Origin: a virus
IMG/VR virus record: IMGVR_UViG_3300015194_000004
Location: 1 to 45,003 of that record
Direction: 5' to 3' (one strand)
Length of the DNA: 45,003 nt
Made by a program: the position numbers and the translations under genes
Notes under the pieces: generated by a model
Told to the model about the DNA's origin: nothing
The model's input: the letters and a program-made list of their open reading frames with translations, nothing else
Database searches by the model: none
In this document: piece by piece, positions 1-45,003 of the stretch
Numbering within the stretch: the stretch's first letter is position 1
How the letters are laid out: every line of letters starts with the position of its first letter

Positions 1-1558
1 GTCGAAAGGCGTGTGTCTTCCCCGCCGCATCCAGGTCTTTATGGACGATTCGTTCCATCATGGCTTCAAACTCGGGGTTTTTGGCCTTCCGCTCATGGTC
101 GTAGGTATAGGGTAGGACGTTGGTGATGAAGTCAGACTTGTTGTGGGGCTGGAACTCAAGCTTCCTCTGCCTTTCGGTCCCCGGCACGGGAACCAGGTGG
201 AGGGTTCCATTGCGGACATTGATCACACCCGAATGAGGCACGAACAGATCCACCTGCTCTGGCCGTTGTGGGACCGAGTATTCAAAAAGCTTAAGAGTGT
301 TATTGATCATGTGGAATCCGGCGTGGTCCCCGCAGATCCACTGGATCATGTTTCGGAGGTGTCCGACTGCGGCATCATCGAGCCACTTCCAGTGGGTGCC
401 GGTGTAGTAGAAGAGATCGCGGGTGCCTTGGCGTATGAGCCTGTCCCCGAAAAACTTCAGCATCTGGTTGACCACCTGCTTCTCTTCTGGGAGGACGGGC
501 TTTTTTCCAGGTTTGACTGTAATTGGGAGTTGCTCCGGGAAAGGGACTTCGATAAACACAGACCCAAGTGCTGGTTGCGCTGGCGGGGTAACCCGGTCCA
601 ACGCTTCCAGCACTTGCAGTTTTACGGCCTCTAGGCCCTGCAATACCGCCAGGTCGTTAAAGTCAGTAAGATTGTCCCCCACATGGTCAGGACCAAAAGC
701 AGGAAAGACAGGGGCCACACCCACCACTCTTGCTGCTCTTTCGGCGGCTTCCCGACCTGGGTTACGGCCTCGCTCAACTTGGGTCTGGTGATCGTCATCT
801 CCACAGACAAGTAATCGGACATGAGGGTATCTGGTGGCAAGTGCGTGAACCACTGGCTCAAGGTTTCCGGCGTCAAAGGCAACCACTGTGGGGAGCCCCG
901 TAGCCTCATGAAGACTCGCCGCTGTTGCGAGGCCCTCAGCCACGAGGACTTGTGCTGTAACACTGTTAAGTTCTCCGATGACATGGAATGATCCTTTCTT
1001 CTTGGTGCCAGGGGCCCAGAGCTTCAGTCCTTTTTCCTGGGGCTCGATTGTCTGGTAACCCCAGAGTTTGCCTTCCACGTCGCGAGCAGGGACGACGGTA
1101 AGTATTTGGTCACCCACCGGCTTGAGCTTGCAGCCGAAGAGGGGGTGGTGCTGATGGCACGGTAGCTTTCGCTTGAAGTAGGGGGACTCGCCGCGATCAG
1201 TAAAGTCGTTCCATTCGGCCAGGTATAGCGCAGACATTTCTTCTTGGCGGGCGCTGGCTTCTTGGACTTCTTCTTTGCGGACTTTCTTGAGGTGGGCTTC
1301 AATCTGTTTTCTTTCTTGCTCTGTAAAGTTTCCTTCACTCTCCCACACCTGGTCTTCCAGGCTTGGGTCAGCGAAGTCCCCGAAGCTTGCAGTGAGTATG
1401 GTCTTCCCATCAACTTGGTAGGAGCGGCCCCAGAACCAGGCGCTCCCTGTCTTCCCGTTCCTGGAGCACCGCTGCGAGTGTGGGGCATTTTCAAAAGTCG
1501 GCGCTACGTCAAAGCCCAGTTCCGTAAGGCGTGCAAGCAAACTCGAAAGGTCGTTCAT
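1..1558 (-). CDS. Bifunctional TOPRIM primase / SF3 (D5-type) helicase, N-terminal part, continues at 44877
   Basis: This is the front two thirds of an 803-residue replicative primase-helicase; the rest is at 44012-44877. The start ATG at 1558 follows AAAGAGGAAATCAC. I translated the frame by hand: a TOPRIM-like domain around residues 200-310 has VLVAEGLATAASL (E208), the acidic cluster CGDDDHQT (254-256) and TDFNDLAVLQGLEA. A D5_N-like region at about 360-500 contains FYYTGTHWKWL and VINVRNGTLHLVP. The Walker A motif GPPGTGKST (538-546) lies beyond the junction. In P4/D5-type enzymes the primase module makes RNA primers and the SF3 hexamer unwinds DNA at the fork. The gene is transcribed away from the plus-strand replication genes across a shared control region. 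Bases 1-12 give a non-matching HAFR and are probably sequence error. Confidence 0.9.
   Translation of the reverse strand, partial: MNDLSSLLARLTELGFDVAPTFENAPHSQRCSRNGKTGSAWFWGRSYQVDGKTILTASFGDFADPSLEDQVWESEGNFTEQERKQIEAHLKKVRKEEVQEASARQEEMSALYLAEWNDFTDRGESPYFKRKLPCHQHHPLFGCKLKPVGDQILTVVPARDVEGKLWGYQTIEPQEKGLKLWAPGTKKKGSFHVIGELNSVTAQVLVAEGLATAASLHEATGLPTVVAFDAGNLEPVVHALATRYPHVRLLVCGDDDHQTQVERGRNPGREAAERAARVVGVAPVFPAFGPDHVGDNLTDFNDLAVLQGLEAVKLQVLEALDRVTPPAQPALGSVFIEVPFPEQLPITVKPGKKPVLPEEKQVVNQMLKFFGDRLIRQGTRDLFYYTGTHWKWLDDAAVGHLRNMIQWICGDHAGFHMINNTLKLFEYSVPQRPEQVDLFVPHSGVINVRNGTLHLVPVPGTERQRKLEFQPHNKSDFITNVLPYTYDHERKAKNPEFEAMMERIVHKDLDAAGKTHAFR
13..138. repeat. Left copy of 126-base terminal direct repeat
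   Basis: This stretch is identical to 44878-45003. The first 12 bases of the window do not match the sequence upstream of the other copy and break the primase protein sequence, so they look like a contig-end artefact. The repeat lies inside a coding gene that reads correctly only when one copy is removed. It is therefore most simply an assembly overlap of a circular or circularly permuted molecule and not a biological terminal repeat. Confidence 0.9.
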
Positions 1559-1562
1559 GTGA

Positions 1563-1582
1563 TTTCCTCTTTCTAAGGGTTG
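1563..1582 (+). repeat. Direct repeat copy 1 in control region
   Basis: TTTCCTCTTTCTAAGGGTTG. It matches 1664-1683 at 18 of 20 positions and lies directly beside the ribosome site of the primase gene. A regulator or replication-protein binding site is possible; its function is unknown. Confidence 0.6.
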
Positions 1583-1663
1583 AACGGACAAGGTACTTGC
1601 CAAATGAAACGGAAGTCAATAGCTTTGGCTTGCAGGTACCTCGCAGGGCCTGCCCCGGGCTGG

Positions 1664-1683
1664 TTTCCTTCTTCTAAGGGTTG
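1664..1683 (+). repeat. Direct repeat copy 2 in control region
   Basis: TTTCCTTCTTCTAAGGGTTG. It is the same as the copy at 1563-1582 except for two adjacent swapped pyrimidines. The spacing between copies is 101 bases, close to ten helical turns, which would put both on the same face of the DNA. Confidence 0.6.
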
Positions 1684-1752
1684 TGTCATCGGCCCGGGTA
1701 TACCATCCATAGTGGTCCCCGCACCTCACACCACAAGACACACCCCTCCATC

Positions 1753-1778
1753 AAACAAGCTTTTTAAAAAGCTTGTTT
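1753..1778. promoter_or_regulatory. 26-base perfect palindrome (operator or bidirectional terminator)
   Basis: The half-site AAACAAGCTTTTT is followed immediately by its exact reverse complement, then TATTTTC. It could be a dyad operator for a dimeric regulator, or a hairpin terminator with a U-rich tail. No plus-strand gene ends upstream, so an operator or a roadblock against primase-region transcription is more likely. It carries the CAAGC/GCTTG word that is enriched across the genome. Confidence 0.6.
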
Positions 1779-1808
1779 TATTTTCAAGCAAGCTTTATAC
1801 AGCCCGCC

Positions 1809-2135
1809 ATGAACAAGCGCAAAACAGACTTGGTGATGTGGGCGGCAGTAGTGGCGGCATTAGCGGTGGTCTTCTGTCTCATGTACTTGCATGAGACGAT
1901 GGCCGCGATGATTCCGGCCGATCCGGCTGCGAACCAAGGGCAGGTCTTGTCGCGCGAGGAAGAACGCCAGCTCTTGGCAGAGACGATGGCGGACGAACTA
2001 AAACAAGCTCGGGTCACAACAACTGACCGGGGCATCTTGAGGGAGGTCTACAGTGAAGGGTACAACACGGGCTACAGGCATGGCATTGAAACGGTGGGCA
2101 GAGCCCTCGACTTACTTTGTCCACTTGGGCGGTGA
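1809..2135 (+). CDS. Small membrane-anchored protein
   Basis: This 108-residue protein has a basic N-terminus (MNKRKTD), one hydrophobic helix at about residues 8-35 (VMWAAVVAALAVVFCLMYL) and a charged soluble tail with EEERQLLAETMADELKQA, probably helical. It is the first gene of the early plus-strand run. The ATG at 1809 was chosen because the upstream TTG at 1773 lies in the palindrome tail. Neither start has a strong ribosome site. Its function is unknown; it is an inner-membrane protein by prediction. Confidence 0.6.
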   Translation: MNKRKTDLVMWAAVVAALAVVFCLMYLHETMAAMIPADPAANQGQVLSREEERQLLAETMADELKQARVTTTDRGILREVYSEGYNTGYRHGIETVGRALDLLCPLGR

Positions 2136-2139
2136 CCAG

Positions 2140-2331
2140 ATGAGGGTCTCCATGGAAATACGAGCGGCTTTATGGCGTCTGATCGCGGTTGGTTTGGTCT
2201 TCCTGGCCTTGGGCTACTTAGCGGCGAAGATCTACGGCAAGTACGAGATCTGCACCAGCTACTACAAGGAGCTGAGCCTACCGGGCTGCATGGTGAGCAA
2301 CTACGGGTTGCCTCACCGGGGTGGCAAGTGA
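2140..2331 (+). CDS. Small membrane protein
   Basis: This 63-residue protein has a single predicted membrane helix (ALWRLIAVGLVFLALGYLAA, about residues 9-28) followed by a short tail with two cysteines (EICTSYY and LPGCMV). The start ATG at 2140 lies four bases after the stop of the preceding gene. Its stop overlaps the GTG of the next gene (GTGA), so translation is probably coupled. No family was recognised. Confidence 0.6.
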   Translation: MRVSMEIRAALWRLIAVGLVFLALGYLAAKIYGKYEICTSYYKELSLPGCMVSNYGLPHRGGK

Positions 2332-2570
2332 AGGAGATCCTGCGCGGCCATGGGCACGGGTACGAAACGGAAAGCGGCAAGATCTGCATGATCCGCTGTT
2401 TTAAGTGCGGAATTGAGAACTACTCCATTTGTGTTTCGTCGGGCCACTGTTACGATTGTGGCTTCAACCCTAACCAGATGGAGCTGCTAGATGAATCTCA
2501 CATGGACGAAAGAGAAAAGGAACCTGCTCAGCGGGGAGACAGTGGTGGAGTTCACGATCCACGGGAGTGA
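2328..2570 (+). CDS. Small zinc-ribbon protein
   Basis: This protein of about 80 residues carries a clear four-cysteine zinc ribbon, CFKCG about 20 residues in and CYDCGF some 16 residues later. The GTG start at 2328 overlaps the preceding stop; an ATG at 2388 is an alternative that keeps the ribbon. The acidic C-terminus overlaps the next gene by 80 bases in another frame, so the true end of the conserved part may be near the second CxxC. It is likely a nucleic-acid or protein-binding accessory factor. Confidence 0.5.
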   Translation: MKEILRGHGHGYETESGKICMIRCFKCGIENYSICVSSGHCYDCGFNPNQMELLDESHMDEREKEPAQRGDSGGVHDPRE

Positions 2571-2739
2571 CGAAGGAGAGAAGGCCATGGTTGTCGCAAG
2601 CAAAGCGGGAATCAGCGGCGCTTTCCCCCCAATTGAGAGTGAGAAAGACCTCCAGCTTTTTGCCCAGATGGTGTCAGAAGCTTGGACGGACCACAGAAAA
2701 TTAAAGCCCAAGCTTGTGAGGAACATGTCGGGGCATTGA
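2491..2739 (+). CDS. Hypothetical early protein
   Basis: This 82-residue soluble protein begins with ATG at 2491, preceded by GGAGCTGCTAG, a reasonable ribosome site. The sequence (LLSGETVVEFTIHGSDEGEKAMVV) suggests beta-strands followed by a helix (EKDLQLFAQMVSEAW). No family was recognised. It sits in the tightly packed early operon between a zinc-ribbon gene and a 198-residue gene. Confidence 0.6.
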   Translation: MNLTWTKEKRNLLSGETVVEFTIHGSDEGEKAMVVASKAGISGAFPPIESEKDLQLFAQMVSEAWTDHRKLKPKLVRNMSGH

Positions 2740-2750
2740 AGGATGATTTG

Positions 2751-3347
2751 ATGAGCGATGGGAGTCGAAGGTATCACGGCACGTTGTCGGCAGCGCGGGG
2801 GTGGGGGGAGTTCTCCAGCTCCCTGGAAATGCGGCTGCTTGAGATCGAAAACAGCGAGGGCGTGCGCCGGCAGGAGGTGCGGGCCTTCTTCTCTCCCCGC
2901 ACCTTGATCGAGCTGAGTCGGGAGGCCGTGGCCTCCGGTGCGACTGGCGCTTACTTCATGGTCGAGGACGCCTCCGTCCTGACGGGCTACCGGGGCATCG
3001 CACTGCGGACGGACATCCATGCAAGCGACGGCGTGTGCTACCTGGTATCGGGGGAAGTGGAAGACCTGGGATTTTTCACTCCGCTCTCCTTACACGCCAC
3101 CGATGCGCTCAGGTACGCCACGGTGAACCTGTTCCCCTCCACCGGCCGAGCCTTAAAGCAGAGCGAAAAGGTGAGAGTCCGACTGGATGACATTCGTCGG
3201 GAAATGAAGACCTGCATCCTGGACGATCCGAAGAAGTGGCGCGTGCTGGCCGAGCAGGAAGGTCGGCTTCATAAAGAATGGATGGCCGCTCAGCGGGTCG
3301 AGCACGATGATATGATGAAGCATGGGGAAAAGGCGGCGGCGTCGTGA
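2751..3347 (+). CDS. Hypothetical early protein
   Basis: This 198-residue soluble protein has no membrane segment. ATG 2751 is used because AAGGATGATTTG precedes it; the frame is open back to a TTG at 2682. The first 120 residues look like a mixed alpha/beta domain (EVRAFFSPRTLIELSREAV, GAYFMVEDASVL) and the last 60 a charged helix (RLDDIRREMKTC to RLHKEWMAAQRVEHDDMM). I do not recognise the family. It belongs to the early operon just upstream of the HNH and SNF2 genes. Confidence 0.6.
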   Translation: MSDGSRRYHGTLSAARGWGEFSSSLEMRLLEIENSEGVRRQEVRAFFSPRTLIELSREAVASGATGAYFMVEDASVLTGYRGIALRTDIHASDGVCYLVSGEVEDLGFFTPLSLHATDALRYATVNLFPSTGRALKQSEKVRVRLDDIRREMKTCILDDPKKWRVLAEQEGRLHKEWMAAQRVEHDDMMKHGEKAAAS

Positions 3348-3468
3348 GAGAAAGCGAAGGGCTTACGCCGAGCTTGAGTGCGACACCGACAACAGCCTAC
3401 CCTCCGACCCCACCCAAGGCTCAGCCGACTGGGGAGAGAAGTGTAAACGAAAAAGAAGGAAGAAGTGA
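3322..3468 (+). CDS. Very basic small peptide
   Basis: This 48-codon frame starts at ATG 3322 inside the end of the previous gene and stops directly against the HNH start (TGAATG). The product is bipolar: it starts MGKRRRRRERKRR, has an acidic-polar middle and ends KCKRKRRKK. It fills a stretch that otherwise holds no gene. There is no strong ribosome site, so coupling to the upstream gene would be needed. It may be a DNA- or RNA-binding peptide, or not translated. Confidence 0.35.
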   Translation: MGKRRRRRERKRRAYAELECDTDNSLPSDPTQGSADWGEKCKRKRRKK

Positions 3469-3882
3469 ATGCAGTCCAAGTGTATTGAGTGGCGTGGAGC
3501 AAAGACCACAAACGGGTACGGCCAGGTTAGTATTTCAGGAAAGGCCCACGCGGCCCACAGGATTGTCTTCCAGATATTCAAGAAGCACCCCGGGAAACTC
3601 CAGGTCTGCCACACCTGCGACAATAGGGCCTGCATCAACCCCGAACATCTTTTCTTGGGGACGAACTCGGACAATCAGCGAGACTGTGTCGCCAAGGGGA
3701 GACACCCCCAAGCAAAGAAAACAGCTTGCCTCCGAGGCCACCCCTTCTCAGGAGAAAACGTATATGTCAGAAGAGAAGGGACCAGGGAGTGTCGAGAGTG
3801 CCACCGGATCGCCTCCAGGAAGTACGAACCCAGGAGGCGCAGAGCCAAAGTACAAGATTCAACCGTGGGCTCACCAGCTTGA
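3469..3882 (+). CDS. HNH homing-type endonuclease
   Basis: This 137-residue protein has an HNH_3-like core: [19 protein letters not shown], the usual Cys/His/Asn pattern in which the second His pairs with the metal, then [13 protein letters not shown] and a second zinc-knuckle-like part [12 protein letters not shown] with CRECHR. Such proteins nick or cut DNA and often behave as selfish free-standing elements in phages. The start ATG 3469 follows GAAGGAAGAAGTGA. The last 119 bases overlap the SNF2 helicase start in another frame, so loss of the HNH gene would damage the helicase leader. Confidence 0.85.
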
Positions 3883-5266
3883 GGCGATTAAACGTGCGAG
3901 GGATCTTCCTAACTTTGCGCTCTTGTTTCAGCAAGGGACCGGGAAAACCTCCACTGCGATTAATATCCTCCGGCAGAAGTTCAACCGTGAGCGCAGAGTC
4001 CTGCGTACCCTCATCCTCTGCCCGCCGATTGTTATCCGTAACTGGAAAGACGAGTGGCGCAAGTATTCGAGCATCCCAGAAAAAGATGTGGTCGCGCTCT
4101 CTGGCTCCGGCAAGCAGAGGTGTGAAACTATCCGGAGAGAGGGGTATTCAGGTGTGCAGAAGAATGGGAAATTGTTCGTTACGAATTACGAGTCCCTTCT
4201 CATGCCAGAACTGTTCACCGCTCTCCTCGCCTGGGGACCAGAGTGCCTCGTATTGGACGAAAGTCATAAATGCAAAGACCCAAAGTCCAAGCGGACCAAG
4301 CGCGCCATCCAGATCTCCCAGCTTGCCCGGTACAAGTACATCCTCTCCGGAACCCCGGTCCTCAATTCTCCGCTTGATCTCTTCTCGCAATTTTTGATCC
4401 TGGACGGGGGCGAGACGTTCGGAAAAAACTTCTTCGCCTTCCGGGGCCGCTACTTTCGCGACAAAAACGCGGGAATGCCACGCGACCGCCACTTTCCGTG
4501 CTGGGAGGTGATGCCCAAGTGCCTGGAGGAGATCAACGAGCTGATTTACCGAAAAGGCATGAGAGTGGAGAAAAAGGACTGCTTGGATTTGCCGCACCTA
4601 GTCAGACAAGTTTTGAAGGTCCCGCTGGGGGTGGAGCAAGGCCGTCTTTACCGCGAGATGAAAAAAGATTTCGTCACCTTCTTGAAAGACGATGCTTGCA
4701 CAGCCACGCTGGCTATCACCAAGGCGCTCAGGTTAATGCAGATTGCTTCAGGCTATGTGAAGGTTGTGGGAGGGGAAGAGATCGCGCTAGAAGACAACCC
4801 CAAACAGGAAGCCCTGAAAGACTTGCTTGAGGAGCTAACCCCGAACCACAAGGTTTTGACCTGGGCAGTCTGGAAGCAGAATTACGAGCAGATAAAACAA
4901 GTCTGCGAGGGCTTGGGGCTGGATTACGTCGAGGTCCACGGGGGTATTACAGCCGCCCAGAAGGACAAGAACGTCGAGAGGTTCCGGACTGACCCCAAGT
5001 GCCGCGTCTTCATTGGGCACCCCGGCAGCGCGGGCATCGGCTTGAACCTGGTGGAAGCGTCCTACGCGATCTTCTACAGTCGCAACTTTTCGCTGGAGCA
5101 GAGTTTGCAGGCTGAGGCCAGGAACCACCGTGGGGGGAGTGAGATCCACGAGAAGATTACACGGATCGACTTGGTCACGGCCGATTCAATTGACGAACTG
5201 GTGTGCGAGTCGCTCGCTAACAAGACCGCCATCAGTGAAGCGATCCTACAGAGGCTTGCGGACTAA
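3764..5266 (+). CDS. SNF2-family DEAD/H helicase
   Basis: This is a 500-residue SF2 ATPase. Motif I is QQGTGKTS (residues 56-63), motif Ia [12 protein letters not shown], motif [11 protein letters not shown] (DESH at 165-168), motif [15 protein letters not shown]. The C-terminal RecA-like lobe has [14 protein letters not shown] (motif V-like) and [10 protein letters not shown] (motif VI-like). The family translocates on double-stranded DNA and may act in replication or recombination. The frame is open back to 3344, but those 140 codons are low-complexity shadow of the HNH gene. ATG 3764, preceded by GGAGAAAACGTAT, is the better start. An A-rich stretch with AAAAAACAAG follows the stop. Confidence 0.88.
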
Positions 5267-5376
5267 AAAACAAGCTTTTAAAAATTCTGCTTGCAAGCCC
5301 AACGGGGTTTGGTAAGTAGTGGGTGCCCGCTTGCGCGGGTATTGAACCTTGAAACCAAAAATAGGAAGTAAGAAAG

Positions 5377-5841
5377 ATGGAAGCACTCAATCAAAGCTCA
5401 ATCGAGCAACACAATCCCACAGCCAAAGAACTGGACCAGCTAGTCATCGACATCTTCGAGCAACGAAAGAAGATCGAAGAGATGGACGCGCTGACTGCCA
5501 TTGAGAACAACAAGCTTTCTGCCATGAAGCAGAAGGCAGTTCTTTACCTGGAAGAACTGGGGCGCGAGAACTACAAGCTCCCCGGCTCAGGCACCATCGG
5601 GATCTCAGAAAAGTGGCGCTTCAGCCTCCCCAAAACGGACGAAGATAAAGCGGCATTTTTCAGTTTCCTGAAGGAGAAAGGCTTGTTCGAGAAGTACGCG
5701 ACAGTCAACTCCACGTCCTACAATTCCTACCTGAACTCCGAGTGGGAGACGGCCAAGGAAGAAGGCCGTGGTATGGAGTTCCAGATCCCAGGCGTCCCCG
5801 AACCAACATTTTACCGCGACCTATCAATCCGGAAAGGATAA
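5377..5841 (+). CDS. Conserved phage protein of recombination/replication cluster
   Basis: This 154-residue protein has a helical, probably coiled-coil N-terminus (ELDQLVIDIFEQRKKIEEMD) and a globular C-terminus ending in PGVPEPTFYRDLSIRKG. ATG 5377 follows AGGAAGTAAGAAAG. It is four bases upstream of the SSB-like gene, so the pair is probably co-translated. The layout resembles small phage proteins next to recombination genes, but I cannot assign a function. Confidence 0.6.
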   Translation: MEALNQSSIEQHNPTAKELDQLVIDIFEQRKKIEEMDALTAIENNKLSAMKQKAVLYLEELGRENYKLPGSGTIGISEKWRFSLPKTDEDKAAFFSFLKEKGLFEKYATVNSTSYNSYLNSEWETAKEEGRGMEFQIPGVPEPTFYRDLSIRKG

Positions 5842-5845
5842 TCAC

Positions 5846-6655
5846 ATGAGCAAGCATAGCGCAGCTAAGCAGACTGAACTCGTCCCAACCACCCCAGGGG
5901 AAACCCTCCTGAACTCCCTCGCCCCCATCCCAGAGGATCTGGGGGGTGAGGACATCCTCTCCCAGTCCATGGTCATACCCCGCCTGCACCTGATGCAGGG
6001 CTTGTCTGAGATGGTCTCAGAAGGTAAGGCTCAGATGGGGGACATCGTTCGGTCCACCAATGGGGAGAAGCTGGGGAATGGGGACAAGCCTGTGGACTTC
6101 ATACCCATCACCTTCACCAACACCTGGGTGTTGTCTGAAATGGTGGGGCAGAAGTACGAGTACCGCTCCAGCGAGCCCATGACGGCCAAGAACCAGGACT
6201 TGCCCTGGGAGTTTGAAAGCCAAGGCACCATGTGGAAGCGCACGAAGTCGCTGAACCTGTTTGCCATCCTGGTGAACGACGCCCTGGCCGAGAAGGCCGA
6301 GCGCGACAAGGCTGCCAAGGGGGAGATGCCCGATCCGGACAAGGCTCTGATGCCGGTCTTGATTTCTTTCCGGTCCAGCTCCTATGCAGCCGGCAAGGAG
6401 GTCGTCACCCACTTTGCCAAGGCCCGCAAGTTCAACTTGCCTGGGCTTGTCTCGGTGCTTCAGCTTTCCTGCACCCGCACCAAGAATGAGAAGGGCACGT
6501 TCTACGTCTACGGCGTCAAGAACGTGGGCAAGACGCCGCCTGATCTGATTGAGGTCGCCAACTACTGGAAGTCTACGCTTGCAACCAAGGATGTTGTGGT
6601 AGATTCAGAAGAGAGCGAGGAAGTGGCATCGGTCGGGGGCGGTTCCCAGTTCTAA
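5846..6655 (+). CDS. Probable single-stranded DNA-binding protein
   Basis: This 269-residue soluble protein has a beta-rich middle (VDFIPITFTNTWVLSEM; VLISFRSSSYAAGKEVV; GTFYVYGVKNVGKTPPDL) and a short acidic tail EESEEVASVGGGSQF ending in phenylalanine. An acidic tip with a terminal aromatic is the hallmark of replicative SSBs such as T7 gp2.5 that recruit partner proteins; here this is inference from tail and position, not from a recognised family profile. ATG 5846 follows GGAAAGGATAATCAC. A strong hairpin terminator follows the gene. Confidence 0.5.
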   Translation: MSKHSAAKQTELVPTTPGETLLNSLAPIPEDLGGEDILSQSMVIPRLHLMQGLSEMVSEGKAQMGDIVRSTNGEKLGNGDKPVDFIPITFTNTWVLSEMVGQKYEYRSSEPMTAKNQDLPWEFESQGTMWKRTKSLNLFAILVNDALAEKAERDKAAKGEMPDPDKALMPVLISFRSSSYAAGKEVVTHFAKARKFNLPGLVSVLQLSCTRTKNEKGTFYVYGVKNVGKTPPDLIEVANYWKSTLATKDVVVDSEESEEVASVGGGSQF

Positions 6656-6670
6656 AGACCTGCCAAGGGT

Positions 6671-6712
6671 GCCCCCGTACAACGGACCTCAAGCTGGGGT
6701 ACGGGGGCTTTA
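6671..6712 (+). terminator. Hairpin terminator after SSB-like gene
   Basis: A perfect 10-base stem GCCCCCGTAC/GTACGGGGGC (6671-6680 with 6699-6708) has an 18-base loop and is followed by TTTAC. The stem is very stable but the U-tract is short, so termination may be partial and allow read-through to the peptidase and polymerase genes. Confidence 0.6.
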
Positions 6713-6726
6713 CAAAGGGGGAGTGC

Positions 6727-7197
6727 ATGATCAAGTTCGGACAGATTAACGGTGCAAGCCAGGCTGAAAACTACGCCCTCCAAATGGGTCTGGAGTTCGC
6801 CAACAAAGTTTTAATGAGCCCCCAGTTTGAGGCCTTCATGCTGGCGAGAAAGCTTGTGCAGATGAACGAGCTGGACAACGCGGGCGTGCTTGCAATGATT
6901 CGCACGGATGTCACCCTCGACATCGAGATATACTCCCCTTGGTGGCCCTGGTCCTCCCAAGACGCCTGCACGACTTACCCCAGTTACCCCGGGGGAACCC
7001 CGCTGGTATCCATCAACCGGCGGCTCATCAATACGCCTTTTGACCTGGGGGACACGATCCTCCATGAGAGCACGCACGCCAATGGGTTTGACCATGACTA
7101 CCGGGCTACCCAGCGCAGGCCATACTCGGTGCCTTACTCCGCCAACGCAGGCTACGAGCTGGTTGCCCAGGCTCTGGGCATCCTGATGACCTCATGA
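6727..7197 (+). CDS. Metzincin-like zinc metallopeptidase
   Basis: This 156-residue protein contains ILHESTHANGFDH, an exact HExxHxxGxxH zinc motif (two His plus a third His after the glycine, with catalytic Glu). There is no signal peptide, so it would act in the cytoplasm or be packaged. The segment between residues 65 and 100 (SPWWPWSSQDACTTY) is aromatic-rich. ATG 6727 follows GGGGGAGTGC. The stop overlaps the next start (ATGA). The target is unknown; cleavage of a host or virion protein is inference. Confidence 0.75.
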   Translation: MIKFGQINGASQAENYALQMGLEFANKVLMSPQFEAFMLARKLVQMNELDNAGVLAMIRTDVTLDIEIYSPWWPWSSQDACTTYPSYPGGTPLVSINRRLINTPFDLGDTILHESTHANGFDHDYRATQRRPYSVPYSANAGYELVAQALGILMTS

Positions 7198-7358
7198 AGA
7201 TCAAGTCCCAGGCCCAGCACAGGAAGATTCAGGAGTTGGTGAAGCAGGGGAAGCTGAAACAAGAAATCCTCGACGGCGTGTCCGTCCACACGTTGCCTGA
7301 GCGGGTTAAAAAGCCCGAGCAGGCGCGCAAATTCAAACCTATTAGGATTGTGAAATGA
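7194..7358 (+). CDS. Small basic protein
   Basis: This 54-residue protein starts at ATG 7194, overlapping the previous stop, and ends overlapping the ATG of the exonuclease gene (AAATGA). It is highly basic and helical (KSQAQHRKIQELVKQGKLK) with a Lys/Arg-rich end. Tight coupling on both sides supports a real gene. It may bind DNA or the exonuclease; no family was recognised. Confidence 0.6.
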   Translation: MKIKSQAQHRKIQELVKQGKLKQEILDGVSVHTLPERVKKPEQARKFKPIRIVK

Positions 7359-8116
7359 CTCGTGTACTGGGTTTAGATTTCGAGGCCAATGGGCTCTGTA
7401 CTAAAACCTCCCGCATCACGGAGATTGGGGCTTGCCTGTGGGACGTGGAGACCAAGCGTCCGCTGACCACCATCGGAGTGTTCCTCCATGATGACAGCTA
7501 CGAGCCCCTGTCAGAGGAGATCATCAGGCTTACGGGAATTACGGACGAGATCTTGAAGGAGTTTGGGACAAGCCCTGCTGACAACCTCAAGTGGTTGGAT
7601 GGGTACTGCTACAAGCACAACGTCGAGTACATTGTAGGCCACAACGGGGAAGGCTACGACAAGCCTTTGCTGCTTGCGGAGCTGGAGCGGAACAAGGTGG
7701 AAGCCAAGTTCTTGAAGTCTCTCCAATGGGTGGACACGAAGACGGATATCCCCTTTGCAAGCCCACCGGATTCAACGAAGCTTAAATACCTGGCAGGCGA
7801 TCATGGGTTCCTCAACCCCTTCGCGCATCGTGCAGTTTTCGATGTTCTGACCATGCTGCGGGTGATGAGCAATTATGAGTTCAGCGCCATTCTGGAGTAC
7901 AAAGCACGCCCCAGTGTGGTGGTCAGAGCTGTTGTCCCACACCCCAAGCATGACAACGGTGTTGGCAAAGACAAGGCCAAGGCTTGTGGGTTCCGGTGGC
8001 AGCAGATTGATTACAAGACCTACCCACTCCAGTGGGTTAAGCGCATAAAAGAAGACCAGCTTGAAGCAGAACGTGCACGCTTGCCTGAGTACCAACTGGT
8101 GGTTCTAAAAGACTAG
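7355..8116 (+). CDS. DEDDh 3'-5' exonuclease (DnaQ-like)
   Basis: This 253-residue protein shows the exonuclease motifs in order: GLDFEANG (Exo I, Asp and Glu), VGHNGEGYDKPLL (Exo II) and HRAVFDVLTM (Exo III with His and Asp, DEDDh type). It would remove nucleotides from 3' ends. Because the downstream family A polymerase has its own exonuclease domain, this is likely a repair, recombination or host-DNA-degradation enzyme. The last 60 residues (KHDNGVGKDKAKACGFRW to QWVKRIKEDQ) form an extra C-terminal domain seen beside DnaQ-like folds in other phages. Confidence 0.85.
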   Translation: MTRVLGLDFEANGLCTKTSRITEIGACLWDVETKRPLTTIGVFLHDDSYEPLSEEIIRLTGITDEILKEFGTSPADNLKWLDGYCYKHNVEYIVGHNGEGYDKPLLLAELERNKVEAKFLKSLQWVDTKTDIPFASPPDSTKLKYLAGDHGFLNPFAHRAVFDVLTMLRVMSNYEFSAILEYKARPSVVVRAVVPHPKHDNGVGKDKAKACGFRWQQIDYKTYPLQWVKRIKEDQLEAERARLPEYQLVVLKD

Positions 8117-8167
8117 CTATGCTGGGCAAGCAAATGATGATACAAGCCTCAAAACAAGGAGAATTAT

Positions 8168-8512
8168 ATGCCAAAGATCAAGAATCGTGTCCTGACCGAA
8201 ATCAACTATTCCTACCTGAGACCCATCAACGACAGTTTCGTGAGGAACACTTACAAGAAGAGGGGTTTCAACTCTCGTTCGGAATTCATGGACTCCATCG
8301 TGAGCTTCGTGCGGACGCACAAGACCAACATTCAGGGCACCCAGATGGTGGGCACCCGGACGATGGTCACCAAAGCGGCGATCACAAAGACCACCAGCCC
8401 GAGGCGTGCAGCCCGCAGCACCGCGAGCCGTACCCGGACACCGAGTATTGCCCGCGCAGCGCAGCGCAGGACCACTTCCCGCACCGCCACCCGGACCATC
8501 CGAGCTGCGTAA
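8168..8512 (+). CDS. Basic DNA-binding-like protein with Thr/Arg-rich tail
   Basis: This 114-residue protein has an excellent ribosome site (AAGGAGAATTAT before ATG 8168). Residues 1-55 look globular (INYSYLRPINDSFVRNTYKKRGF). Residues 60-114 are an Arg/Thr/Ala/Ser tail with TRTMVTKAAITKTT, TASRTRT and TRTIRAA, like histone H1-type or protamine-like tails. The tail region is also open in the polymerase frame. The stop is at the polymerase start, suggesting coupling. It is probably a nucleic-acid-condensing or replication accessory protein. Confidence 0.7.
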   Translation: MPKIKNRVLTEINYSYLRPINDSFVRNTYKKRGFNSRSEFMDSIVSFVRTHKTNIQGTQMVGTRTMVTKAAITKTTSPRRAARSTASRTRTPSIARAAQRRTTSRTATRTIRAA

Positions 8513-10344
8513 TTGTCACCCGGTCCACGTTTGATGAGTGTGTCTCATGGTTAGGGGCGTACCCTACCCTGGCAGTAGATACTGAAACTTCAGGTCTACG
8601 CCCCTACCATGGGGACAGATTGTTTTCCGTCATCATCGGGGACCAGTACCTCCAATTCTATTTCAACTTCCAGGCTTACCCAAATCTCGACGCAGACCTA
8701 ATCCTCTCCCCTTCCCACCTGGACAAGCTCAAGCCCCTCTTCAGTAACCCCCTCACCACCTGGTACGCCCACAAAGCCACTTTTGATCTTGCCTTCCTGG
8801 CAAGAGAGGGCATCTTTATATCGGGGACCATTCACTGCACGCGCTCCATTGCGCTGATTGAATACAACGAGCACCAGTCGTACACGCTGGATGCTTGTGG
8901 TGAAAGGATAGGGTACAGCAAAGATGCCACAGTCGAAGATCATATCCAGAAGAACAAGCTTTATGAGAAGCGTGCAGGGGCTACCCAATCCTACACCCAT
9001 AAGTTTTTTGACCGCGTACCGTTTCCACTTATATCCCGGTACGGTGCGCGAGACGCCGAAGTCTGTTATCGTCTCGGCCACCATCAGGAAAAGGCCCTGC
9101 AAGGACTAGCTGATGCGACTCCCCCCGCGCTGCCCTCTGTGCTTAATATCCTCCGCAATGAGCGTCGGCTTACGCGTACCGTATTTCGCATGGAGCATCT
9201 TGGAGTCCGAATTGATCGACCGTACTGTGTGCAGGCAGCACGCTTTGAAGCTGCCCGAGCAGCGGGCGCACTGGCAGAATTTAAAACGCACACTGGCGTC
9301 GATTTCAAAAACTCACCCAAGCTTTTTCAAGAGGTTTTTCGAGAGGACAGAGAGTTCTGGGGAGTCACCGATAAAGGAAATCCAAGCTTTGCTAGTGAAG
9401 CTTTACAACAGTTCCGAAACCCCGGCGCAAAGGCTGTACTCACCTACCGGGACGCTGTTTCTAAAGAGAACTTCTACAATGGGTTTATTTACCATGCAGA
9501 CCGAGATGACATCGTCCATCCGAAGTTTCACCAAGATGGTGCCGGGCACGGGCGGTTCTCCAGCTCCGACCCCAACTTCCAGAATCTTTCCAATGAAGAA
9601 GGAATAGAGCTGGAGCAAGAGTTCGTCGTCAGACGTGCGATCATCCCCCGGCCCGGGTTCATTCTACTGATGCCTGACTTCAACACCATGGAGTATTCTT
9701 TCCTTTTTGACCTGGCGTGCAAGCAAGCAGGGAGGGAGTCTGAGATTGTACGGATGATGAAGGAGCAAGGATTGGACCCACACCAAGCAACCGCCAATGC
9801 CGTGACCGCCATGGGGACGCCGCTGACACGTAAGCGTGCAAAAAACGGAAACTTCGCATTTCTTTTCGGGAGTGGTAATGAAACCCTGGCGGCAACCATC
9901 GGGTCCAGTGTGTCTGATGCAGCGGCTTTGAAGTCGGCGCTCCGCAAGGCTAGTCCGGAGGTTGCCGCTTTGATCAAGCTTGTGACGAGGACGGCAGAGG
10001 TCCGGGGGTGGATCTTCAACTGGGCTGGCAGGCGTTGCCATTTCCCGGACCCACGTTTCGCCTACCGAGCGATCAACTATTTGGTATCGGGCGGCTGTGC
10101 GGATATAAATAAAATGGCGCTCAATGCGGTAGATGAGTACCTGCTGTGTAAAAAATCGAAAATGATCATGACGATCCACGACGAAATCCCTATTGAGTGC
10201 CATGAGTCAGAAGTGGCAGAGGTGCCGAGGCGGGTGGTCGAGCTGATGGAGTCCATCTATCCCCACGAGTACCTCCCCATTACAGCCTCCATGGAGTGGT
10301 CAGACAAGTCTTTGGCGGACAAGACGAAGGGGTACCCAGTATGA
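8512..10344 (+). CDS. polA: Family A DNA polymerase with 3'-5' exonuclease domain
   Basis: The replicative polymerase has about 610 residues. Exonuclease motifs are LAVDTETSG (DxE), YAHKATFDLAFL and YGARDAEVCYRL. Polymerase motif A is LLMPDFNTMEYSF (catalytic Asp; the usual DYSQIE is DFNTME here), motif B RKRAKNGNFAFLFG, motif C MTIHDEIPIE (HDE). The start is unclear: no ATG, GTG or TTG lies between the preceding gene's stop and the exonuclease domain, so either ATT 8512 is used or translation begins at ATG 8119 and runs through the TR-rich gene in another frame. The stretch 8119-8512 encodes His/Asp-rich low complexity in this frame, which favours the later start. It ends overlapping the next ATG. 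Confidence 0.88.
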   Translation: MVTRSTFDECVSWLGAYPTLAVDTETSGLRPYHGDRLFSVIIGDQYLQFYFNFQAYPNLDADLILSPSHLDKLKPLFSNPLTTWYAHKATFDLAFLAREGIFISGTIHCTRSIALIEYNEHQSYTLDACGERIGYSKDATVEDHIQKNKLYEKRAGATQSYTHKFFDRVPFPLISRYGARDAEVCYRLGHHQEKALQGLADATPPALPSVLNILRNERRLTRTVFRMEHLGVRIDRPYCVQAARFEAARAAGALAEFKTHTGVDFKNSPKLFQEVFREDREFWGVTDKGNPSFASEALQQFRNPGAKAVLTYRDAVSKENFYNGFIYHADRDDIVHPKFHQDGAGHGRFSSSDPNFQNLSNEEGIELEQEFVVRRAIIPRPGFILLMPDFNTMEYSFLFDLACKQAGRESEIVRMMKEQGLDPHQATANAVTAMGTPLTRKRAKNGNFAFLFGSGNETLAATIGSSVSDAAALKSALRKASPEVAALIKLVTRTAEVRGWIFNWAGRRCHFPDPRFAYRAINYLVSGGCADINKMALNAVDEYLLCKKSKMIMTIHDEIPIECHESEVAEVPRRVVELMESIYPHEYLPITASMEWSDKSLADKTKGYPV

Positions 10345-10787
10345 GCGGAGTGAAGAATGACCAGGAAAAGGTTCAGTTGGATTTGCTTTCCGCCTCGTGG
10401 ATCAACGGTGTGGGGCAGGTGCTTACGTTTGGAGCTAAGAAGTACGCGGCTCACAATTGGCGTAAAGGTATCGCACGCTCCCGGCTCCTCGGGGCGGCAC
10501 TGCGGCACCTATTTGCGTACCTGGGGGGCGAGGATCGTGATCAGGAAACTGGTCTGCTACATCTATATCACGCATCCTGTTGCCTGATGTTTGCAAGCGA
10601 GCTTCACGAAACAAGACCCGATCTGGATGATCGGTACAAAACGATGGGGGTATTCGGTGGGACAAGTAATCGAGATCACGCGGTGGAAACAGGAGAAGCG
10701 GGAGCGGGAGTATCTGGAAAGGATGCACTACCACATCCTGAACATCAGCCACCTCCCAGAAAAGCAGGGGCGCACTTCGCTCCGTGA
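10341..10787 (+). CDS. DUF5664-type dNTP diphosphohydrolase-like protein
   Basis: The N-terminal 100 residues match the phage family often named dATP/dGTP diphosphohydrolase: VLTFGAKKYAAHNWRKG, RLLGAALRHLFAYLGGEDRDQETGLLHLYHASCCLMF, RPDLDDRY. This is the helical MazG-like arrangement with paired E/D and H residues that would hydrolyse nucleoside triphosphates. ATG 10341 overlaps the polymerase stop. The last 45 residues are low complexity and overlap the next gene, so the conserved protein effectively ends near 10640; read-on may be incidental. Confidence 0.75.
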   Translation: MSGVKNDQEKVQLDLLSASWINGVGQVLTFGAKKYAAHNWRKGIARSRLLGAALRHLFAYLGGEDRDQETGLLHLYHASCCLMFASELHETRPDLDDRYKTMGVFGGTSNRDHAVETGEAGAGVSGKDALPHPEHQPPPRKAGAHFAP

Positions 10788-10851
10788 GTTGCTGGACAAG
10801 GATTTTTTCACCCCAAGGTATTACGAGTGCTACCTCGACCAAGAAAGCTGA
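10627..10851 (+). CDS. Hypothetical protein
   Basis: This protein of about 74 residues is helical and charged (RWKQEKREREYLERMHYHIL) with a C-terminus TSLRELLDKDFFTPRYYECYLDQ. It overlaps the tail of the DUF5664 gene in another frame. The frame opens at 10591 (TTG); ATG 10627 is an alternative and a GTG lies further in, so the start is uncertain. No family was recognised. Confidence 0.5.
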   Translation: MIGTKRWGYSVGQVIEITRWKQEKREREYLERMHYHILNISHLPEKQGRTSLRELLDKDFFTPRYYECYLDQES

Positions 10852-10900
10852 GACCATGCAGAAGCTAAAGCTCAGTGGAGAAAGGTGAAGGCAAAACGGC

Positions 10901-11203
10901 TTGAAGAAAGAAACGCAATTCAGAACCAGCAAGGTGATACCGTTCCTTAGAACGCTTCAAAATACTTGTTTTTTCCCTATTCAGCAGTTAACAGTGGTGG
11001 GAGATGCAGATTTTTTACTGTGCTGCGCGGGATCTTTTGTCGCCCTTGAGCTAAAGACTGACGTGGGCGTACTGTCCCCGCTACAGAAATACAAGCTCAG
11101 CGAAGTTCAGAGATGCCACGGAGTAGCAATTGTCGCAAGCCCATCAAACTGGGAGCAGACCAAAGAGCTGCTCCTCCAACTCTCGAAAGGACTTCCCCAA
11201 TGA
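10901..11203 (+). CDS. VRR-NUC-like nuclease
   Basis: This 100-residue protein has the PD-(D/E)XK layout of small phage VRR-NUC proteins: VGDADFLLCCAGSFVALELK (Asp, then ExK), SPLQKYKLSEVQRCHGVAIV (Q/Y-rich helix and final strand). Such enzymes cut branched or flap DNA and may resolve replication or packaging intermediates. The start is TTG 10901 with GAAGG about ten bases upstream. The stop overlaps the next gene's ATG (CAATGA). A CTTGTTTTTT word lies within the gene at 10965. Confidence 0.7.
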   Translation: MKKETQFRTSKVIPFLRTLQNTCFFPIQQLTVVGDADFLLCCAGSFVALELKTDVGVLSPLQKYKLSEVQRCHGVAIVASPSNWEQTKELLLQLSKGLPQ

Positions 11204-11640
11204 GCTTCAAAATGACCTACGAACAAGTATCCAGCAACCAGTTCATCCAGTCGGTTCAGCGCCTGGCCGGCGCGCCATTCAACCCCCAGGTGGCTTTCAA
11301 GATTAAAAAGCTCGTGGACGAACTCAACCGCAACCGCGCCCTGATCCACGACGCCTACAAAGCTGACATCCAGGACGTGTACGGGCTGAAGGATGCCGAG
11401 GGGAAAATCGTCATGGCCGACCAAGGCCAGGGCTTTGAGATCATCCCAGAAAAGATGGAGGCTTTCCAGGTCGCGCAGGAAGGTTTCGGCAAGCGCGAGT
11501 TCACCGTGAACCGCGACAAGCTTTTTCTCCAGGAGCTGGGCAACTTTCAGATGTCAGCAGCCGATATGTCCACACTCGAACCGATCATGACCTTCCCGCA
11601 GGAAGCCACGGACGCTGAGCCCAAGCTCAAGAGCGTCTGA
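11200..11640 (+). CDS. Conserved phage protein, last gene of the early operon
   Basis: This 146-residue soluble helical protein has ATG 11200 overlapping the preceding stop and GAAAGGACTTCCCCA as ribosome site. It contains FKIKKLVDELNRNRALIHDAYKADIQDVYGLKDAEG, predicted long helices, and a C-terminal part with DKLFLQELGNFQMSAADMSTLEPIM. It ends four bases from the end of the oppositely oriented late operon, with no clear terminator between them. The function is unknown. Confidence 0.6.
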   Translation: MSFKMTYEQVSSNQFIQSVQRLAGAPFNPQVAFKIKKLVDELNRNRALIHDAYKADIQDVYGLKDAEGKIVMADQGQGFEIIPEKMEAFQVAQEGFGKREFTVNRDKLFLQELGNFQMSAADMSTLEPIMTFPQEATDAEPKLKSV

Positions 11641-11643
11641 CGC

Positions 11644-12036
11644 TTACTTGATCTTGGCTTTGGCGAGTTTGGGCATCTTGGGCATCTGATCAGGACCAGC
11701 CTTGAGCTGGGGGATCGGGGGCTGTTTTCCAGAACCAAATTTCTGGTCATAGATGGCTTTCAGATCCTGGACAGACCGGATCGCCTTGAGGGCCCCCTCA
11801 TGACGGCCGGCCAAGGCCTGTACGCGCGCCATCTTCACCTTGTCGGCCTTGATGCCCTCGGCCTTCACAAGCGTGTTCAGGTGGTCGTGAGTTTCCGGGG
11901 TATCAAACTCGTGCTCGTGGAGCATCCCGGTGTCAGGCGAGTCGGGCATCGCAGGGATGCCGGGCATGGAGCTGGAGTTGCTCGCGCCGCCGCTTACTTT
12001 GGGTGCTCCGGTACTGGGCATCGTGGAATCTTTCAT
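11644..12036 (-). CDS. Small late protein, distal end of structural operon
   Basis: This 130-residue protein has a Ser/Gly/Pro-rich N-terminus, a short His-rich stretch (MLHEHEFDTPETHDHLN) and a helical middle (KVKMARVQALAGRHEGALKAIRSVQDLKAIYDQ), then a Pro/Lys end. ATG 12036 follows AAGGAGCCGACGA and overlaps the upstream stop. As the last gene of the late run it is probably a minor virion or assembly protein. Confidence 0.6.
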   Translation of the reverse strand: MKDSTMPSTGAPKVSGGASNSSSMPGIPAMPDSPDTGMLHEHEFDTPETHDHLNTLVKAEGIKADKVKMARVQALAGRHEGALKAIRSVQDLKAIYDQKFGSGKQPPIPQLKAGPDQMPKMPKLAKAKIK

Positions 12037-13442
12037 TCGTCGGCTCCTTCTGTGTCAGTTTTGTAGGCGTGTTTGAGGGCCCACTCCTTGGCGAGTGAGT
12101 CCCCGAAGAAGTTCAGCGTGCGCGACCTGACTGGACCCTGGCCCCAGAGATGTCCAAACGTGGTTTGGGTGGCGGGGTGGTGGAGCATCATGTTCAAGAA
12201 ACCAGTTCGGGTGGGGTTGAGCATTCTTGAGCCTCCCCGAGCCGTGTTGAGGGCGGTCTCATTGTCGAGGAACGTACCTACGGCTGAGTTGAGTCCCCGG
12301 GCTTGATCGGCAATTTTTTGACTCTGGGTTTTTGCGATGTGCTTGTACTGGGCTTCCCGCAGATCGTCGCCTAGCGCACCTTGGAGGTCAGGCGGGATCG
12401 GGGCTGCCTTCGGGCTGTGGTTGGCGTTGGCCTGCTTCCACCCATCAAATTCTTCGGGTGAGACTTTAGGCTTGCTCAGGTAGTCGTTGTCCAGCCACTG
12501 CTCAAACAGCGATTTGACCGGGGGTGGGGGGATGACCTGACCGGGTGAAAGGGTAGGCGAGCCGAGCGGGGCAATCTTGGCCTGAACCACTGTAGGCCGG
12601 CCGGCCGGAGGGGCTGGCACCTTGTTCTGAGCGGCGAGTAGCGCCATCTCGTCGCGTGTGCCCTGGAGGGCGGGTCGGGGGTCGATGTGAGGTGAAGCGT
12701 CCCGGATGGCTTCAAACTCGTCTCGCATCACGCCCGCGTTCTTTTCAGCCGCTCGGCCCCAGGTACTGAGTCGGCCCCAGACCCCAAGCTTGTGCATGTT
12801 GCCCACGGCCTCATCCATGTCCTTGCCCTTGCGGAGGGTGCCGCCCATCACGTCCCTGACACCGTGCTCATACATGGTGTCGGCAAGCGCCTTGGACGTA
12901 CCCATGGGGCCGATGGAGCCCTTGTTCTTCCCAATGAGGGGGAGGAGGTTCAGCAGGTTGGTCCCCTGGTCAATCCCCCAGCCGAGCGCCCCGCGCCCCG
13001 TGAAGTCGAGCGCGCCGCCCTTTTCGGGGAGGAAGTCAGGGTGGTCGGTCCCCGGGTCAGCAAAGAAGGGGAGAACGTCAGAAAGCGGATACTTAGGCAT
13101 TCCCCCCTGCTCCAGCATCTTGTCCGCCGGAGGGGCCTTGGCCCTAAACGACGAGTAGACATGGTCGAGCTGTTCGGGCGTGATGAATTGCTTACCCGTC
13201 ATCTCATTGAGCCCATGGAATATCTCGGCCCGGGGGACGCCGCCCACCTTGTCGTAGTAGGGCTCGACCAGGTCGTTGACCTTGCCGCCCAACTTCAGCA
13301 TGTTAAGCAGCGGGCGCGAGTACCGGGGCTCGACCTGGTCGAGAAGCCCTGGTAGCTCGGCCGGAATCATCCCGCCGGACTGGCTCTCGGCCGGAACCAT
13401 ACCCCCCTGGGGTGCTTCGTCAGCCGGGATCATCGGCGGCAT
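12033..13442 (-). CDS. Probable internal virion protein
   Basis: This 469-residue protein starts with three near-repeats (MIPADE, MVPAES, MIPAEL) and is otherwise Gly/Pro/Ala-rich with helical parts (RPLLNMLKLGGKVNDLVEPYYDKVGG; REAQYKHIAKTQSQKIADQ). The start ATG 13442 abuts the upstream stop; AAAGGTGGG is the ribosome site. It sits with a 698-residue and a 379-residue protein in the place where short-tailed phages encode proteins ejected with the DNA. That role is inferred from context only. Confidence 0.55.
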   Translation of the reverse strand: MPPMIPADEAPQGGMVPAESQSGGMIPAELPGLLDQVEPRYSRPLLNMLKLGGKVNDLVEPYYDKVGGVPRAEIFHGLNEMTGKQFITPEQLDHVYSSFRAKAPPADKMLEQGGMPKYPLSDVLPFFADPGTDHPDFLPEKGGALDFTGRGALGWGIDQGTNLLNLLPLIGKNKGSIGPMGTSKALADTMYEHGVRDVMGGTLRKGKDMDEAVGNMHKLGVWGRLSTWGRAAEKNAGVMRDEFEAIRDASPHIDPRPALQGTRDEMALLAAQNKVPAPPAGRPTVVQAKIAPLGSPTLSPGQVIPPPPVKSLFEQWLDNDYLSKPKVSPEEFDGWKQANANHSPKAAPIPPDLQGALGDDLREAQYKHIAKTQSQKIADQARGLNSAVGTFLDNETALNTARGGSRMLNPTRTGFLNMMLHHPATQTTFGHLWGQGPVRSRTLNFFGDSLAKEWALKHAYKTDTEGADE

Positions 13443-15539
13443 TTACTTGCCCACCTTTCGGAAGAAACCGGGCCGCTTGGCTTCTTCAGCTTTCAAGTCA
13501 GCCTCGGTGGACCAGAAGTATTTCCCGTCTTTGGACTGGACCGGGAAGGCGTCAGGTGGCGCTTTCGCAGGCCTGGCTCCCCATGGGGGGAGCGCGCCCT
13601 TTTTCTGGGGGAGCTGGGGGCCTGGAGCATCGGTTTGCCCCCGGTTCACGTTGGCTGCATCTGTCCACCGCTTGGACTCCTCGCGAGCCAAGCCCGTGCC
13701 GCCCAGAGCCACGTCGTGTAGGCCCAGGGAGCGTGCCGTGGGTGCGTTGATCCCCCAGTTCACGGCGCTACTGACGTTCGCGCTGATGGCTCGACCCAGT
13801 TCGTCCACAGTTTTTTCATACTTCACGCGGTCCTCGGGAGTGATGTTTCCTTCACCCAGGAGCCGGTCAAAAAAGAGGCCGAAACGCTCGGCCAAGCCTG
13901 GGTCAGCGTACTCTTTCAACCAGGTGGGACGGCCAGGCTTGCCATCGTTCATGGCGGATATGAATTTCTGTCTCACGGCTGAGTCCTTCAGGAAGTCGGG
14001 GTCCTTGAGCATCCCCTTGATGCTCTGGAGTGCTGGCACCGAATTCAGGTAAGGCTTCACCAGCGGGTCCATGGACTTTCTCCAGTGGTCCAGCGCCTGA
14101 TATTCGAGCGGAGGTTTTTGAAACGGGTTGTGCATCGTGCGCGCGTCAGCGCGGTTCACGTTCATGCCGTTCATCCACTTATCCATCTGCTGGTTTTGGT
14201 CAAAACCCGCCTTCATGGCCTGGACGTTGCCCATCGCAGACTTCTGGACGGCGGCCCGGTCTTGCTGGATCTTCTGGGCGTAACCCATGATCGCGTCCAT
14301 TTGCTCTTGCTGAGTCTCGGGGCGTTTGTAGTCGTGAGCCAGGTGGGTTTTTCCGTCGTTGAGCCAGTCAGCAGTCGAGAGAAACGGGGTGAGATCCATT
14401 TGGTTGGGGATGGAGCCGCGCTTTTCAAGCAGAGCCTGAAGCTTGTCCAAGCCTGACATCTGATCTTTGATGACAGGAGAACTCATGGCCTTCTTCATGG
14501 TCTCGTCAAACTCAGCCTGGTCGTCCATGAGCGTGCGCCGGACGATGTGCCCGTCCTGGCCTGATTCTGACTGATTGGTCTTCACCGTAAGCAGCGAGGG
14601 TTGTCCCGCGCCATAGCCCTCGGTGCCAGGGTTCACCATATAGGCCGGGATGCCCGATTCATCGCCCGGGACCATGCCCGAGTCCTGAAGCTTGGCGGCG
14701 TCCTTAGCGGCTTTCTTGGCGGCAGCGACCTGGGCCTTTTCGGCGTCCGCTTGAGCCGCTTGGCCCTGGGCTGAGTCCACCTTTTCTTGGGCAACGCTTG
14801 GTGGGACCGGGTCCTCAATGGGGGCCATCTTGGCTTTGGTCTTGGGGATGGTGGGGTCAGCCGGCGCGGTGGGAGTGGGAGTGGGAGTGGGAGTGGGAGT
14901 GGGAGTGGGGGTTACCATGGGCGCGTGCCAGCCGGGCAGGTCTGGCGTCACCATAGGGGCGTGCCAGCTTGACTGGTCGGGGTCTTTTTTACCTACGTTT
15001 CCAATACTTGTTTTTTGGTCCTCCAAGTAATCCGGGGGCAGGATGTCCGCAAGCTTTTGCATCCAGGACTTTTGCTGGGGCTGGGCGGGAGCTGCCTGTG
15101 CGGGCAAAGCCATAGGGGCGTGCCAGCCGTCTTTCATGGGGGTGCCGCTGGAGTCCATGGCAAGCGGGCTTGAGGGCTGGCCTCCCATGGTGAGGGGATT
15201 CCGGGTTTTGCCTCCGGAGAGCATGTCTTGCTTGCCGCCCCCCATGGAGAGGGGCGCGTCTGGGACGCCGTCGTCTCCCAGGCCCAGAGTCTTGCGCTGA
15301 GCCTGGCGTCCCATGCCTAACCAGGCGTTGCCGGCTTGGCCGGTCTTGTAGCGGGTAGGGTCCCGGGGCTTGTCTGACAAGAAGTCAGGTAGCCACTGAG
15401 CCCCCTTCTGGACCTCCAGGTAGTTCTCGTCAGCCGGCGAGAGCTTCTCACCCCGAGCCTTTTTCATGGCCGCGTTGACGCCGGCCAGGTTATCCATGGC
15501 GGGATCGTAGGGCTGGACTTTGTATTTGCTGTCGGCCAT
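13443..15539 (-). CDS. Large virion protein with WHAPM repeats, probable internal/ejection protein
   Basis: This 698-residue protein has a first half that is disordered and repetitive. The pentapeptide WHAPM occurs three times near residues 140-210 (GWHAPMALP, SWHAPMVTP, GWHAPMVTP), followed by a (PT)7 run encoded by a DNA minisatellite. An Ala/Lys-rich coiled-coil stretch follows (AQADAEKAQVAAAKKAAKDA). The second half is helical (MKKAMSSPVIKDQMSGLDKLQALLEKRG). ATG 15539 follows AAGGAGCCCAC. No enzymatic motif was seen. Its size and neighbours suggest an ejected or internal core protein. Confidence 0.55.
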   Translation of the reverse strand: MADSKYKVQPYDPAMDNLAGVNAAMKKARGEKLSPADENYLEVQKGAQWLPDFLSDKPRDPTRYKTGQAGNAWLGMGRQAQRKTLGLGDDGVPDAPLSMGGGKQDMLSGGKTRNPLTMGGQPSSPLAMDSSGTPMKDGWHAPMALPAQAAPAQPQQKSWMQKLADILPPDYLEDQKTSIGNVGKKDPDQSSWHAPMVTPDLPGWHAPMVTPTPTPTPTPTPTPTAPADPTIPKTKAKMAPIEDPVPPSVAQEKVDSAQGQAAQADAEKAQVAAAKKAAKDAAKLQDSGMVPGDESGIPAYMVNPGTEGYGAGQPSLLTVKTNQSESGQDGHIVRRTLMDDQAEFDETMKKAMSSPVIKDQMSGLDKLQALLEKRGSIPNQMDLTPFLSTADWLNDGKTHLAHDYKRPETQQEQMDAIMGYAQKIQQDRAAVQKSAMGNVQAMKAGFDQNQQMDKWMNGMNVNRADARTMHNPFQKPPLEYQALDHWRKSMDPLVKPYLNSVPALQSIKGMLKDPDFLKDSAVRQKFISAMNDGKPGRPTWLKEYADPGLAERFGLFFDRLLGEGNITPEDRVKYEKTVDELGRAISANVSSAVNWGINAPTARSLGLHDVALGGTGLAREESKRWTDAANVNRGQTDAPGPQLPQKKGALPPWGARPAKAPPDAFPVQSKDGKYFWSTEADLKAEEAKRPGFFRKVGK
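14871..14912. repeat. GGGAGT minisatellite encoding a Pro-Thr run
   Basis: Six exact GGGAGT units and one GGGGGT lie head to tail (plus-strand reading), within the 698-residue virion gene, where they encode (PT)7 on the minus strand. The unit is six bases, so copy-number change by slippage would lengthen or shorten the linker without a frameshift. Confidence 0.9.
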
Positions 15540-15548
15540 GTGGGCTCC

Positions 15549-16064
15549 TTATAAATTGGTCATCTCGTAGATGCCTTTGACCGGATTGAAGTGGCGTTGC
15601 AGGGGGCCCGAGGCTTGTCCCGCCCCGACCACAGGCCAGGGGGGAGGCGCTGCTGCTGGATCTGGCTGAGTCGTGGCCTGACCACTGAGCCAGCCGCCCT
15701 GACCCCCGAACTGGCTTTTCTCCATGGCTCCCTTGATGTCGCCCTGGCCTCCAGCCACGGGGCCAGCGGCCAACCCTTCGGTGGCTTTCTTACCGGCGTC
15801 GGCCAGGTCGGAGGTACCCTTGGCAATGGCCGCATTGTGGTTGGCAACAGCCATGCCGCCAGACAAGCCCAGCGCCGTGCCCGAACCAATATCCCCCAGC
15901 ACATTCGGGGTATCCGGCATCTCGCCTTTCAGCCCTGTCCAGGGGCTATATCGGTTGGCGATAGTGGCAAGCTCTTTTTTCCTGTTGGCTCCGCTGACGT
16001 CCAGGGCAGCCTTACCGATGCCGAGTGCCCCGCCTCCGATGATTCCAGCTAGTACAAAGGACAT
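15549..16064 (-). CDS. Small virion/tail-associated protein, Gly/Ala-rich
   Basis: This 171-residue protein uses the start at 16064 because GGGAGAAATAAT precedes that ATG; the frame opens 81 bases earlier inside the cupin gene. The N-terminus FVLAGIIGGGALGIGKAALD is hydrophobic, then a Gly/Ala-rich body (GTALGLSGGMAVANHNAAI) and a Pro-rich end. The hydrophobic, glycine-zipper-like start resembles membrane-penetrating ejection proteins, but this is only suggestive. Confidence 0.55.
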   Translation of the reverse strand: MSFVLAGIIGGGALGIGKAALDVSGANRKKELATIANRYSPWTGLKGEMPDTPNVLGDIGSGTALGLSGGMAVANHNAAIAKGTSDLADAGKKATEGLAAGPVAGGQGDIKGAMEKSQFGGQGGWLSGQATTQPDPAAAPPPWPVVGAGQASGPLQRHFNPVKGIYEMTNL

Positions 16065-16065
16065 A

Positions 16066-16512
16066 TTATTTCTCCCATTCGAGTTGACTTGTTTCGCCAC
16101 CACCCAACAACGCCTCAAAAGAGTCCACGACGAAGATCGCATCAATGCGGTCCAGGTCCTGCTCGTTGGTGGGGTTGTGGTGGACGTTCACCCAGACTGA
16201 TTCCTCGTGGGCATGGATCGCGCGTTTGGCTCCAGGCTTGGCGTGGATGATGTGTGGGCCCTGAAGTTCTTGGGTGCCCTCTTCGGTAACCACGGTGACT
16301 GAGCCCCGGAGTAGGATGCAGTAGTGCTCCGTTTTGTGGATCTTGCCCGTGATCACCGCATCAGGCGGCAGAGTCATCTGGCGCATGTAAATGCCTGGCG
16401 CAAAGTAGTGCTCAAGGGGCACCTCAATTTGAGGCATCTCAAGCATGGTCTTCTCCAGTGCCAGGATTTTCTGTCTTTTCTCAAGTGTGGAGAGCGCGGG
16501 CTCGTGCATCAT
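16066..16512 (-). CDS. Cupin-fold protein
   Basis: This 148-residue protein has a helical N-terminus (LEKRQKILALEKTML) followed by a cupin barrel: YMRQMTLPPDAVITGKIHKTEHYCILLRGSVTVV (motif 1, His/Glu metal positions in GKIHKTEHY) and GPHIIHAKPGAKRAIHAHEESVWVNVH (motif 2). Cupin proteins occur among virion genes of several short-tailed phages. No enzyme activity is assigned. ATG 16512 follows GAGGAAA. It is two bases upstream of the next gene's start. Confidence 0.75.
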   Translation of the reverse strand: MMHEPALSTLEKRQKILALEKTMLEMPQIEVPLEHYFAPGIYMRQMTLPPDAVITGKIHKTEHYCILLRGSVTVVTEEGTQELQGPHIIHAKPGAKRAIHAHEESVWVNVHHNPTNEQDLDRIDAIFVVDSFEALLGGGETSQLEWEK

Positions 16513-16521
16513 TTTCCTCGT

Positions 16522-17661
16522 TCACGCCAAGAAGAAAGCTTCGGGCGCGATGTTGTGTAAGCAGGGGGCATCAAAGCCCTCCTTGGGGACGACTGCGTGC
16601 ATGGCGCGGAGTGCCTTGTCCCGGCGGGTGAGCAAGCCCCTGGCGATGGCCGACTTGTCAAAGCACTCAGGCCAGTAGGCTTCCAAAAGGCTACCCACCT
16701 TCGTCATGAAAAGCACGTAAGCTGACTCGACCTCGCCCGCCCGAAGGAGTTCCACCAGGCAGGTGTTGAAGCCCTCAAGCGCCGTCCAATCCGCCTTGTT
16801 CTCATCCATCTTCTCCACAAGCTTGCCACAGCGGCGGAGGTAGAACAGGGCTTGTTTCGGGTGGGCCTCTCCCATGTAGGCCTTGAGCGCCTGGAGAAGC
16901 TCGGGTTCATCACTGGGGAGCTTCACGTAGCGCGAGAGCCCCGTGATCAGCCAGCATGAGCCCACCTTCTTTTGCTCCTGGGCAGTCTTCCCCGACCCCC
17001 AGGCCTGAGACGCGATGGCGTTCTGACCCAAGTTGAAAGCGTTCTGGTTCTTAGACTCGCCCGTCATTTGGCTGACATCAAACTGGTCGGCCTGGTTCTG
17101 GAGGCCTGACTTCTGGAACTGGACGTTGTCCGTCTGAGCCTCCATGCCCGGGAGCATCCCCATCTGCTGGATGCGGTTGGTCTCGTCGTTCATGCCGATT
17201 TGCATCTTGTTGATGGAGTCCTGGCGGTTGATGTCCTGGCTCATGCCCATGTAGTTTTTCTGTCCCTGCATGGCCAACTGCTGGCTTGCCCCGTTGGTCA
17301 TGCCCCCGTGGCTTGCCATGGCGTCTCGTGCGCCGGCCACCTGGCCGGCAGACGTTTGGGCGGCCTGGTCTCGCGCCTGGGTGGAGAGCAGCGACTGGTT
17401 GTTGTTGGCAAGGCCCGCCCAGGCCGATGGCCCGGTCCGCATGGCCTGCTGCCGGAAGGCATCGACTGCCGCGTAGTCGGGGTTGACGCCCGACAACTGG
17501 CTTTGCATCCCTCCGCCCGTCCCCATGGAGGGGTTCCACCCCGGCTGGTAGCCAGGCGATTTAGGTAGGCCACCGTAAGGGGTATCGTCCAGTTGCGGAG
17601 TGATGTCCTTGCCGGGCTGCTGTTGCATGGGGTTCATGTTGAGGTAGTTACTGGTTGCCAT
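16522..17661 (-). CDS. Probable internal virion protein, Gln/Asn/Met-rich N-terminal half
   Basis: This 379-residue protein has an N-terminal half rich in Gln, Met, Asn and Gly (QQLAMQGQKNYMGMSQD; RIQQMGMLPGMEAQ), typical of extended virion-core helices. The C-terminal half is different: cysteine-containing and helical (GSCWLITGLSRYVKLPSDEPELLQALKAYMGE; LFYLRRCGKLVEKM), resembling a fused second domain. ATG 17661 follows AAAAAGGAAACCCC. Its function is inferred from neighbours: it lies between the adaptor gene and the ejection-protein candidates. Confidence 0.55.
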   Translation of the reverse strand: MATSNYLNMNPMQQQPGKDITPQLDDTPYGGLPKSPGYQPGWNPSMGTGGGMQSQLSGVNPDYAAVDAFRQQAMRTGPSAWAGLANNNQSLLSTQARDQAAQTSAGQVAGARDAMASHGGMTNGASQQLAMQGQKNYMGMSQDINRQDSINKMQIGMNDETNRIQQMGMLPGMEAQTDNVQFQKSGLQNQADQFDVSQMTGESKNQNAFNLGQNAIASQAWGSGKTAQEQKKVGSCWLITGLSRYVKLPSDEPELLQALKAYMGEAHPKQALFYLRRCGKLVEKMDENKADWTALEGFNTCLVELLRAGEVESAYVLFMTKVGSLLEAYWPECFDKSAIARGLLTRRDKALRAMHAVVPKEGFDAPCLHNIAPEAFFLA

Positions 17662-17673
17662 GGGGTTTCCTTT

Positions 17674-18363
17674 TTAAGTGTGGTCCGAGTAGTGCGAAAA
17701 GTCACACGGCACTTGGTTATTGTTGTCAGGGACCATTTCGGTGAGCGACTCAATCATGAGCGTTCTTTGCTTATCGAGCGCCCCAATGGCCATCTGGAGG
17801 TTGGGGTGCCCTTCCTTTTCGTAGCAGCGTACCTTCATAAATTGCATGATAAAGCTTGCAAACTCCGGGATGTCGAGTGGGTCAGTCGTGACTGAGATCC
17901 GGTTGGCCGACCGGATGTACCAGGCGGTGACAAACGTACCCGTGTTCCGAGGTGCGGGGAAGACCTGCACCTGGATACCTGCCGCAGCAGATGCGTTTCT
18001 AACGATGTACTGGTACTGGGCGTTGGGCTCAAAATTAGCGATCTCCGTAATGTTCTCAAATTCATCCATGGTCCGGATGCGTTTGATCGCATAAACATCC
18101 GTCCCGTTCACGTACATGAGCGACCGGATCTTGGAGATGTAGATGTCAGACGGCAGCGCGTACAGGCTTGTCCCCGCCGTCCAGGCCATGGTGGCGGAAG
18201 ACAGAAAGTAGTCTTCATTTATTTTCAGGATTTCTGCTTCCGCGTCCTCAATGGCTTCGTTGCAGTAGCCGATGAGTTCGGAGGATGTGATGAAGCTTTC
18301 GTCCATCAAGTCCAGGTCCATGTTCACCTTGGCGGCTAATTCCGAGTACAGCCAAATCTTCAT
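17674..18363 (-). CDS. Head-tail adaptor (phage adaptor family)
   Basis: This 229-residue protein has the layout of phage adaptor proteins that dock below the portal: an N-terminal helical part (ELAAKVNMDLDLMDESFITSSELIGYCNEAIEDAEAEIL broken at residue 40), the conserved ASPEDWTA-like stretch here SLYALPSDIYISKIRSLM, beta-strands, and a C-terminal LDIPEFASFIMQFMKVRCYEKEGHPNLQ. ATG 18363 overlaps the preceding stop. With the propeller-like gene upstream it fits a short-tail connector. Confidence 0.65.
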   Translation of the reverse strand: MKIWLYSELAAKVNMDLDLMDESFITSSELIGYCNEAIEDAEAEILKINEDYFLSSATMAWTAGTSLYALPSDIYISKIRSLMYVNGTDVYAIKRIRTMDEFENITEIANFEPNAQYQYIVRNASAAAGIQVQVFPAPRNTGTFVTAWYIRSANRISVTTDPLDIPEFASFIMQFMKVRCYEKEGHPNLQMAIGALDKQRTLMIESLTEMVPDNNNQVPCDFSHYSDHT

Positions 18364-18761
18364 ATCTTGCCCTCGTCAAAGTGTGCGCCCAGGTAGAGCC
18401 GGATGTTGGTGGGAAGTGCGGGGGTCACGGTGCCCGTGACGGTGATGACAATGTTTTGAGCATCAAAGAGGTCGTAATTAAATACAACCAGGCCTGAGCC
18501 GATCAGGCTTGTCAGCACCACGTCCAAAGGCTTGTAAGAGAGCCCATGGGGGATGACAAACTTGTCTTTGAAAGAGGGGTTGTTGTACGTGGCACCGAGC
18601 GACGGGGCCGTGAACTGGTAGGTGCGGAGCTGAAAGCCCAGCATGGCGGTGTTGGCCTGGAAGTATTTGACGAGCGCCCGGAAGTTCTCCCTGGTGGCGA
18701 TGTCGTCAATACCGTTGAGCGAGATGTTGGGGGTTTGCTGGTTGGCTCCCTGGTTACTCAT
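18360..18761 (-). CDS. Small tail/virion protein
   Basis: This 133-residue protein has ATG 18761 overlapping the stop of the 1125-residue gene (ATGA), so translation is coupled. The N-terminal part is helical (ATRENFRALVKYFQANTAML), then beta-strands (FVIPHGLSYKPLDVVLTSLIG; NIVITVTGTVTPALPTNIRLYLGAHF). The compact beta part may be a fibre-attachment or tail-tip domain. No family was named. Confidence 0.6.
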   Translation of the reverse strand: MSNQGANQQTPNISLNGIDDIATRENFRALVKYFQANTAMLGFQLRTYQFTAPSLGATYNNPSFKDKFVIPHGLSYKPLDVVLTSLIGSGLVVFNYDLFDAQNIVITVTGTVTPALPTNIRLYLGAHFDEGKI

Positions 18762-21700
18762 GTGGTGGGTGACCTCGCGGCCAGGAAGCTTGGGGAGAAC
18801 AGATCGTAGATGTAGGCGTGGGACAGTAGGTGGAAGGTCTGGCCTTTGGGTGCGCCCACCATCTTCCACGCCATCGCGCTGCCTGTGGAGATGTTAGGCG
18901 ACAGGGTGCCAAACGGGTCCAGGATGGTGAGCGTAAAGCCGACCGAGTTGGCGATCTCATAAGTCGTGGCGTAACTGTCGCCAGCAAACGAGATCAGGTA
19001 GCCAGACAGGTCTGACCCCCAGGCAAGCCCCCCGTTGCTCAGGATGGCGCGCGGGTTGAAGGTGGTAACATAGTCAGGCGCGATCACGGATGCGGTGGAG
19101 AGCAGCGTGCTGTCGGTGATTGCCACCTTGTTGTTCGTGAACCGGATGGCCTGGTAGGTGGAGCGCAAGGCTTTTGCCGGCATCCGGCGCTTGTAAAGCT
19201 CCATCCCATTGGTGGTGAAAGGGATGTTGGGGTTGCCCCCCGCCTGGGCGGCTGTAACAGGGAGTGAGGCCGACGTGTTGAACTTGATTGGGGTGAGTGC
19301 CCGGACCTCGCGCAAGTCATCAATGTTTGCCGTGATGGCCAGGTCCAAGTTCGACTCGTTCCGGAGCTGGATGAGCGCCCAGGTCGTCCACTTCCGCATG
19401 GTAGGATTTCCGAGATCCGTCATGAGCGATTGGTAGTCCACCGTGATCGCCTTGGTGCCGGGGCTTGTGAAGTGGTTGCCCGAGAAATCAGTGTAGAGGT
19501 AGGGGTCAGTGGTCAGGGAGGATATGTGCAAGCACACGAATCCCGCCCGTGTCCCGCGCCACATATTCTTCCCCACGAATTCGAGTGCGGTGGGTGAAAA
19601 ATGGTAGGTGCTGGGGACGCCCGAGTTGCTTGCGGTCGTCCAGGGCATGTCCTCCCCCACACCAAAGTTCAAATCCAGGATCACGCAAGCATCGTTGCCA
19701 GAGCCGTTTACGTCCCGCTGCACACCCCACCAGACACGCTTATTGATGCGGTCATAGGCCCCGCTGATGAAAGACGGGCTGTTGGCTGCGATGGAGGCGT
19801 AAGTCAGGTTCCAGCTCTTAGACAGCTTGTTGAGCGCGTACCCGTCCGTGTGGTAAAACCCGTCAGTACCCGCAAAAAACACACCCAAGTCGGTCTTGAC
19901 GATGGAGCTTTCTGAGATGCACCCGACCGTGCGCGAGACGGCGTTGGCGCTTACTCCGCCCTGGCCAGAGGACGTGTACTGGTTGTCGAGCCGGTAAATG
20001 GAGTGGGAGCAAAAAGCGATGACGGTGTCCCGAGCAGAGGAGATACCGATGAGGGCGTCATCCAGATCAATGATGTTGCTTGCCGGGACGGCAGATGGCG
20101 AGTCCTTCACCGATTGCAGGATGCGGTTGGGAAGCGGCGTGATCTGGTCTGAGTCCACCACGTTGCCGTAGTAGCCCGTCGAGTTGGCGATGTGCACGCA
20201 CTTGGCCTGGGGTGCGCCGTAGGTGTCCAAGACGCCGCCTGACGTGTAGAGCTGCTTCTGGGAGGTCAGGTTGGCGTCAGTCACTGCGTCCGTGAAAGTC
20301 AGGCTCGCCCCCAGCGTTGCGGTGCCATTGGGGATGGAGCCCACGTAAAAGAAGGAGTTCCCCCCATTGGTGGTGCGGTAGATCTCAATGGTGATGCCGC
20401 CCAGGTCGTAGCAGGGTGCTGCAAACCCAAGGGAGACCGCCTGATTGGTGAGCGCCGGAATGTTGGTGATGACCGCTGGTTGGTACTCAATTCTGATGAC
20501 GTTCGGGTACTGCACCACCTGGGTGGGACCAAAATCCTTGTAGGTACGGGTGGCGGTCTTGTACGTGTACGTGTAGACGAACGCATACGAGTAGGTGGCA
20601 AGTAGCCCATTGAAAAGCATGTCAGCGCCTGACACCGAGTTGGTAAGCCAGGTGGCGGCCCCGTAAGAGGTCGGGTCAGTCGTGTAGTGCGCGCCCAGGT
20701 CAGCGACGTGGGCGTTGAACAAGTTTTTCAGGGTGTCCAGCGCCTTGACCATGTAGGTCCAGTCCCCTGCCACGAAGCCCTCAAAGAAGTCAGGCACGGG
20801 GGGAGCGTAATAGATAGCCCCTGCTGCGATGGCAGGTGTCGTCTGGTGCGGGCTCGTTTCATGACCTGCATGAAAGGCCCAGCCAGAGCCTAACTGGGCG
20901 TCCAGCTCGTGGCCGCCCGAGTAGTTGATATAGAGCCTGTTCAGGAGCGCCTGGAAAGTTTCAGGGGATGTGGCGTCAGCCACCGTGACGTTGTTGGTGG
21001 CGTCAGCGGCGGTCGAGTGGGCCTTGATAGCCGTAGGTCCATCAGCTAAATGCGCGTTGTACTTGGCCTTGAGCAAGTTGGCGTAGGCGTAGATGGCGGG
21101 GAAGTCCAGCGCCAGTGTCGGCCCCAGCGTGAAAGCGTTGGTCGTCCCGATGGTGGAGTTGTCCAGGTACGGGGATACGATGTGGTGCCCCACGATAAAC
21201 GAGTTGTTGTGGATATCCGCGTTGTACTGGTGGGCGTTAACGGCAAGCCTTAAGGCGTTGAGCACGTTGATCGTGCCGACGAGCGATGCCCAGTCATTGG
21301 CTTTGGTGGGGGCAGCGGGCGCAATCGTGTTGGTGAGCAATTGTGTGGCAGGCGGCACCTCAAAGACCTGGGACGAGGTCGTCTCTTTGTAGTGGTACTT
21401 GCTTGCGACCTTGAAGTCCCGGTAGTGGTTGATGTAGGCGACTTGCAAGGCTGCGGCCTGGGTGGCCAAATTAGTCATGTTGGTGAGCGTATTATCCCAT
21501 GCGGGGGATACTGCGGCCAGTGCGGCGGGTATTGCGGCCCCTGAGACCGTGTCAGCCACCACATGAATGGAGGAGTTGCCAAAGTGGGCAATGAGGCTTG
21601 TCCGGATCGCGTTGGCAAATGTGATGGCATTCTGGGTGGTGGTGAGAGGCGTTGCCACGTTGAGGGAGAGCGGTACTTGCGGCAAGCCTGCGGTGGTGAC

Positions 21701-22135
21701 GATGTAGCCCGTGCCTGATTTGTAGAAAAGCTTGACGGGCCACTGGTAGAGGTTCGAGTTTGCGATGTACAGGTGCTCGGGGTACTCGGAGTAGCTGACG
21801 CTTTGAGCGCCGCCCGAGAAAGGGCCGTTTAAGACCCCTGTGACGGCGTTCCAGGTATTGGGGGACATCCCCCCGTTCACATGCTGGTAGATCACCCCGC
21901 CTGTCAGGTACAAGTAGAGAGTCTCATCTGAGAACTTCAAGATGCGGGTGATGGGGGAGCCTGCCAGGATAAAGGGGATTGAGCTGTCGTAGATGACCGA
22001 GCCATCGCGCTGCTTCAACTTCCGGTCGTTGGTGACGATCAGATTGTCAGCGATAAAAAACTTGTTGGGGGCGTTGTGAAACAGGTTGTCGGTGAACCCA
22101 CCTGAGAAATCGGTGAATGGTGCGGTTTGAGGCAT
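18758..22135 (-). CDS. Large beta-propeller-like tail protein (nozzle/tail-hub type)
   Basis: This is the longest gene: 1125 residues. Its start (TDFSGGFTDNLFHNAPNKFF; NLIVTNDRKLKQRDGSVIY) and end region (GVFFAGTDGFYHTDGYALNKLS; RVWWGVQRD; YHFSPTALEF) resemble the propeller proteins that form the short tail of podoviruses (T7 gp12, P22 gp10). A long helical insertion of about 400 residues with many Tyr/His/Asn (HYRDFKVASKYHYKET) separates the two propeller parts. ATG 22135 follows GAGGAGGAAGTAATC. The family assignment is by pattern and context, not by a profile search. Confidence 0.6.
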   Translation of the reverse strand: MPQTAPFTDFSGGFTDNLFHNAPNKFFIADNLIVTNDRKLKQRDGSVIYDSSIPFILAGSPITRILKFSDETLYLYLTGGVIYQHVNGGMSPNTWNAVTGVLNGPFSGGAQSVSYSEYPEHLYIANSNLYQWPVKLFYKSGTGYIVTTAGLPQVPLSLNVATPLTTTQNAITFANAIRTSLIAHFGNSSIHVVADTVSGAAIPAALAAVSPAWDNTLTNMTNLATQAAALQVAYINHYRDFKVASKYHYKETTSSQVFEVPPATQLLTNTIAPAAPTKANDWASLVGTINVLNALRLAVNAHQYNADIHNNSFIVGHHIVSPYLDNSTIGTTNAFTLGPTLALDFPAIYAYANLLKAKYNAHLADGPTAIKAHSTAADATNNVTVADATSPETFQALLNRLYINYSGGHELDAQLGSGWAFHAGHETSPHQTTPAIAAGAIYYAPPVPDFFEGFVAGDWTYMVKALDTLKNLFNAHVADLGAHYTTDPTSYGAATWLTNSVSGADMLFNGLLATYSYAFVYTYTYKTATRTYKDFGPTQVVQYPNVIRIEYQPAVITNIPALTNQAVSLGFAAPCYDLGGITIEIYRTTNGGNSFFYVGSIPNGTATLGASLTFTDAVTDANLTSQKQLYTSGGVLDTYGAPQAKCVHIANSTGYYGNVVDSDQITPLPNRILQSVKDSPSAVPASNIIDLDDALIGISSARDTVIAFCSHSIYRLDNQYTSSGQGGVSANAVSRTVGCISESSIVKTDLGVFFAGTDGFYHTDGYALNKLSKSWNLTYASIAANSPSFISGAYDRINKRVWWGVQRDVNGSGNDACVILDLNFGVGEDMPWTTASNSGVPSTYHFSPTALEFVGKNMWRGTRAGFVCLHISSLTTDPYLYTDFSGNHFTSPGTKAITVDYQSLMTDLGNPTMRKWTTWALIQLRNESNLDLAITANIDDLREVRALTPIKFNTSASLPVTAAQAGGNPNIPFTTNGMELYKRRMPAKALRSTYQAIRFTNNKVAITDSTLLSTASVIAPDYVTTFNPRAILSNGGLAWGSDLSGYLISFAGDSYATTYEIANSVGFTLTILDPFGTLSPNISTGSAMAWKMVGAPKGQTFHLLSHAYIYDLFSPSFLAARSPTT

Positions 22136-22137
22136 GA

Positions 22138-22536
22138 TTACTTCCTCCTCGCTTGGCGCTGCAATTCCTCGAATCGGGAGGCGGCCGAGTCAAGCGACTG
22201 CTTGAGTTCAGGAGAACACGCATTGTTCAGTAACCTGCACGCCTTCTGGAGGGCCTCCATGGTGTCGTTCCAATCAGAGGCACTCTGGCACATGGCCCCT
22301 GCCCGTTTGTCGGTCGGTTCCAGGAAGGCCAAGAAATTGTCAAAGTTCATGGATTCAGTCGCGTCTGACCGAGTAAAGGCGCAATCAGCCCCGGCTGACA
22401 TCACGCCCGCCACCGTACACACTTTTGTGTTCGGGACAAAAACGCTTGCGCAGCTAAGCGGGAGTAGCGCCAAAAGAGCGATGAACGAATGCGGACAAAG
22501 CTTGTTTTTCAATCTCCCTCTGTTTCTTGAATTCAT
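22138..22536 (-). CDS. Lipoprotein of the lysis region (possible outer spanin)
   Basis: This protein of about 132 residues has a basic n-region, a hydrophobic core and a lipobox: IALLALLPLSCASV (cysteine would be lipidated). The mature part has more cysteines and a helical end (LKQSLDSAASRFEELQRQARR). The start is uncertain: ATG 22536, ATG 22551 or TTG 22563. It overlaps the upstream membrane-protein gene in another frame, as Rz1-type genes often do with Rz, and the lysozyme lies nearby. It is longer than classic Rz1, so a lipoprotein of other function is possible. Confidence 0.55.
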   Translation of the reverse strand: MNSRNRGRLKNKLCPHSFIALLALLPLSCASVFVPNTKVCTVAGVMSAGADCAFTRSDATESMNFDNFLAFLEPTDKRAGAMCQSASDWNDTMEALQKACRLLNNACSPELKQSLDSAASRFEELQRQARRK

Positions 22537-22843
22537 CGGAGTCCACCCCATGGTCGTGAGCAATGACTTTGAGCTTCACCACGGCATCTTGGAAGGCTTT
22601 GTGGTGCAGGGCATTTTGGAGCGTGATCATCTCCAGGTCCACTGCGAGCTTCAGGAGCGAGAAAAGCTTGTTGGTGATGGCTTCCACCAGATAGGAAATG
22701 ATCGCGGCCACGGGTCCCCACGTGAAGAACACGGACAGGACTGCAACCCTGGAGAGCGCGCCCATCAGCGATGCTGTGAGGGCGCTCACCAGACTGTCCC
22801 AGACGAGTGTCTTAAAAAGGGCTTCAATCGTGGCCGCGTTCAT
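22454..22843 (-). CDS. Membrane protein, holin- or spanin-like
   Basis: This 129-residue protein has two hydrophobic stretches (ALTASLMGALSRVAVLSVFFTWGPVAAIISYL, in two parts, about residues 20-52) followed by a helical soluble domain (LAVDLEMITLQNALHHKAFQDAVVKL; KKQREIEKQALSAF). ATG 22843 overlaps the previous stop. Its position next to a lipoprotein gene and close to the lysozyme suggests a role in lysis. Confidence 0.5.
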   Translation of the reverse strand: MNAATIEALFKTLVWDSLVSALTASLMGALSRVAVLSVFFTWGPVAAIISYLVEAITNKLFSLLKLAVDLEMITLQNALHHKAFQDAVVKLKVIAHDHGVDSDEFKKQREIEKQALSAFVHRSFGATPA

Positions 22844-22845
22844 GA

Positions 22846-23115
22846 TCAGACGGAAGGGGCAACTTCAACGGCAGCCACAGCAGGAGCGCCGACAGCCTTG
22901 AGCGCCGCACGCGCAAACTCAAGCACGGTCTGGGGGATCACACCTGGGATGGCTTTTTCAAGCGCATTGATCACGGTGTCAGAATCCACAACGATGCTTG
23001 CGCCGCCCGAGATCAGGCCGGCATCAGCAGAAATCTCGGCAGTGAGCTTGCCGTTCTCGAACTTCACATCGTACTTGGCGGCAGAGCCCAGGGCTCCTTC
23101 AACGAGATTGGTCAT
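22846..23115 (-). CDS. Hypothetical protein
   Basis: This 89-residue protein has an ideal ribosome site (AAGGAGGAATT before ATG 23115), so it is probably made in quantity. The N-terminal half alternates beta-strands (KYDVKFENGKLTAEISADAG; GGASIVVDSDTVINAL) and the C-terminus is an Ala/Val-rich helix (LEFARAALKAVGAPAVAAVEV). No family was recognised. It sits at the head of the lysis-region cluster. Confidence 0.6.
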   Translation of the reverse strand: MTNLVEGALGSAAKYDVKFENGKLTAEISADAGLISGGASIVVDSDTVINALEKAIPGVIPQTVLEFARAALKAVGAPAVAAVEVAPSV

Positions 23116-23283
23116 AATTCCTCCTTGGAATCGTTTGGGAGGCTTCCATCCACTGGTCGCCCGTTTTTTATAGGATGAGACAAGAATACCTGGAAACGCC
23201 CCTCAGTCTATCCCAATTCCTCTATTGTAGGGGCACCTCCCCGCAAAGACAACCGGCTAGGTCGTGAGCCGGTAATCGCCCAA

Positions 23284-23883
23284 TTACCACATATGATCTA
23301 GCCGTTTATAGATGGCGGCAACGCCTACTTGCCCGTGGGTGTCGGCATGGGCGTCGTACACCCCGTCCCGAACGTACTTTCCTTGCCCAGGGTTCATGGA
23401 GGTGCACCCCCAGACGTAAGGGGAGGTGGTCTCGGGGTGGTAATTCATGTACCCCATGCCATTGAAGGCTTCGGCTTTCTGAAGCTCCAGCCCCAGCGTC
23501 CAGGCGTTCCAGCGCGTGAAGCTCAGACCATCCAAGCGGAGCGCATCCAAGGCGGCTACTTCCCAGGTGGCAAAAGGCCCCCTCCCCCGGGGGACCAAGG
23601 TGGTCTTTCGGCTCGTTCCGATAATCATTTCACCGTTATGCAAGCAAGCTCGGAAGTTGCAATCTGCTTCCATATTATGCAAACACCCAACTACCCGCCA
23701 TGGGATACCCAGTTCTCCCTGCACCCACAAGTACCTGTCTTTCCCCGCAAGTACTCGGTCAGCCGCAGCCTGGATTTCATCTTCAAACCCGGCGTCAAAA
23801 TCCAGGCTTGCGTAGGCCCACTCGTACCAAGGGGGGCTGCCCCGCTCAAAATCGCACTCTCCAGCTTGAGTTGTTTCATCCAT
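23284..23883 (-). CDS. Endolysin, phage lysozyme-like glycosidase
   Basis: This 199-residue protein matches the phage lysozyme-family pattern: WRVVGCLHNMEADCNFRACLHNGE (putative catalytic Glu in NMEAD), TLVPRGRGPFATWEVAALDAL, ELQKAEAFNGMGYMNYHPETTSPYVWGCTS and GKYVRDGVYD. It would cut peptidoglycan glycan strands at lysis. There is no signal peptide, so it needs a holin to reach the wall; holin candidates lie on both sides. ATG 23883 with a GGGGG stretch upstream. It is transcribed divergently from the holin-like gene at 23944. Confidence 0.75.
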   Translation of the reverse strand: MDETTQAGECDFERGSPPWYEWAYASLDFDAGFEDEIQAAADRVLAGKDRYLWVQGELGIPWRVVGCLHNMEADCNFRACLHNGEMIIGTSRKTTLVPRGRGPFATWEVAALDALRLDGLSFTRWNAWTLGLELQKAEAFNGMGYMNYHPETTSPYVWGCTSMNPGQGKYVRDGVYDAHADTHGQVGVAAIYKRLDHMW

Positions 23884-23943
23884 AAAAACCCCCGTGGTAG
23901 AATAATTTTACATCAAGTTGAACCCAAACGAGAAGGACGGTCA

Positions 23944-24168
23944 ATGCCCAGAGACGAAGGCGGTGGCAGCAAAGGCAACTGGGAGGAGTGGAGCAGGCAC
24001 GTGCTGGCCGAGCTGGAGCGTCTGAACGCCCAAGTTGACGAAGCCCGCAAAGACATCCAAAGTATGAGAGTCGATCTGGCGATGTTGAACGTAAAAGCAG
24101 GGGCGTGGGGGGTACTGGGCGGCTTCATCCCCATTGCCATCGCCATCGCAATGGCAAAATTTAAGTGA
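23944..24168 (+). CDS. XhlA/holin-like coiled-coil membrane protein
   Basis: This 74-residue protein has a polar coiled-coil N-terminus (EEWSRHVLAELERLNAQVDE; DIQSMRVDLAMLNVKAG) then one membrane helix (AWGVLGGFIPIAIAIAMAKF). This is the build of XhlA-type phage hemolysin/holin partners. ATG 23944 follows AAGGACGGTCA. It is on the plus strand inside the minus-strand late operon, divergent from the endolysin, and overlaps the PAS gene start (GTGA), so the two plus genes form their own unit. Confidence 0.6.
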   Translation: MPRDEGGGSKGNWEEWSRHVLAELERLNAQVDEARKDIQSMRVDLAMLNVKAGAWGVLGGFIPIAIAIAMAKFK

Positions 24169-24578
24169 GCATGGACAGCCTGGACCGCCTCCGCCATCTG
24201 ACGAGCAAACTGGCGGCAGACCCTTATGCCTCAGTCGAGGAGATGTTCCAGACGGCAACCAGCCTGCTCTGCATCGCAGGGGGTGACGGGTTCTTCAAGA
24301 AGGTCTCACCCTCTTGGACGCTGGTCACGGGGTGGACCGAGAAAGAGTTGACTGCCCAACCGTGGATTGACTTCATTCATCCGGCCGATGTCTTCAAGAC
24401 CGAGAGGGCGCACGCGGATATGCTCAACGGTTATCCTGCGGCAAACTTCGTCAACCGCTACCGCTGCAAAGACGGCAGTTACAAGACGCTGCTCTGGAAC
24501 ACCCCGCCTGTCTCCCCTGGCGGCGTGACTTACGCGTCAGCCGTGGATGTCACGGAGCTGGCCAAGATCTTCTCCTAG
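24165..24578 (+). CDS. Free-standing PAS domain protein
   Basis: This 137-residue protein consists almost wholly of one PAS fold: GGDGFFKKVSPSWTLVTGWTEKE, PWIDFIHPADVFKTERAHADML, FVNRYRCKDGSYKTLLWNTPPV and YASAVDVTEL at the end, the usual layout of sensor-kinase PAS domains. No kinase, cyclase or DNA-binding domain is attached. PAS domains bind small ligands or partner proteins. GTG 24165 overlaps the upstream stop; ATG 24171 is an alternative. It is co-transcribed with the holin-like gene, so a lysis-timing sensor or a decoy for host signalling is possible (inference). Confidence 0.8.
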   Translation: MSMDSLDRLRHLTSKLAADPYASVEEMFQTATSLLCIAGGDGFFKKVSPSWTLVTGWTEKELTAQPWIDFIHPADVFKTERAHADMLNGYPAANFVNRYRCKDGSYKTLLWNTPPVSPGGVTYASAVDVTELAKIFS

Positions 24579-25306
24579 TAGAGGTTGAATCGAGCCCGCA
24601 GGTACGCTTCCACCTGACCGTACTGGGTGGCACTCAAGACGCTGGCGTAAGAGATGATCTCCGCAATCGCGCCGTTAAAGCCCGCGTCAGCTCCCACACG
24701 GTAGAGCCCGTCGCCATTCACCGACAAGCCCGAGCCCGAGGTTCCAAGAAGCGCGCCGTTTTCTCTCACACTCACGGTTCCGGCTGACCCACTGGTGGCG
24801 TCCTGAATGACCGTGATCTGGGAGAAGGTGCCGGCAGCCGTAGCTGTGTTGACATCAAACAAAGGCTGAATGAACCGGATCTGCTGCGTTCCGGCGTTGT
24901 TCTTGTACCGGAGCAGAAATCCGTTGCTGAGCGCGTTTGAGAACAGGCTGCCGTCGCTGTTGGCGTCGTTGTGCTTGGCGACGATGAAATGGGTGTACTT
25001 GTTGGAAGCGGAGAGGACTGCCGCTGCGGCCTCAAGGTATTTGGTTAGGGCAAACGTCACGACGTTGTGTCCGTTCAGAGAGCCGTTACTGATGGTGGGC
25101 TTGTTTCCAGCGGTCGCCTGGCTGATGGTGTTGCCGTTGCCGCTTGCGTCTGACCACGACGACACCACACTCCCATCGGTCTGGGAAATGTTGTCCGCCT
25201 TGAACCAAAGAGCCATGCCGCCGATGTTGGACGGGGAGAAGCCCGCCCCATCGCAAAGAAGAGAAGGACGCCTGGTCAGCGCCCCCATGCGAACAGCCGG
25301 TGACAT
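24575..25306 (-). CDS. LamG/concanavalin-like domain protein (tail fibre or adhesin)
   Basis: This 243-residue protein is a ConA-like lectin fold: MALWFKADNISQTDGSVVSSWSD and ASGNGNTISQ, KPTISNGSLNGHNVVTF, FNGAIAEIISYASVLSATQ. This is the standard laminin-G-type pattern used for carbohydrate binding. ATG 25306 shares its A with the previous stop and GAGGGGGCCTG lies upstream. Its stop overlaps that of the convergent PAS gene. It probably contributes to host-surface binding. Confidence 0.75.
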   Translation of the reverse strand: MSPAVRMGALTRRPSLLCDGAGFSPSNIGGMALWFKADNISQTDGSVVSSWSDASGNGNTISQATAGNKPTISNGSLNGHNVVTFALTKYLEAAAAVLSASNKYTHFIVAKHNDANSDGSLFSNALSNGFLLRYKNNAGTQQIRFIQPLFDVNTATAAGTFSQITVIQDATSGSAGTVSVRENGALLGTSGSGLSVNGDGLYRVGADAGFNGAIAEIISYASVLSATQYGQVEAYLRARFNLY

Positions 25307-25623
25307 CAGGCCCCCTCAGTGATGAAGGCGTTGCCTACTGCGGAGTCCTGAATGATGGCAATCTTCTGGCCGGGCTTGACACCAAAGTACTCAACCACCC
25401 CGGCCGGCAGGTACATGCTTGTTCCGTCGGCAGCCGCCGTGGGGTTTGCTCCAATCTTCACATGGCAGGCGGTCGTGGGCACGATTCTCACAATCGTGGT
25501 CTTTGCACCCATAGCGGCTGATTGGGCTGAGGTGCCAGTGAAGGCCACTTTTTGCGACACTCCCGGGATGATGCACTGAAACAAGTATTCAACGCCGCTG
25601 TCAGTAGTCCCTAAATTACTCAT
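25306..25623 (-). CDS. Small virion-associated beta protein
   Basis: This 105-residue protein of beta-strands (VSQKVAFTGTSAQSAA; TTIVRIVPTTACHVKIG; MYLPAGVVEYFGVKPGQKIAIIQDS) resembles small jelly-roll-like proteins seen among phage structural genes. ATG 25623 follows AGAGGAGATTTTC. It lies between fibre genes, so a minor tail or capsid-fibre component is likely. Confidence 0.6.
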   Translation of the reverse strand: MSNLGTTDSGVEYLFQCIIPGVSQKVAFTGTSAQSAAMGAKTTIVRIVPTTACHVKIGANPTAAADGTSMYLPAGVVEYFGVKPGQKIAIIQDSAVGNAFITEGA

Positions 25624-25635
25624 GAAAATCTCCTC

Positions 25636-26037
25636 TTAGTGTCTGAATACAGTGTAGCCCAGGAGGGCAAACAACCCAAGGGCGAGTAGGAATAAAACAA
25701 GTAGTGCCCATGTGGTGAGGTGAGAATAAACATACATCCATTCGTGGATCTGGCTTTTGTGGCGAAGTACGGCTGGCCTGTGATCATGTATCACATGGCG
25801 GTTCATGACTTCATTCTCCGCGTGGTGAGAGATGCGGGCGTTTCGCTCCTCTTCCGTCATCGGCGATAGGTGCCCACTCTCATCACACTTCCAAAAATGT
25901 GGAGCAAGATGTGCCACACGCCCAAAATCAGGGTCAACGAGAGCATCTTTCCTCTTTCTCCAGGCATCCAGATCAGGAGGGTTGACCAGAACACGGGCGT
26001 TGTTTTCGGTGAAGACGACGACCTTGTGTTTTTCCAT
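25636..26037 (-). CDS. C-terminally membrane-anchored protein
   Basis: This 133-residue protein has a cytoplasmic-type soluble part with an acidic/His-rich middle (DESGHLSPMTEEERNARISHHAENEVMNRHVIHDHR) and one C-terminal membrane helix (TTWALLVLFLLALGLFALLGYT). The His-rich stretch could bind metal. The start ATG 26037 is directly after the preceding stop without a strong ribosome site. It may be a superinfection or lysis-related membrane protein; this is not established. Confidence 0.55.
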   Translation of the reverse strand: MEKHKVVVFTENNARVLVNPPDLDAWRKRKDALVDPDFGRVAHLAPHFWKCDESGHLSPMTEEERNARISHHAENEVMNRHVIHDHRPAVLRHKSQIHEWMYVYSHLTTWALLVLFLLALGLFALLGYTVFRH

Positions 26038-26039
26038 GG

Positions 26040-27299
26040 TTACACCGAGTAGTAGGGGACCTTCACGTTGGTCCCGTTGAGGTTGAAAGTCATGTACCCA
26101 AGTGGGTTCGCAGGCAGCGCGGTCGCTGCCCCGGCCGTTGCCGAGGTGGCGGTCGTTGCCGCAGCCAAGGCCAGGTTTTGTGCGGTGATCTTGCCGGCCG
26201 AATCTACCTTAGCCAGAAGGGAGCCTGCCGCAACCGCGTACCACTCGCTCAGGTTGGCAATTTGAGTCGTTGGACCGCCGTAAACGGTGGGGGCTGTGTA
26301 GTTGGCCGTGTGATTGACGACGTTCTTGATAACGAGGTCAGAAATCTTTCCGTCTGAAGCTCCCCCGCCATTTGAGTAAACTGAGCCCCCCACGTAAAGA
26401 AGATTGGCGGCATTTGTTCGCGTCTTACCGCCAGAAGAAATGTTTGACCCGAGCTGAACCCCGTCGATGAAAAACCGTGACACAGCAGCCGCCGTGCAAT
26501 CAAGGTTCAATTCGAGTTCATAAGTCTGACCAGAAGTAGGGCTCCAAGCTGCAAGGGTGGAGTCATAGATCAGGCCAGTCGTTGAGTCGTAGAGGGAAAC
26601 GGACATGAGGCCGGAAGAGGTGTGGAGGATCTGAATTAAATTGTTGAGGATGCCTGACTGCCCGATGCTGATTAAGCATCGGTTGCTTGCAGGACTCCCC
26701 GTGTAGTTTGGCGTGTACTTGAACTGAATCGAGCCCACAGACGTGAAGTTCGCGTTACCTGTTGCGGAGTACGTGACGTATTTAAGGGTTCCACCCACCA
26801 AATTGAGCACGCTGCCTGAGATGGCTGCGCCACCGACAGCAGTGCCGGTGCCGGTGCCGCCGCTATTCGTTGCGTTGATCGTCGTGGTGTAAAGCGCGTA
26901 AAAAGTGCTGTTAGCAGGAGTGCCGGGGGGAGTAGTATTGCCGATGATCTGCTGGCCGACCGTGTTGGGGTCGCCCGTGTTGATGATAAAGGGGTTGGTA
27001 GGCGTTCCGGAAGTGGCCGCGTTCGTAAACGTCATGGGCTTGACGATGGTGGGCGATAAGATGAAAGAGAGTGTGTCCGTCCCTGAGTTCCCGTTGATTC
27101 CAATGGTGGAGTCACTTGAGGTCAGGTTCATTGTATCAGACGATGTGACAGCCGTAGGTGACGTGCCCGTGATTGGCTGCCAGGTGGTAAAAGAGTTGCC
27201 CCCTGCTCCACCTATGGGCGTTCCATCGTACTTGAGCAGGGTGCCAGTCACGAGTAAACGGGCATTGATTCCGTCGTAGATGACTGGTGCTTTCGACAT
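26040..27299 (-). CDS. Tail fibre protein with LamG-like domain
   Basis: This 419-residue protein is rich in Thr, Ser, Gly and Asn. The N-terminal 120 residues are a repeat-like fibre shaft (TGTSPTAVTSSDTMNLTSS; FTNAATSGTPTNPFIIN). A LamG/ConA-like domain at about 165-350 has SVGSIQFKYTPNYTGSP, LYDSTTGLIYDSTLAAW, YELELNLDCTAAAVSRFFIDG and KISDLVIKNVV. The C-terminus is Ala/Thr-rich. It probably recognises host-surface glycans. Start ATG 27299. Confidence 0.65.
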   Translation of the reverse strand: MSKAPVIYDGINARLLVTGTLLKYDGTPIGGAGGNSFTTWQPITGTSPTAVTSSDTMNLTSSDSTIGINGNSGTDTLSFILSPTIVKPMTFTNAATSGTPTNPFIINTGDPNTVGQQIIGNTTPPGTPANSTFYALYTTTINATNSGGTGTGTAVGGAAISGSVLNLVGGTLKYVTYSATGNANFTSVGSIQFKYTPNYTGSPASNRCLISIGQSGILNNLIQILHTSSGLMSVSLYDSTTGLIYDSTLAAWSPTSGQTYELELNLDCTAAAVSRFFIDGVQLGSNISSGGKTRTNAANLLYVGGSVYSNGGGASDGKISDLVIKNVVNHTANYTAPTVYGGPTTQIANLSEWYAVAAGSLLAKVDSAGKITAQNLALAAATTATSATAGAATALPANPLGYMTFNLNGTNVKVPYYSV

Positions 27300-27303
27300 T
27301 CAG

Positions 27304-27630
27304 TTACCCAAAAATGTTGATGACAATCCAGCCCGTGGTCGAGTTGGCGTCAAGGGCCTTGGCGGAGAGCCGCTGGCCGTTTTTAAGTTCCAGTGGGACG
27401 GGGCCGTCGGTTCCGCCAGGGGGGACCAGATAGGGCAGGTCCACTTCTGAGCCCGGAGCCCCCTGGGCAAGCTTTAAAATTTTACCCCCCGTGTTGAGCA
27501 CCTCTATGGCAGTCGCACCCGTCAGGAGCGAGCCAATGAGCTGGGTGTAGGCGTTGGTGTTGACGGCGGTGGAGGCCATGTTGAGGCTGAGAGTTGCGAC
27601 TGCTTTGTGCGAGAGGAGTGAACGACCCAT
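27304..27630 (-). CDS. Small virion protein
   Basis: This 108-residue protein uses ATG 27630 after AAAGGAGATTC. Beta-rich sequence (NAYTQLIGSLLTGATAIEVLNTGGKILKLA; LVPPGGTDGPVPLELKNGQRL) ends in TTGWIVINIFG, like small head-decoration or fibre-base proteins next to capsid genes. The family is not named. Confidence 0.6.
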   Translation of the reverse strand: MGRSLLSHKAVATLSLNMASTAVNTNAYTQLIGSLLTGATAIEVLNTGGKILKLAQGAPGSEVDLPYLVPPGGTDGPVPLELKNGQRLSAKALDANSTTGWIVINIFG

Positions 27631-27650
27631 GAATCTCCTTTTGAGGATTT

Positions 27651-27677
27651 GGGCGGGGTGATTCGGGCACCCCGCCC
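27651..27677 (-). promoter_or_regulatory. Stable hairpin between late genes
   Basis: A perfect 10-base stem GGGCGGGGTG/CACCCCGCCC has a 7-base loop. On the minus-strand transcript it lies between the stop of the secreted-type protein and the ribosome site of the gene at 27630. No U-tract follows, so it looks more like an RNA-processing or stability element than a simple terminator. Confidence 0.5.
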
Positions 27678-27686
27678 AAAAGCTTG

Positions 27687-28238
27687 TTACTCGCTGATCT
27701 GGTACTTCACATGCACGTTGAGCTTCCCGGCCGTGAGCGCGGCGGTAGCCACCGTGGCAGAGAGGGTGCGGTCAGCCGTCAGCTTGAACGCAGTGGCAGC
27801 CGTCCCAACAGGGACGCCCGCCAGGAGCGCGTTCAAGGTGAAGCTGGTCTTGGCAGTCGCGCCCAGCAAGTCCGCCGCCGTCTGCCCCGTGGTGAGCGCC
27901 ACCGTGGCAGCGCCGCCCGAGGTGACCGCAGTCACCACGTCCACGATCACGTCACGGATGATGGCCCCTTTGGGGACCACGCACGTGCTGTCGAGCGCCG
28001 AGTTCTTCAGGTTGATCGCGCCAATGGCCCCGCCCTGCTTGGCGAAGTCATAGACGCACTTCATGGAGTGCTCTCGGTTTTTGAAGATGACCGTTCCAAG
28101 CTTCCACTTGGAGAAGGCCCCAACTGAGCCCTTGTCCACTTCATACTGCGCGGCGTTGGCCTGGACGATGGTCGCAGCCTGGGCGGGAGAAACCACCAGG
28201 GCTGAGAGGAGAGTCAGACTGAAAAGTAAAAATTTCAT
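27687..28238 (-). CDS. Exported protein next to major capsid gene
   Basis: This 183-residue protein has a textbook Sec signal peptide, MKFLLFSLTLLSALVVSPAQA with likely cleavage after AQA. ATG 28238 is supported by GGAGGAACC; upstream in-frame codons were rejected. The mature part (FKNREHSMKCVYDFAKQGG; VIVDVVTAVTSGGAATVAL; FKLTADRTLSATVATAALTAGKLNVHVKY) looks like a beta-sandwich phage structural protein of the kind found just after the capsid gene. Two cysteines could pair in the periplasm. Why such a protein would be exported is unclear. Confidence 0.65.
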   Translation of the reverse strand: MKFLLFSLTLLSALVVSPAQAATIVQANAAQYEVDKGSVGAFSKWKLGTVIFKNREHSMKCVYDFAKQGGAIGAINLKNSALDSTCVVPKGAIIRDVIVDVVTAVTSGGAATVALTTGQTAADLLGATAKTSFTLNALLAGVPVGTAATAFKLTADRTLSATVATAALTAGKLNVHVKYQISE

Positions 28239-28256
28239 GGTTCCTCCAAATTGGAT

Positions 28257-28290
28257 GGGGGCCGAGCGCAGTACTTGCCGCTCAGCCCCC
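28257..28290 (-). terminator. Hairpin directly after the major capsid gene
   Basis: On the minus-strand transcript a 12-base stem GGGGGCTGAGCG/CGCTCGGCCCCC (one G-U pair, 10-base loop) starts about ten bases after the capsid stop. The tail ATCCAATTT is a poor U-tract. It is likely a partial terminator or 3' stabiliser, which would raise capsid mRNA over the downstream genes. Confidence 0.55.
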
Positions 28291-28299
28291 AAAGTTTTC

Positions 28300-29568
28300 T
28301 TAGTAGCTGATGCCGTACAGGATGCCCGAGTAGCTCGGGCGTTCCACGATCAGCTCACCGAACAAGCACACGTCAACCAGGTACTGGAAGCCGCTTTGTG
28401 CGCGAACTTCAAAGTACTCGATTCCATCAGGAGACTTGCGCTTCCGGAAGAAACCGTTGCTGGCGAACTTCATGCCGCGCCAGTCGAGGAAGTAGATCAC
28501 GTCCTCGTCCATTTCCTGGGTGGCAACCAGCTTGATGCCGCCGCCCGTGACAGAACCGACTTCGATTTCGGTCCAGCCGTACTGAGAAGCCTTCTGGCTG
28601 CCAGGAGACACGTTGAAAGAGCCCTTGGAAGCTTCGATAGCCTTCAGGCACGAACCGAAGTTCGTGTAGCTCATCACGATGTCAGAAGGCTTGCCTTTAC
28701 CGAACTGGCGGATCGTGGTCAGGGCGTCAAAGATCTTCTCCATGATGTTGGAGGCGGTGATCGAAGATCCGTCCACGTTGATGGCCTGGAGGTACGGGTA
28801 GAGCGTCTTGGTCACGCCGTAGAGAGCCGCGTCCCCGCCGTTGGCGGCAGAGAGCAGCGCGCCCCGGAGCGAGCTGAAGGCGTTGTTGGCGGTCTGAGCG
28901 CCGTCATTGTAGACCTTGGCAGCAGTCGCCAAGTTCGCGCCGCCGGCCGAGAAGTCAAACACCGCGCCGCCACGAGCGGCCGAGACGGTGAGAGTCTTGG
29001 TGTCCATGACGATGCCCGTGACATACACGGTGTCGGTGTTGGTGCCGTCAGTCACAACCAGCTTCTGGCCGATCATGTACTTGTCCGGGCGCTTCACAAC
29101 GAGCAAGCCGTTGTTGGCGTTGGCAATGGCGGTGGTCACGTCAAAGTTCGCACCGTTCATCAGGTTCATGGACACGACGTTCTTCATGTAGTCCATGAAG
29201 TCTTCGACCGTGTTCGGGAGGAGCTTCAAGAAATTCTTTTCAGAAATCTTGTCATGCTCCATCAAGTCGCGATGATTGAAGATCATCGTGCCCCATACTT
29301 CTTTCGGGGCATTCACGCGGCCTCGGACGTACTTGTCTTCAGACACGTCGGTCGCACCCGTCAACTGTCCGAAGGACACCGAGCTTGCGCCAGCGGCCTT
29401 GAACGGGACGATGTAGGCAGCTTCACCAGTCGTGGTGCTTGCTCCCAACCAGCCGTTGTCTTTTTCAACCTTGGACAGGAAATAGTCACGCTTCACGAAC
29501 TCTTCGCGGAGCAAAGAGTCGGGCATGTAGTCGTTCAGCATGGCGCTAAATGAGCGAGTGGTGGACAT
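28300..29568 (-). CDS. Major capsid protein
   Basis: This 422-residue protein lies at the expected place after portal and scaffold genes. HK97-like features by pattern: an N-terminal arm (LREEFVKRDYFLSKVEK), an E-loop-like stretch (YIVPFKAAGASSVSFGQLTG), a spine helix region (EKNFLKLLPNTVEDFMDYMKNVVS), a small inserted beta domain (KLVVTDGTNTDTVYVTGIV) and a C-terminal P/A-domain end (MDEDVIYFLDWRGMKF; EYFEVRAQSGFQYLVD). ATG 29568 follows GGAAGGGGTTAAAAA. The same length class as P22 coat (430 residues) fits a short-tailed phage. Confidence 0.85.
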   Translation of the reverse strand: MSTTRSFSAMLNDYMPDSLLREEFVKRDYFLSKVEKDNGWLGASTTTGEAAYIVPFKAAGASSVSFGQLTGATDVSEDKYVRGRVNAPKEVWGTMIFNHRDLMEHDKISEKNFLKLLPNTVEDFMDYMKNVVSMNLMNGANFDVTTAIANANNGLLVVKRPDKYMIGQKLVVTDGTNTDTVYVTGIVMDTKTLTVSAARGGAVFDFSAGGANLATAAKVYNDGAQTANNAFSSLRGALLSAANGGDAALYGVTKTLYPYLQAINVDGSSITASNIMEKIFDALTTIRQFGKGKPSDIVMSYTNFGSCLKAIEASKGSFNVSPGSQKASQYGWTEIEVGSVTGGGIKLVATQEMDEDVIYFLDWRGMKFASNGFFRKRKSPDGIEYFEVRAQSGFQYLVDVCLFGELIVERPSYSGILYGISY

Positions 29569-29630
29569 TTTTTAACCCCTTCCGGTGGGTGTGTTTCTCC
29601 CGGGCACAACCATGTGCTCAGGCTTGTTTT

Positions 29631-30587
29631 TTACTGAAAGTTGGCTGCCAACTTCCGAAGATCGTCAAGACTTTTTGGTTTGCTTGACGTGGGAGACGAG
29701 GACTGTCTTCCACTGACGTTCGGGATCGTCGGAGGCTCACTTTTCACCGGGGGAGGCGTTGCAGGGGCCGCGCCTTGCGGGGCGGAGGCTTGTCCTGAAA
29801 TGAGCTTCCCGTAGTGGTCCATGACCTGCTTGATCGCCTGTTGGGGCGATAAGTCGATCCCTCGGTCCCAAGCTGCTTCACCGACGTTGACCACCGCTTC
29901 ACGGAAAGCGCCCGCTTTCCCGAACCTGGCGTCAAAGGAGTCTGAGAAGCTTTTAGTCTCAGCCTTTTCGAGGCCAAGTTCGAGAAGCTCACCTTTTGCG
30001 GAGGAGAGCTGCTGCATGTAAGCCTGTTCTCGGCTGGTCAACGTGCGTTCCTGCTCGTAGACCTGCTGTTGAGCTTGCTTACGCTCATCCAGAATACGCC
30101 GCTGGTCGTCTGGAAGTTGATTATATCTTATCTTCTCTACCATCCAGTTCAAGACTTTTTCTTCTGGGATCTGGAGCTTCTTGAAAAAGCTATCAAAGTC
30201 GCCCCGCTGGTAGTCCGTCCGCAGGTCCCCAATTTGGGTCTGCATGTTCTGGAATTCGGTCCTGACTTGCTTGAGTTCTTGTCGGGTCTCCTGGAACTTG
30301 GGCTTCACCACGTCCAGGCCATCGGACTTCTCAAACAGCTCCCGGATCTTCTTTTCAGTCTCAGCGTCCTTGATCACGTCCTTCAGGAAGTCGGGGATCT
30401 CCTTCTCCTGGTCCATGACCTTGTACTTCAGATTGGGCTGGTAGGGGGCAACGGGTGGGGCGGCGGGATCAGCCGTACCCTCCGCTTTGGGCGGGGTATC
30501 CGCCTGATTGGGCTCCGGCGGCGGGGTTTGGTCCGCTTGGGGAAGGTCCGCCTGGGGGCTGCTGTCCTGAGTTTCCTGGATGTCCAT
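29631..30587 (-). CDS. Capsid scaffolding protein
   Basis: This 318-residue hydrophilic protein is directly before the capsid gene. It has an acidic Pro/Gln-rich N-terminus (PQADLPQADQTPPPEPNQAD), a long coiled-coil centre (RQELKQVRTEFQNMQTQIGD; DERKQAQQQVYEQERTL) and a basic C-terminus (SKPKSLDDLRKLAANFQ), the usual scaffold plan with a coat-binding tail. ATG 30587 with GGAGGAGCAGGAA is preferred to the open frame back to 30710. It overlaps the end of the portal gene by 119 bases in another frame. Confidence 0.75.
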   Translation of the reverse strand: MDIQETQDSSPQADLPQADQTPPPEPNQADTPPKAEGTADPAAPPVAPYQPNLKYKVMDQEKEIPDFLKDVIKDAETEKKIRELFEKSDGLDVVKPKFQETRQELKQVRTEFQNMQTQIGDLRTDYQRGDFDSFFKKLQIPEEKVLNWMVEKIRYNQLPDDQRRILDERKQAQQQVYEQERTLTSREQAYMQQLSSAKGELLELGLEKAETKSFSDSFDARFGKAGAFREAVVNVGEAAWDRGIDLSPQQAIKQVMDHYGKLISGQASAPQGAAPATPPPVKSEPPTIPNVSGRQSSSPTSSKPKSLDDLRKLAANFQ

Positions 30588-32712
30588 TTCCTGCTCCTCC
30601 AGGCATTCCTGCGCCTGGTTGCTGGCCTCCACCCATTCCGTTAGGCGGTTGGCCGTTCTGAGCCATCTTTTGTGCGATCCCGGCCTGTGAGCCCTGATCC
30701 ATGTGCTCAAGCTGCTGCAAACCCTGTCCTTGGGCTTCCAGTTTCTTAATCAGCCATTGAATAGAATCGTATGGTATCCGAGCCCGCCGCGTTTTCAAGG
30801 GGTCATTGGGATCAGACACGTAAAGGTCCACAGTGACCATGTAACCGGAAGTGGGGATGAAGCCCGCCTCGGCTTGCTGGATGGCCTGGAGGCGCTGGGC
30901 CTCCTGCTGCTGCAAGGCTGCCGAGGCCTGCTGGTAGTTGGATTGTATCTCCGGCGTCTTGAATTGAAAATCGGCCTGCCGCATCCGTGCAGCAAGCCGT
31001 TTCCCCAAATAGACGAAGTCATCATTTGGGTGCAGGGGCGGTCTCTCTCCCCGGTCCATGGCGAGCACGAAATTCGTGCCCGAGTCGTAATCAATGGTGA
31101 GATCCGAGAAAGATTCCTCAGAAGACGAGTAGGGCATGGCCCGGATCATCTTGCCGATGTCTTCCTTGCCAAGCTGCGAGCCCGTGTACTGCAAGATGTG
31201 GTTGAGCACGATTTGCTTTCCGAACTTCGTCTCCAAGTCGTCACTTTGGGCTTCAAGCTTAATCTCGTAAGACAATTCTTTGGTGTTCTTGAATTCCGGG
31301 ATGTTTACTTGTTCTTTACTGCCTACCGCACTGATCATGGCGTCATCAGGCAAGTGGATCTTGGCCAATTCCAGGTAAACTCGGCAGACTTCTTTTAAGA
31401 ACCGCTCAAAGCGCGCAATGTAGCGAGAAAAGTTCTTCTTCTGCGCTCCAGCGCGGAAAAGCATCGACCAAGCGTCAAACTGACCTGTTTTTTCAGTCGT
31501 GTCGAGAGACACGTTCATGACGGAGTAGAGTTCAGCGATTTGGCCCTGCATGTACGCCAGATATTGCGAGCCGTCGCGGCCGGCCAGAATCCCTGGCTGC
31601 ATTCCGGAGTAATTGATCGCTCTGACGCCCGGGAGCGCCACACCAGGGGAAACTTTTGTTCCGTTCTGGATTAAAAGCTTGTCGTCACCCAAGGTGATCT
31701 GGTGCTCGGCCATCTTGCTGGCGGCACGGTTGATCTCAATCTGGTAGGGCCGCATCGTTTTGATGGGTGACCGACCCCGAGGCGAGGTCGGTACCTTATC
31801 ATAATGCTGAAAGATGATCGGGTAAATACCCCCCGGTAATTCTCCCTCGGCCAGGATGCCAACTTTCGTGGCCATGTAGAAGAAGCCGTTCGGGTACAGC
31901 GGGCACGGCCGGAAGTAGAACTCTTTTACCAAAACTTGATTTTCAGCTTTGGCATAGGTAGCCTTAGTACCGTCAAAAACGGTCATGGTCTCGTCCACGC
32001 CCTCTTCAACCATTTTTGCCTTAGTCGGGTCGTCCCCCCACTTGGCAAGTAACGAATCTTTGTCTACCATCTTGCGCACGATCAGGTAGGGAGACTTCTT
32101 CATCTCCTTGGCTTCAGGGGCGCGCAGCAGGTTGAACCCGTAAATCGACTCCAAGACGAACCCACCCGTGTACTTGGGATCGCCCTTCTGAGGCACGCCG
32201 TCAGCGTCAAACATCGGCTGGCCTTCGCCATCGACCGCCTGCTCAAAGTGCTTGATCACGCCAGCGTTGGGGTCCCAGAACACTTTGGTTGCGACTTCGC
32301 CAATGCCGACCATCTCGTCAGCCCAGTCGTCTTTCATTTCATCAATGCCGTACTTCTCAACCCCGTCCCGCCAGACGGAGTGCGCGAGATCCGCACACTT
32401 CTGGTCTTGGAGTTCCTTGTCGTCTTTCGGCTCCACCCCCACGCCCGGGGCGGCAGACAAGATGTTATTCGTCAGATTTTTGCAGATGTTCTGGATGTGA
32501 TTCTTGGTGAGCCGGATCTTGATCTCATCGTTCAGGTCTTTTGAGTCCCGGATGCGGCGGAAGAGGTTGGCTTGCCGGCGCTGGTAATGTTCTCCCGCGA
32601 TCAACAGGAGGTTCGAGCGTTGCTCGGCAAACATCTCCTTGTCGATTGTGTCGGCTTCCAAATAAAGCTTTTCGAGAGCGGCGTGGTCATGTTTCTTCGT
32701 CAGTTGCGTCAT
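30469..32712 (-). CDS. Portal protein
   Basis: This protein of about 747 residues, a size typical of podoviral portals, begins with helical sequence (LYLEADTIDKEMFAEQRSNLLL; HYQRRQANLFRRIRDS) and KNHIQNICKNLTNNILSAAPG. It continues with wing/stem-like parts (IGEVATKVFWDPNAG; QIEINRAASKMAEHQITLGDD) and a Gln-rich crown or barrel helix (FQFKTPEIQSNYQQASAALQ; QQQEAQRLQAIQQAE). The last 60 residues are Pro/Gly low complexity that overlap the scaffold gene. ATG 32712 is preferred; it overlaps the preceding gene by 26 bases. It forms the ring through which DNA is packaged and exits. Confidence 0.8.
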   Translation of the reverse strand: MTQLTKKHDHAALEKLYLEADTIDKEMFAEQRSNLLLIAGEHYQRRQANLFRRIRDSKDLNDEIKIRLTKNHIQNICKNLTNNILSAAPGVGVEPKDDKELQDQKCADLAHSVWRDGVEKYGIDEMKDDWADEMVGIGEVATKVFWDPNAGVIKHFEQAVDGEGQPMFDADGVPQKGDPKYTGGFVLESIYGFNLLRAPEAKEMKKSPYLIVRKMVDKDSLLAKWGDDPTKAKMVEEGVDETMTVFDGTKATYAKAENQVLVKEFYFRPCPLYPNGFFYMATKVGILAEGELPGGIYPIIFQHYDKVPTSPRGRSPIKTMRPYQIEINRAASKMAEHQITLGDDKLLIQNGTKVSPGVALPGVRAINYSGMQPGILAGRDGSQYLAYMQGQIAELYSVMNVSLDTTEKTGQFDAWSMLFRAGAQKKNFSRYIARFERFLKEVCRVYLELAKIHLPDDAMISAVGSKEQVNIPEFKNTKELSYEIKLEAQSDDLETKFGKQIVLNHILQYTGSQLGKEDIGKMIRAMPYSSSEESFSDLTIDYDSGTNFVLAMDRGERPPLHPNDDFVYLGKRLAARMRQADFQFKTPEIQSNYQQASAALQQQEAQRLQAIQQAEAGFIPTSGYMVTVDLYVSDPNDPLKTRRARIPYDSIQWLIKKLEAQGQGLQQLEHMDQGSQAGIAQKMAQNGQPPNGMGGGQQPGAGMPGGAGNGHPGNSGQQPPGGPSPSGPNPAAGAQSGGYPAQSGGYG

Positions 32713-33043
32713 CTTCCGTGAGTTCCCCGTTGGCAAGCAGTTCCTCTGCTTTGGCCGGATTCGTGATCCAAAGATCAGCTATTTGTTCGCGCCGGAGGAA
32801 GGTTTCGTCCCTCTGTAAGGCGTGGGCTGCTTCTTGTGTCTGGATTCCCGCAATTTCGGTTGCGGATTGGGGAGCGGGGGTCATATCCATGCTTGCCTGC
32901 ATCGCCCGGGCGTGAGCCAGGTCTGCAAAGGACGGAACTTCAGCTTTCGGGCTGAACTTCACATGAAGGCCACCAAATTTCAGCTCGGTGACCGCGACTT
33001 CTCCACATGCTTTCAGTATTTCACAGACTTGGGCGGTCGTCAT
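32687..33043 (-). CDS. Small head-region protein between terminase and portal
   Basis: This 118-residue protein starts at ATG 33043, one base after the terminase stop. The N-terminus MTTAQVCEILKACGEVAVTELKFGGLHVKFSPKAE (given in two parts: helix to residue 17, then two strands) is followed by an Ala/Met-rich linker and an acidic end (ELLANGELTEDDATDEET). The frame is open much further upstream, but that part lies inside the terminase gene. The function is unknown; a packaging accessory role is possible. Confidence 0.6.
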   Translation of the reverse strand: MTTAQVCEILKACGEVAVTELKFGGLHVKFSPKAEVPSFADLAHARAMQASMDMTPAPQSATEIAGIQTQEAAHALQRDETFLRREQIADLWITNPAKAEELLANGELTEDDATDEET

Positions 33044-33044
33044 C

Positions 33045-34631
33045 TCAGTAGAGTTCGGCCCACTCGGCAATCTCCTCGTCGAGCGCGTTCTGGGCGCGGT
33101 TATGGGCTCCTTCTTCAAAGGCTTGTCGTCTGGCGATGTCGATCGGGTTTCCAAGTGTCTTTGCCTCAATGTTCTTTGCTTGTTCCTGGGACTTGCCCGT
33201 GATCGCGCTCCAATCCCAGGGGATACGGGTGATGGCGTAACGCATTGCATCAGCAAAGTCGTCCTTTGCCACCCGCTTGGGAGTGTCGAGCCGAAGGTTG
33301 GAGAGTTCCCAGCCTAATTTCTGAAGCTCTGGCGTGTCAAATATGAAAAGCATGTTGTTCTTGAACAGGACGTTGATGATCTCCTCGCCCTTGTCGTGAG
33401 ACTTGTCGGCCGGCTGGAACGGGACCTCCATGCGGGACGAGATCTCAAAGAAGTCCCGGTCCGACTGGTCGTAGTACATGCCTTGGAACTCCTGCCCACC
33501 CCGCATCTCAATAAACTTGTTCACAATGTCGCCCGCAGTGGTTGCAAGCTGGTCCCCCCGCCATCCCCGGATCACATAGCCAAGTCTGAAGTCGCGCCTG
33601 ACGGCAACAAACGCAATCGCAGCCGGGTGGTTGTCCCTCCCCCCGCTCCCCGGGTCCACCCCACAGTAATAGTACCAGTCGTCTCCGAAAGATTTCGTGG
33701 GGATCATGTGTCTCTTCAAATCGAACTGCTCGTACTTGCGCCCCTCGTCTACAACAAACTTGCCGTACACACGTCTGAGGATCTCGTTGTGGCTTTTGCA
33801 TCTCGCCTCTTGGATTTTTATCTTTTCGATGGTCCAGTGGGAAGGGGTGCCGTCCTCGTAGAACTGGCAGTCGTACATGGAGACTTGTTTTTTGTAGGCT
33901 TGGGGTAGCTTCTCTCTTGTACCCGTCTCCTCAAGAACTGCTTTCCAAAAGTCCTGGCCCAGGGTAGCAGTGAAGACCATATGAAAGTAACCATCACTGG
34001 CCGAAATACGGAAGATCAATTCATCGTACAGATCAACGGGAAGCTCCTCGTCACAGAAGATCGCATCGCACGTACCCGTCTGGAGGCTCTGAACGTCCTG
34101 GGAGTATGTTTTGAAGTACACATGAACTCCGGAATTAAAATGTATTGCGAAGAGTTCCTTGTTCTTGATTTCCTCCTTCCAGCCGTACACCGGATGGCTC
34201 TTGAACTCGCCGCGCGGAAGGAATTGCTTCCACTTGGTCTCGAACTCGATCTTACACTGCGAAGCGGTGGGATACAGGTACCAAAACTGGATGGGCTTGC
34301 GTCCCCAGAGCATGGGCCACTTTGAAGTGTTCGTCGCCCAGTCGATGCACTTTCTTATTTGCGTTGAACTCTTTGAGATCTGGTTCGCCGCGCAAAGAAA
34401 ATTAAGCTTGTTCGCTGATTCAAAGAACTCTCTCGCCCACCCGTACCACTTCCAGCCATAGAGGAACGGGAGCCCCTCCATCAACTTCAGTTTCTGCTCC
34501 TGAAGCACAATAAGCTCGCGCTTGGCGGCCAACTCCGCCGCCGGATCAGCCGGAGGTTTCACGGGAGGCGCGAGAATTTTCTTAACCTTTGGGGTTAATG
34601 GTTTCTTAGGCTTCTTGGGCTTGTCTGGCAA
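33045..34631 (-). CDS. terL: Terminase large subunit
   Basis: This 528-residue packaging motor has a variant Walker A in the N-terminal ATPase, CAANQISKSSTQIRK, a Walker B with catalytic acid, CDAIFCDEELP, and a coupling-type motif (HMVFTATLGQDFW). The RNase H-like nuclease shows CGVDPGSGGRDNHPAAIAFV (first Asp), GMYYDQSDRDFFEIS and a late Asp in KRVAKDDFADAMRYAI. The start is TTG 34631, directly after the upstream stop, with AAGGGCATGTGA as ribosome site. The N-terminal 40 residues are Lys/Pro-rich. It cuts concatemers and pumps DNA through the portal. Confidence 0.88.
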   Translation of the reverse strand: MPDKPKKPKKPLTPKVKKILAPPVKPPADPAAELAAKRELIVLQEQKLKLMEGLPFLYGWKWYGWAREFFESANKLNFLCAANQISKSSTQIRKCIDWATNTSKWPMLWGRKPIQFWYLYPTASQCKIEFETKWKQFLPRGEFKSHPVYGWKEEIKNKELFAIHFNSGVHVYFKTYSQDVQSLQTGTCDAIFCDEELPVDLYDELIFRISASDGYFHMVFTATLGQDFWKAVLEETGTREKLPQAYKKQVSMYDCQFYEDGTPSHWTIEKIKIQEARCKSHNEILRRVYGKFVVDEGRKYEQFDLKRHMIPTKSFGDDWYYYCGVDPGSGGRDNHPAAIAFVAVRRDFRLGYVIRGWRGDQLATTAGDIVNKFIEMRGGQEFQGMYYDQSDRDFFEISSRMEVPFQPADKSHDKGEEIINVLFKNNMLFIFDTPELQKLGWELSNLRLDTPKRVAKDDFADAMRYAITRIPWDWSAITGKSQEQAKNIEAKTLGNPIDIARRQAFEEGAHNRAQNALDEEIAEWAELY

Positions 34632-35087
34632 TCACATGCCCTTGCGCTTTAAGATGATCGTGTGCCCGCCCGGATTGCCCATGGGGGGCACGCCTGGGTT
34701 ACCCATCGCAGGATCAGCCGGGTTGACCGGACCGGGAGGAATGGGCGGGGCCTTCATCGTATGGTCAGGCTCGGGAGCCATGGGAACCACTTCTGGTTCT
34801 TGTGTCATCAGGATAGCCTTCTTCATCAGCTCCTTTAACTTCTGGTCTGATGGGTTTCTCTCCTTCATCAGCAACTGGAGGAATGCAGCCCGCGCCTCAG
34901 CGTTCATGGCGGTCGGGGGCTTGCCCATCACCTCTGATCTGTCCACCACGTCACTCGGTACGGGGCCTTGGGGCTTGGGGGCTTTGGCAACCGGCATGTC
35001 TCCGGCCGGCGCTCCCCCGCCATTCATGAGGGCTTCCATGGGATCGGGGGCTTGGCCGCGAGACTGGGTCCAGGGATTGGTCGGCAT
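34632..35087 (-). CDS. Pro-rich packaging-region protein
   Basis: This 151-residue protein is mainly Pro/Gly/Met-rich (PPIPPGPVNPADPAMGNPG; KAPKPQGPVPSDVVDRSE) with one helical piece (AEARAAFLQLLMKERNPSD; QKLKELMKKAILM). It sits between the TerS candidate and TerL. The stop is followed at once by the TerL TTG. It may be a linker or assembly factor; no family was recognised. Confidence 0.55.
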   Translation of the reverse strand: MPTNPWTQSRGQAPDPMEALMNGGGAPAGDMPVAKAPKPQGPVPSDVVDRSEVMGKPPTAMNAEARAAFLQLLMKERNPSDQKLKELMKKAILMTQEPEVVPMAPEPDHTMKAPPIPPGPVNPADPAMGNPGVPPMGNPGGHTIILKRKGM

Positions 35088-35088
35088 C

Positions 35089-35844
35089 TTACTCGTCCTC
35101 CGTGACGGTGGTTGATTCTACCTCGATGGTATCAGCTTTCTTTTCGTCGGGCAGATTTAGTGCTCGCCTCTCCCTGGCTTGCAGCTCACGGATGCGGGTG
35201 TCGAGATCCCCCATGGTGGAACCCAAGGCCATTTCTGCGACCACCTTGTCTGTGGTCATCACGTTCAGATTCATGTTCTTCTGGAGTACTGAGCCCTTCA
35301 CCCTTTGGTCCAGCATCGAAATGATCTTCGCCTGGAGGTCCAGGATCTTGGTGTTGATCCTTCCTTTCTCGTCTATATAAGGAAGCTCCAAGATGTCGCG
35401 CAACCTGTCGATCCCGAAGTCCAAGGCTTCGCGCATCTTGACCTCATAAGAAACGATGGGACAAAGTAGCCAGGAGATTTTCTCTGGGTGCTTGAGATAG
35501 TTTCCATAAAAGTAATCCCTCGTGCAAACGCCGCTCACGACGTTGGTCATGACCATGTCCTTGACCGTTGTTTGTGCCCTGTCGTACTCCATCCAAAAAG
35601 CAAGCCTGAGACGGTTGTCGGTTGGAGTGGGTGTGCACTCCTCTTGCTTGAGCGTTTTGTAGAGAGATTTTTCGTCCAGGTTGAAGAGATCAGGCCGGCG
35701 CTTGGCTGAGTCTAACATCGCTGATTGGACTTGGGGCGGGACCAAGTTGATGATGGCGCGCTCGTCGGCCCTGTTGAAGAGGTCAATAGCGTGTTGGTTT
35801 TCGGGCCCGGAATCGGGGGCCAGGGTGAGGGCTTTCTTTTCCAT
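35089..35844 (-). CDS. Candidate terminase small subunit
   Basis: This 251-residue protein is the first gene of the late operon and lies two genes before TerL, the usual position of TerS. It is helical: RADERAIINLVPPQVQSAML, LFNLDEKSLYKTLKQEE, LRLAFWMEYDRAQTT, ILDLQAKIISMLDQRVKGS and RIRELQARERRALNLPDE, ending in an acidic tail. No sequence-level match was made, so the role comes from context. ATG 35844 lacks a clear ribosome site. Confidence 0.5.
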   Translation of the reverse strand: MEKKALTLAPDSGPENQHAIDLFNRADERAIINLVPPQVQSAMLDSAKRRPDLFNLDEKSLYKTLKQEECTPTPTDNRLRLAFWMEYDRAQTTVKDMVMTNVVSGVCTRDYFYGNYLKHPEKISWLLCPIVSYEVKMREALDFGIDRLRDILELPYIDEKGRINTKILDLQAKIISMLDQRVKGSVLQKNMNLNVMTTDKVVAEMALGSTMGDLDTRIRELQARERRALNLPDEKKADTIEVESTTVTEDE

Positions 35845-36020
35845 GTGGGGAATGGTGAGGGGTTCGGGGCCTTTTGTCTAGGCCGCAGTGCGTTACAAAG
35901 AGCCTTTTTTCGTTTTTTCCGGGGCTCGACGGGCTGACGATCACGATCAAGAAGCTCCCCCCAAGCCCCGACTCCCCCATGAATCTAAACCCGATCCGGG
36001 CCGGAATTATTCCTGTAGAA

Positions 36021-36047
36021 ATTATCATGGCAAGATTTATTCATCAA
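36021..36047 (-). promoter_or_regulatory. Candidate late-operon promoter
   Basis: Read on the minus strand, TTGATG (36047-36042) is followed after 15 bases by GATAAT (36026-36021). The -10 is close to consensus and the -35 partial, with short spacing. It would start transcription about 170 bases upstream of the TerS candidate. It is one of several possible sites. Confidence 0.3.
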
Positions 36048-36405
36048 AGATTACGCTGGGTTAAATGTATTGGTGTGCGACGCACGAGGATGACCTAGGT
36101 TGAACGATCGGGGTTCGGGCAGGGGGTAAGTAGCAAGCCGGATGGTACGGTTACATCGCGAGGGTGCCCTTGATAAGCTTGTCCAGCGGTTGACGGTTGT
36201 TGGCTCGGGGGCAAGGCTTGTTTGGTGCGGGGTGCGGGAGTGGTGGGACGGGCAAGCGCATGGGAGTGGCGGGAGTGGGCAAGCGATGCAGCGAATGCAG
36301 ACATATAAAGGAAGCGACGAGGAACGAAAATATAAAACAAGCTTTTTATAAAACAAGCTTTACAAACTTGCATCACTTGGGTTACAAGCTGGCAGTCTGC
36401 TAACC

Positions 36406-36425
36406 GTGCCGAGTCAAACCGGCAC
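36406..36425 (+). promoter_or_regulatory. Leader hairpin with AGTCAAAC loop, copy 1
   Basis: GTGCCG, loop AGTCAAAC, CGGCAC: a perfect 6-base stem just upstream of the ribosome site and ATG 36442. The same stem-loop in shorter form (ACCG-AGTCAAA-CGGT) precedes the ubiquitin-like gene at 37034. A shared loop in two leaders suggests binding by one regulator or RNA-binding protein. Confidence 0.5.
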
Positions 36426-36441
36426 TTGAAAGGGAATGACG

Positions 36442-36609
36442 ATGAGTAAACGAATGAGAGTTAGTCGGGCACTAGCACCGATGTTAAGAGCTACCGGGTT
36501 CAGGTTCAGCAAGGCATACCGTTACGGTGATAGCTTGTACCATCGTGTAGTGTACGCGTGCATTGATACGGTTGCAGCTAACCTGATAGCCGATGGGGTG
36601 CGCTTGTGA
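36442..36609 (+). CDS. Small basic protein opening the accessory operon
   Basis: This 55-residue protein has ATG 36442 after GAAAGGGAATGAC. The sequence is basic (MSKRMRVSRALAPMLRATG; FRFSKAYRYGDSLYHR) with one cysteine and a helical end (IDTVAANLIADG). The stop overlaps the GTG of the next frame. No family was recognised. It is co-oriented with the ubiquitin-like genes and may regulate them. Confidence 0.5.
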   Translation: MSKRMRVSRALAPMLRATGFRFSKAYRYGDSLYHRVVYACIDTVAANLIADGVRL

Positions 36610-36689
36610 ATGACTTTGGATGGGCGGATTGCAAGCCTCTACATGCGGTTGATGGTAGCTACTACCCGATGACAGTGAGCAAGTCATGA
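36606..36689 (+). CDS. Tiny peptide coupled to its neighbours
   Basis: This 27-residue frame has GTG 36606 overlapping the previous stop (GTGA) and its own stop overlapping the next ATG. The product starts MNDFGWADCKPLHAVDG. Overlaps at both ends support translation, but it is too short to judge by content. Confidence 0.3.
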   Translation: MNDFGWADCKPLHAVDGSYYPMTVSKS

Positions 36690-36937
36690 TGCTTGTTTAC
36701 TGGGTTTGTCGCCACAATGCCAGTGACTGTTACAGTATTCGGGCAAGGACCAAGCGGGAAGCGGAAGCGCAAAGACTTGCGCACTACATGCCGACTGACT
36801 TTGAAAAACCTGAACGGGTTACGGTGATATACCCGGATGGGTTCTCACTAGTGCAGCAATGCTTGTCAGAGTACAGGATCTTTGAGGGTTACGCGGACTA
36901 CAAGGACAAGGTGATAAACGACATCCGTCCTAACTAG
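36686..36937 (+). CDS. Small protein upstream of the ubiquitin-like gene
   Basis: This 83-residue protein starts with two ATGs at 36686. A compact alpha/beta pattern is seen: VYWVCRHNASDCYSIRA, a helix with TKREAEAQRLAHYM, a strand ERVTVIYPDGF and a C-terminal helix. Two cysteines lie near the N-terminus. The function is unknown. It shares orientation and low GC with the conjugation genes, so it may be a substrate, adaptor or regulator of that system. Confidence 0.6.
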   Translation: MMLVYWVCRHNASDCYSIRARTKREAEAQRLAHYMPTDFEKPERVTVIYPDGFSLVQQCLSEYRIFEGYADYKDKVINDIRPN

Positions 36938-36953
36938 GCTTGTTTTTTGATCG

Positions 36954-36979
36954 GCAAGCTAGGCAATAGTCTAGCTTGC
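36954..36979 (+). promoter_or_regulatory. Perfect inverted repeat upstream of the ubiquitin-like gene
   Basis: GCAAGCTAG, 8-base spacer GCAATAGT, CTAGCTTGC. CTTGTTTTTT lies just before it (36939-36948). There is no U-tract after the stem, so a dyad operator or leader hairpin is more likely than a terminator. Another CAAGC/GCTTG inverted pair (40132-40163) lies at the far end of the operon. Confidence 0.55.
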
Positions 36980-37033
36980 TCATTCAAGGCATAAGCTTTG
37001 AGCGATGCACGATGCATCGTATATAAGGAAGGA

Positions 37034-37048
37034 ACCGAGTCAAACGGT
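37034..37048 (+). promoter_or_regulatory. Leader hairpin with AGTCAAA loop, copy 2
   Basis: ACCG, loop AGTCAAA, CGGT, located 18 bases upstream of the ATG of the ubiquitin-like gene and directly before its AAGAAGGA ribosome site. It has the same loop as the hairpin at 36406. The E2-like gene leader has a partial match (TTCAAACGG at about 37346). Confidence 0.5.
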
Positions 37049-37066
37049 AAGAAGGAAAAAGACGAT

Positions 37067-37270
37067 ATGACTAATAACGTAGTAGGGCATGTTCAAGGTG
37101 GCGAGCGCAAAGTTTTCGATAACGTGAACACGGTAGCGGACATCAAGCGAGCACTTGGTTTCCCAAATCATCTTGGTCACATTAACGGTACGCCAGCACT
37201 GGACACCGATACCTTGAAAGAGCGGGATTACGTGCTATTGACCGAAAACACCAAAGGTGGAAACAAGTAA
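37067..37270 (+). CDS. Ubiquitin-like beta-grasp modifier
   Basis: This 67-residue protein starts at ATG 37067 after AAGAAGGAAAAAGACGAT; a TTG frame extension to 36998 was rejected. The beta-grasp pattern runs strand hairpin (VVGHVQGGERKVFDNV), helix (TVADIKRALGF), then GHINGTPALDTDTLKERDYVLL, the NG...L.D.D.V.L ending typical of ThiS and ubiquitin-like proteins. It ends TKGGNK: a Gly-Gly at 64-65 followed by two residues, so a peptidase would have to expose the Gly-Gly before activation. The E2, JAMM and E1 genes follow at once. It is likely the modifier that becomes attached to target proteins. Confidence 0.8.
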   Translation: MTNNVVGHVQGGERKVFDNVNTVADIKRALGFPNHLGHINGTPALDTDTLKERDYVLLTENTKGGNK

Positions 37271-37298
37271 TTCAGCTATTCCCTTTCATAGTTGAAGC

Positions 37299-37334
37299 GG
37301 GAAGGAGTGCAATGGTGCATTCCTTCCCTTTTTC
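37299..37334 (+). terminator. Rho-independent terminator between modifier and enzyme genes
   Basis: Stem GGGAAGGAGTGCA/TGCATTCCTTCCC (13 pairs, one G-U), a 4-base loop, then TTTTTC. It lies 28 bases after the modifier stop and 31 bases before the E2-like start. Transcription would mostly stop here, giving much more modifier than enzymes, unless a second promoter or antitermination serves the enzyme genes. Confidence 0.8.
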
Positions 37335-37365
37335 TATTGTCTCTTTTCAAACGGAGTGAACGACG

Positions 37366-38583
37366 ATGAGACCAGAATTTTTAGGTATGATACAAGGTAG
37401 TACGCTACCGGATATCACGCGAGATAACCCGTACAATTTAAGCACTTTGCCCTATGAGCCTTTAAGGCAAGCTTTAGAATACTTGCAACACTTGGCTACC
37501 ATGACTTGCGAGGATATCAAAGATTGGAAGCTGGATGAATTCCTAACGGAGGAAATGCTTGTCGATAAAACGGCAATGAATGGTGCATTCTTTGCCAAGG
37601 TGGATGCGGTCAAGGCAAGCAAGCAAGCCTATGATGAGAATGATCCAATTACTAAAGACTTGCTGGACTATGCGAAAGACTACGGACCAAACTTTTTGCT
37701 TAATAAGGTGAATACCCTGATTGCTAACCGTGATTTTGCTAAAATGGAAGCTTCAAATTATCTGACTTCCGCCGATGGAAAGATAAAAGAAGCTTATGAA
37801 ATGCATTGCCATGCGGAAGCATTGCAGGGAAGGAGAACTGGGATGGTCGATGAGATCAAACAAGTCTTATCGAATCCCTATTACAAGCTGAATTCAAAGG
37901 TAGGTGGCACAGTTTACTTTGACACACGAAACCCGGTGATTTGTGTTGAACGAAATGCGGAATACGGAGTGGACAGGAAAGTAAATCTTGGTTTGTTCCA
38001 GGTAAGCATTGACTTGTCTAGCCTTGAAATAAGGCTAAAGCCTAGCGGGAATAACGTCAATGCCGATGGTCACTACCATCCTTACTTGAGTGCAGCAGGG
38101 AAAGTTTGTTGGGGTAACTCAAGTGATGCGGTAGCGGGAATGCTTGCCAAGGGGGAGTTAGCGCGAGTCATGGCCCTATTGCCTGACTTGCTTTCAAACT
38201 TTTCCGGGGAAAGCACACCCTATGTCCAGCTTAAGAAATTTGAAGATATCAGGAAAGGAATTGAAGACGATGAAGAAGAGAATGAATGCGATGGATGCGG
38301 GAATAGTACGGACAATTGTGAATGTTGCGGTACTTGTAACACTCATGTTGACAATTGCGAGTGTTTCTATTGCGAGCAATGCGGAGAGACAAGCATTGAA
38401 AGGTGCGGCGAGCATTGGTGTTCGGTGTGTCGCACGTATGATGGTCAAGATTGCTCATGTTGCCGGGAATGCGATTCCGTAGAAGAGAATTGCGATAGGT
38501 GCCGGGAATGCGATTCCCATGATGATATTCATAACCGTAATTGCGAGCGCAACCTAAGTGACTCTGAAAGGGAAGCCCTATGA
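37366..38583 (+). CDS. E2-like (UBC-fold) conjugating protein with Cys-rich tandem-repeat tail
   Basis: This 405-residue protein has three parts. Residues 1-155 are helical (PYEPLRQALEYLQHLATM; KIKEAYEMHCHAEALQ). Residues 160-290 resemble a bacterial E2: strands (GTVYFDTRNPVICVERN; LGLFQVSIDLSSLEIRL), then GHYHPYLSAAGKVCWGNSSD, matching the E2 pattern HP..-..G..C.G with C248 as candidate thioester cysteine, then helices. Residues 308-393 hold 21 cysteines in about six repeats of CxxC-x6-8-CxC/CxxC type, predicted to bind zinc and possibly to act as a substrate or E3-like module. ATG 37366; stop overlaps the JAMM start. The E2 call is by pattern and operon context. Confidence 0.7.
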   Translation: MRPEFLGMIQGSTLPDITRDNPYNLSTLPYEPLRQALEYLQHLATMTCEDIKDWKLDEFLTEEMLVDKTAMNGAFFAKVDAVKASKQAYDENDPITKDLLDYAKDYGPNFLLNKVNTLIANRDFAKMEASNYLTSADGKIKEAYEMHCHAEALQGRRTGMVDEIKQVLSNPYYKLNSKVGGTVYFDTRNPVICVERNAEYGVDRKVNLGLFQVSIDLSSLEIRLKPSGNNVNADGHYHPYLSAAGKVCWGNSSDAVAGMLAKGELARVMALLPDLLSNFSGESTPYVQLKKFEDIRKGIEDDEEENECDGCGNSTDNCECCGTCNTHVDNCECFYCEQCGETSIERCGEHWCSVCRTYDGQDCSCCRECDSVEENCDRCRECDSHDDIHNRNCERNLSDSEREAL

Positions 38584-39464
38584 AACCGACAATTGTAATC
38601 GAGAATAAAGCTTATTTGAAAATCATGACTTGGGTTAAGCGCAATCCAGAAATGGAATGTTCAGGCTATGGCACTGTAGCGATTGAGCCCAAAGGAGTGC
38701 TTAGAGTGCTGGATGCTTTCCTGCTAAAGCAAGAAAACGGGAGAGTGGAAACGGACATAACAGCGGAAGCATACGCCAAGCTTTGCGCTGAATTGTACGG
38801 TAAAGGAGTAAAGGAATACTTAAATTTTTGGTGGCATTCACACCAAAAAATGAGTTCATTTATGTCAGGCACTGACAAGGATACTATCCGCAAGATAGGC
38901 GCGGGAGGTTTCATGGCGGCAAGCGTTTTTAACGTGAAAGAAGAGATTTTCTCGGCATTTTACAGCGCAAGCGGTTTGGACACACCATGGGGCAAGTCAG
39001 AGCTTTACTTGGATAACCTGGATACTCAAGTCATGCCGTTTGTTCATCCTGAACAAGCCTTGTGGGAAGCGGAATATGATTCCAAGGTGACAATCAAAGA
39101 AGCGGTGCAATGGCAGACACCAGCGTATGAGGATTGGCGCGGCTACAAGCCGGTTGAAAACTTGATTGTCATGGACAAGCCTATTGACGATGAGAAACCT
39201 TTGGATGATTGGAAAGGTTTAGATGATTGGGGTTTGTCAGTAGGCGAAGTGCAACACTTGCTTGCTATGAATTGGGAAAGTGATCACTTGGAAACCTTGG
39301 TGCAGCACTACCCAATTGAAATAGACGACATAGTGATGATTTCTTCCCTTGGTGGCGAACCAAAGGAAGTTATCTGGATGCTAGAAAATGAATATTCGGT
39401 TTCAGACATCTTGATGGAATTGAAAGCAGAGCAATTACAAGGATACTACAATGTTTCAGAATGA
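38580..39464 (+). CDS. JAB/JAMM metalloprotease (deubiquitinase-like)
   Basis: This 294-residue protein has a complete JAMM zinc motif: upstream Glu in PEMECSGYG (E26), then WWHSHQKMSSFMSGTD, that is H86-S-H88-x7-S96-xx-D99. This family cuts after Gly-Gly, either to mature a ubiquitin-like precursor or to remove it from targets. The C-terminal 120 residues carry an acidic linker (DDEKPLDDWKGLDDWG) and short helical motifs (SVGEVQHLLAMNWES; PKEVIWMLENEYSVSDILME) that recall small three-helix UBA-like domains; this last point is speculative. ATG 38580 overlaps the E2 stop, and its own end overlaps the E1 gene by 14 bases. Confidence 0.88.
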   Translation: MKPTIVIENKAYLKIMTWVKRNPEMECSGYGTVAIEPKGVLRVLDAFLLKQENGRVETDITAEAYAKLCAELYGKGVKEYLNFWWHSHQKMSSFMSGTDKDTIRKIGAGGFMAASVFNVKEEIFSAFYSASGLDTPWGKSELYLDNLDTQVMPFVHPEQALWEAEYDSKVTIKEAVQWQTPAYEDWRGYKPVENLIVMDKPIDDEKPLDDWKGLDDWGLSVGEVQHLLAMNWESDHLETLVQHYPIEIDDIVMISSLGGEPKEVIWMLENEYSVSDILMELKAEQLQGYYNVSE

Positions 39465-40125
39465 GCGTTTTACTCGGCAATTAGATCTTATTCCAATGTC
39501 CGTGCTTGCTTGCCCGGTAACTATCATCGGTGCCGGTGCTATTGGAAGCTGGACAAGCTTGTCACTAGCCAAAATGGGAATGAATGACATATCCGTGCAT
39601 GACTTTGATCGGGTAAGTGAGTTAAACTTACCGTCGCAATTCTACCCTGAAAGTGCCGTCGGGCAATTCAAGGTGGATGCACTTGCAAGCATGGTCAAGG
39701 CATTCACCGGAGTGGATATCAAGGTAAGCAGACAAGCTTATGAGCTAGGTCACTTTCCAGGGATTGTCATTTCAGCAGTTGACTCCATGGCAGTGCGGAA
39801 GCTGATATGGGAAAACCATGAAAACAAGTCAGTGCATACCAAGGCGATTATTGACCCAAGGATGGGCGCGGAAAACGCTTTGATGTATGTCATGAAACCG
39901 ATGTCACCTACCGATCAAACGGACTACCGAAAAAGCTTGTACAGCGATGCGCAAGCTTTTCAGGAGAGATGTACGGCTAAAGCTACCATTTACACTGCCA
40001 ATCTGTTATCGGGAATGGTGTGCAAGGCAGTCAAAGACTTGCTTACCAAGCCGGATTACCTTCGGACGGTGCAATGGGATATAGCGGGGAATGAGTTTAG
40101 TGGTTTCAAAAAACAAGTAAGCTAA
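39451..40125 (+). CDS. ThiF/E1-like activating enzyme
   Basis: This 224-residue minimal adenylating enzyme has nucleotide-binding GAGAIGS (27-33), HDFDRVSELNLPSQFY with the conserved Asp, Asn and Gln of the MoeB/ThiF/E1 active site, GQFKVDAL (Lys 74), VISAVDSMAVR (Asp for Mg), and CTAKATIYTA with C174 as candidate thioester cysteine. It would adenylate the Gly-Gly end of the modifier and pass it to the E2-like protein. It is short, with no separate UFD or second catalytic domain. ATG 39451 follows AAGGATACTACA. A hairpin and a strong terminator follow. Confidence 0.88.
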   Translation: MFQNERFTRQLDLIPMSVLACPVTIIGAGAIGSWTSLSLAKMGMNDISVHDFDRVSELNLPSQFYPESAVGQFKVDALASMVKAFTGVDIKVSRQAYELGHFPGIVISAVDSMAVRKLIWENHENKSVHTKAIIDPRMGAENALMYVMKPMSPTDQTDYRKSLYSDAQAFQERCTAKATIYTANLLSGMVCKAVKDLLTKPDYLRTVQWDIAGNEFSGFKKQVS

Positions 40126-40131
40126 CGGATC

Positions 40132-40163
40132 GGGCAAGCTGTATTTCATCGTCCGGCTTGCCC
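40132..40163 (+). promoter_or_regulatory. Inverted repeat after the E1 gene
   Basis: GGGCAAGC and GCTTGCCC form a perfect 8-base stem with a 16-base loop, seven bases after the E1 stop. There is no U-tract. It mirrors the CAAGC/GCTTG dyad at 36954-36979 that precedes the modifier gene, so the conjugation genes are bracketed by similar dyads. Confidence 0.5.
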
Positions 40164-40203
40164 ATCCTTCTCCCGTTTGAACTACCAAGGCTAGGGGAGA
40201 AGC

Positions 40204-40241
40204 GGCGCATGATCTGCCAAGGAGATCATGCGCCATTTTTT
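40204..40241 (+). terminator. Rho-independent terminator of the accessory operon
   Basis: Perfect 12-base stem GGCGCATGATCT/AGATCATGCGCC, 7-base loop, then ATTTTTTC. It is the strongest terminator in the window and separates the conjugation genes from the collagen-like gene. Confidence 0.88.
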
Positions 40242-40552
40242 CTTTCGCTTCTCGCCTTGCCGTCCGGTACAATCGGGTTACAAAAGGCCCTATCTGACGA
40301 AAAACTCCGCTCTCACTCACCGTCGCGCTCTCTTCTCGCCGCTCTCCCCGGCAAGCTTTACCTATCAAACACAATCATTTCAATTCACTCTCCCCCCAGA
40401 AAATCCTCGGAAAAAATCTCGCGAAAATTGTCGCGAAAAAATCCCCTCTCGGAAGAATTCCGAGCGATAAAACAATTCTCCGGGAAATTCCCCCGGAACA
40501 ATCCTGTCTGCAACCGCAGGAACAATCCTGCAAAAATCGAAAGGTAATCCTC
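40242..40552 (+). other. Hairpin-rich leader of the collagen-like gene
   Basis: This non-coding stretch is packed with small dyads: CTCGGAA/TTCCGAG (about 40447-40470), TCCGGG/CCCGGA, CCTG/CAGG, and the direct repeat GGAACAATCCTG (about 40496 and 40519). A promoter for the fibre genes must lie within or before it. The frame 40158-40547 starts at TTG with no ribosome site and is low complexity, so it was not called. Confidence 0.45.
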
Positions 40553-41689
40553 ATGAAAATGCCATGGAACAAAGAAGAATTTCCCGTCCAGATCATCAAC
40601 GAGAATTGTGGTGCCGGAAATGGTGGCGCGGGCGCTCCTGGTCCTGCTGGTCCGGCTGGTGCTGACGGTGCGATGGGCCCTGTTGGACCTGCTGGTCCTG
40701 CTGGCGCTGACGGCCATCCTGGCGCTGACGGCATGGCTGGTCCTCAAGGCGCTCCAGGTATTGCTGGTCCTGCCGGCGCTGATGGCGCTCCAGGCCCTGC
40801 CGGTCACGACGGCAAAGACGGCGTTGACGGAGCTGTCGGCGCGGTCGGTCCTGTCGGCCCCCAGGGAATCCAGGGTCTCCAGGGAGACGCTGGTCCTGCC
40901 GGTCACGCTGGCGCAGATGGTCAAGCTGGCGCGGCCGGTGCGGCCGGTGCTCAGGGCCCCCAGGGCGTAGCTGGCGCTGACGGCGTCCCAGGCGTCCCAG
41001 GGCACGACGGAGCGGACGGGGTGGCGGGTAAGGATGGGGCGGCTGGTTTAATCGGTCCTGCGGGCCCCCAGGGAGTCCAGGGCGTGGCTGGAGCGGACGG
41101 TGCTGCCGGCGTTCCTGGTCACGACGGAGCGGCTGGCGTTGACGGCGCGGTCGGTCCTGCCGGTCCTGCCGGTCCTGCCGGTGTCGCGGGAGCGGACGGA
41201 GCCGCTGGTGTTCCAGGTCACGACGGCAAAGACGGGCTCGATGGCGCGGTCGGGGCAATTGGCCCCGTTGGTCCTGCCGGTCCCCAGGGTGTCGCGGGTG
41301 ATGCCGGTCCTGCCGGTCACGCTGGAGCCGACGGTGTCGCTGGTCCTGCCGGTCCCCAGGGTATCCAGGGTGTCGCAGGCGCTGACGGCGTCCCAGGCGT
41401 TCCTGGTCACGCTGGAGCCGACGGTGTCTCTGGTGTCGATGGCGCGGTCGGACCTGCTGGTCCTGCTGGCGCGGTCGGTCCCGCCGGACCTGCTGGTGCT
41501 GACGGAGCTGCCGGTAAAGACGGAGCCGCTGGCAAGGACGGGCTAATCCCCATCCTCCAGGCTGATCCTACCGACGTTGCCGTGACGGTCTGGGTTCTCC
41601 ACACCCCTCCTGCTGATCCAAGCGGGAAGGATGCGTACACCCTCAAGCTCCGCACGCCGAACTCGGTCGTCGTCCTGGCCCAGGTCTGA
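40553..41689 (+). CDS. Collagen-like fibre protein
   Basis: This 378-residue protein has a short N-terminal anchor (MKMPWNKEEFPVQIINEN), then roughly 300 residues of Gly-X-Y triplets rich in GPA, GAD and GHD (for example GPAGPAGADGAMGPV), and a 50-residue non-collagen cap ending TLKLRTPNSVVVLAQV. Such triplets form trimeric triple helices in phage tail or head fibres. Bacterial and phage collagens lack hydroxyproline; the many Asp and Lys give charge-stabilised helices. ATG 40553 follows AAAGGTAATCCTC. With the beta-helix gene downstream it forms a plus-strand fibre unit apart from the late operon. Confidence 0.88.
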   Translation: MKMPWNKEEFPVQIINENCGAGNGGAGAPGPAGPAGADGAMGPVGPAGPAGADGHPGADGMAGPQGAPGIAGPAGADGAPGPAGHDGKDGVDGAVGAVGPVGPQGIQGLQGDAGPAGHAGADGQAGAAGAAGAQGPQGVAGADGVPGVPGHDGADGVAGKDGAAGLIGPAGPQGVQGVAGADGAAGVPGHDGAAGVDGAVGPAGPAGPAGVAGADGAAGVPGHDGKDGLDGAVGAIGPVGPAGPQGVAGDAGPAGHAGADGVAGPAGPQGIQGVAGADGVPGVPGHAGADGVSGVDGAVGPAGPAGAVGPAGPAGADGAAGKDGAAGKDGLIPILQADPTDVAVTVWVLHTPPADPSGKDAYTLKLRTPNSVVVLAQV

Positions 41690-41694
41690 ACTGA

Positions 41695-41796
41695 ATGAAC
41701 CAAGCAATGGAAGTAGTAAGTGGTTTTCTGTTCGGTGTCGGCCTTATCCTGGCCGCCGCCGCAATGAGGTTCGTGTTCCACATGAACTTCTGCTGA
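41695..41796 (+). CDS. 33-residue membrane peptide
   Basis: The frame starts at ATG 41695, five bases after the collagen stop. The product is one hydrophobic helix (VVSGFLFGVGLILAAAAMRF) with short ends. AGGTCTGAACTGA could serve as ribosome site. A hairpin terminator lies 13 bases after the stop. The size resembles tiny phage holin or membrane-modulating peptides; the function is unknown. Confidence 0.5.
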   Translation: MNQAMEVVSGFLFGVGLILAAAAMRFVFHMNFC

Positions 41797-41808
41797 CGAA
41801 ACGGTGAG

Positions 41809-41836
41809 CGGCGGGTCCTTCGGGGCCCGCCGTTTT
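41809..41836 (+). terminator. Terminator before the spike gene
   Basis: Stem CGGCGGG/CCCGCCG (41809-41815 with 41826-41832), 10-base loop containing TTCG, then TTTT. It ends the collagen transcript, so the spike gene needs its own promoter or read-through. Confidence 0.75.
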
Positions 41837-41857
41837 CCCACCAACGAGGAAAAACAT

Positions 41858-42955
41858 ATGACTCAAACAGCGACTCTTCTCCAGGTAGCCGACGTGCAAG
41901 CTTTGCTTGTTCCGATCTCAGCTCAACTTAAAGTTATTCACGACCAGCTCACAGCTCTCCAAACAGCTACGCCACCGCCAGTGGTGACGCCACCGCCAGC
42001 GACAAGCTTTTTCAACGGCGCAGCGGTTACGGACAATCCAGTAGCCGACCTCGTAAAGGTAGGACCAAACTCCCAGTTCAAAAACTTGTCCGAAGGCTTG
42101 GCCGCAGTGAAGGCAGGCGGGACAGTATTGATTGAGAATGGCGCGACCTTCTGGGAGCAGGGTGTGTTCACTCGTGTCCCATGCACCATCAAGGCCGTGA
42201 CCGCCGTGAAGGACGGGGGCAAGCCTTGGGTACTCGATTGCAAAGGCACTCGCCCAGGTTGGGGCAAGGGCGGCATTCTGGTCCGCTTTGATTCCACCCT
42301 CCAGGACGGTGTGATCATGAACGCCCATGTAAGCAAAGACGACGGCGGCAACGCTGGCGGGGTATGCACTGAGGCGACTTGTGACATCCTGAACATGATC
42401 GACATGGAGATCCATGATTGCGACAACGGCTTGCGCTCCATCCAGGGCCAGGTCGGCAATCACTGGAGTCTCACCAGGGTGAACGTCCATGACTGCGGTC
42501 AGGGTGGACAGTCCATTGGGGCCAGCGGGAATACCCACAACGCCTACATCATCGGGGTTGCGGGGAACTCAGTGCTGAACGCCAAGGATTGCAAGTTCAC
42601 CAAGTCGGGCGAAGGCCACGCTTTCAAGGCTCGGTGGACGGAGCTGAACTTCGATGGTTGCTTGTTTGAGCCAAACACCGAAGGTCGCTGCATTGATCCC
42701 TGTGAAGGCGGGACTTGGAATCTGAACAACTGCACGCTCCACAAGGTGTCAGGCAGTAATCAGAAACAAGTCGCCATGTATGCGGCTGAGAACGTCAACC
42801 ATCCAGGTGCGGGGCTCAAGTTCACGGGCTGCACGTTCAACATGGATACTGACGGCAGCATCTCCAACACTCGTGATGCCATGCCTGCCACGTTTGTGAC
42901 CGGCGGGACGATCAACGGCAATCTCCGGTTCGACGGCAACGTCGTTCGGAACTAA
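41858..42955 (+). CDS. Right-handed beta-helix tailspike-like protein
   Basis: This 365-residue protein has an N-terminal helical linker (LLVPISAQLKVIHDQLTAL), a Pro/Thr hinge (TPPPVVTPPPATS), then a pectin-lyase-like beta-helix: FKNLSEGLAAVKAGGTVLIENG, IHDCDNGLRSIQG, VNVHDCGQGGQSIGASG, AYIIGVAGNSVLNAKDCKF and NCTLHKVSG. Parallel beta-helix proteins of this kind degrade or bind surface polysaccharide. No catalytic residues can be named. ATG 41858 follows GAGGAAAAACAT; the frame opens 54 bases earlier in the terminator. Confidence 0.75.
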   Translation: MTQTATLLQVADVQALLVPISAQLKVIHDQLTALQTATPPPVVTPPPATSFFNGAAVTDNPVADLVKVGPNSQFKNLSEGLAAVKAGGTVLIENGATFWEQGVFTRVPCTIKAVTAVKDGGKPWVLDCKGTRPGWGKGGILVRFDSTLQDGVIMNAHVSKDDGGNAGGVCTEATCDILNMIDMEIHDCDNGLRSIQGQVGNHWSLTRVNVHDCGQGGQSIGASGNTHNAYIIGVAGNSVLNAKDCKFTKSGEGHAFKARWTELNFDGCLFEPNTEGRCIDPCEGGTWNLNNCTLHKVSGSNQKQVAMYAAENVNHPGAGLKFTGCTFNMDTDGSISNTRDAMPATFVTGGTINGNLRFDGNVVRN

Positions 42956-42972
42956 CTTGAAGGGGGCGGCTC

Positions 42973-43458
42973 TTACTGCGTGAACTCGCAGGACGAGTCG
43001 CCCTCGTCTGCCATACTTGTCTGAAGCTCGTACATTTCCCGCTCGTAGTAGTCCTGGTACGCCAGGTAAGTCTGATCCGCCAAGATGATCGGGTACATCA
43101 TGCTCATAGGGTTGCCATTGGTGAAGCGACCCTCCCGGTGGCGGCGGTCCAGCACACAGTGCCCAAGCTCATGGTGCAAAACAAGCTTTCTGGCCGTGTC
43201 GCTGGACTCGTCCCAAAACCTGCGCGAGATCACAATCGAAGGCTTGTATCCTTGGCCGGAGTAGCATAAGCCGATCACGTTGCCCTCGGTCGTCCCGAAC
43301 GCCATGGTGAGGCGGGAGTGGTCTAAAGCTTGTGCAGACCTGCCTTGGGTGAAGCCCTCCGCGACGAAGTCATTCACCAAGGGGAGGAACTCCTTGGGGC
43401 CGGTGAACGCGTGGGAGGACTGGATCACCAGGAAGAACAACACTGTGAAGATTCGCAT
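42973..43458 (-). CDS. Secreted zinc metallopeptidase-like protein
   Basis: This 161-residue protein has a signal peptide (MRIFTVLFFLVIQSSHAF, cleavage near SHA) and LHHELGHCVLDRRHR, an HExxH zinc site with a further His seven residues on. Conserved surrounding sequence (IVISRRFWDESSDTARKLV before, NPMSMMYPIILADQ after) resembles small bacterial HELGH putative metallopeptidases. It would act in the periplasm. It is alone on the minus strand, convergent with the spike gene. Confidence 0.7.
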   Translation of the reverse strand: MRIFTVLFFLVIQSSHAFTGPKEFLPLVNDFVAEGFTQGRSAQALDHSRLTMAFGTTEGNVIGLCYSGQGYKPSIVISRRFWDESSDTARKLVLHHELGHCVLDRRHREGRFTNGNPMSMMYPIILADQTYLAYQDYYEREMYELQTSMADEGDSSCEFTQ

Positions 43459-43516
43459 ACTTTATTATTCAACGTCTGTGTAGTGGGAACAAACAAAAAC
43501 AACAAAGGAGAGAAGA

Positions 43517-43756
43517 ATGACGACAACAATCAAATGCCCCCAATGTGAGGACAAGGTCTGCGGAGCCGATGAAAGCCTCAAGCCTTTCTGTCAGAGAGCA
43601 GAAAAACTGACGAAGCAGAGGCAGGAGATGGAAGCCCAAATAAGCCACCTCCACCCGAGCCTCCAGGCAGAGGCGCGTCATTCCTGGAATGCTCACGTCT
43701 TGAAGCAGGCGACTCTCGTGGGAGAAGAGGTGCTGAAAGCTCGCAAGGAGGTGTAA
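43517..43756 (+). CDS. Small zinc-binding protein with helical tail
   Basis: This 79-residue protein begins with CPQCEDKVCGADESLKPFC, a four-cysteine zinc knuckle with an unusual spacing, followed by a long charged helix (EKLTKQRQEMEAQISHL; EVLKARKEV). ATG 43517 follows AAAGGAGAGAAG, an excellent ribosome site. A hairpin terminator follows. Its role is unknown; proximity to the primase end and the origin-like region hints at DNA or RNA binding. Confidence 0.6.
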   Translation: MTTTIKCPQCEDKVCGADESLKPFCQRAEKLTKQRQEMEAQISHLHPSLQAEARHSWNAHVLKQATLVGEEVLKARKEV

Positions 43757-43759
43757 AAG

Positions 43760-43785
43760 CCCTACTGATTAGGTAGGGAATAGTT
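43760..43785 (+). terminator. Terminator of the small zinc protein gene
   Basis: CCCTAC, loop TGATTAG, GTAGGG, then AATAGTTTT. The stem is six pairs. Moderate strength. Confidence 0.6.
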
Positions 43786-44011
43786 TTCGGGCGGTTTGGG
43801 TGTCGCTGTGACGAGGTGCCGCGGTGACGGTGTTTTTTCCAGGACTTTATATACAGCACTATGCAGTGCGTTAATAAGTACAGGAGAGAAGATAAGATAT
43901 AAATAGTATATATACTATATATATGTCATTCGTCATCTCTTCTGTCATTCCCCAGTATTATCTGGTGCATTACACACCGAGTCAAGGTGACGAAAGAGAT
44001 GACGGGTGACA
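43786..44011. other. AT-rich, dyad-rich intergenic region (origin candidate)
   Basis: About 225 bases without a gene. It contains GCACT-ATGC-AGTGC (about 43856), the perfect 12-base palindrome AGTATATATACT (43905-43916) in a longer AT run, three GTCAT words at 43925-43948, and an 11-base inverted repeat CGTCATCTCTT (43931-43941) with AAGAGATGACG (43994-44004). CCGAGTCAAGG at about 43978 resembles the leader loops of the accessory operon. Its position beside the replicative primase-helicase suits an origin or a control site. Confidence 0.4.
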
Positions 44012-45003
44012 CTACGATTCCGCCGACACCTTCACCCGCACCCCGATCCCCTTCACTTGTCGTTCTAATTTAGTCCGGTGTTCCTTGACGCCCCGGTCCG
44101 CGAGGTAACGAAAGAAGGTGCTCCTCCCCAACTTGGTGTCGAAATTATGAGCGACCCGATGCCAGGCCACGAAGCAAGTCCAGAGGCTAGTTTTGGGAAT
44201 TGTGGCCTCAGAATCAATGAACAGTTGATTGTTGCTGTCAAGAACTTCTCCGTTCTCAATGTCGCGGAGAAACTCCCCCACTGGGTCAGACCGGAGGTTC
44301 CACAAGGTCATGGCCTCCTTGCTGCTCTTGGGTTGGTGGAAGTTCTCATCATCCTGGAGAAGGTCCTCCAAGCCCCTGAGCGCCCAATTGAAGACTCCGT
44401 CCGGGCACTGGTCAAAGCACCAGTTCCAATAATCCCGGATGTGCTTCTCCTTGGGTACGTGTGAGGTGAGTTCGATGAGTGTGAATCTCCGATTGAGCGC
44501 CTTGGAAGATCCAGCAAAAGACTTGGGTAGGTCATTCCCCCCGAACATGTGCACCGAGGGAATGGGGGCGCAGATGACCTCCTTGTACTTGCGTTTGATG
44601 GGCATGGGTTTGCGTTCGATGATCTTCTTCACGATGGCGTCTTGCATCGGCTCATTGAGAGGAATGTCGGTGTCGATGTTGACGAGCTTGCCCACCATGG
44701 ATGTCAGGTGGTCGTCTTTGAACTCAGATGGCGGAACTGAGCAGAGATTTTCTGGGGAGACGAGCCTGGCAGCGATATTGAGTACCGTGCTTTTCCCCGT
44801 ACCTGGGGGGCCATAGACCATGAAGATGTGGGGGAAGGCGGGCAGGAGGCTTGCCCCGAACATGTGTCCAAAGGAGCGTGTCTTCCCCGCCGCATCCAGG
44901 TCTTTATGGACGATTCGTTCCATCATGGCTTCAAACTCGGGGTTTTTGGCCTTCCGCTCATGGTCGTAGGTATAGGGTAGGACGTTGGTGATGAAGTCAG
45001 ACT
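44012..45003 (-). CDS. Bifunctional TOPRIM primase / SF3 helicase, C-terminal part, continues at 138
   Basis: This is the helicase end of the 803-residue protein that starts at 1558. Seen here: the AAA+ SF3 core with Walker A GPPGTGKST, Walker B-like KLVNIDTDIPLNEPM, sensor-type SVHMFGGNDLPKSFAGSSKALNRRF (motif C with Asn and the Arg finger region, read in two parts), then PVGEFLRDIENGEVLD and a winged-helix-like C-terminus (WTCFVAWHRVAHNFDTKLGRSTFF). The frame stays open to the last base. Position 45003 corresponds to 138 in the left copy. Confidence 0.92.
   Translation of the reverse strand, partial: SDFITNVLPYTYDHERKAKNPEFEAMMERIVHKDLDAAGKTRSFGHMFGASLLPAFPHIFMVYGPPGTGKSTVLNIAARLVSPENLCSVPPSEFKDDHLTSMVGKLVNIDTDIPLNEPMQDAIVKKIIERKPMPIKRKYKEVICAPIPSVHMFGGNDLPKSFAGSSKALNRRFTLIELTSHVPKEKHIRDYWNWCFDQCPDGVFNWALRGLEDLLQDDENFHQPKSSKEAMTLWNLRSDPVGEFLRDIENGEVLDSNNQLFIDSEATIPKTSLWTCFVAWHRVAHNFDTKLGRSTFFRYLADRGVKEHRTKLERQVKGIGVRVKVSAES
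44878..45003. repeat. Right copy of 126-base terminal direct repeat
   Basis: It is identical to 13-138. Joining the ends by dropping one copy restores an intact 803-codon primase-helicase (2,412 bases, a multiple of three), which supports a closed assembly. Confidence 0.9.

Follow-up and report, generated by a model that had tools for sequence, protein, structure and literature searches.

A candidate ubiquitin-like conjugation cassette resident in phage genomes

Prokaryotic ubiquitin-like (Ubl) conjugation has so far been treated as a matter of bacterial defence, of cargo on plasmids or of the biology of archaea. The question raised by the locus studied here is whether four adjacent genes in a phage genome (the window, i.e. 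the whole stretch of 45,003 nucleotides that was analysed) make up such a pathway and, if so, for what a phage would use it. The four genes had been called a complete Ubl conjugation cassette in a sequence-only reading, and that description is borne out by each test run, namely, Pfam, profiles, structure models and conservation. Judged from the sequences, it is very probable that the cassette is a working conjugation pathway. The best explanation, which we consider likely on balance, is a phage-owned, reversible ubiquitin-like conjugation pathway with an early role in replication or takeover as the most likely one. That the role is early and replication-linked rather than one in the tail or in defence is by itself more tentative, and we would put it somewhat below an even chance.

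All four genes, for a modifier, an E2-like enzyme, a JAMM peptidase and an E1-like enzyme, are found adjacent on the + strand among the open reading frames of the window, at the positions given before, with the adjoining reading frames overlapping at the E2/JAB and JAB/E1 ends. The cassette spans 37067-40125 in one orientation, with a terminator-like hairpin at its end (40204..40234, + strand). The start at 36442 proposed earlier is not retained, since it takes in two small ORFs (36436-36609 and 36686-36937, 57 and 83 aa) that are absent from other cassettes; having no relatives in any cassette, they were rejected as members, and the true start is 37067.

The first gene (37067..37270, + strand) encodes the modifier, of 67 aa with a single beta-grasp domain and the C-terminus TKGGNK. 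Its ATG at 37067 is preceded by an SD-like AGAAGGA and agrees with the starts of its relatives. Alone, the modifier has no Pfam match of its own and gives weak ThiS matches; the profile of its relatives matches SAMP2 (5e-11) and ubiquitin. The AF2 model (pLDDT 84) shows the beta-grasp on whose presence the sequence-only reading had staked its claim, with a Foldseek probability of 1.00 to SUMO/NEDD8/ubiquitin. GG, or Gly/AG near the C-terminal end, is present in 66/72 modifiers. With a beta-grasp and an exposable C-terminal Gly the modifier is ubiquitin-like, and from its sequence the exposure of the GG would require the removal of NK. Between the modifier gene and the enzyme genes lies a terminator-like hairpin with a 13 bp stem and a T run (37299..37328, + strand). 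Similar hairpins occur in 9 of the 41 Ubl-E2 gaps, versus 0.15 expected from mononucleotide shuffles. The hairpin is probably an attenuator, which would favour a surplus of the modifier over the enzymes.

The second gene (37366..38583, + strand, 405 aa) encodes a protein composed of a helical N-terminus, a UBC core at about residues 165-305 and a Cys-rich C-terminal tail at residues 311-397 (38296..38556, + strand). Its active-site stretch is HYHP(238-239)...C248-W-G250, and C248 is conserved in 75/75 E2 sequences. The protein alone has no Pfam match of its own, and 2 of the 26 members of its family match Pfam UQ_con. The profile of its relatives matches UbcH5, Ubc13 and UBE2L3 with the catalytic Cys aligned. 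The core is modelled (AF2) at pLDDT ~95, and with the full-length model the top PDB match in Foldseek is Ube2W (probability 0.97), further matches being UEV, Atg10 and bacterial E2. The UBC fold that had been looked for at residues 160-290 is thus found, and the protein, with this predicted fold and a putative catalytic Cys after an HP motif, is placed in the E2/UBC superfamily. It is noted that the evidence on this protein is modest piece by piece (E of about 0.002-0.05 for the PDB sequence matches and 0.04 for Ube2W in Foldseek).

The tail, which had gone unmentioned before, holds 20 Cys in 87 residues with repeated CxxC/CxC. Despite the many CxxC it gives no RING match, and its model confidence is below 50. 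Comparable tails are present in the E2s of Xanthomonas phage PhiXhv-12, of three further loci and of Planctomycetota. We take the tail to be a putative zinc-binding, E3-like or substrate-binding module. The core is the fastest evolving part of the cassette, with a median pairwise identity of 30% versus 50% for E1, 45% for JAB and 40% for Ubl, as would be expected if the E2 core is the substrate-facing part.

The third gene (38580..39464, + strand, 294 aa) encodes a JAMM (JAB/MPN+) metallopeptidase, with a Pfam JAB match of 4.4e-6, above the curated cut-off, and with Rpn11 and the Caldiarchaeum Rpn11-like protein as the nearest solved relatives by profile. The predicted zinc site E26, H86-S-H88-x7-S96-x2-D99, of the E ... 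HxHx7Sx2D form that marks JAMM peptidases, is near-invariant in 87 loci (E26 84/85, H86 87/87, H88/S96/D99 86/86). The fourth gene (39451..40125, + strand, 224 aa) encodes the E1-like ThiF enzyme, with a Pfam ThiF match of 1e-16, again above the curated cut-off, and with a profile of relatives that matches UBA5, SAE2, ThiF and Cap2. It has one adenylation domain, with GAGAIGS and residues K74, D111 and R116 (each in 95/95), and a catalytic-Cys candidate, C174, within ERCTAKATIY, which is conserved in 93/93. From this invariance we infer the thioester role of C174. With a Rossmann GxGxxG, the adenylation residues and this putative thioester Cys, the enzyme is assigned to the E1/ThiF superfamily.

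The grouping of the four genes is not a chance one, because the same families recur together and in order in 56 main-family loci. The exact order Ubl-E2-JAB-E1 is seen in 35 viral loci, the window included, and in 21 from the genome collection; about 60 further viral contigs carry relatives, and JAB lies immediately upstream of a related E1 in 64/64 viral contigs having sufficient upstream sequence. Single-sequence searches of viral contigs with the E2 and with the E1 of the window gave no matches. Among close phage copies dN/dS is mostly 0.11-0.23, and the cassette is under purifying selection in these close relatives. Several copies of cellular relatives are found in Planctomycetota and Myxococcota, and the family is therefore not phage-specific overall. 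Related sets are also present in cultured phages, namely, Bacteroides DAC15/DAC17, Flavobacterium FpV4 and Xanthomonas PhiXhv-12, where they are annotated as 'thiamine biosynthesis' or hypothetical only. In the openly available papers searched we found no description of a full phage-encoded Ubl-E2-JAB-E1 cassette. The ownership by a phage had been termed unexpected; this stands in that the cassette has been there without a name, and falls in that it is widespread in phages.

The cassette is a long-standing resident of these phages. The E1 of the window belongs to a 21-member clade (19 viral and 2 labelled cellular; support 100/99), and one of the two cellular-labelled members, L053, has replication genes in common with the window phage. 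The nearest relative phage has the cassette together with a terminase (54-55%), a portal (61%) and another structural-arm protein (62%). Since the structural genes are shared too, the cassette has been inherited with the phage and not freshly captured, and a chimeric assembly was rejected on the same ground. The GC content of the cassette is 0.453 versus 0.558, i.e. it is AT-richer, which could reflect recent gain or simply another gene class.

Based on these features, we propose the following sequence of events. The JAMM enzyme would cut the last two residues off the ...GGNK end of the modifier, leaving ...GG. The E1, which probably acts as a homodimer, would adenylate the terminal Gly with ATP and hold the modifier as a thioester on C174, before handing it over to C248 of the E2. 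Attachment to lysines of target proteins would then be carried out by the E2, perhaps with its Cys-rich tail serving as an inbuilt E3 or as a binder of substrates, and the JAMM enzyme would take the modifier off again. The conjugates expected in infected cells would be those of phage replication proteins or of host proteins that these must displace. This choice of targets follows from the neighbourhood. In L053 and four further loci, the cassette lies directly 5' of helicase/primase genes homologous to those of the window; in the crAss-like phages DAC17 and cr128_1, Dulem virus 41, FpV4 and PhiXhv-12, it lies beside primase, toprim, UDG, exonuclease, ligase or topoisomerase genes. Among the PHROG matches of 137 neighbours, helicases, primases and exonucleases lead, in what is a family tally and not a statistical enrichment. 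Such neighbours in independent phages favour an early-phase role linked to host takeover or to the replication or recombination of DNA. The window does not itself show this arrangement, in that the next gene downstream of the cassette codes for a collagen-like fibre and no replication gene comes directly after the E1.

Other explanations can be considered. One is that the cassette is a Bil-like weapon, tagging structural proteins of rival phages (superinfection exclusion) or inactivating host defence proteins. The gene order of Bil, a reported anti-phage system, the fastest evolution of the E2, as in an arms race, and the patchy spread over many phage types are all consistent with it. However, the domain make-up is not that of Bil, the neighbours are replication genes rather than accessory defence genes, and the cassette has been kept with structural genes over a long divergence, whereas a weapon in rapid exchange would not have to be retained in this way. 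We thus regard the weapon as unlikely, though deserving some weight. It is improbable that the cassette matures or stabilises the phage's own fibre or virion, with the neighbouring collagen-like fibre as the substrate. The fibre gene (40553-41689, + strand) starts 428 bp past E1 on the same strand, and lambda/T1 tail clusters combine a JAB protease with the Ub-like TAPI (Iyer 2006, PMC1779556), but those clusters have no E1 or E2, the terminator-like hairpin at the cassette end stands between E1 and the fibre gene, no fibre relative is found at other cassette loci, and tail-fibre families are a minority of the neighbours. This idea, already raised in the sequence-only reading, is weakened by the place of the cassette among replication genes in other phages. 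If the proteins were a decoy or antagonist, binding or stripping host Ubl systems (Bil, Bub, CBASS) with no pathway of their own, the phage JAMM enzyme could, from its family, strip host conjugates; intact E1 and E2 would be unnecessary, whereas the activating and conjugating catalytic residues are all retained and the conserved gene order still includes a dedicated modifier, which makes this highly improbable. The least probable is a ThiS/MoaD-like sulfur carrier activated by ThiF for thio-modification or a cofactor, with JAB as the processing protease, for although the Ubl and E1 score against ThiS and ThiF models and phage ThiF genes carry thiamine annotations, a dedicated UBC-fold E2 with a Cys invariant in 75/75 has no part in sulfur transfer, and no ThiG, MoaE, CysM, rhodanese or tRNA-thiolation gene is prominent among the neighbours.

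Under the reading of a phage-owned conjugation pathway, a complete, constrained and widespread phage pathway would imply that the viral side, too, uses covalent protein tagging, and the pathway may have passed between phages and cells repeatedly. A wider proposal, which is possible though doubtful, is that tailed phages, from ~40-kb to crAss-like and jumbo ones, run reversible ubiquitin/SUMO-like tagging of replication or takeover proteins with an E2 bearing its own zinc-binding E3-like tail, in a system that evolved within phages and is distinct from Bil, PRTRC and CBASS. If true, it would be a viral counterpart of ubiquitin/SUMO control over DNA replication. With related sets in cultured carriers, ordinary proteomics suffices to find out which proteins phages ubiquitinate. 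Helarchaeota viruses were reportedly suggested by Rambo in 2022 to hijack host ubiquitin systems, and Bil is said, after Hoer and Chambers in 2024, to act against phages.

It remains to compare the cassette with the known systems. As in Bil, the Ubl, the E2, the JAMM protease and the E1 are each encoded by a gene of their own, in the identical order, with a precursor Ubl trimmed, as proposed for the window, by the JAMM enzyme. The conjugation target that characterises Bil is a phage tail or fibre protein. The sequence-only reading had equated the two, which is right for the gene order and not for the domains. Two Ub-like domains are found in BilA, BilD combines an inactive with an active adenylation domain and a Cys domain of ~80 aa, and BilB carries a CEHH motif, C-x5-E-x-H-x4-H (PMC11354881). 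By contrast, the window has a modifier with one beta-grasp in 67 aa, an E1 that is one 224-aa ThiF domain without the inactive one, and an E2 of the HP...C type with a Cys-rich tail and no CEHH, the residues after C248 being WGNSSDAVAGM; moreover, the cassette is phage-resident. Membership in Bil was rejected on this make-up. Bub operons, of which 544 were counted (PMC13373217), are likewise bacterial Ubl conjugation operons; in contrast to the phage-resident cassette here, they are reported from genomes of bacteria, together with CapW/CapHP/CapKS regulators.

The PRTRC cassette, which we read as operon type 6d of Iyer 2006, has separate Ubl, E2, JAB and ThiF genes that follow one another as they do here, and it is found on mobile elements near replication/partition genes (L007). 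It had been suggested as a relative; a distant kinship holds, but membership was rejected, as the E1 scores 38.4 bits against PRTRC_ThiF (cut-off 144.75) and the window cassette matches none of the E, F and ParB genes, the Prok-E2_D E2 and the Prok_Ub Ubl of PRTRC, which the PRTRC reference locus does match. CBASS type II shares E1 and E2 chemistry and a JAB protease, and the E1 of the window is weakly similar to E1-E2 models; Cap2, however, is a fused E2-E1 conjugating CD-NTase, while the window has separate genes and its own modifier, and no CD-NTase match occurs among the neighbours scanned, so that this membership was rejected as well. The lambda/T1 TAPI-TAPK clusters share a phage-encoded Ub-like domain and JAB protease and were rejected for lacking E1 and E2; unlike the window cassette, they lie in the tail region and have an NlpC/P60 fusion. 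A sulfur-carrier (ThiS/MoaD) operon was rejected because no sulfur-transfer or cofactor enzyme is adjacent. The crAss-like/Flavobacterium cassettes (DAC15/DAC17, cr128_1, FpV4) have JAB directly upstream of a related E1, and upstream of these an E2-like HxH..CxG protein and a Ub-like protein, as in the window. Their Ubl has a long extension beyond an invariant SG, unlike the modifier here. In profile comparisons both are too diverged for a significant match, the crAss-type E2 aligning in the active-site stretch only (E 0.001, probability 21%) and the crAss-type Ubl giving nothing significant, so that both are counterparts by position and motif only. What is new is an unexpected owner, the phages, of an already known kind of prokaryotic Ubl conjugation, in a cassette that differs from Bil, PRTRC and CBASS.

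The four genes of the cassette are tightly packed on the plus strand of the window, encoding the modifier (Ubl, ORF 37067–37270), the E2-like protein (ORF 37366–38583), the JAMM peptidase (JAB, ORF 38580–39464) and the ThiF-type E1 (ORF 39451–40125). These positions agree with the sequence-only reading, but the earlier start that it gave to the cassette, at 36442, was not upheld: other cassettes lack relatives of the small ORFs that lie from 36436 onward, and the start is thus placed at 37067. JAB and the ThiF domain of E1 score above the Pfam curated cut-offs; the window Ubl and E2 as single sequences give no Pfam match, and their identities needed relatives as proof. The cassette shares its strand with the replication genes of the window, the structural arm being on the opposite strand, and on its 3' side a terminator-like hairpin comes first, then a collagen-like fibre gene and, at a greater distance, an oppositely oriented DUF5906 ATPase gene. 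It is noted that the fibre gene (GPAGPAG, 40553–41689) has a GC content of 0.69 versus 0.56 for the genome. A terminal direct repeat (1–138 and 44866–45003, 138 bases, 3 mismatches) implies that the replication arm at the start of the record probably continues after the cassette end across the join, and the record probably represents a complete genome, though its class in the collection is linear. Elsewhere, a match to the N-terminal domain of dATP/dGTP diphosphohydrolase (10296–10787) suggests that this phage has enzymes of the nucleotide pool or of base modification.

Single-protein scans found no relatives. By tblastn of the window E1 against annotated phages, hits were obtained in Flavobacterium, crAss-like Bacteroides, Xanthomonas and Erwinia jumbo phages, among others. 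Aligned together, the E1 proteins of the window and of Xanthomonas phage PhiXhv-12 led to 41 viral contigs, and a closer E1 alignment led to 28, with 8 common to both (61 distinct), while the GTDB genome collection gave 33 contigs with E1 relatives. With a separate profile for the crAss-like E1, 127 stretches were matched and 78 loci kept, and the JAB gene is upstream of E1 in 64/64 of these loci with enough upstream sequence. With iterated profiles, the exact order Ubl, E2, JAB, E1 is present in 35 viral loci (the window counted) and 21 genome-collection loci. The cassette is far commoner than had been supposed when its presence in a phage was called unexpected. It is also noted that the Ub-like proteins of crAss-like and Flavobacterium phages (loci L002–L006) extend 100–200 aa past an invariant SG, as if internal cleavage freed the modifier, and that in jumbo phage PhiXhv-12 (L005, 3247–5925) the E2-like protein has 892 aa, with an N-terminal extension and a Cys-rich tail, an adjoining 140-aa protein ending in ASGG.

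The Ubl family profile matches SAMP2 (5e-11) and ubiquitin, with 6/23 members matching Pfam ThiS and 2/23 SAMP2; the Ubl model (pLDDT 84) matches SUMO, NEDD8 and ubiquitin at probability 1.00, with modest E-values, the domain being very small. The E2 profile matches UbcH5, Ubc13 and UBE2L3 (E 0.002–0.05), aligning HPHv..sG.iClG opposite HPN...G.iCL; Pfam UQ_con is matched by 2/26 members (best 6.4e-4), and the model has a confident core at aa 165–305, its best PDB matches including Ube2W, TSG101-UEV and a bacterial E2. The closest proteins are Rpn11 for JAB and UBA5, SAE2, ThiF and Cap2 for E1. Near-invariant in E1 are GxGxxG, D51, N59, K74 (95/95), D111, R116 and C174 (93/93); E2 has HP in 71/75 and C248-x-G250 in 75/75, and the JAMM residues are E26 (84/85), H86 (87/87) and H88, S96 and D99 (each 86/86). 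The Ubl C-terminus is GG, GG plus 1–6 residues or a close variant (G then A/N/E/S, or AG) in 66/72. In close phage copies (L022–L024) dN/dS is 0.11–0.23 for almost every gene, the exception being one JAB pair (0.6, at a dS of a mere 0.03). The E2 core evolves fastest, with a median identity of 30% versus 40–50% for the others. Judged from these sequences, the cassette is real, conserved and catalytically intact, and conjugation chemistry is very likely.

Residues 311–397 of E2 hold 20 cysteines in repeated CxxC and CxC, and may form a built-in zinc-binding E3-like or substrate-binding part; they gave no RING match, and model confidence is low there. Similar ends occur in PhiXhv-12, three further viral loci (L033, L034, L038) and Planctomycetota copies, but not in the window's nearest relative, L084, so that the tail has been gained and lost. 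In Planctomycetota cassettes L068–L080, E2 ends in many CxxC (RING/B-box-like) motifs, and common neighbours are a 304-aa protein, a GHKL-type ATPase and a 331-aa protein.

In the E1 tree of 98 sequences, the window falls in a clade of 21, of which 19 are viral (support 100/99). Two members are labelled "cellular": L053, which has a helicase and other replication genes in common with the window phage, and L051 (JABXKD010000121.1), an 8-kb contig binned as Lokiarchaeota that has the full cassette and an E1 48% identical to that of the window, and that is possibly a virus or a mis-binned phage. On the 47-kb contig L084, the cassette (E1 63% identical) occurs together with counterparts of the window's terminase, portal and other structural-arm genes, which means that the cassette stayed with one phage lineage, being retained during terminase divergence to about 55% identity. 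Several copies are present in Planctomycetota and Myxococcota genomes, with at least four E1 copies in one Myxococcales or Planctomycetota genome (those of L064 and L069), and thus the wider family is common to cells and phages; the viral or cellular label requires about ten changes on the E1 tree.

The cassette is directly upstream of primase/helicase genes in five loci (L053, L094, L097, L099, L102), and its neighbours in crAss-like, Flavobacterium, Dulem and Xanthomonas phages include genes for primase, toprim, UDG, exonuclease, ligase or topoisomerase. Among PHROG matches of 137 neighbours, given here as a plain tally, helicases, primases and exonucleases are foremost, and the terminase small subunit and tail fibres are also represented. 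The gap between Ubl and E2 has an attenuator-like hairpin in 9 of the 41 testable loci, the window included (0.15 expected), which would give more modifier than enzyme. Based on the neighbourhood, the speed of the E2 core and the hairpin, we tentatively favour an early-phase modification linked to replication or takeover over tagging for exclusion or anti-defence, which we consider rather unlikely. Maturation of fibres is improbable.

Turning to known systems, PRTRC membership is rejected, the window E1 being under the PRTRC cut-off and the partner genes absent, as is membership of CBASS, neither a fused Cap2 nor a CD-NTase being found. Lambda-type tail clusters, unlike the window cassette, are without E1 and E2. 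In the open-access literature, which the search covered, no description of a complete phage-encoded cassette was found. Bil has the same gene order but differs in domain make-up in three features: the two Ub-like domains of BilA, the inactive and active adenylation domains of BilD and the CEHH motif of BilB (PMC11354881). The cassette is probably a new form of prokaryotic ubiquitin-like conjugation, and its owner is a phage.
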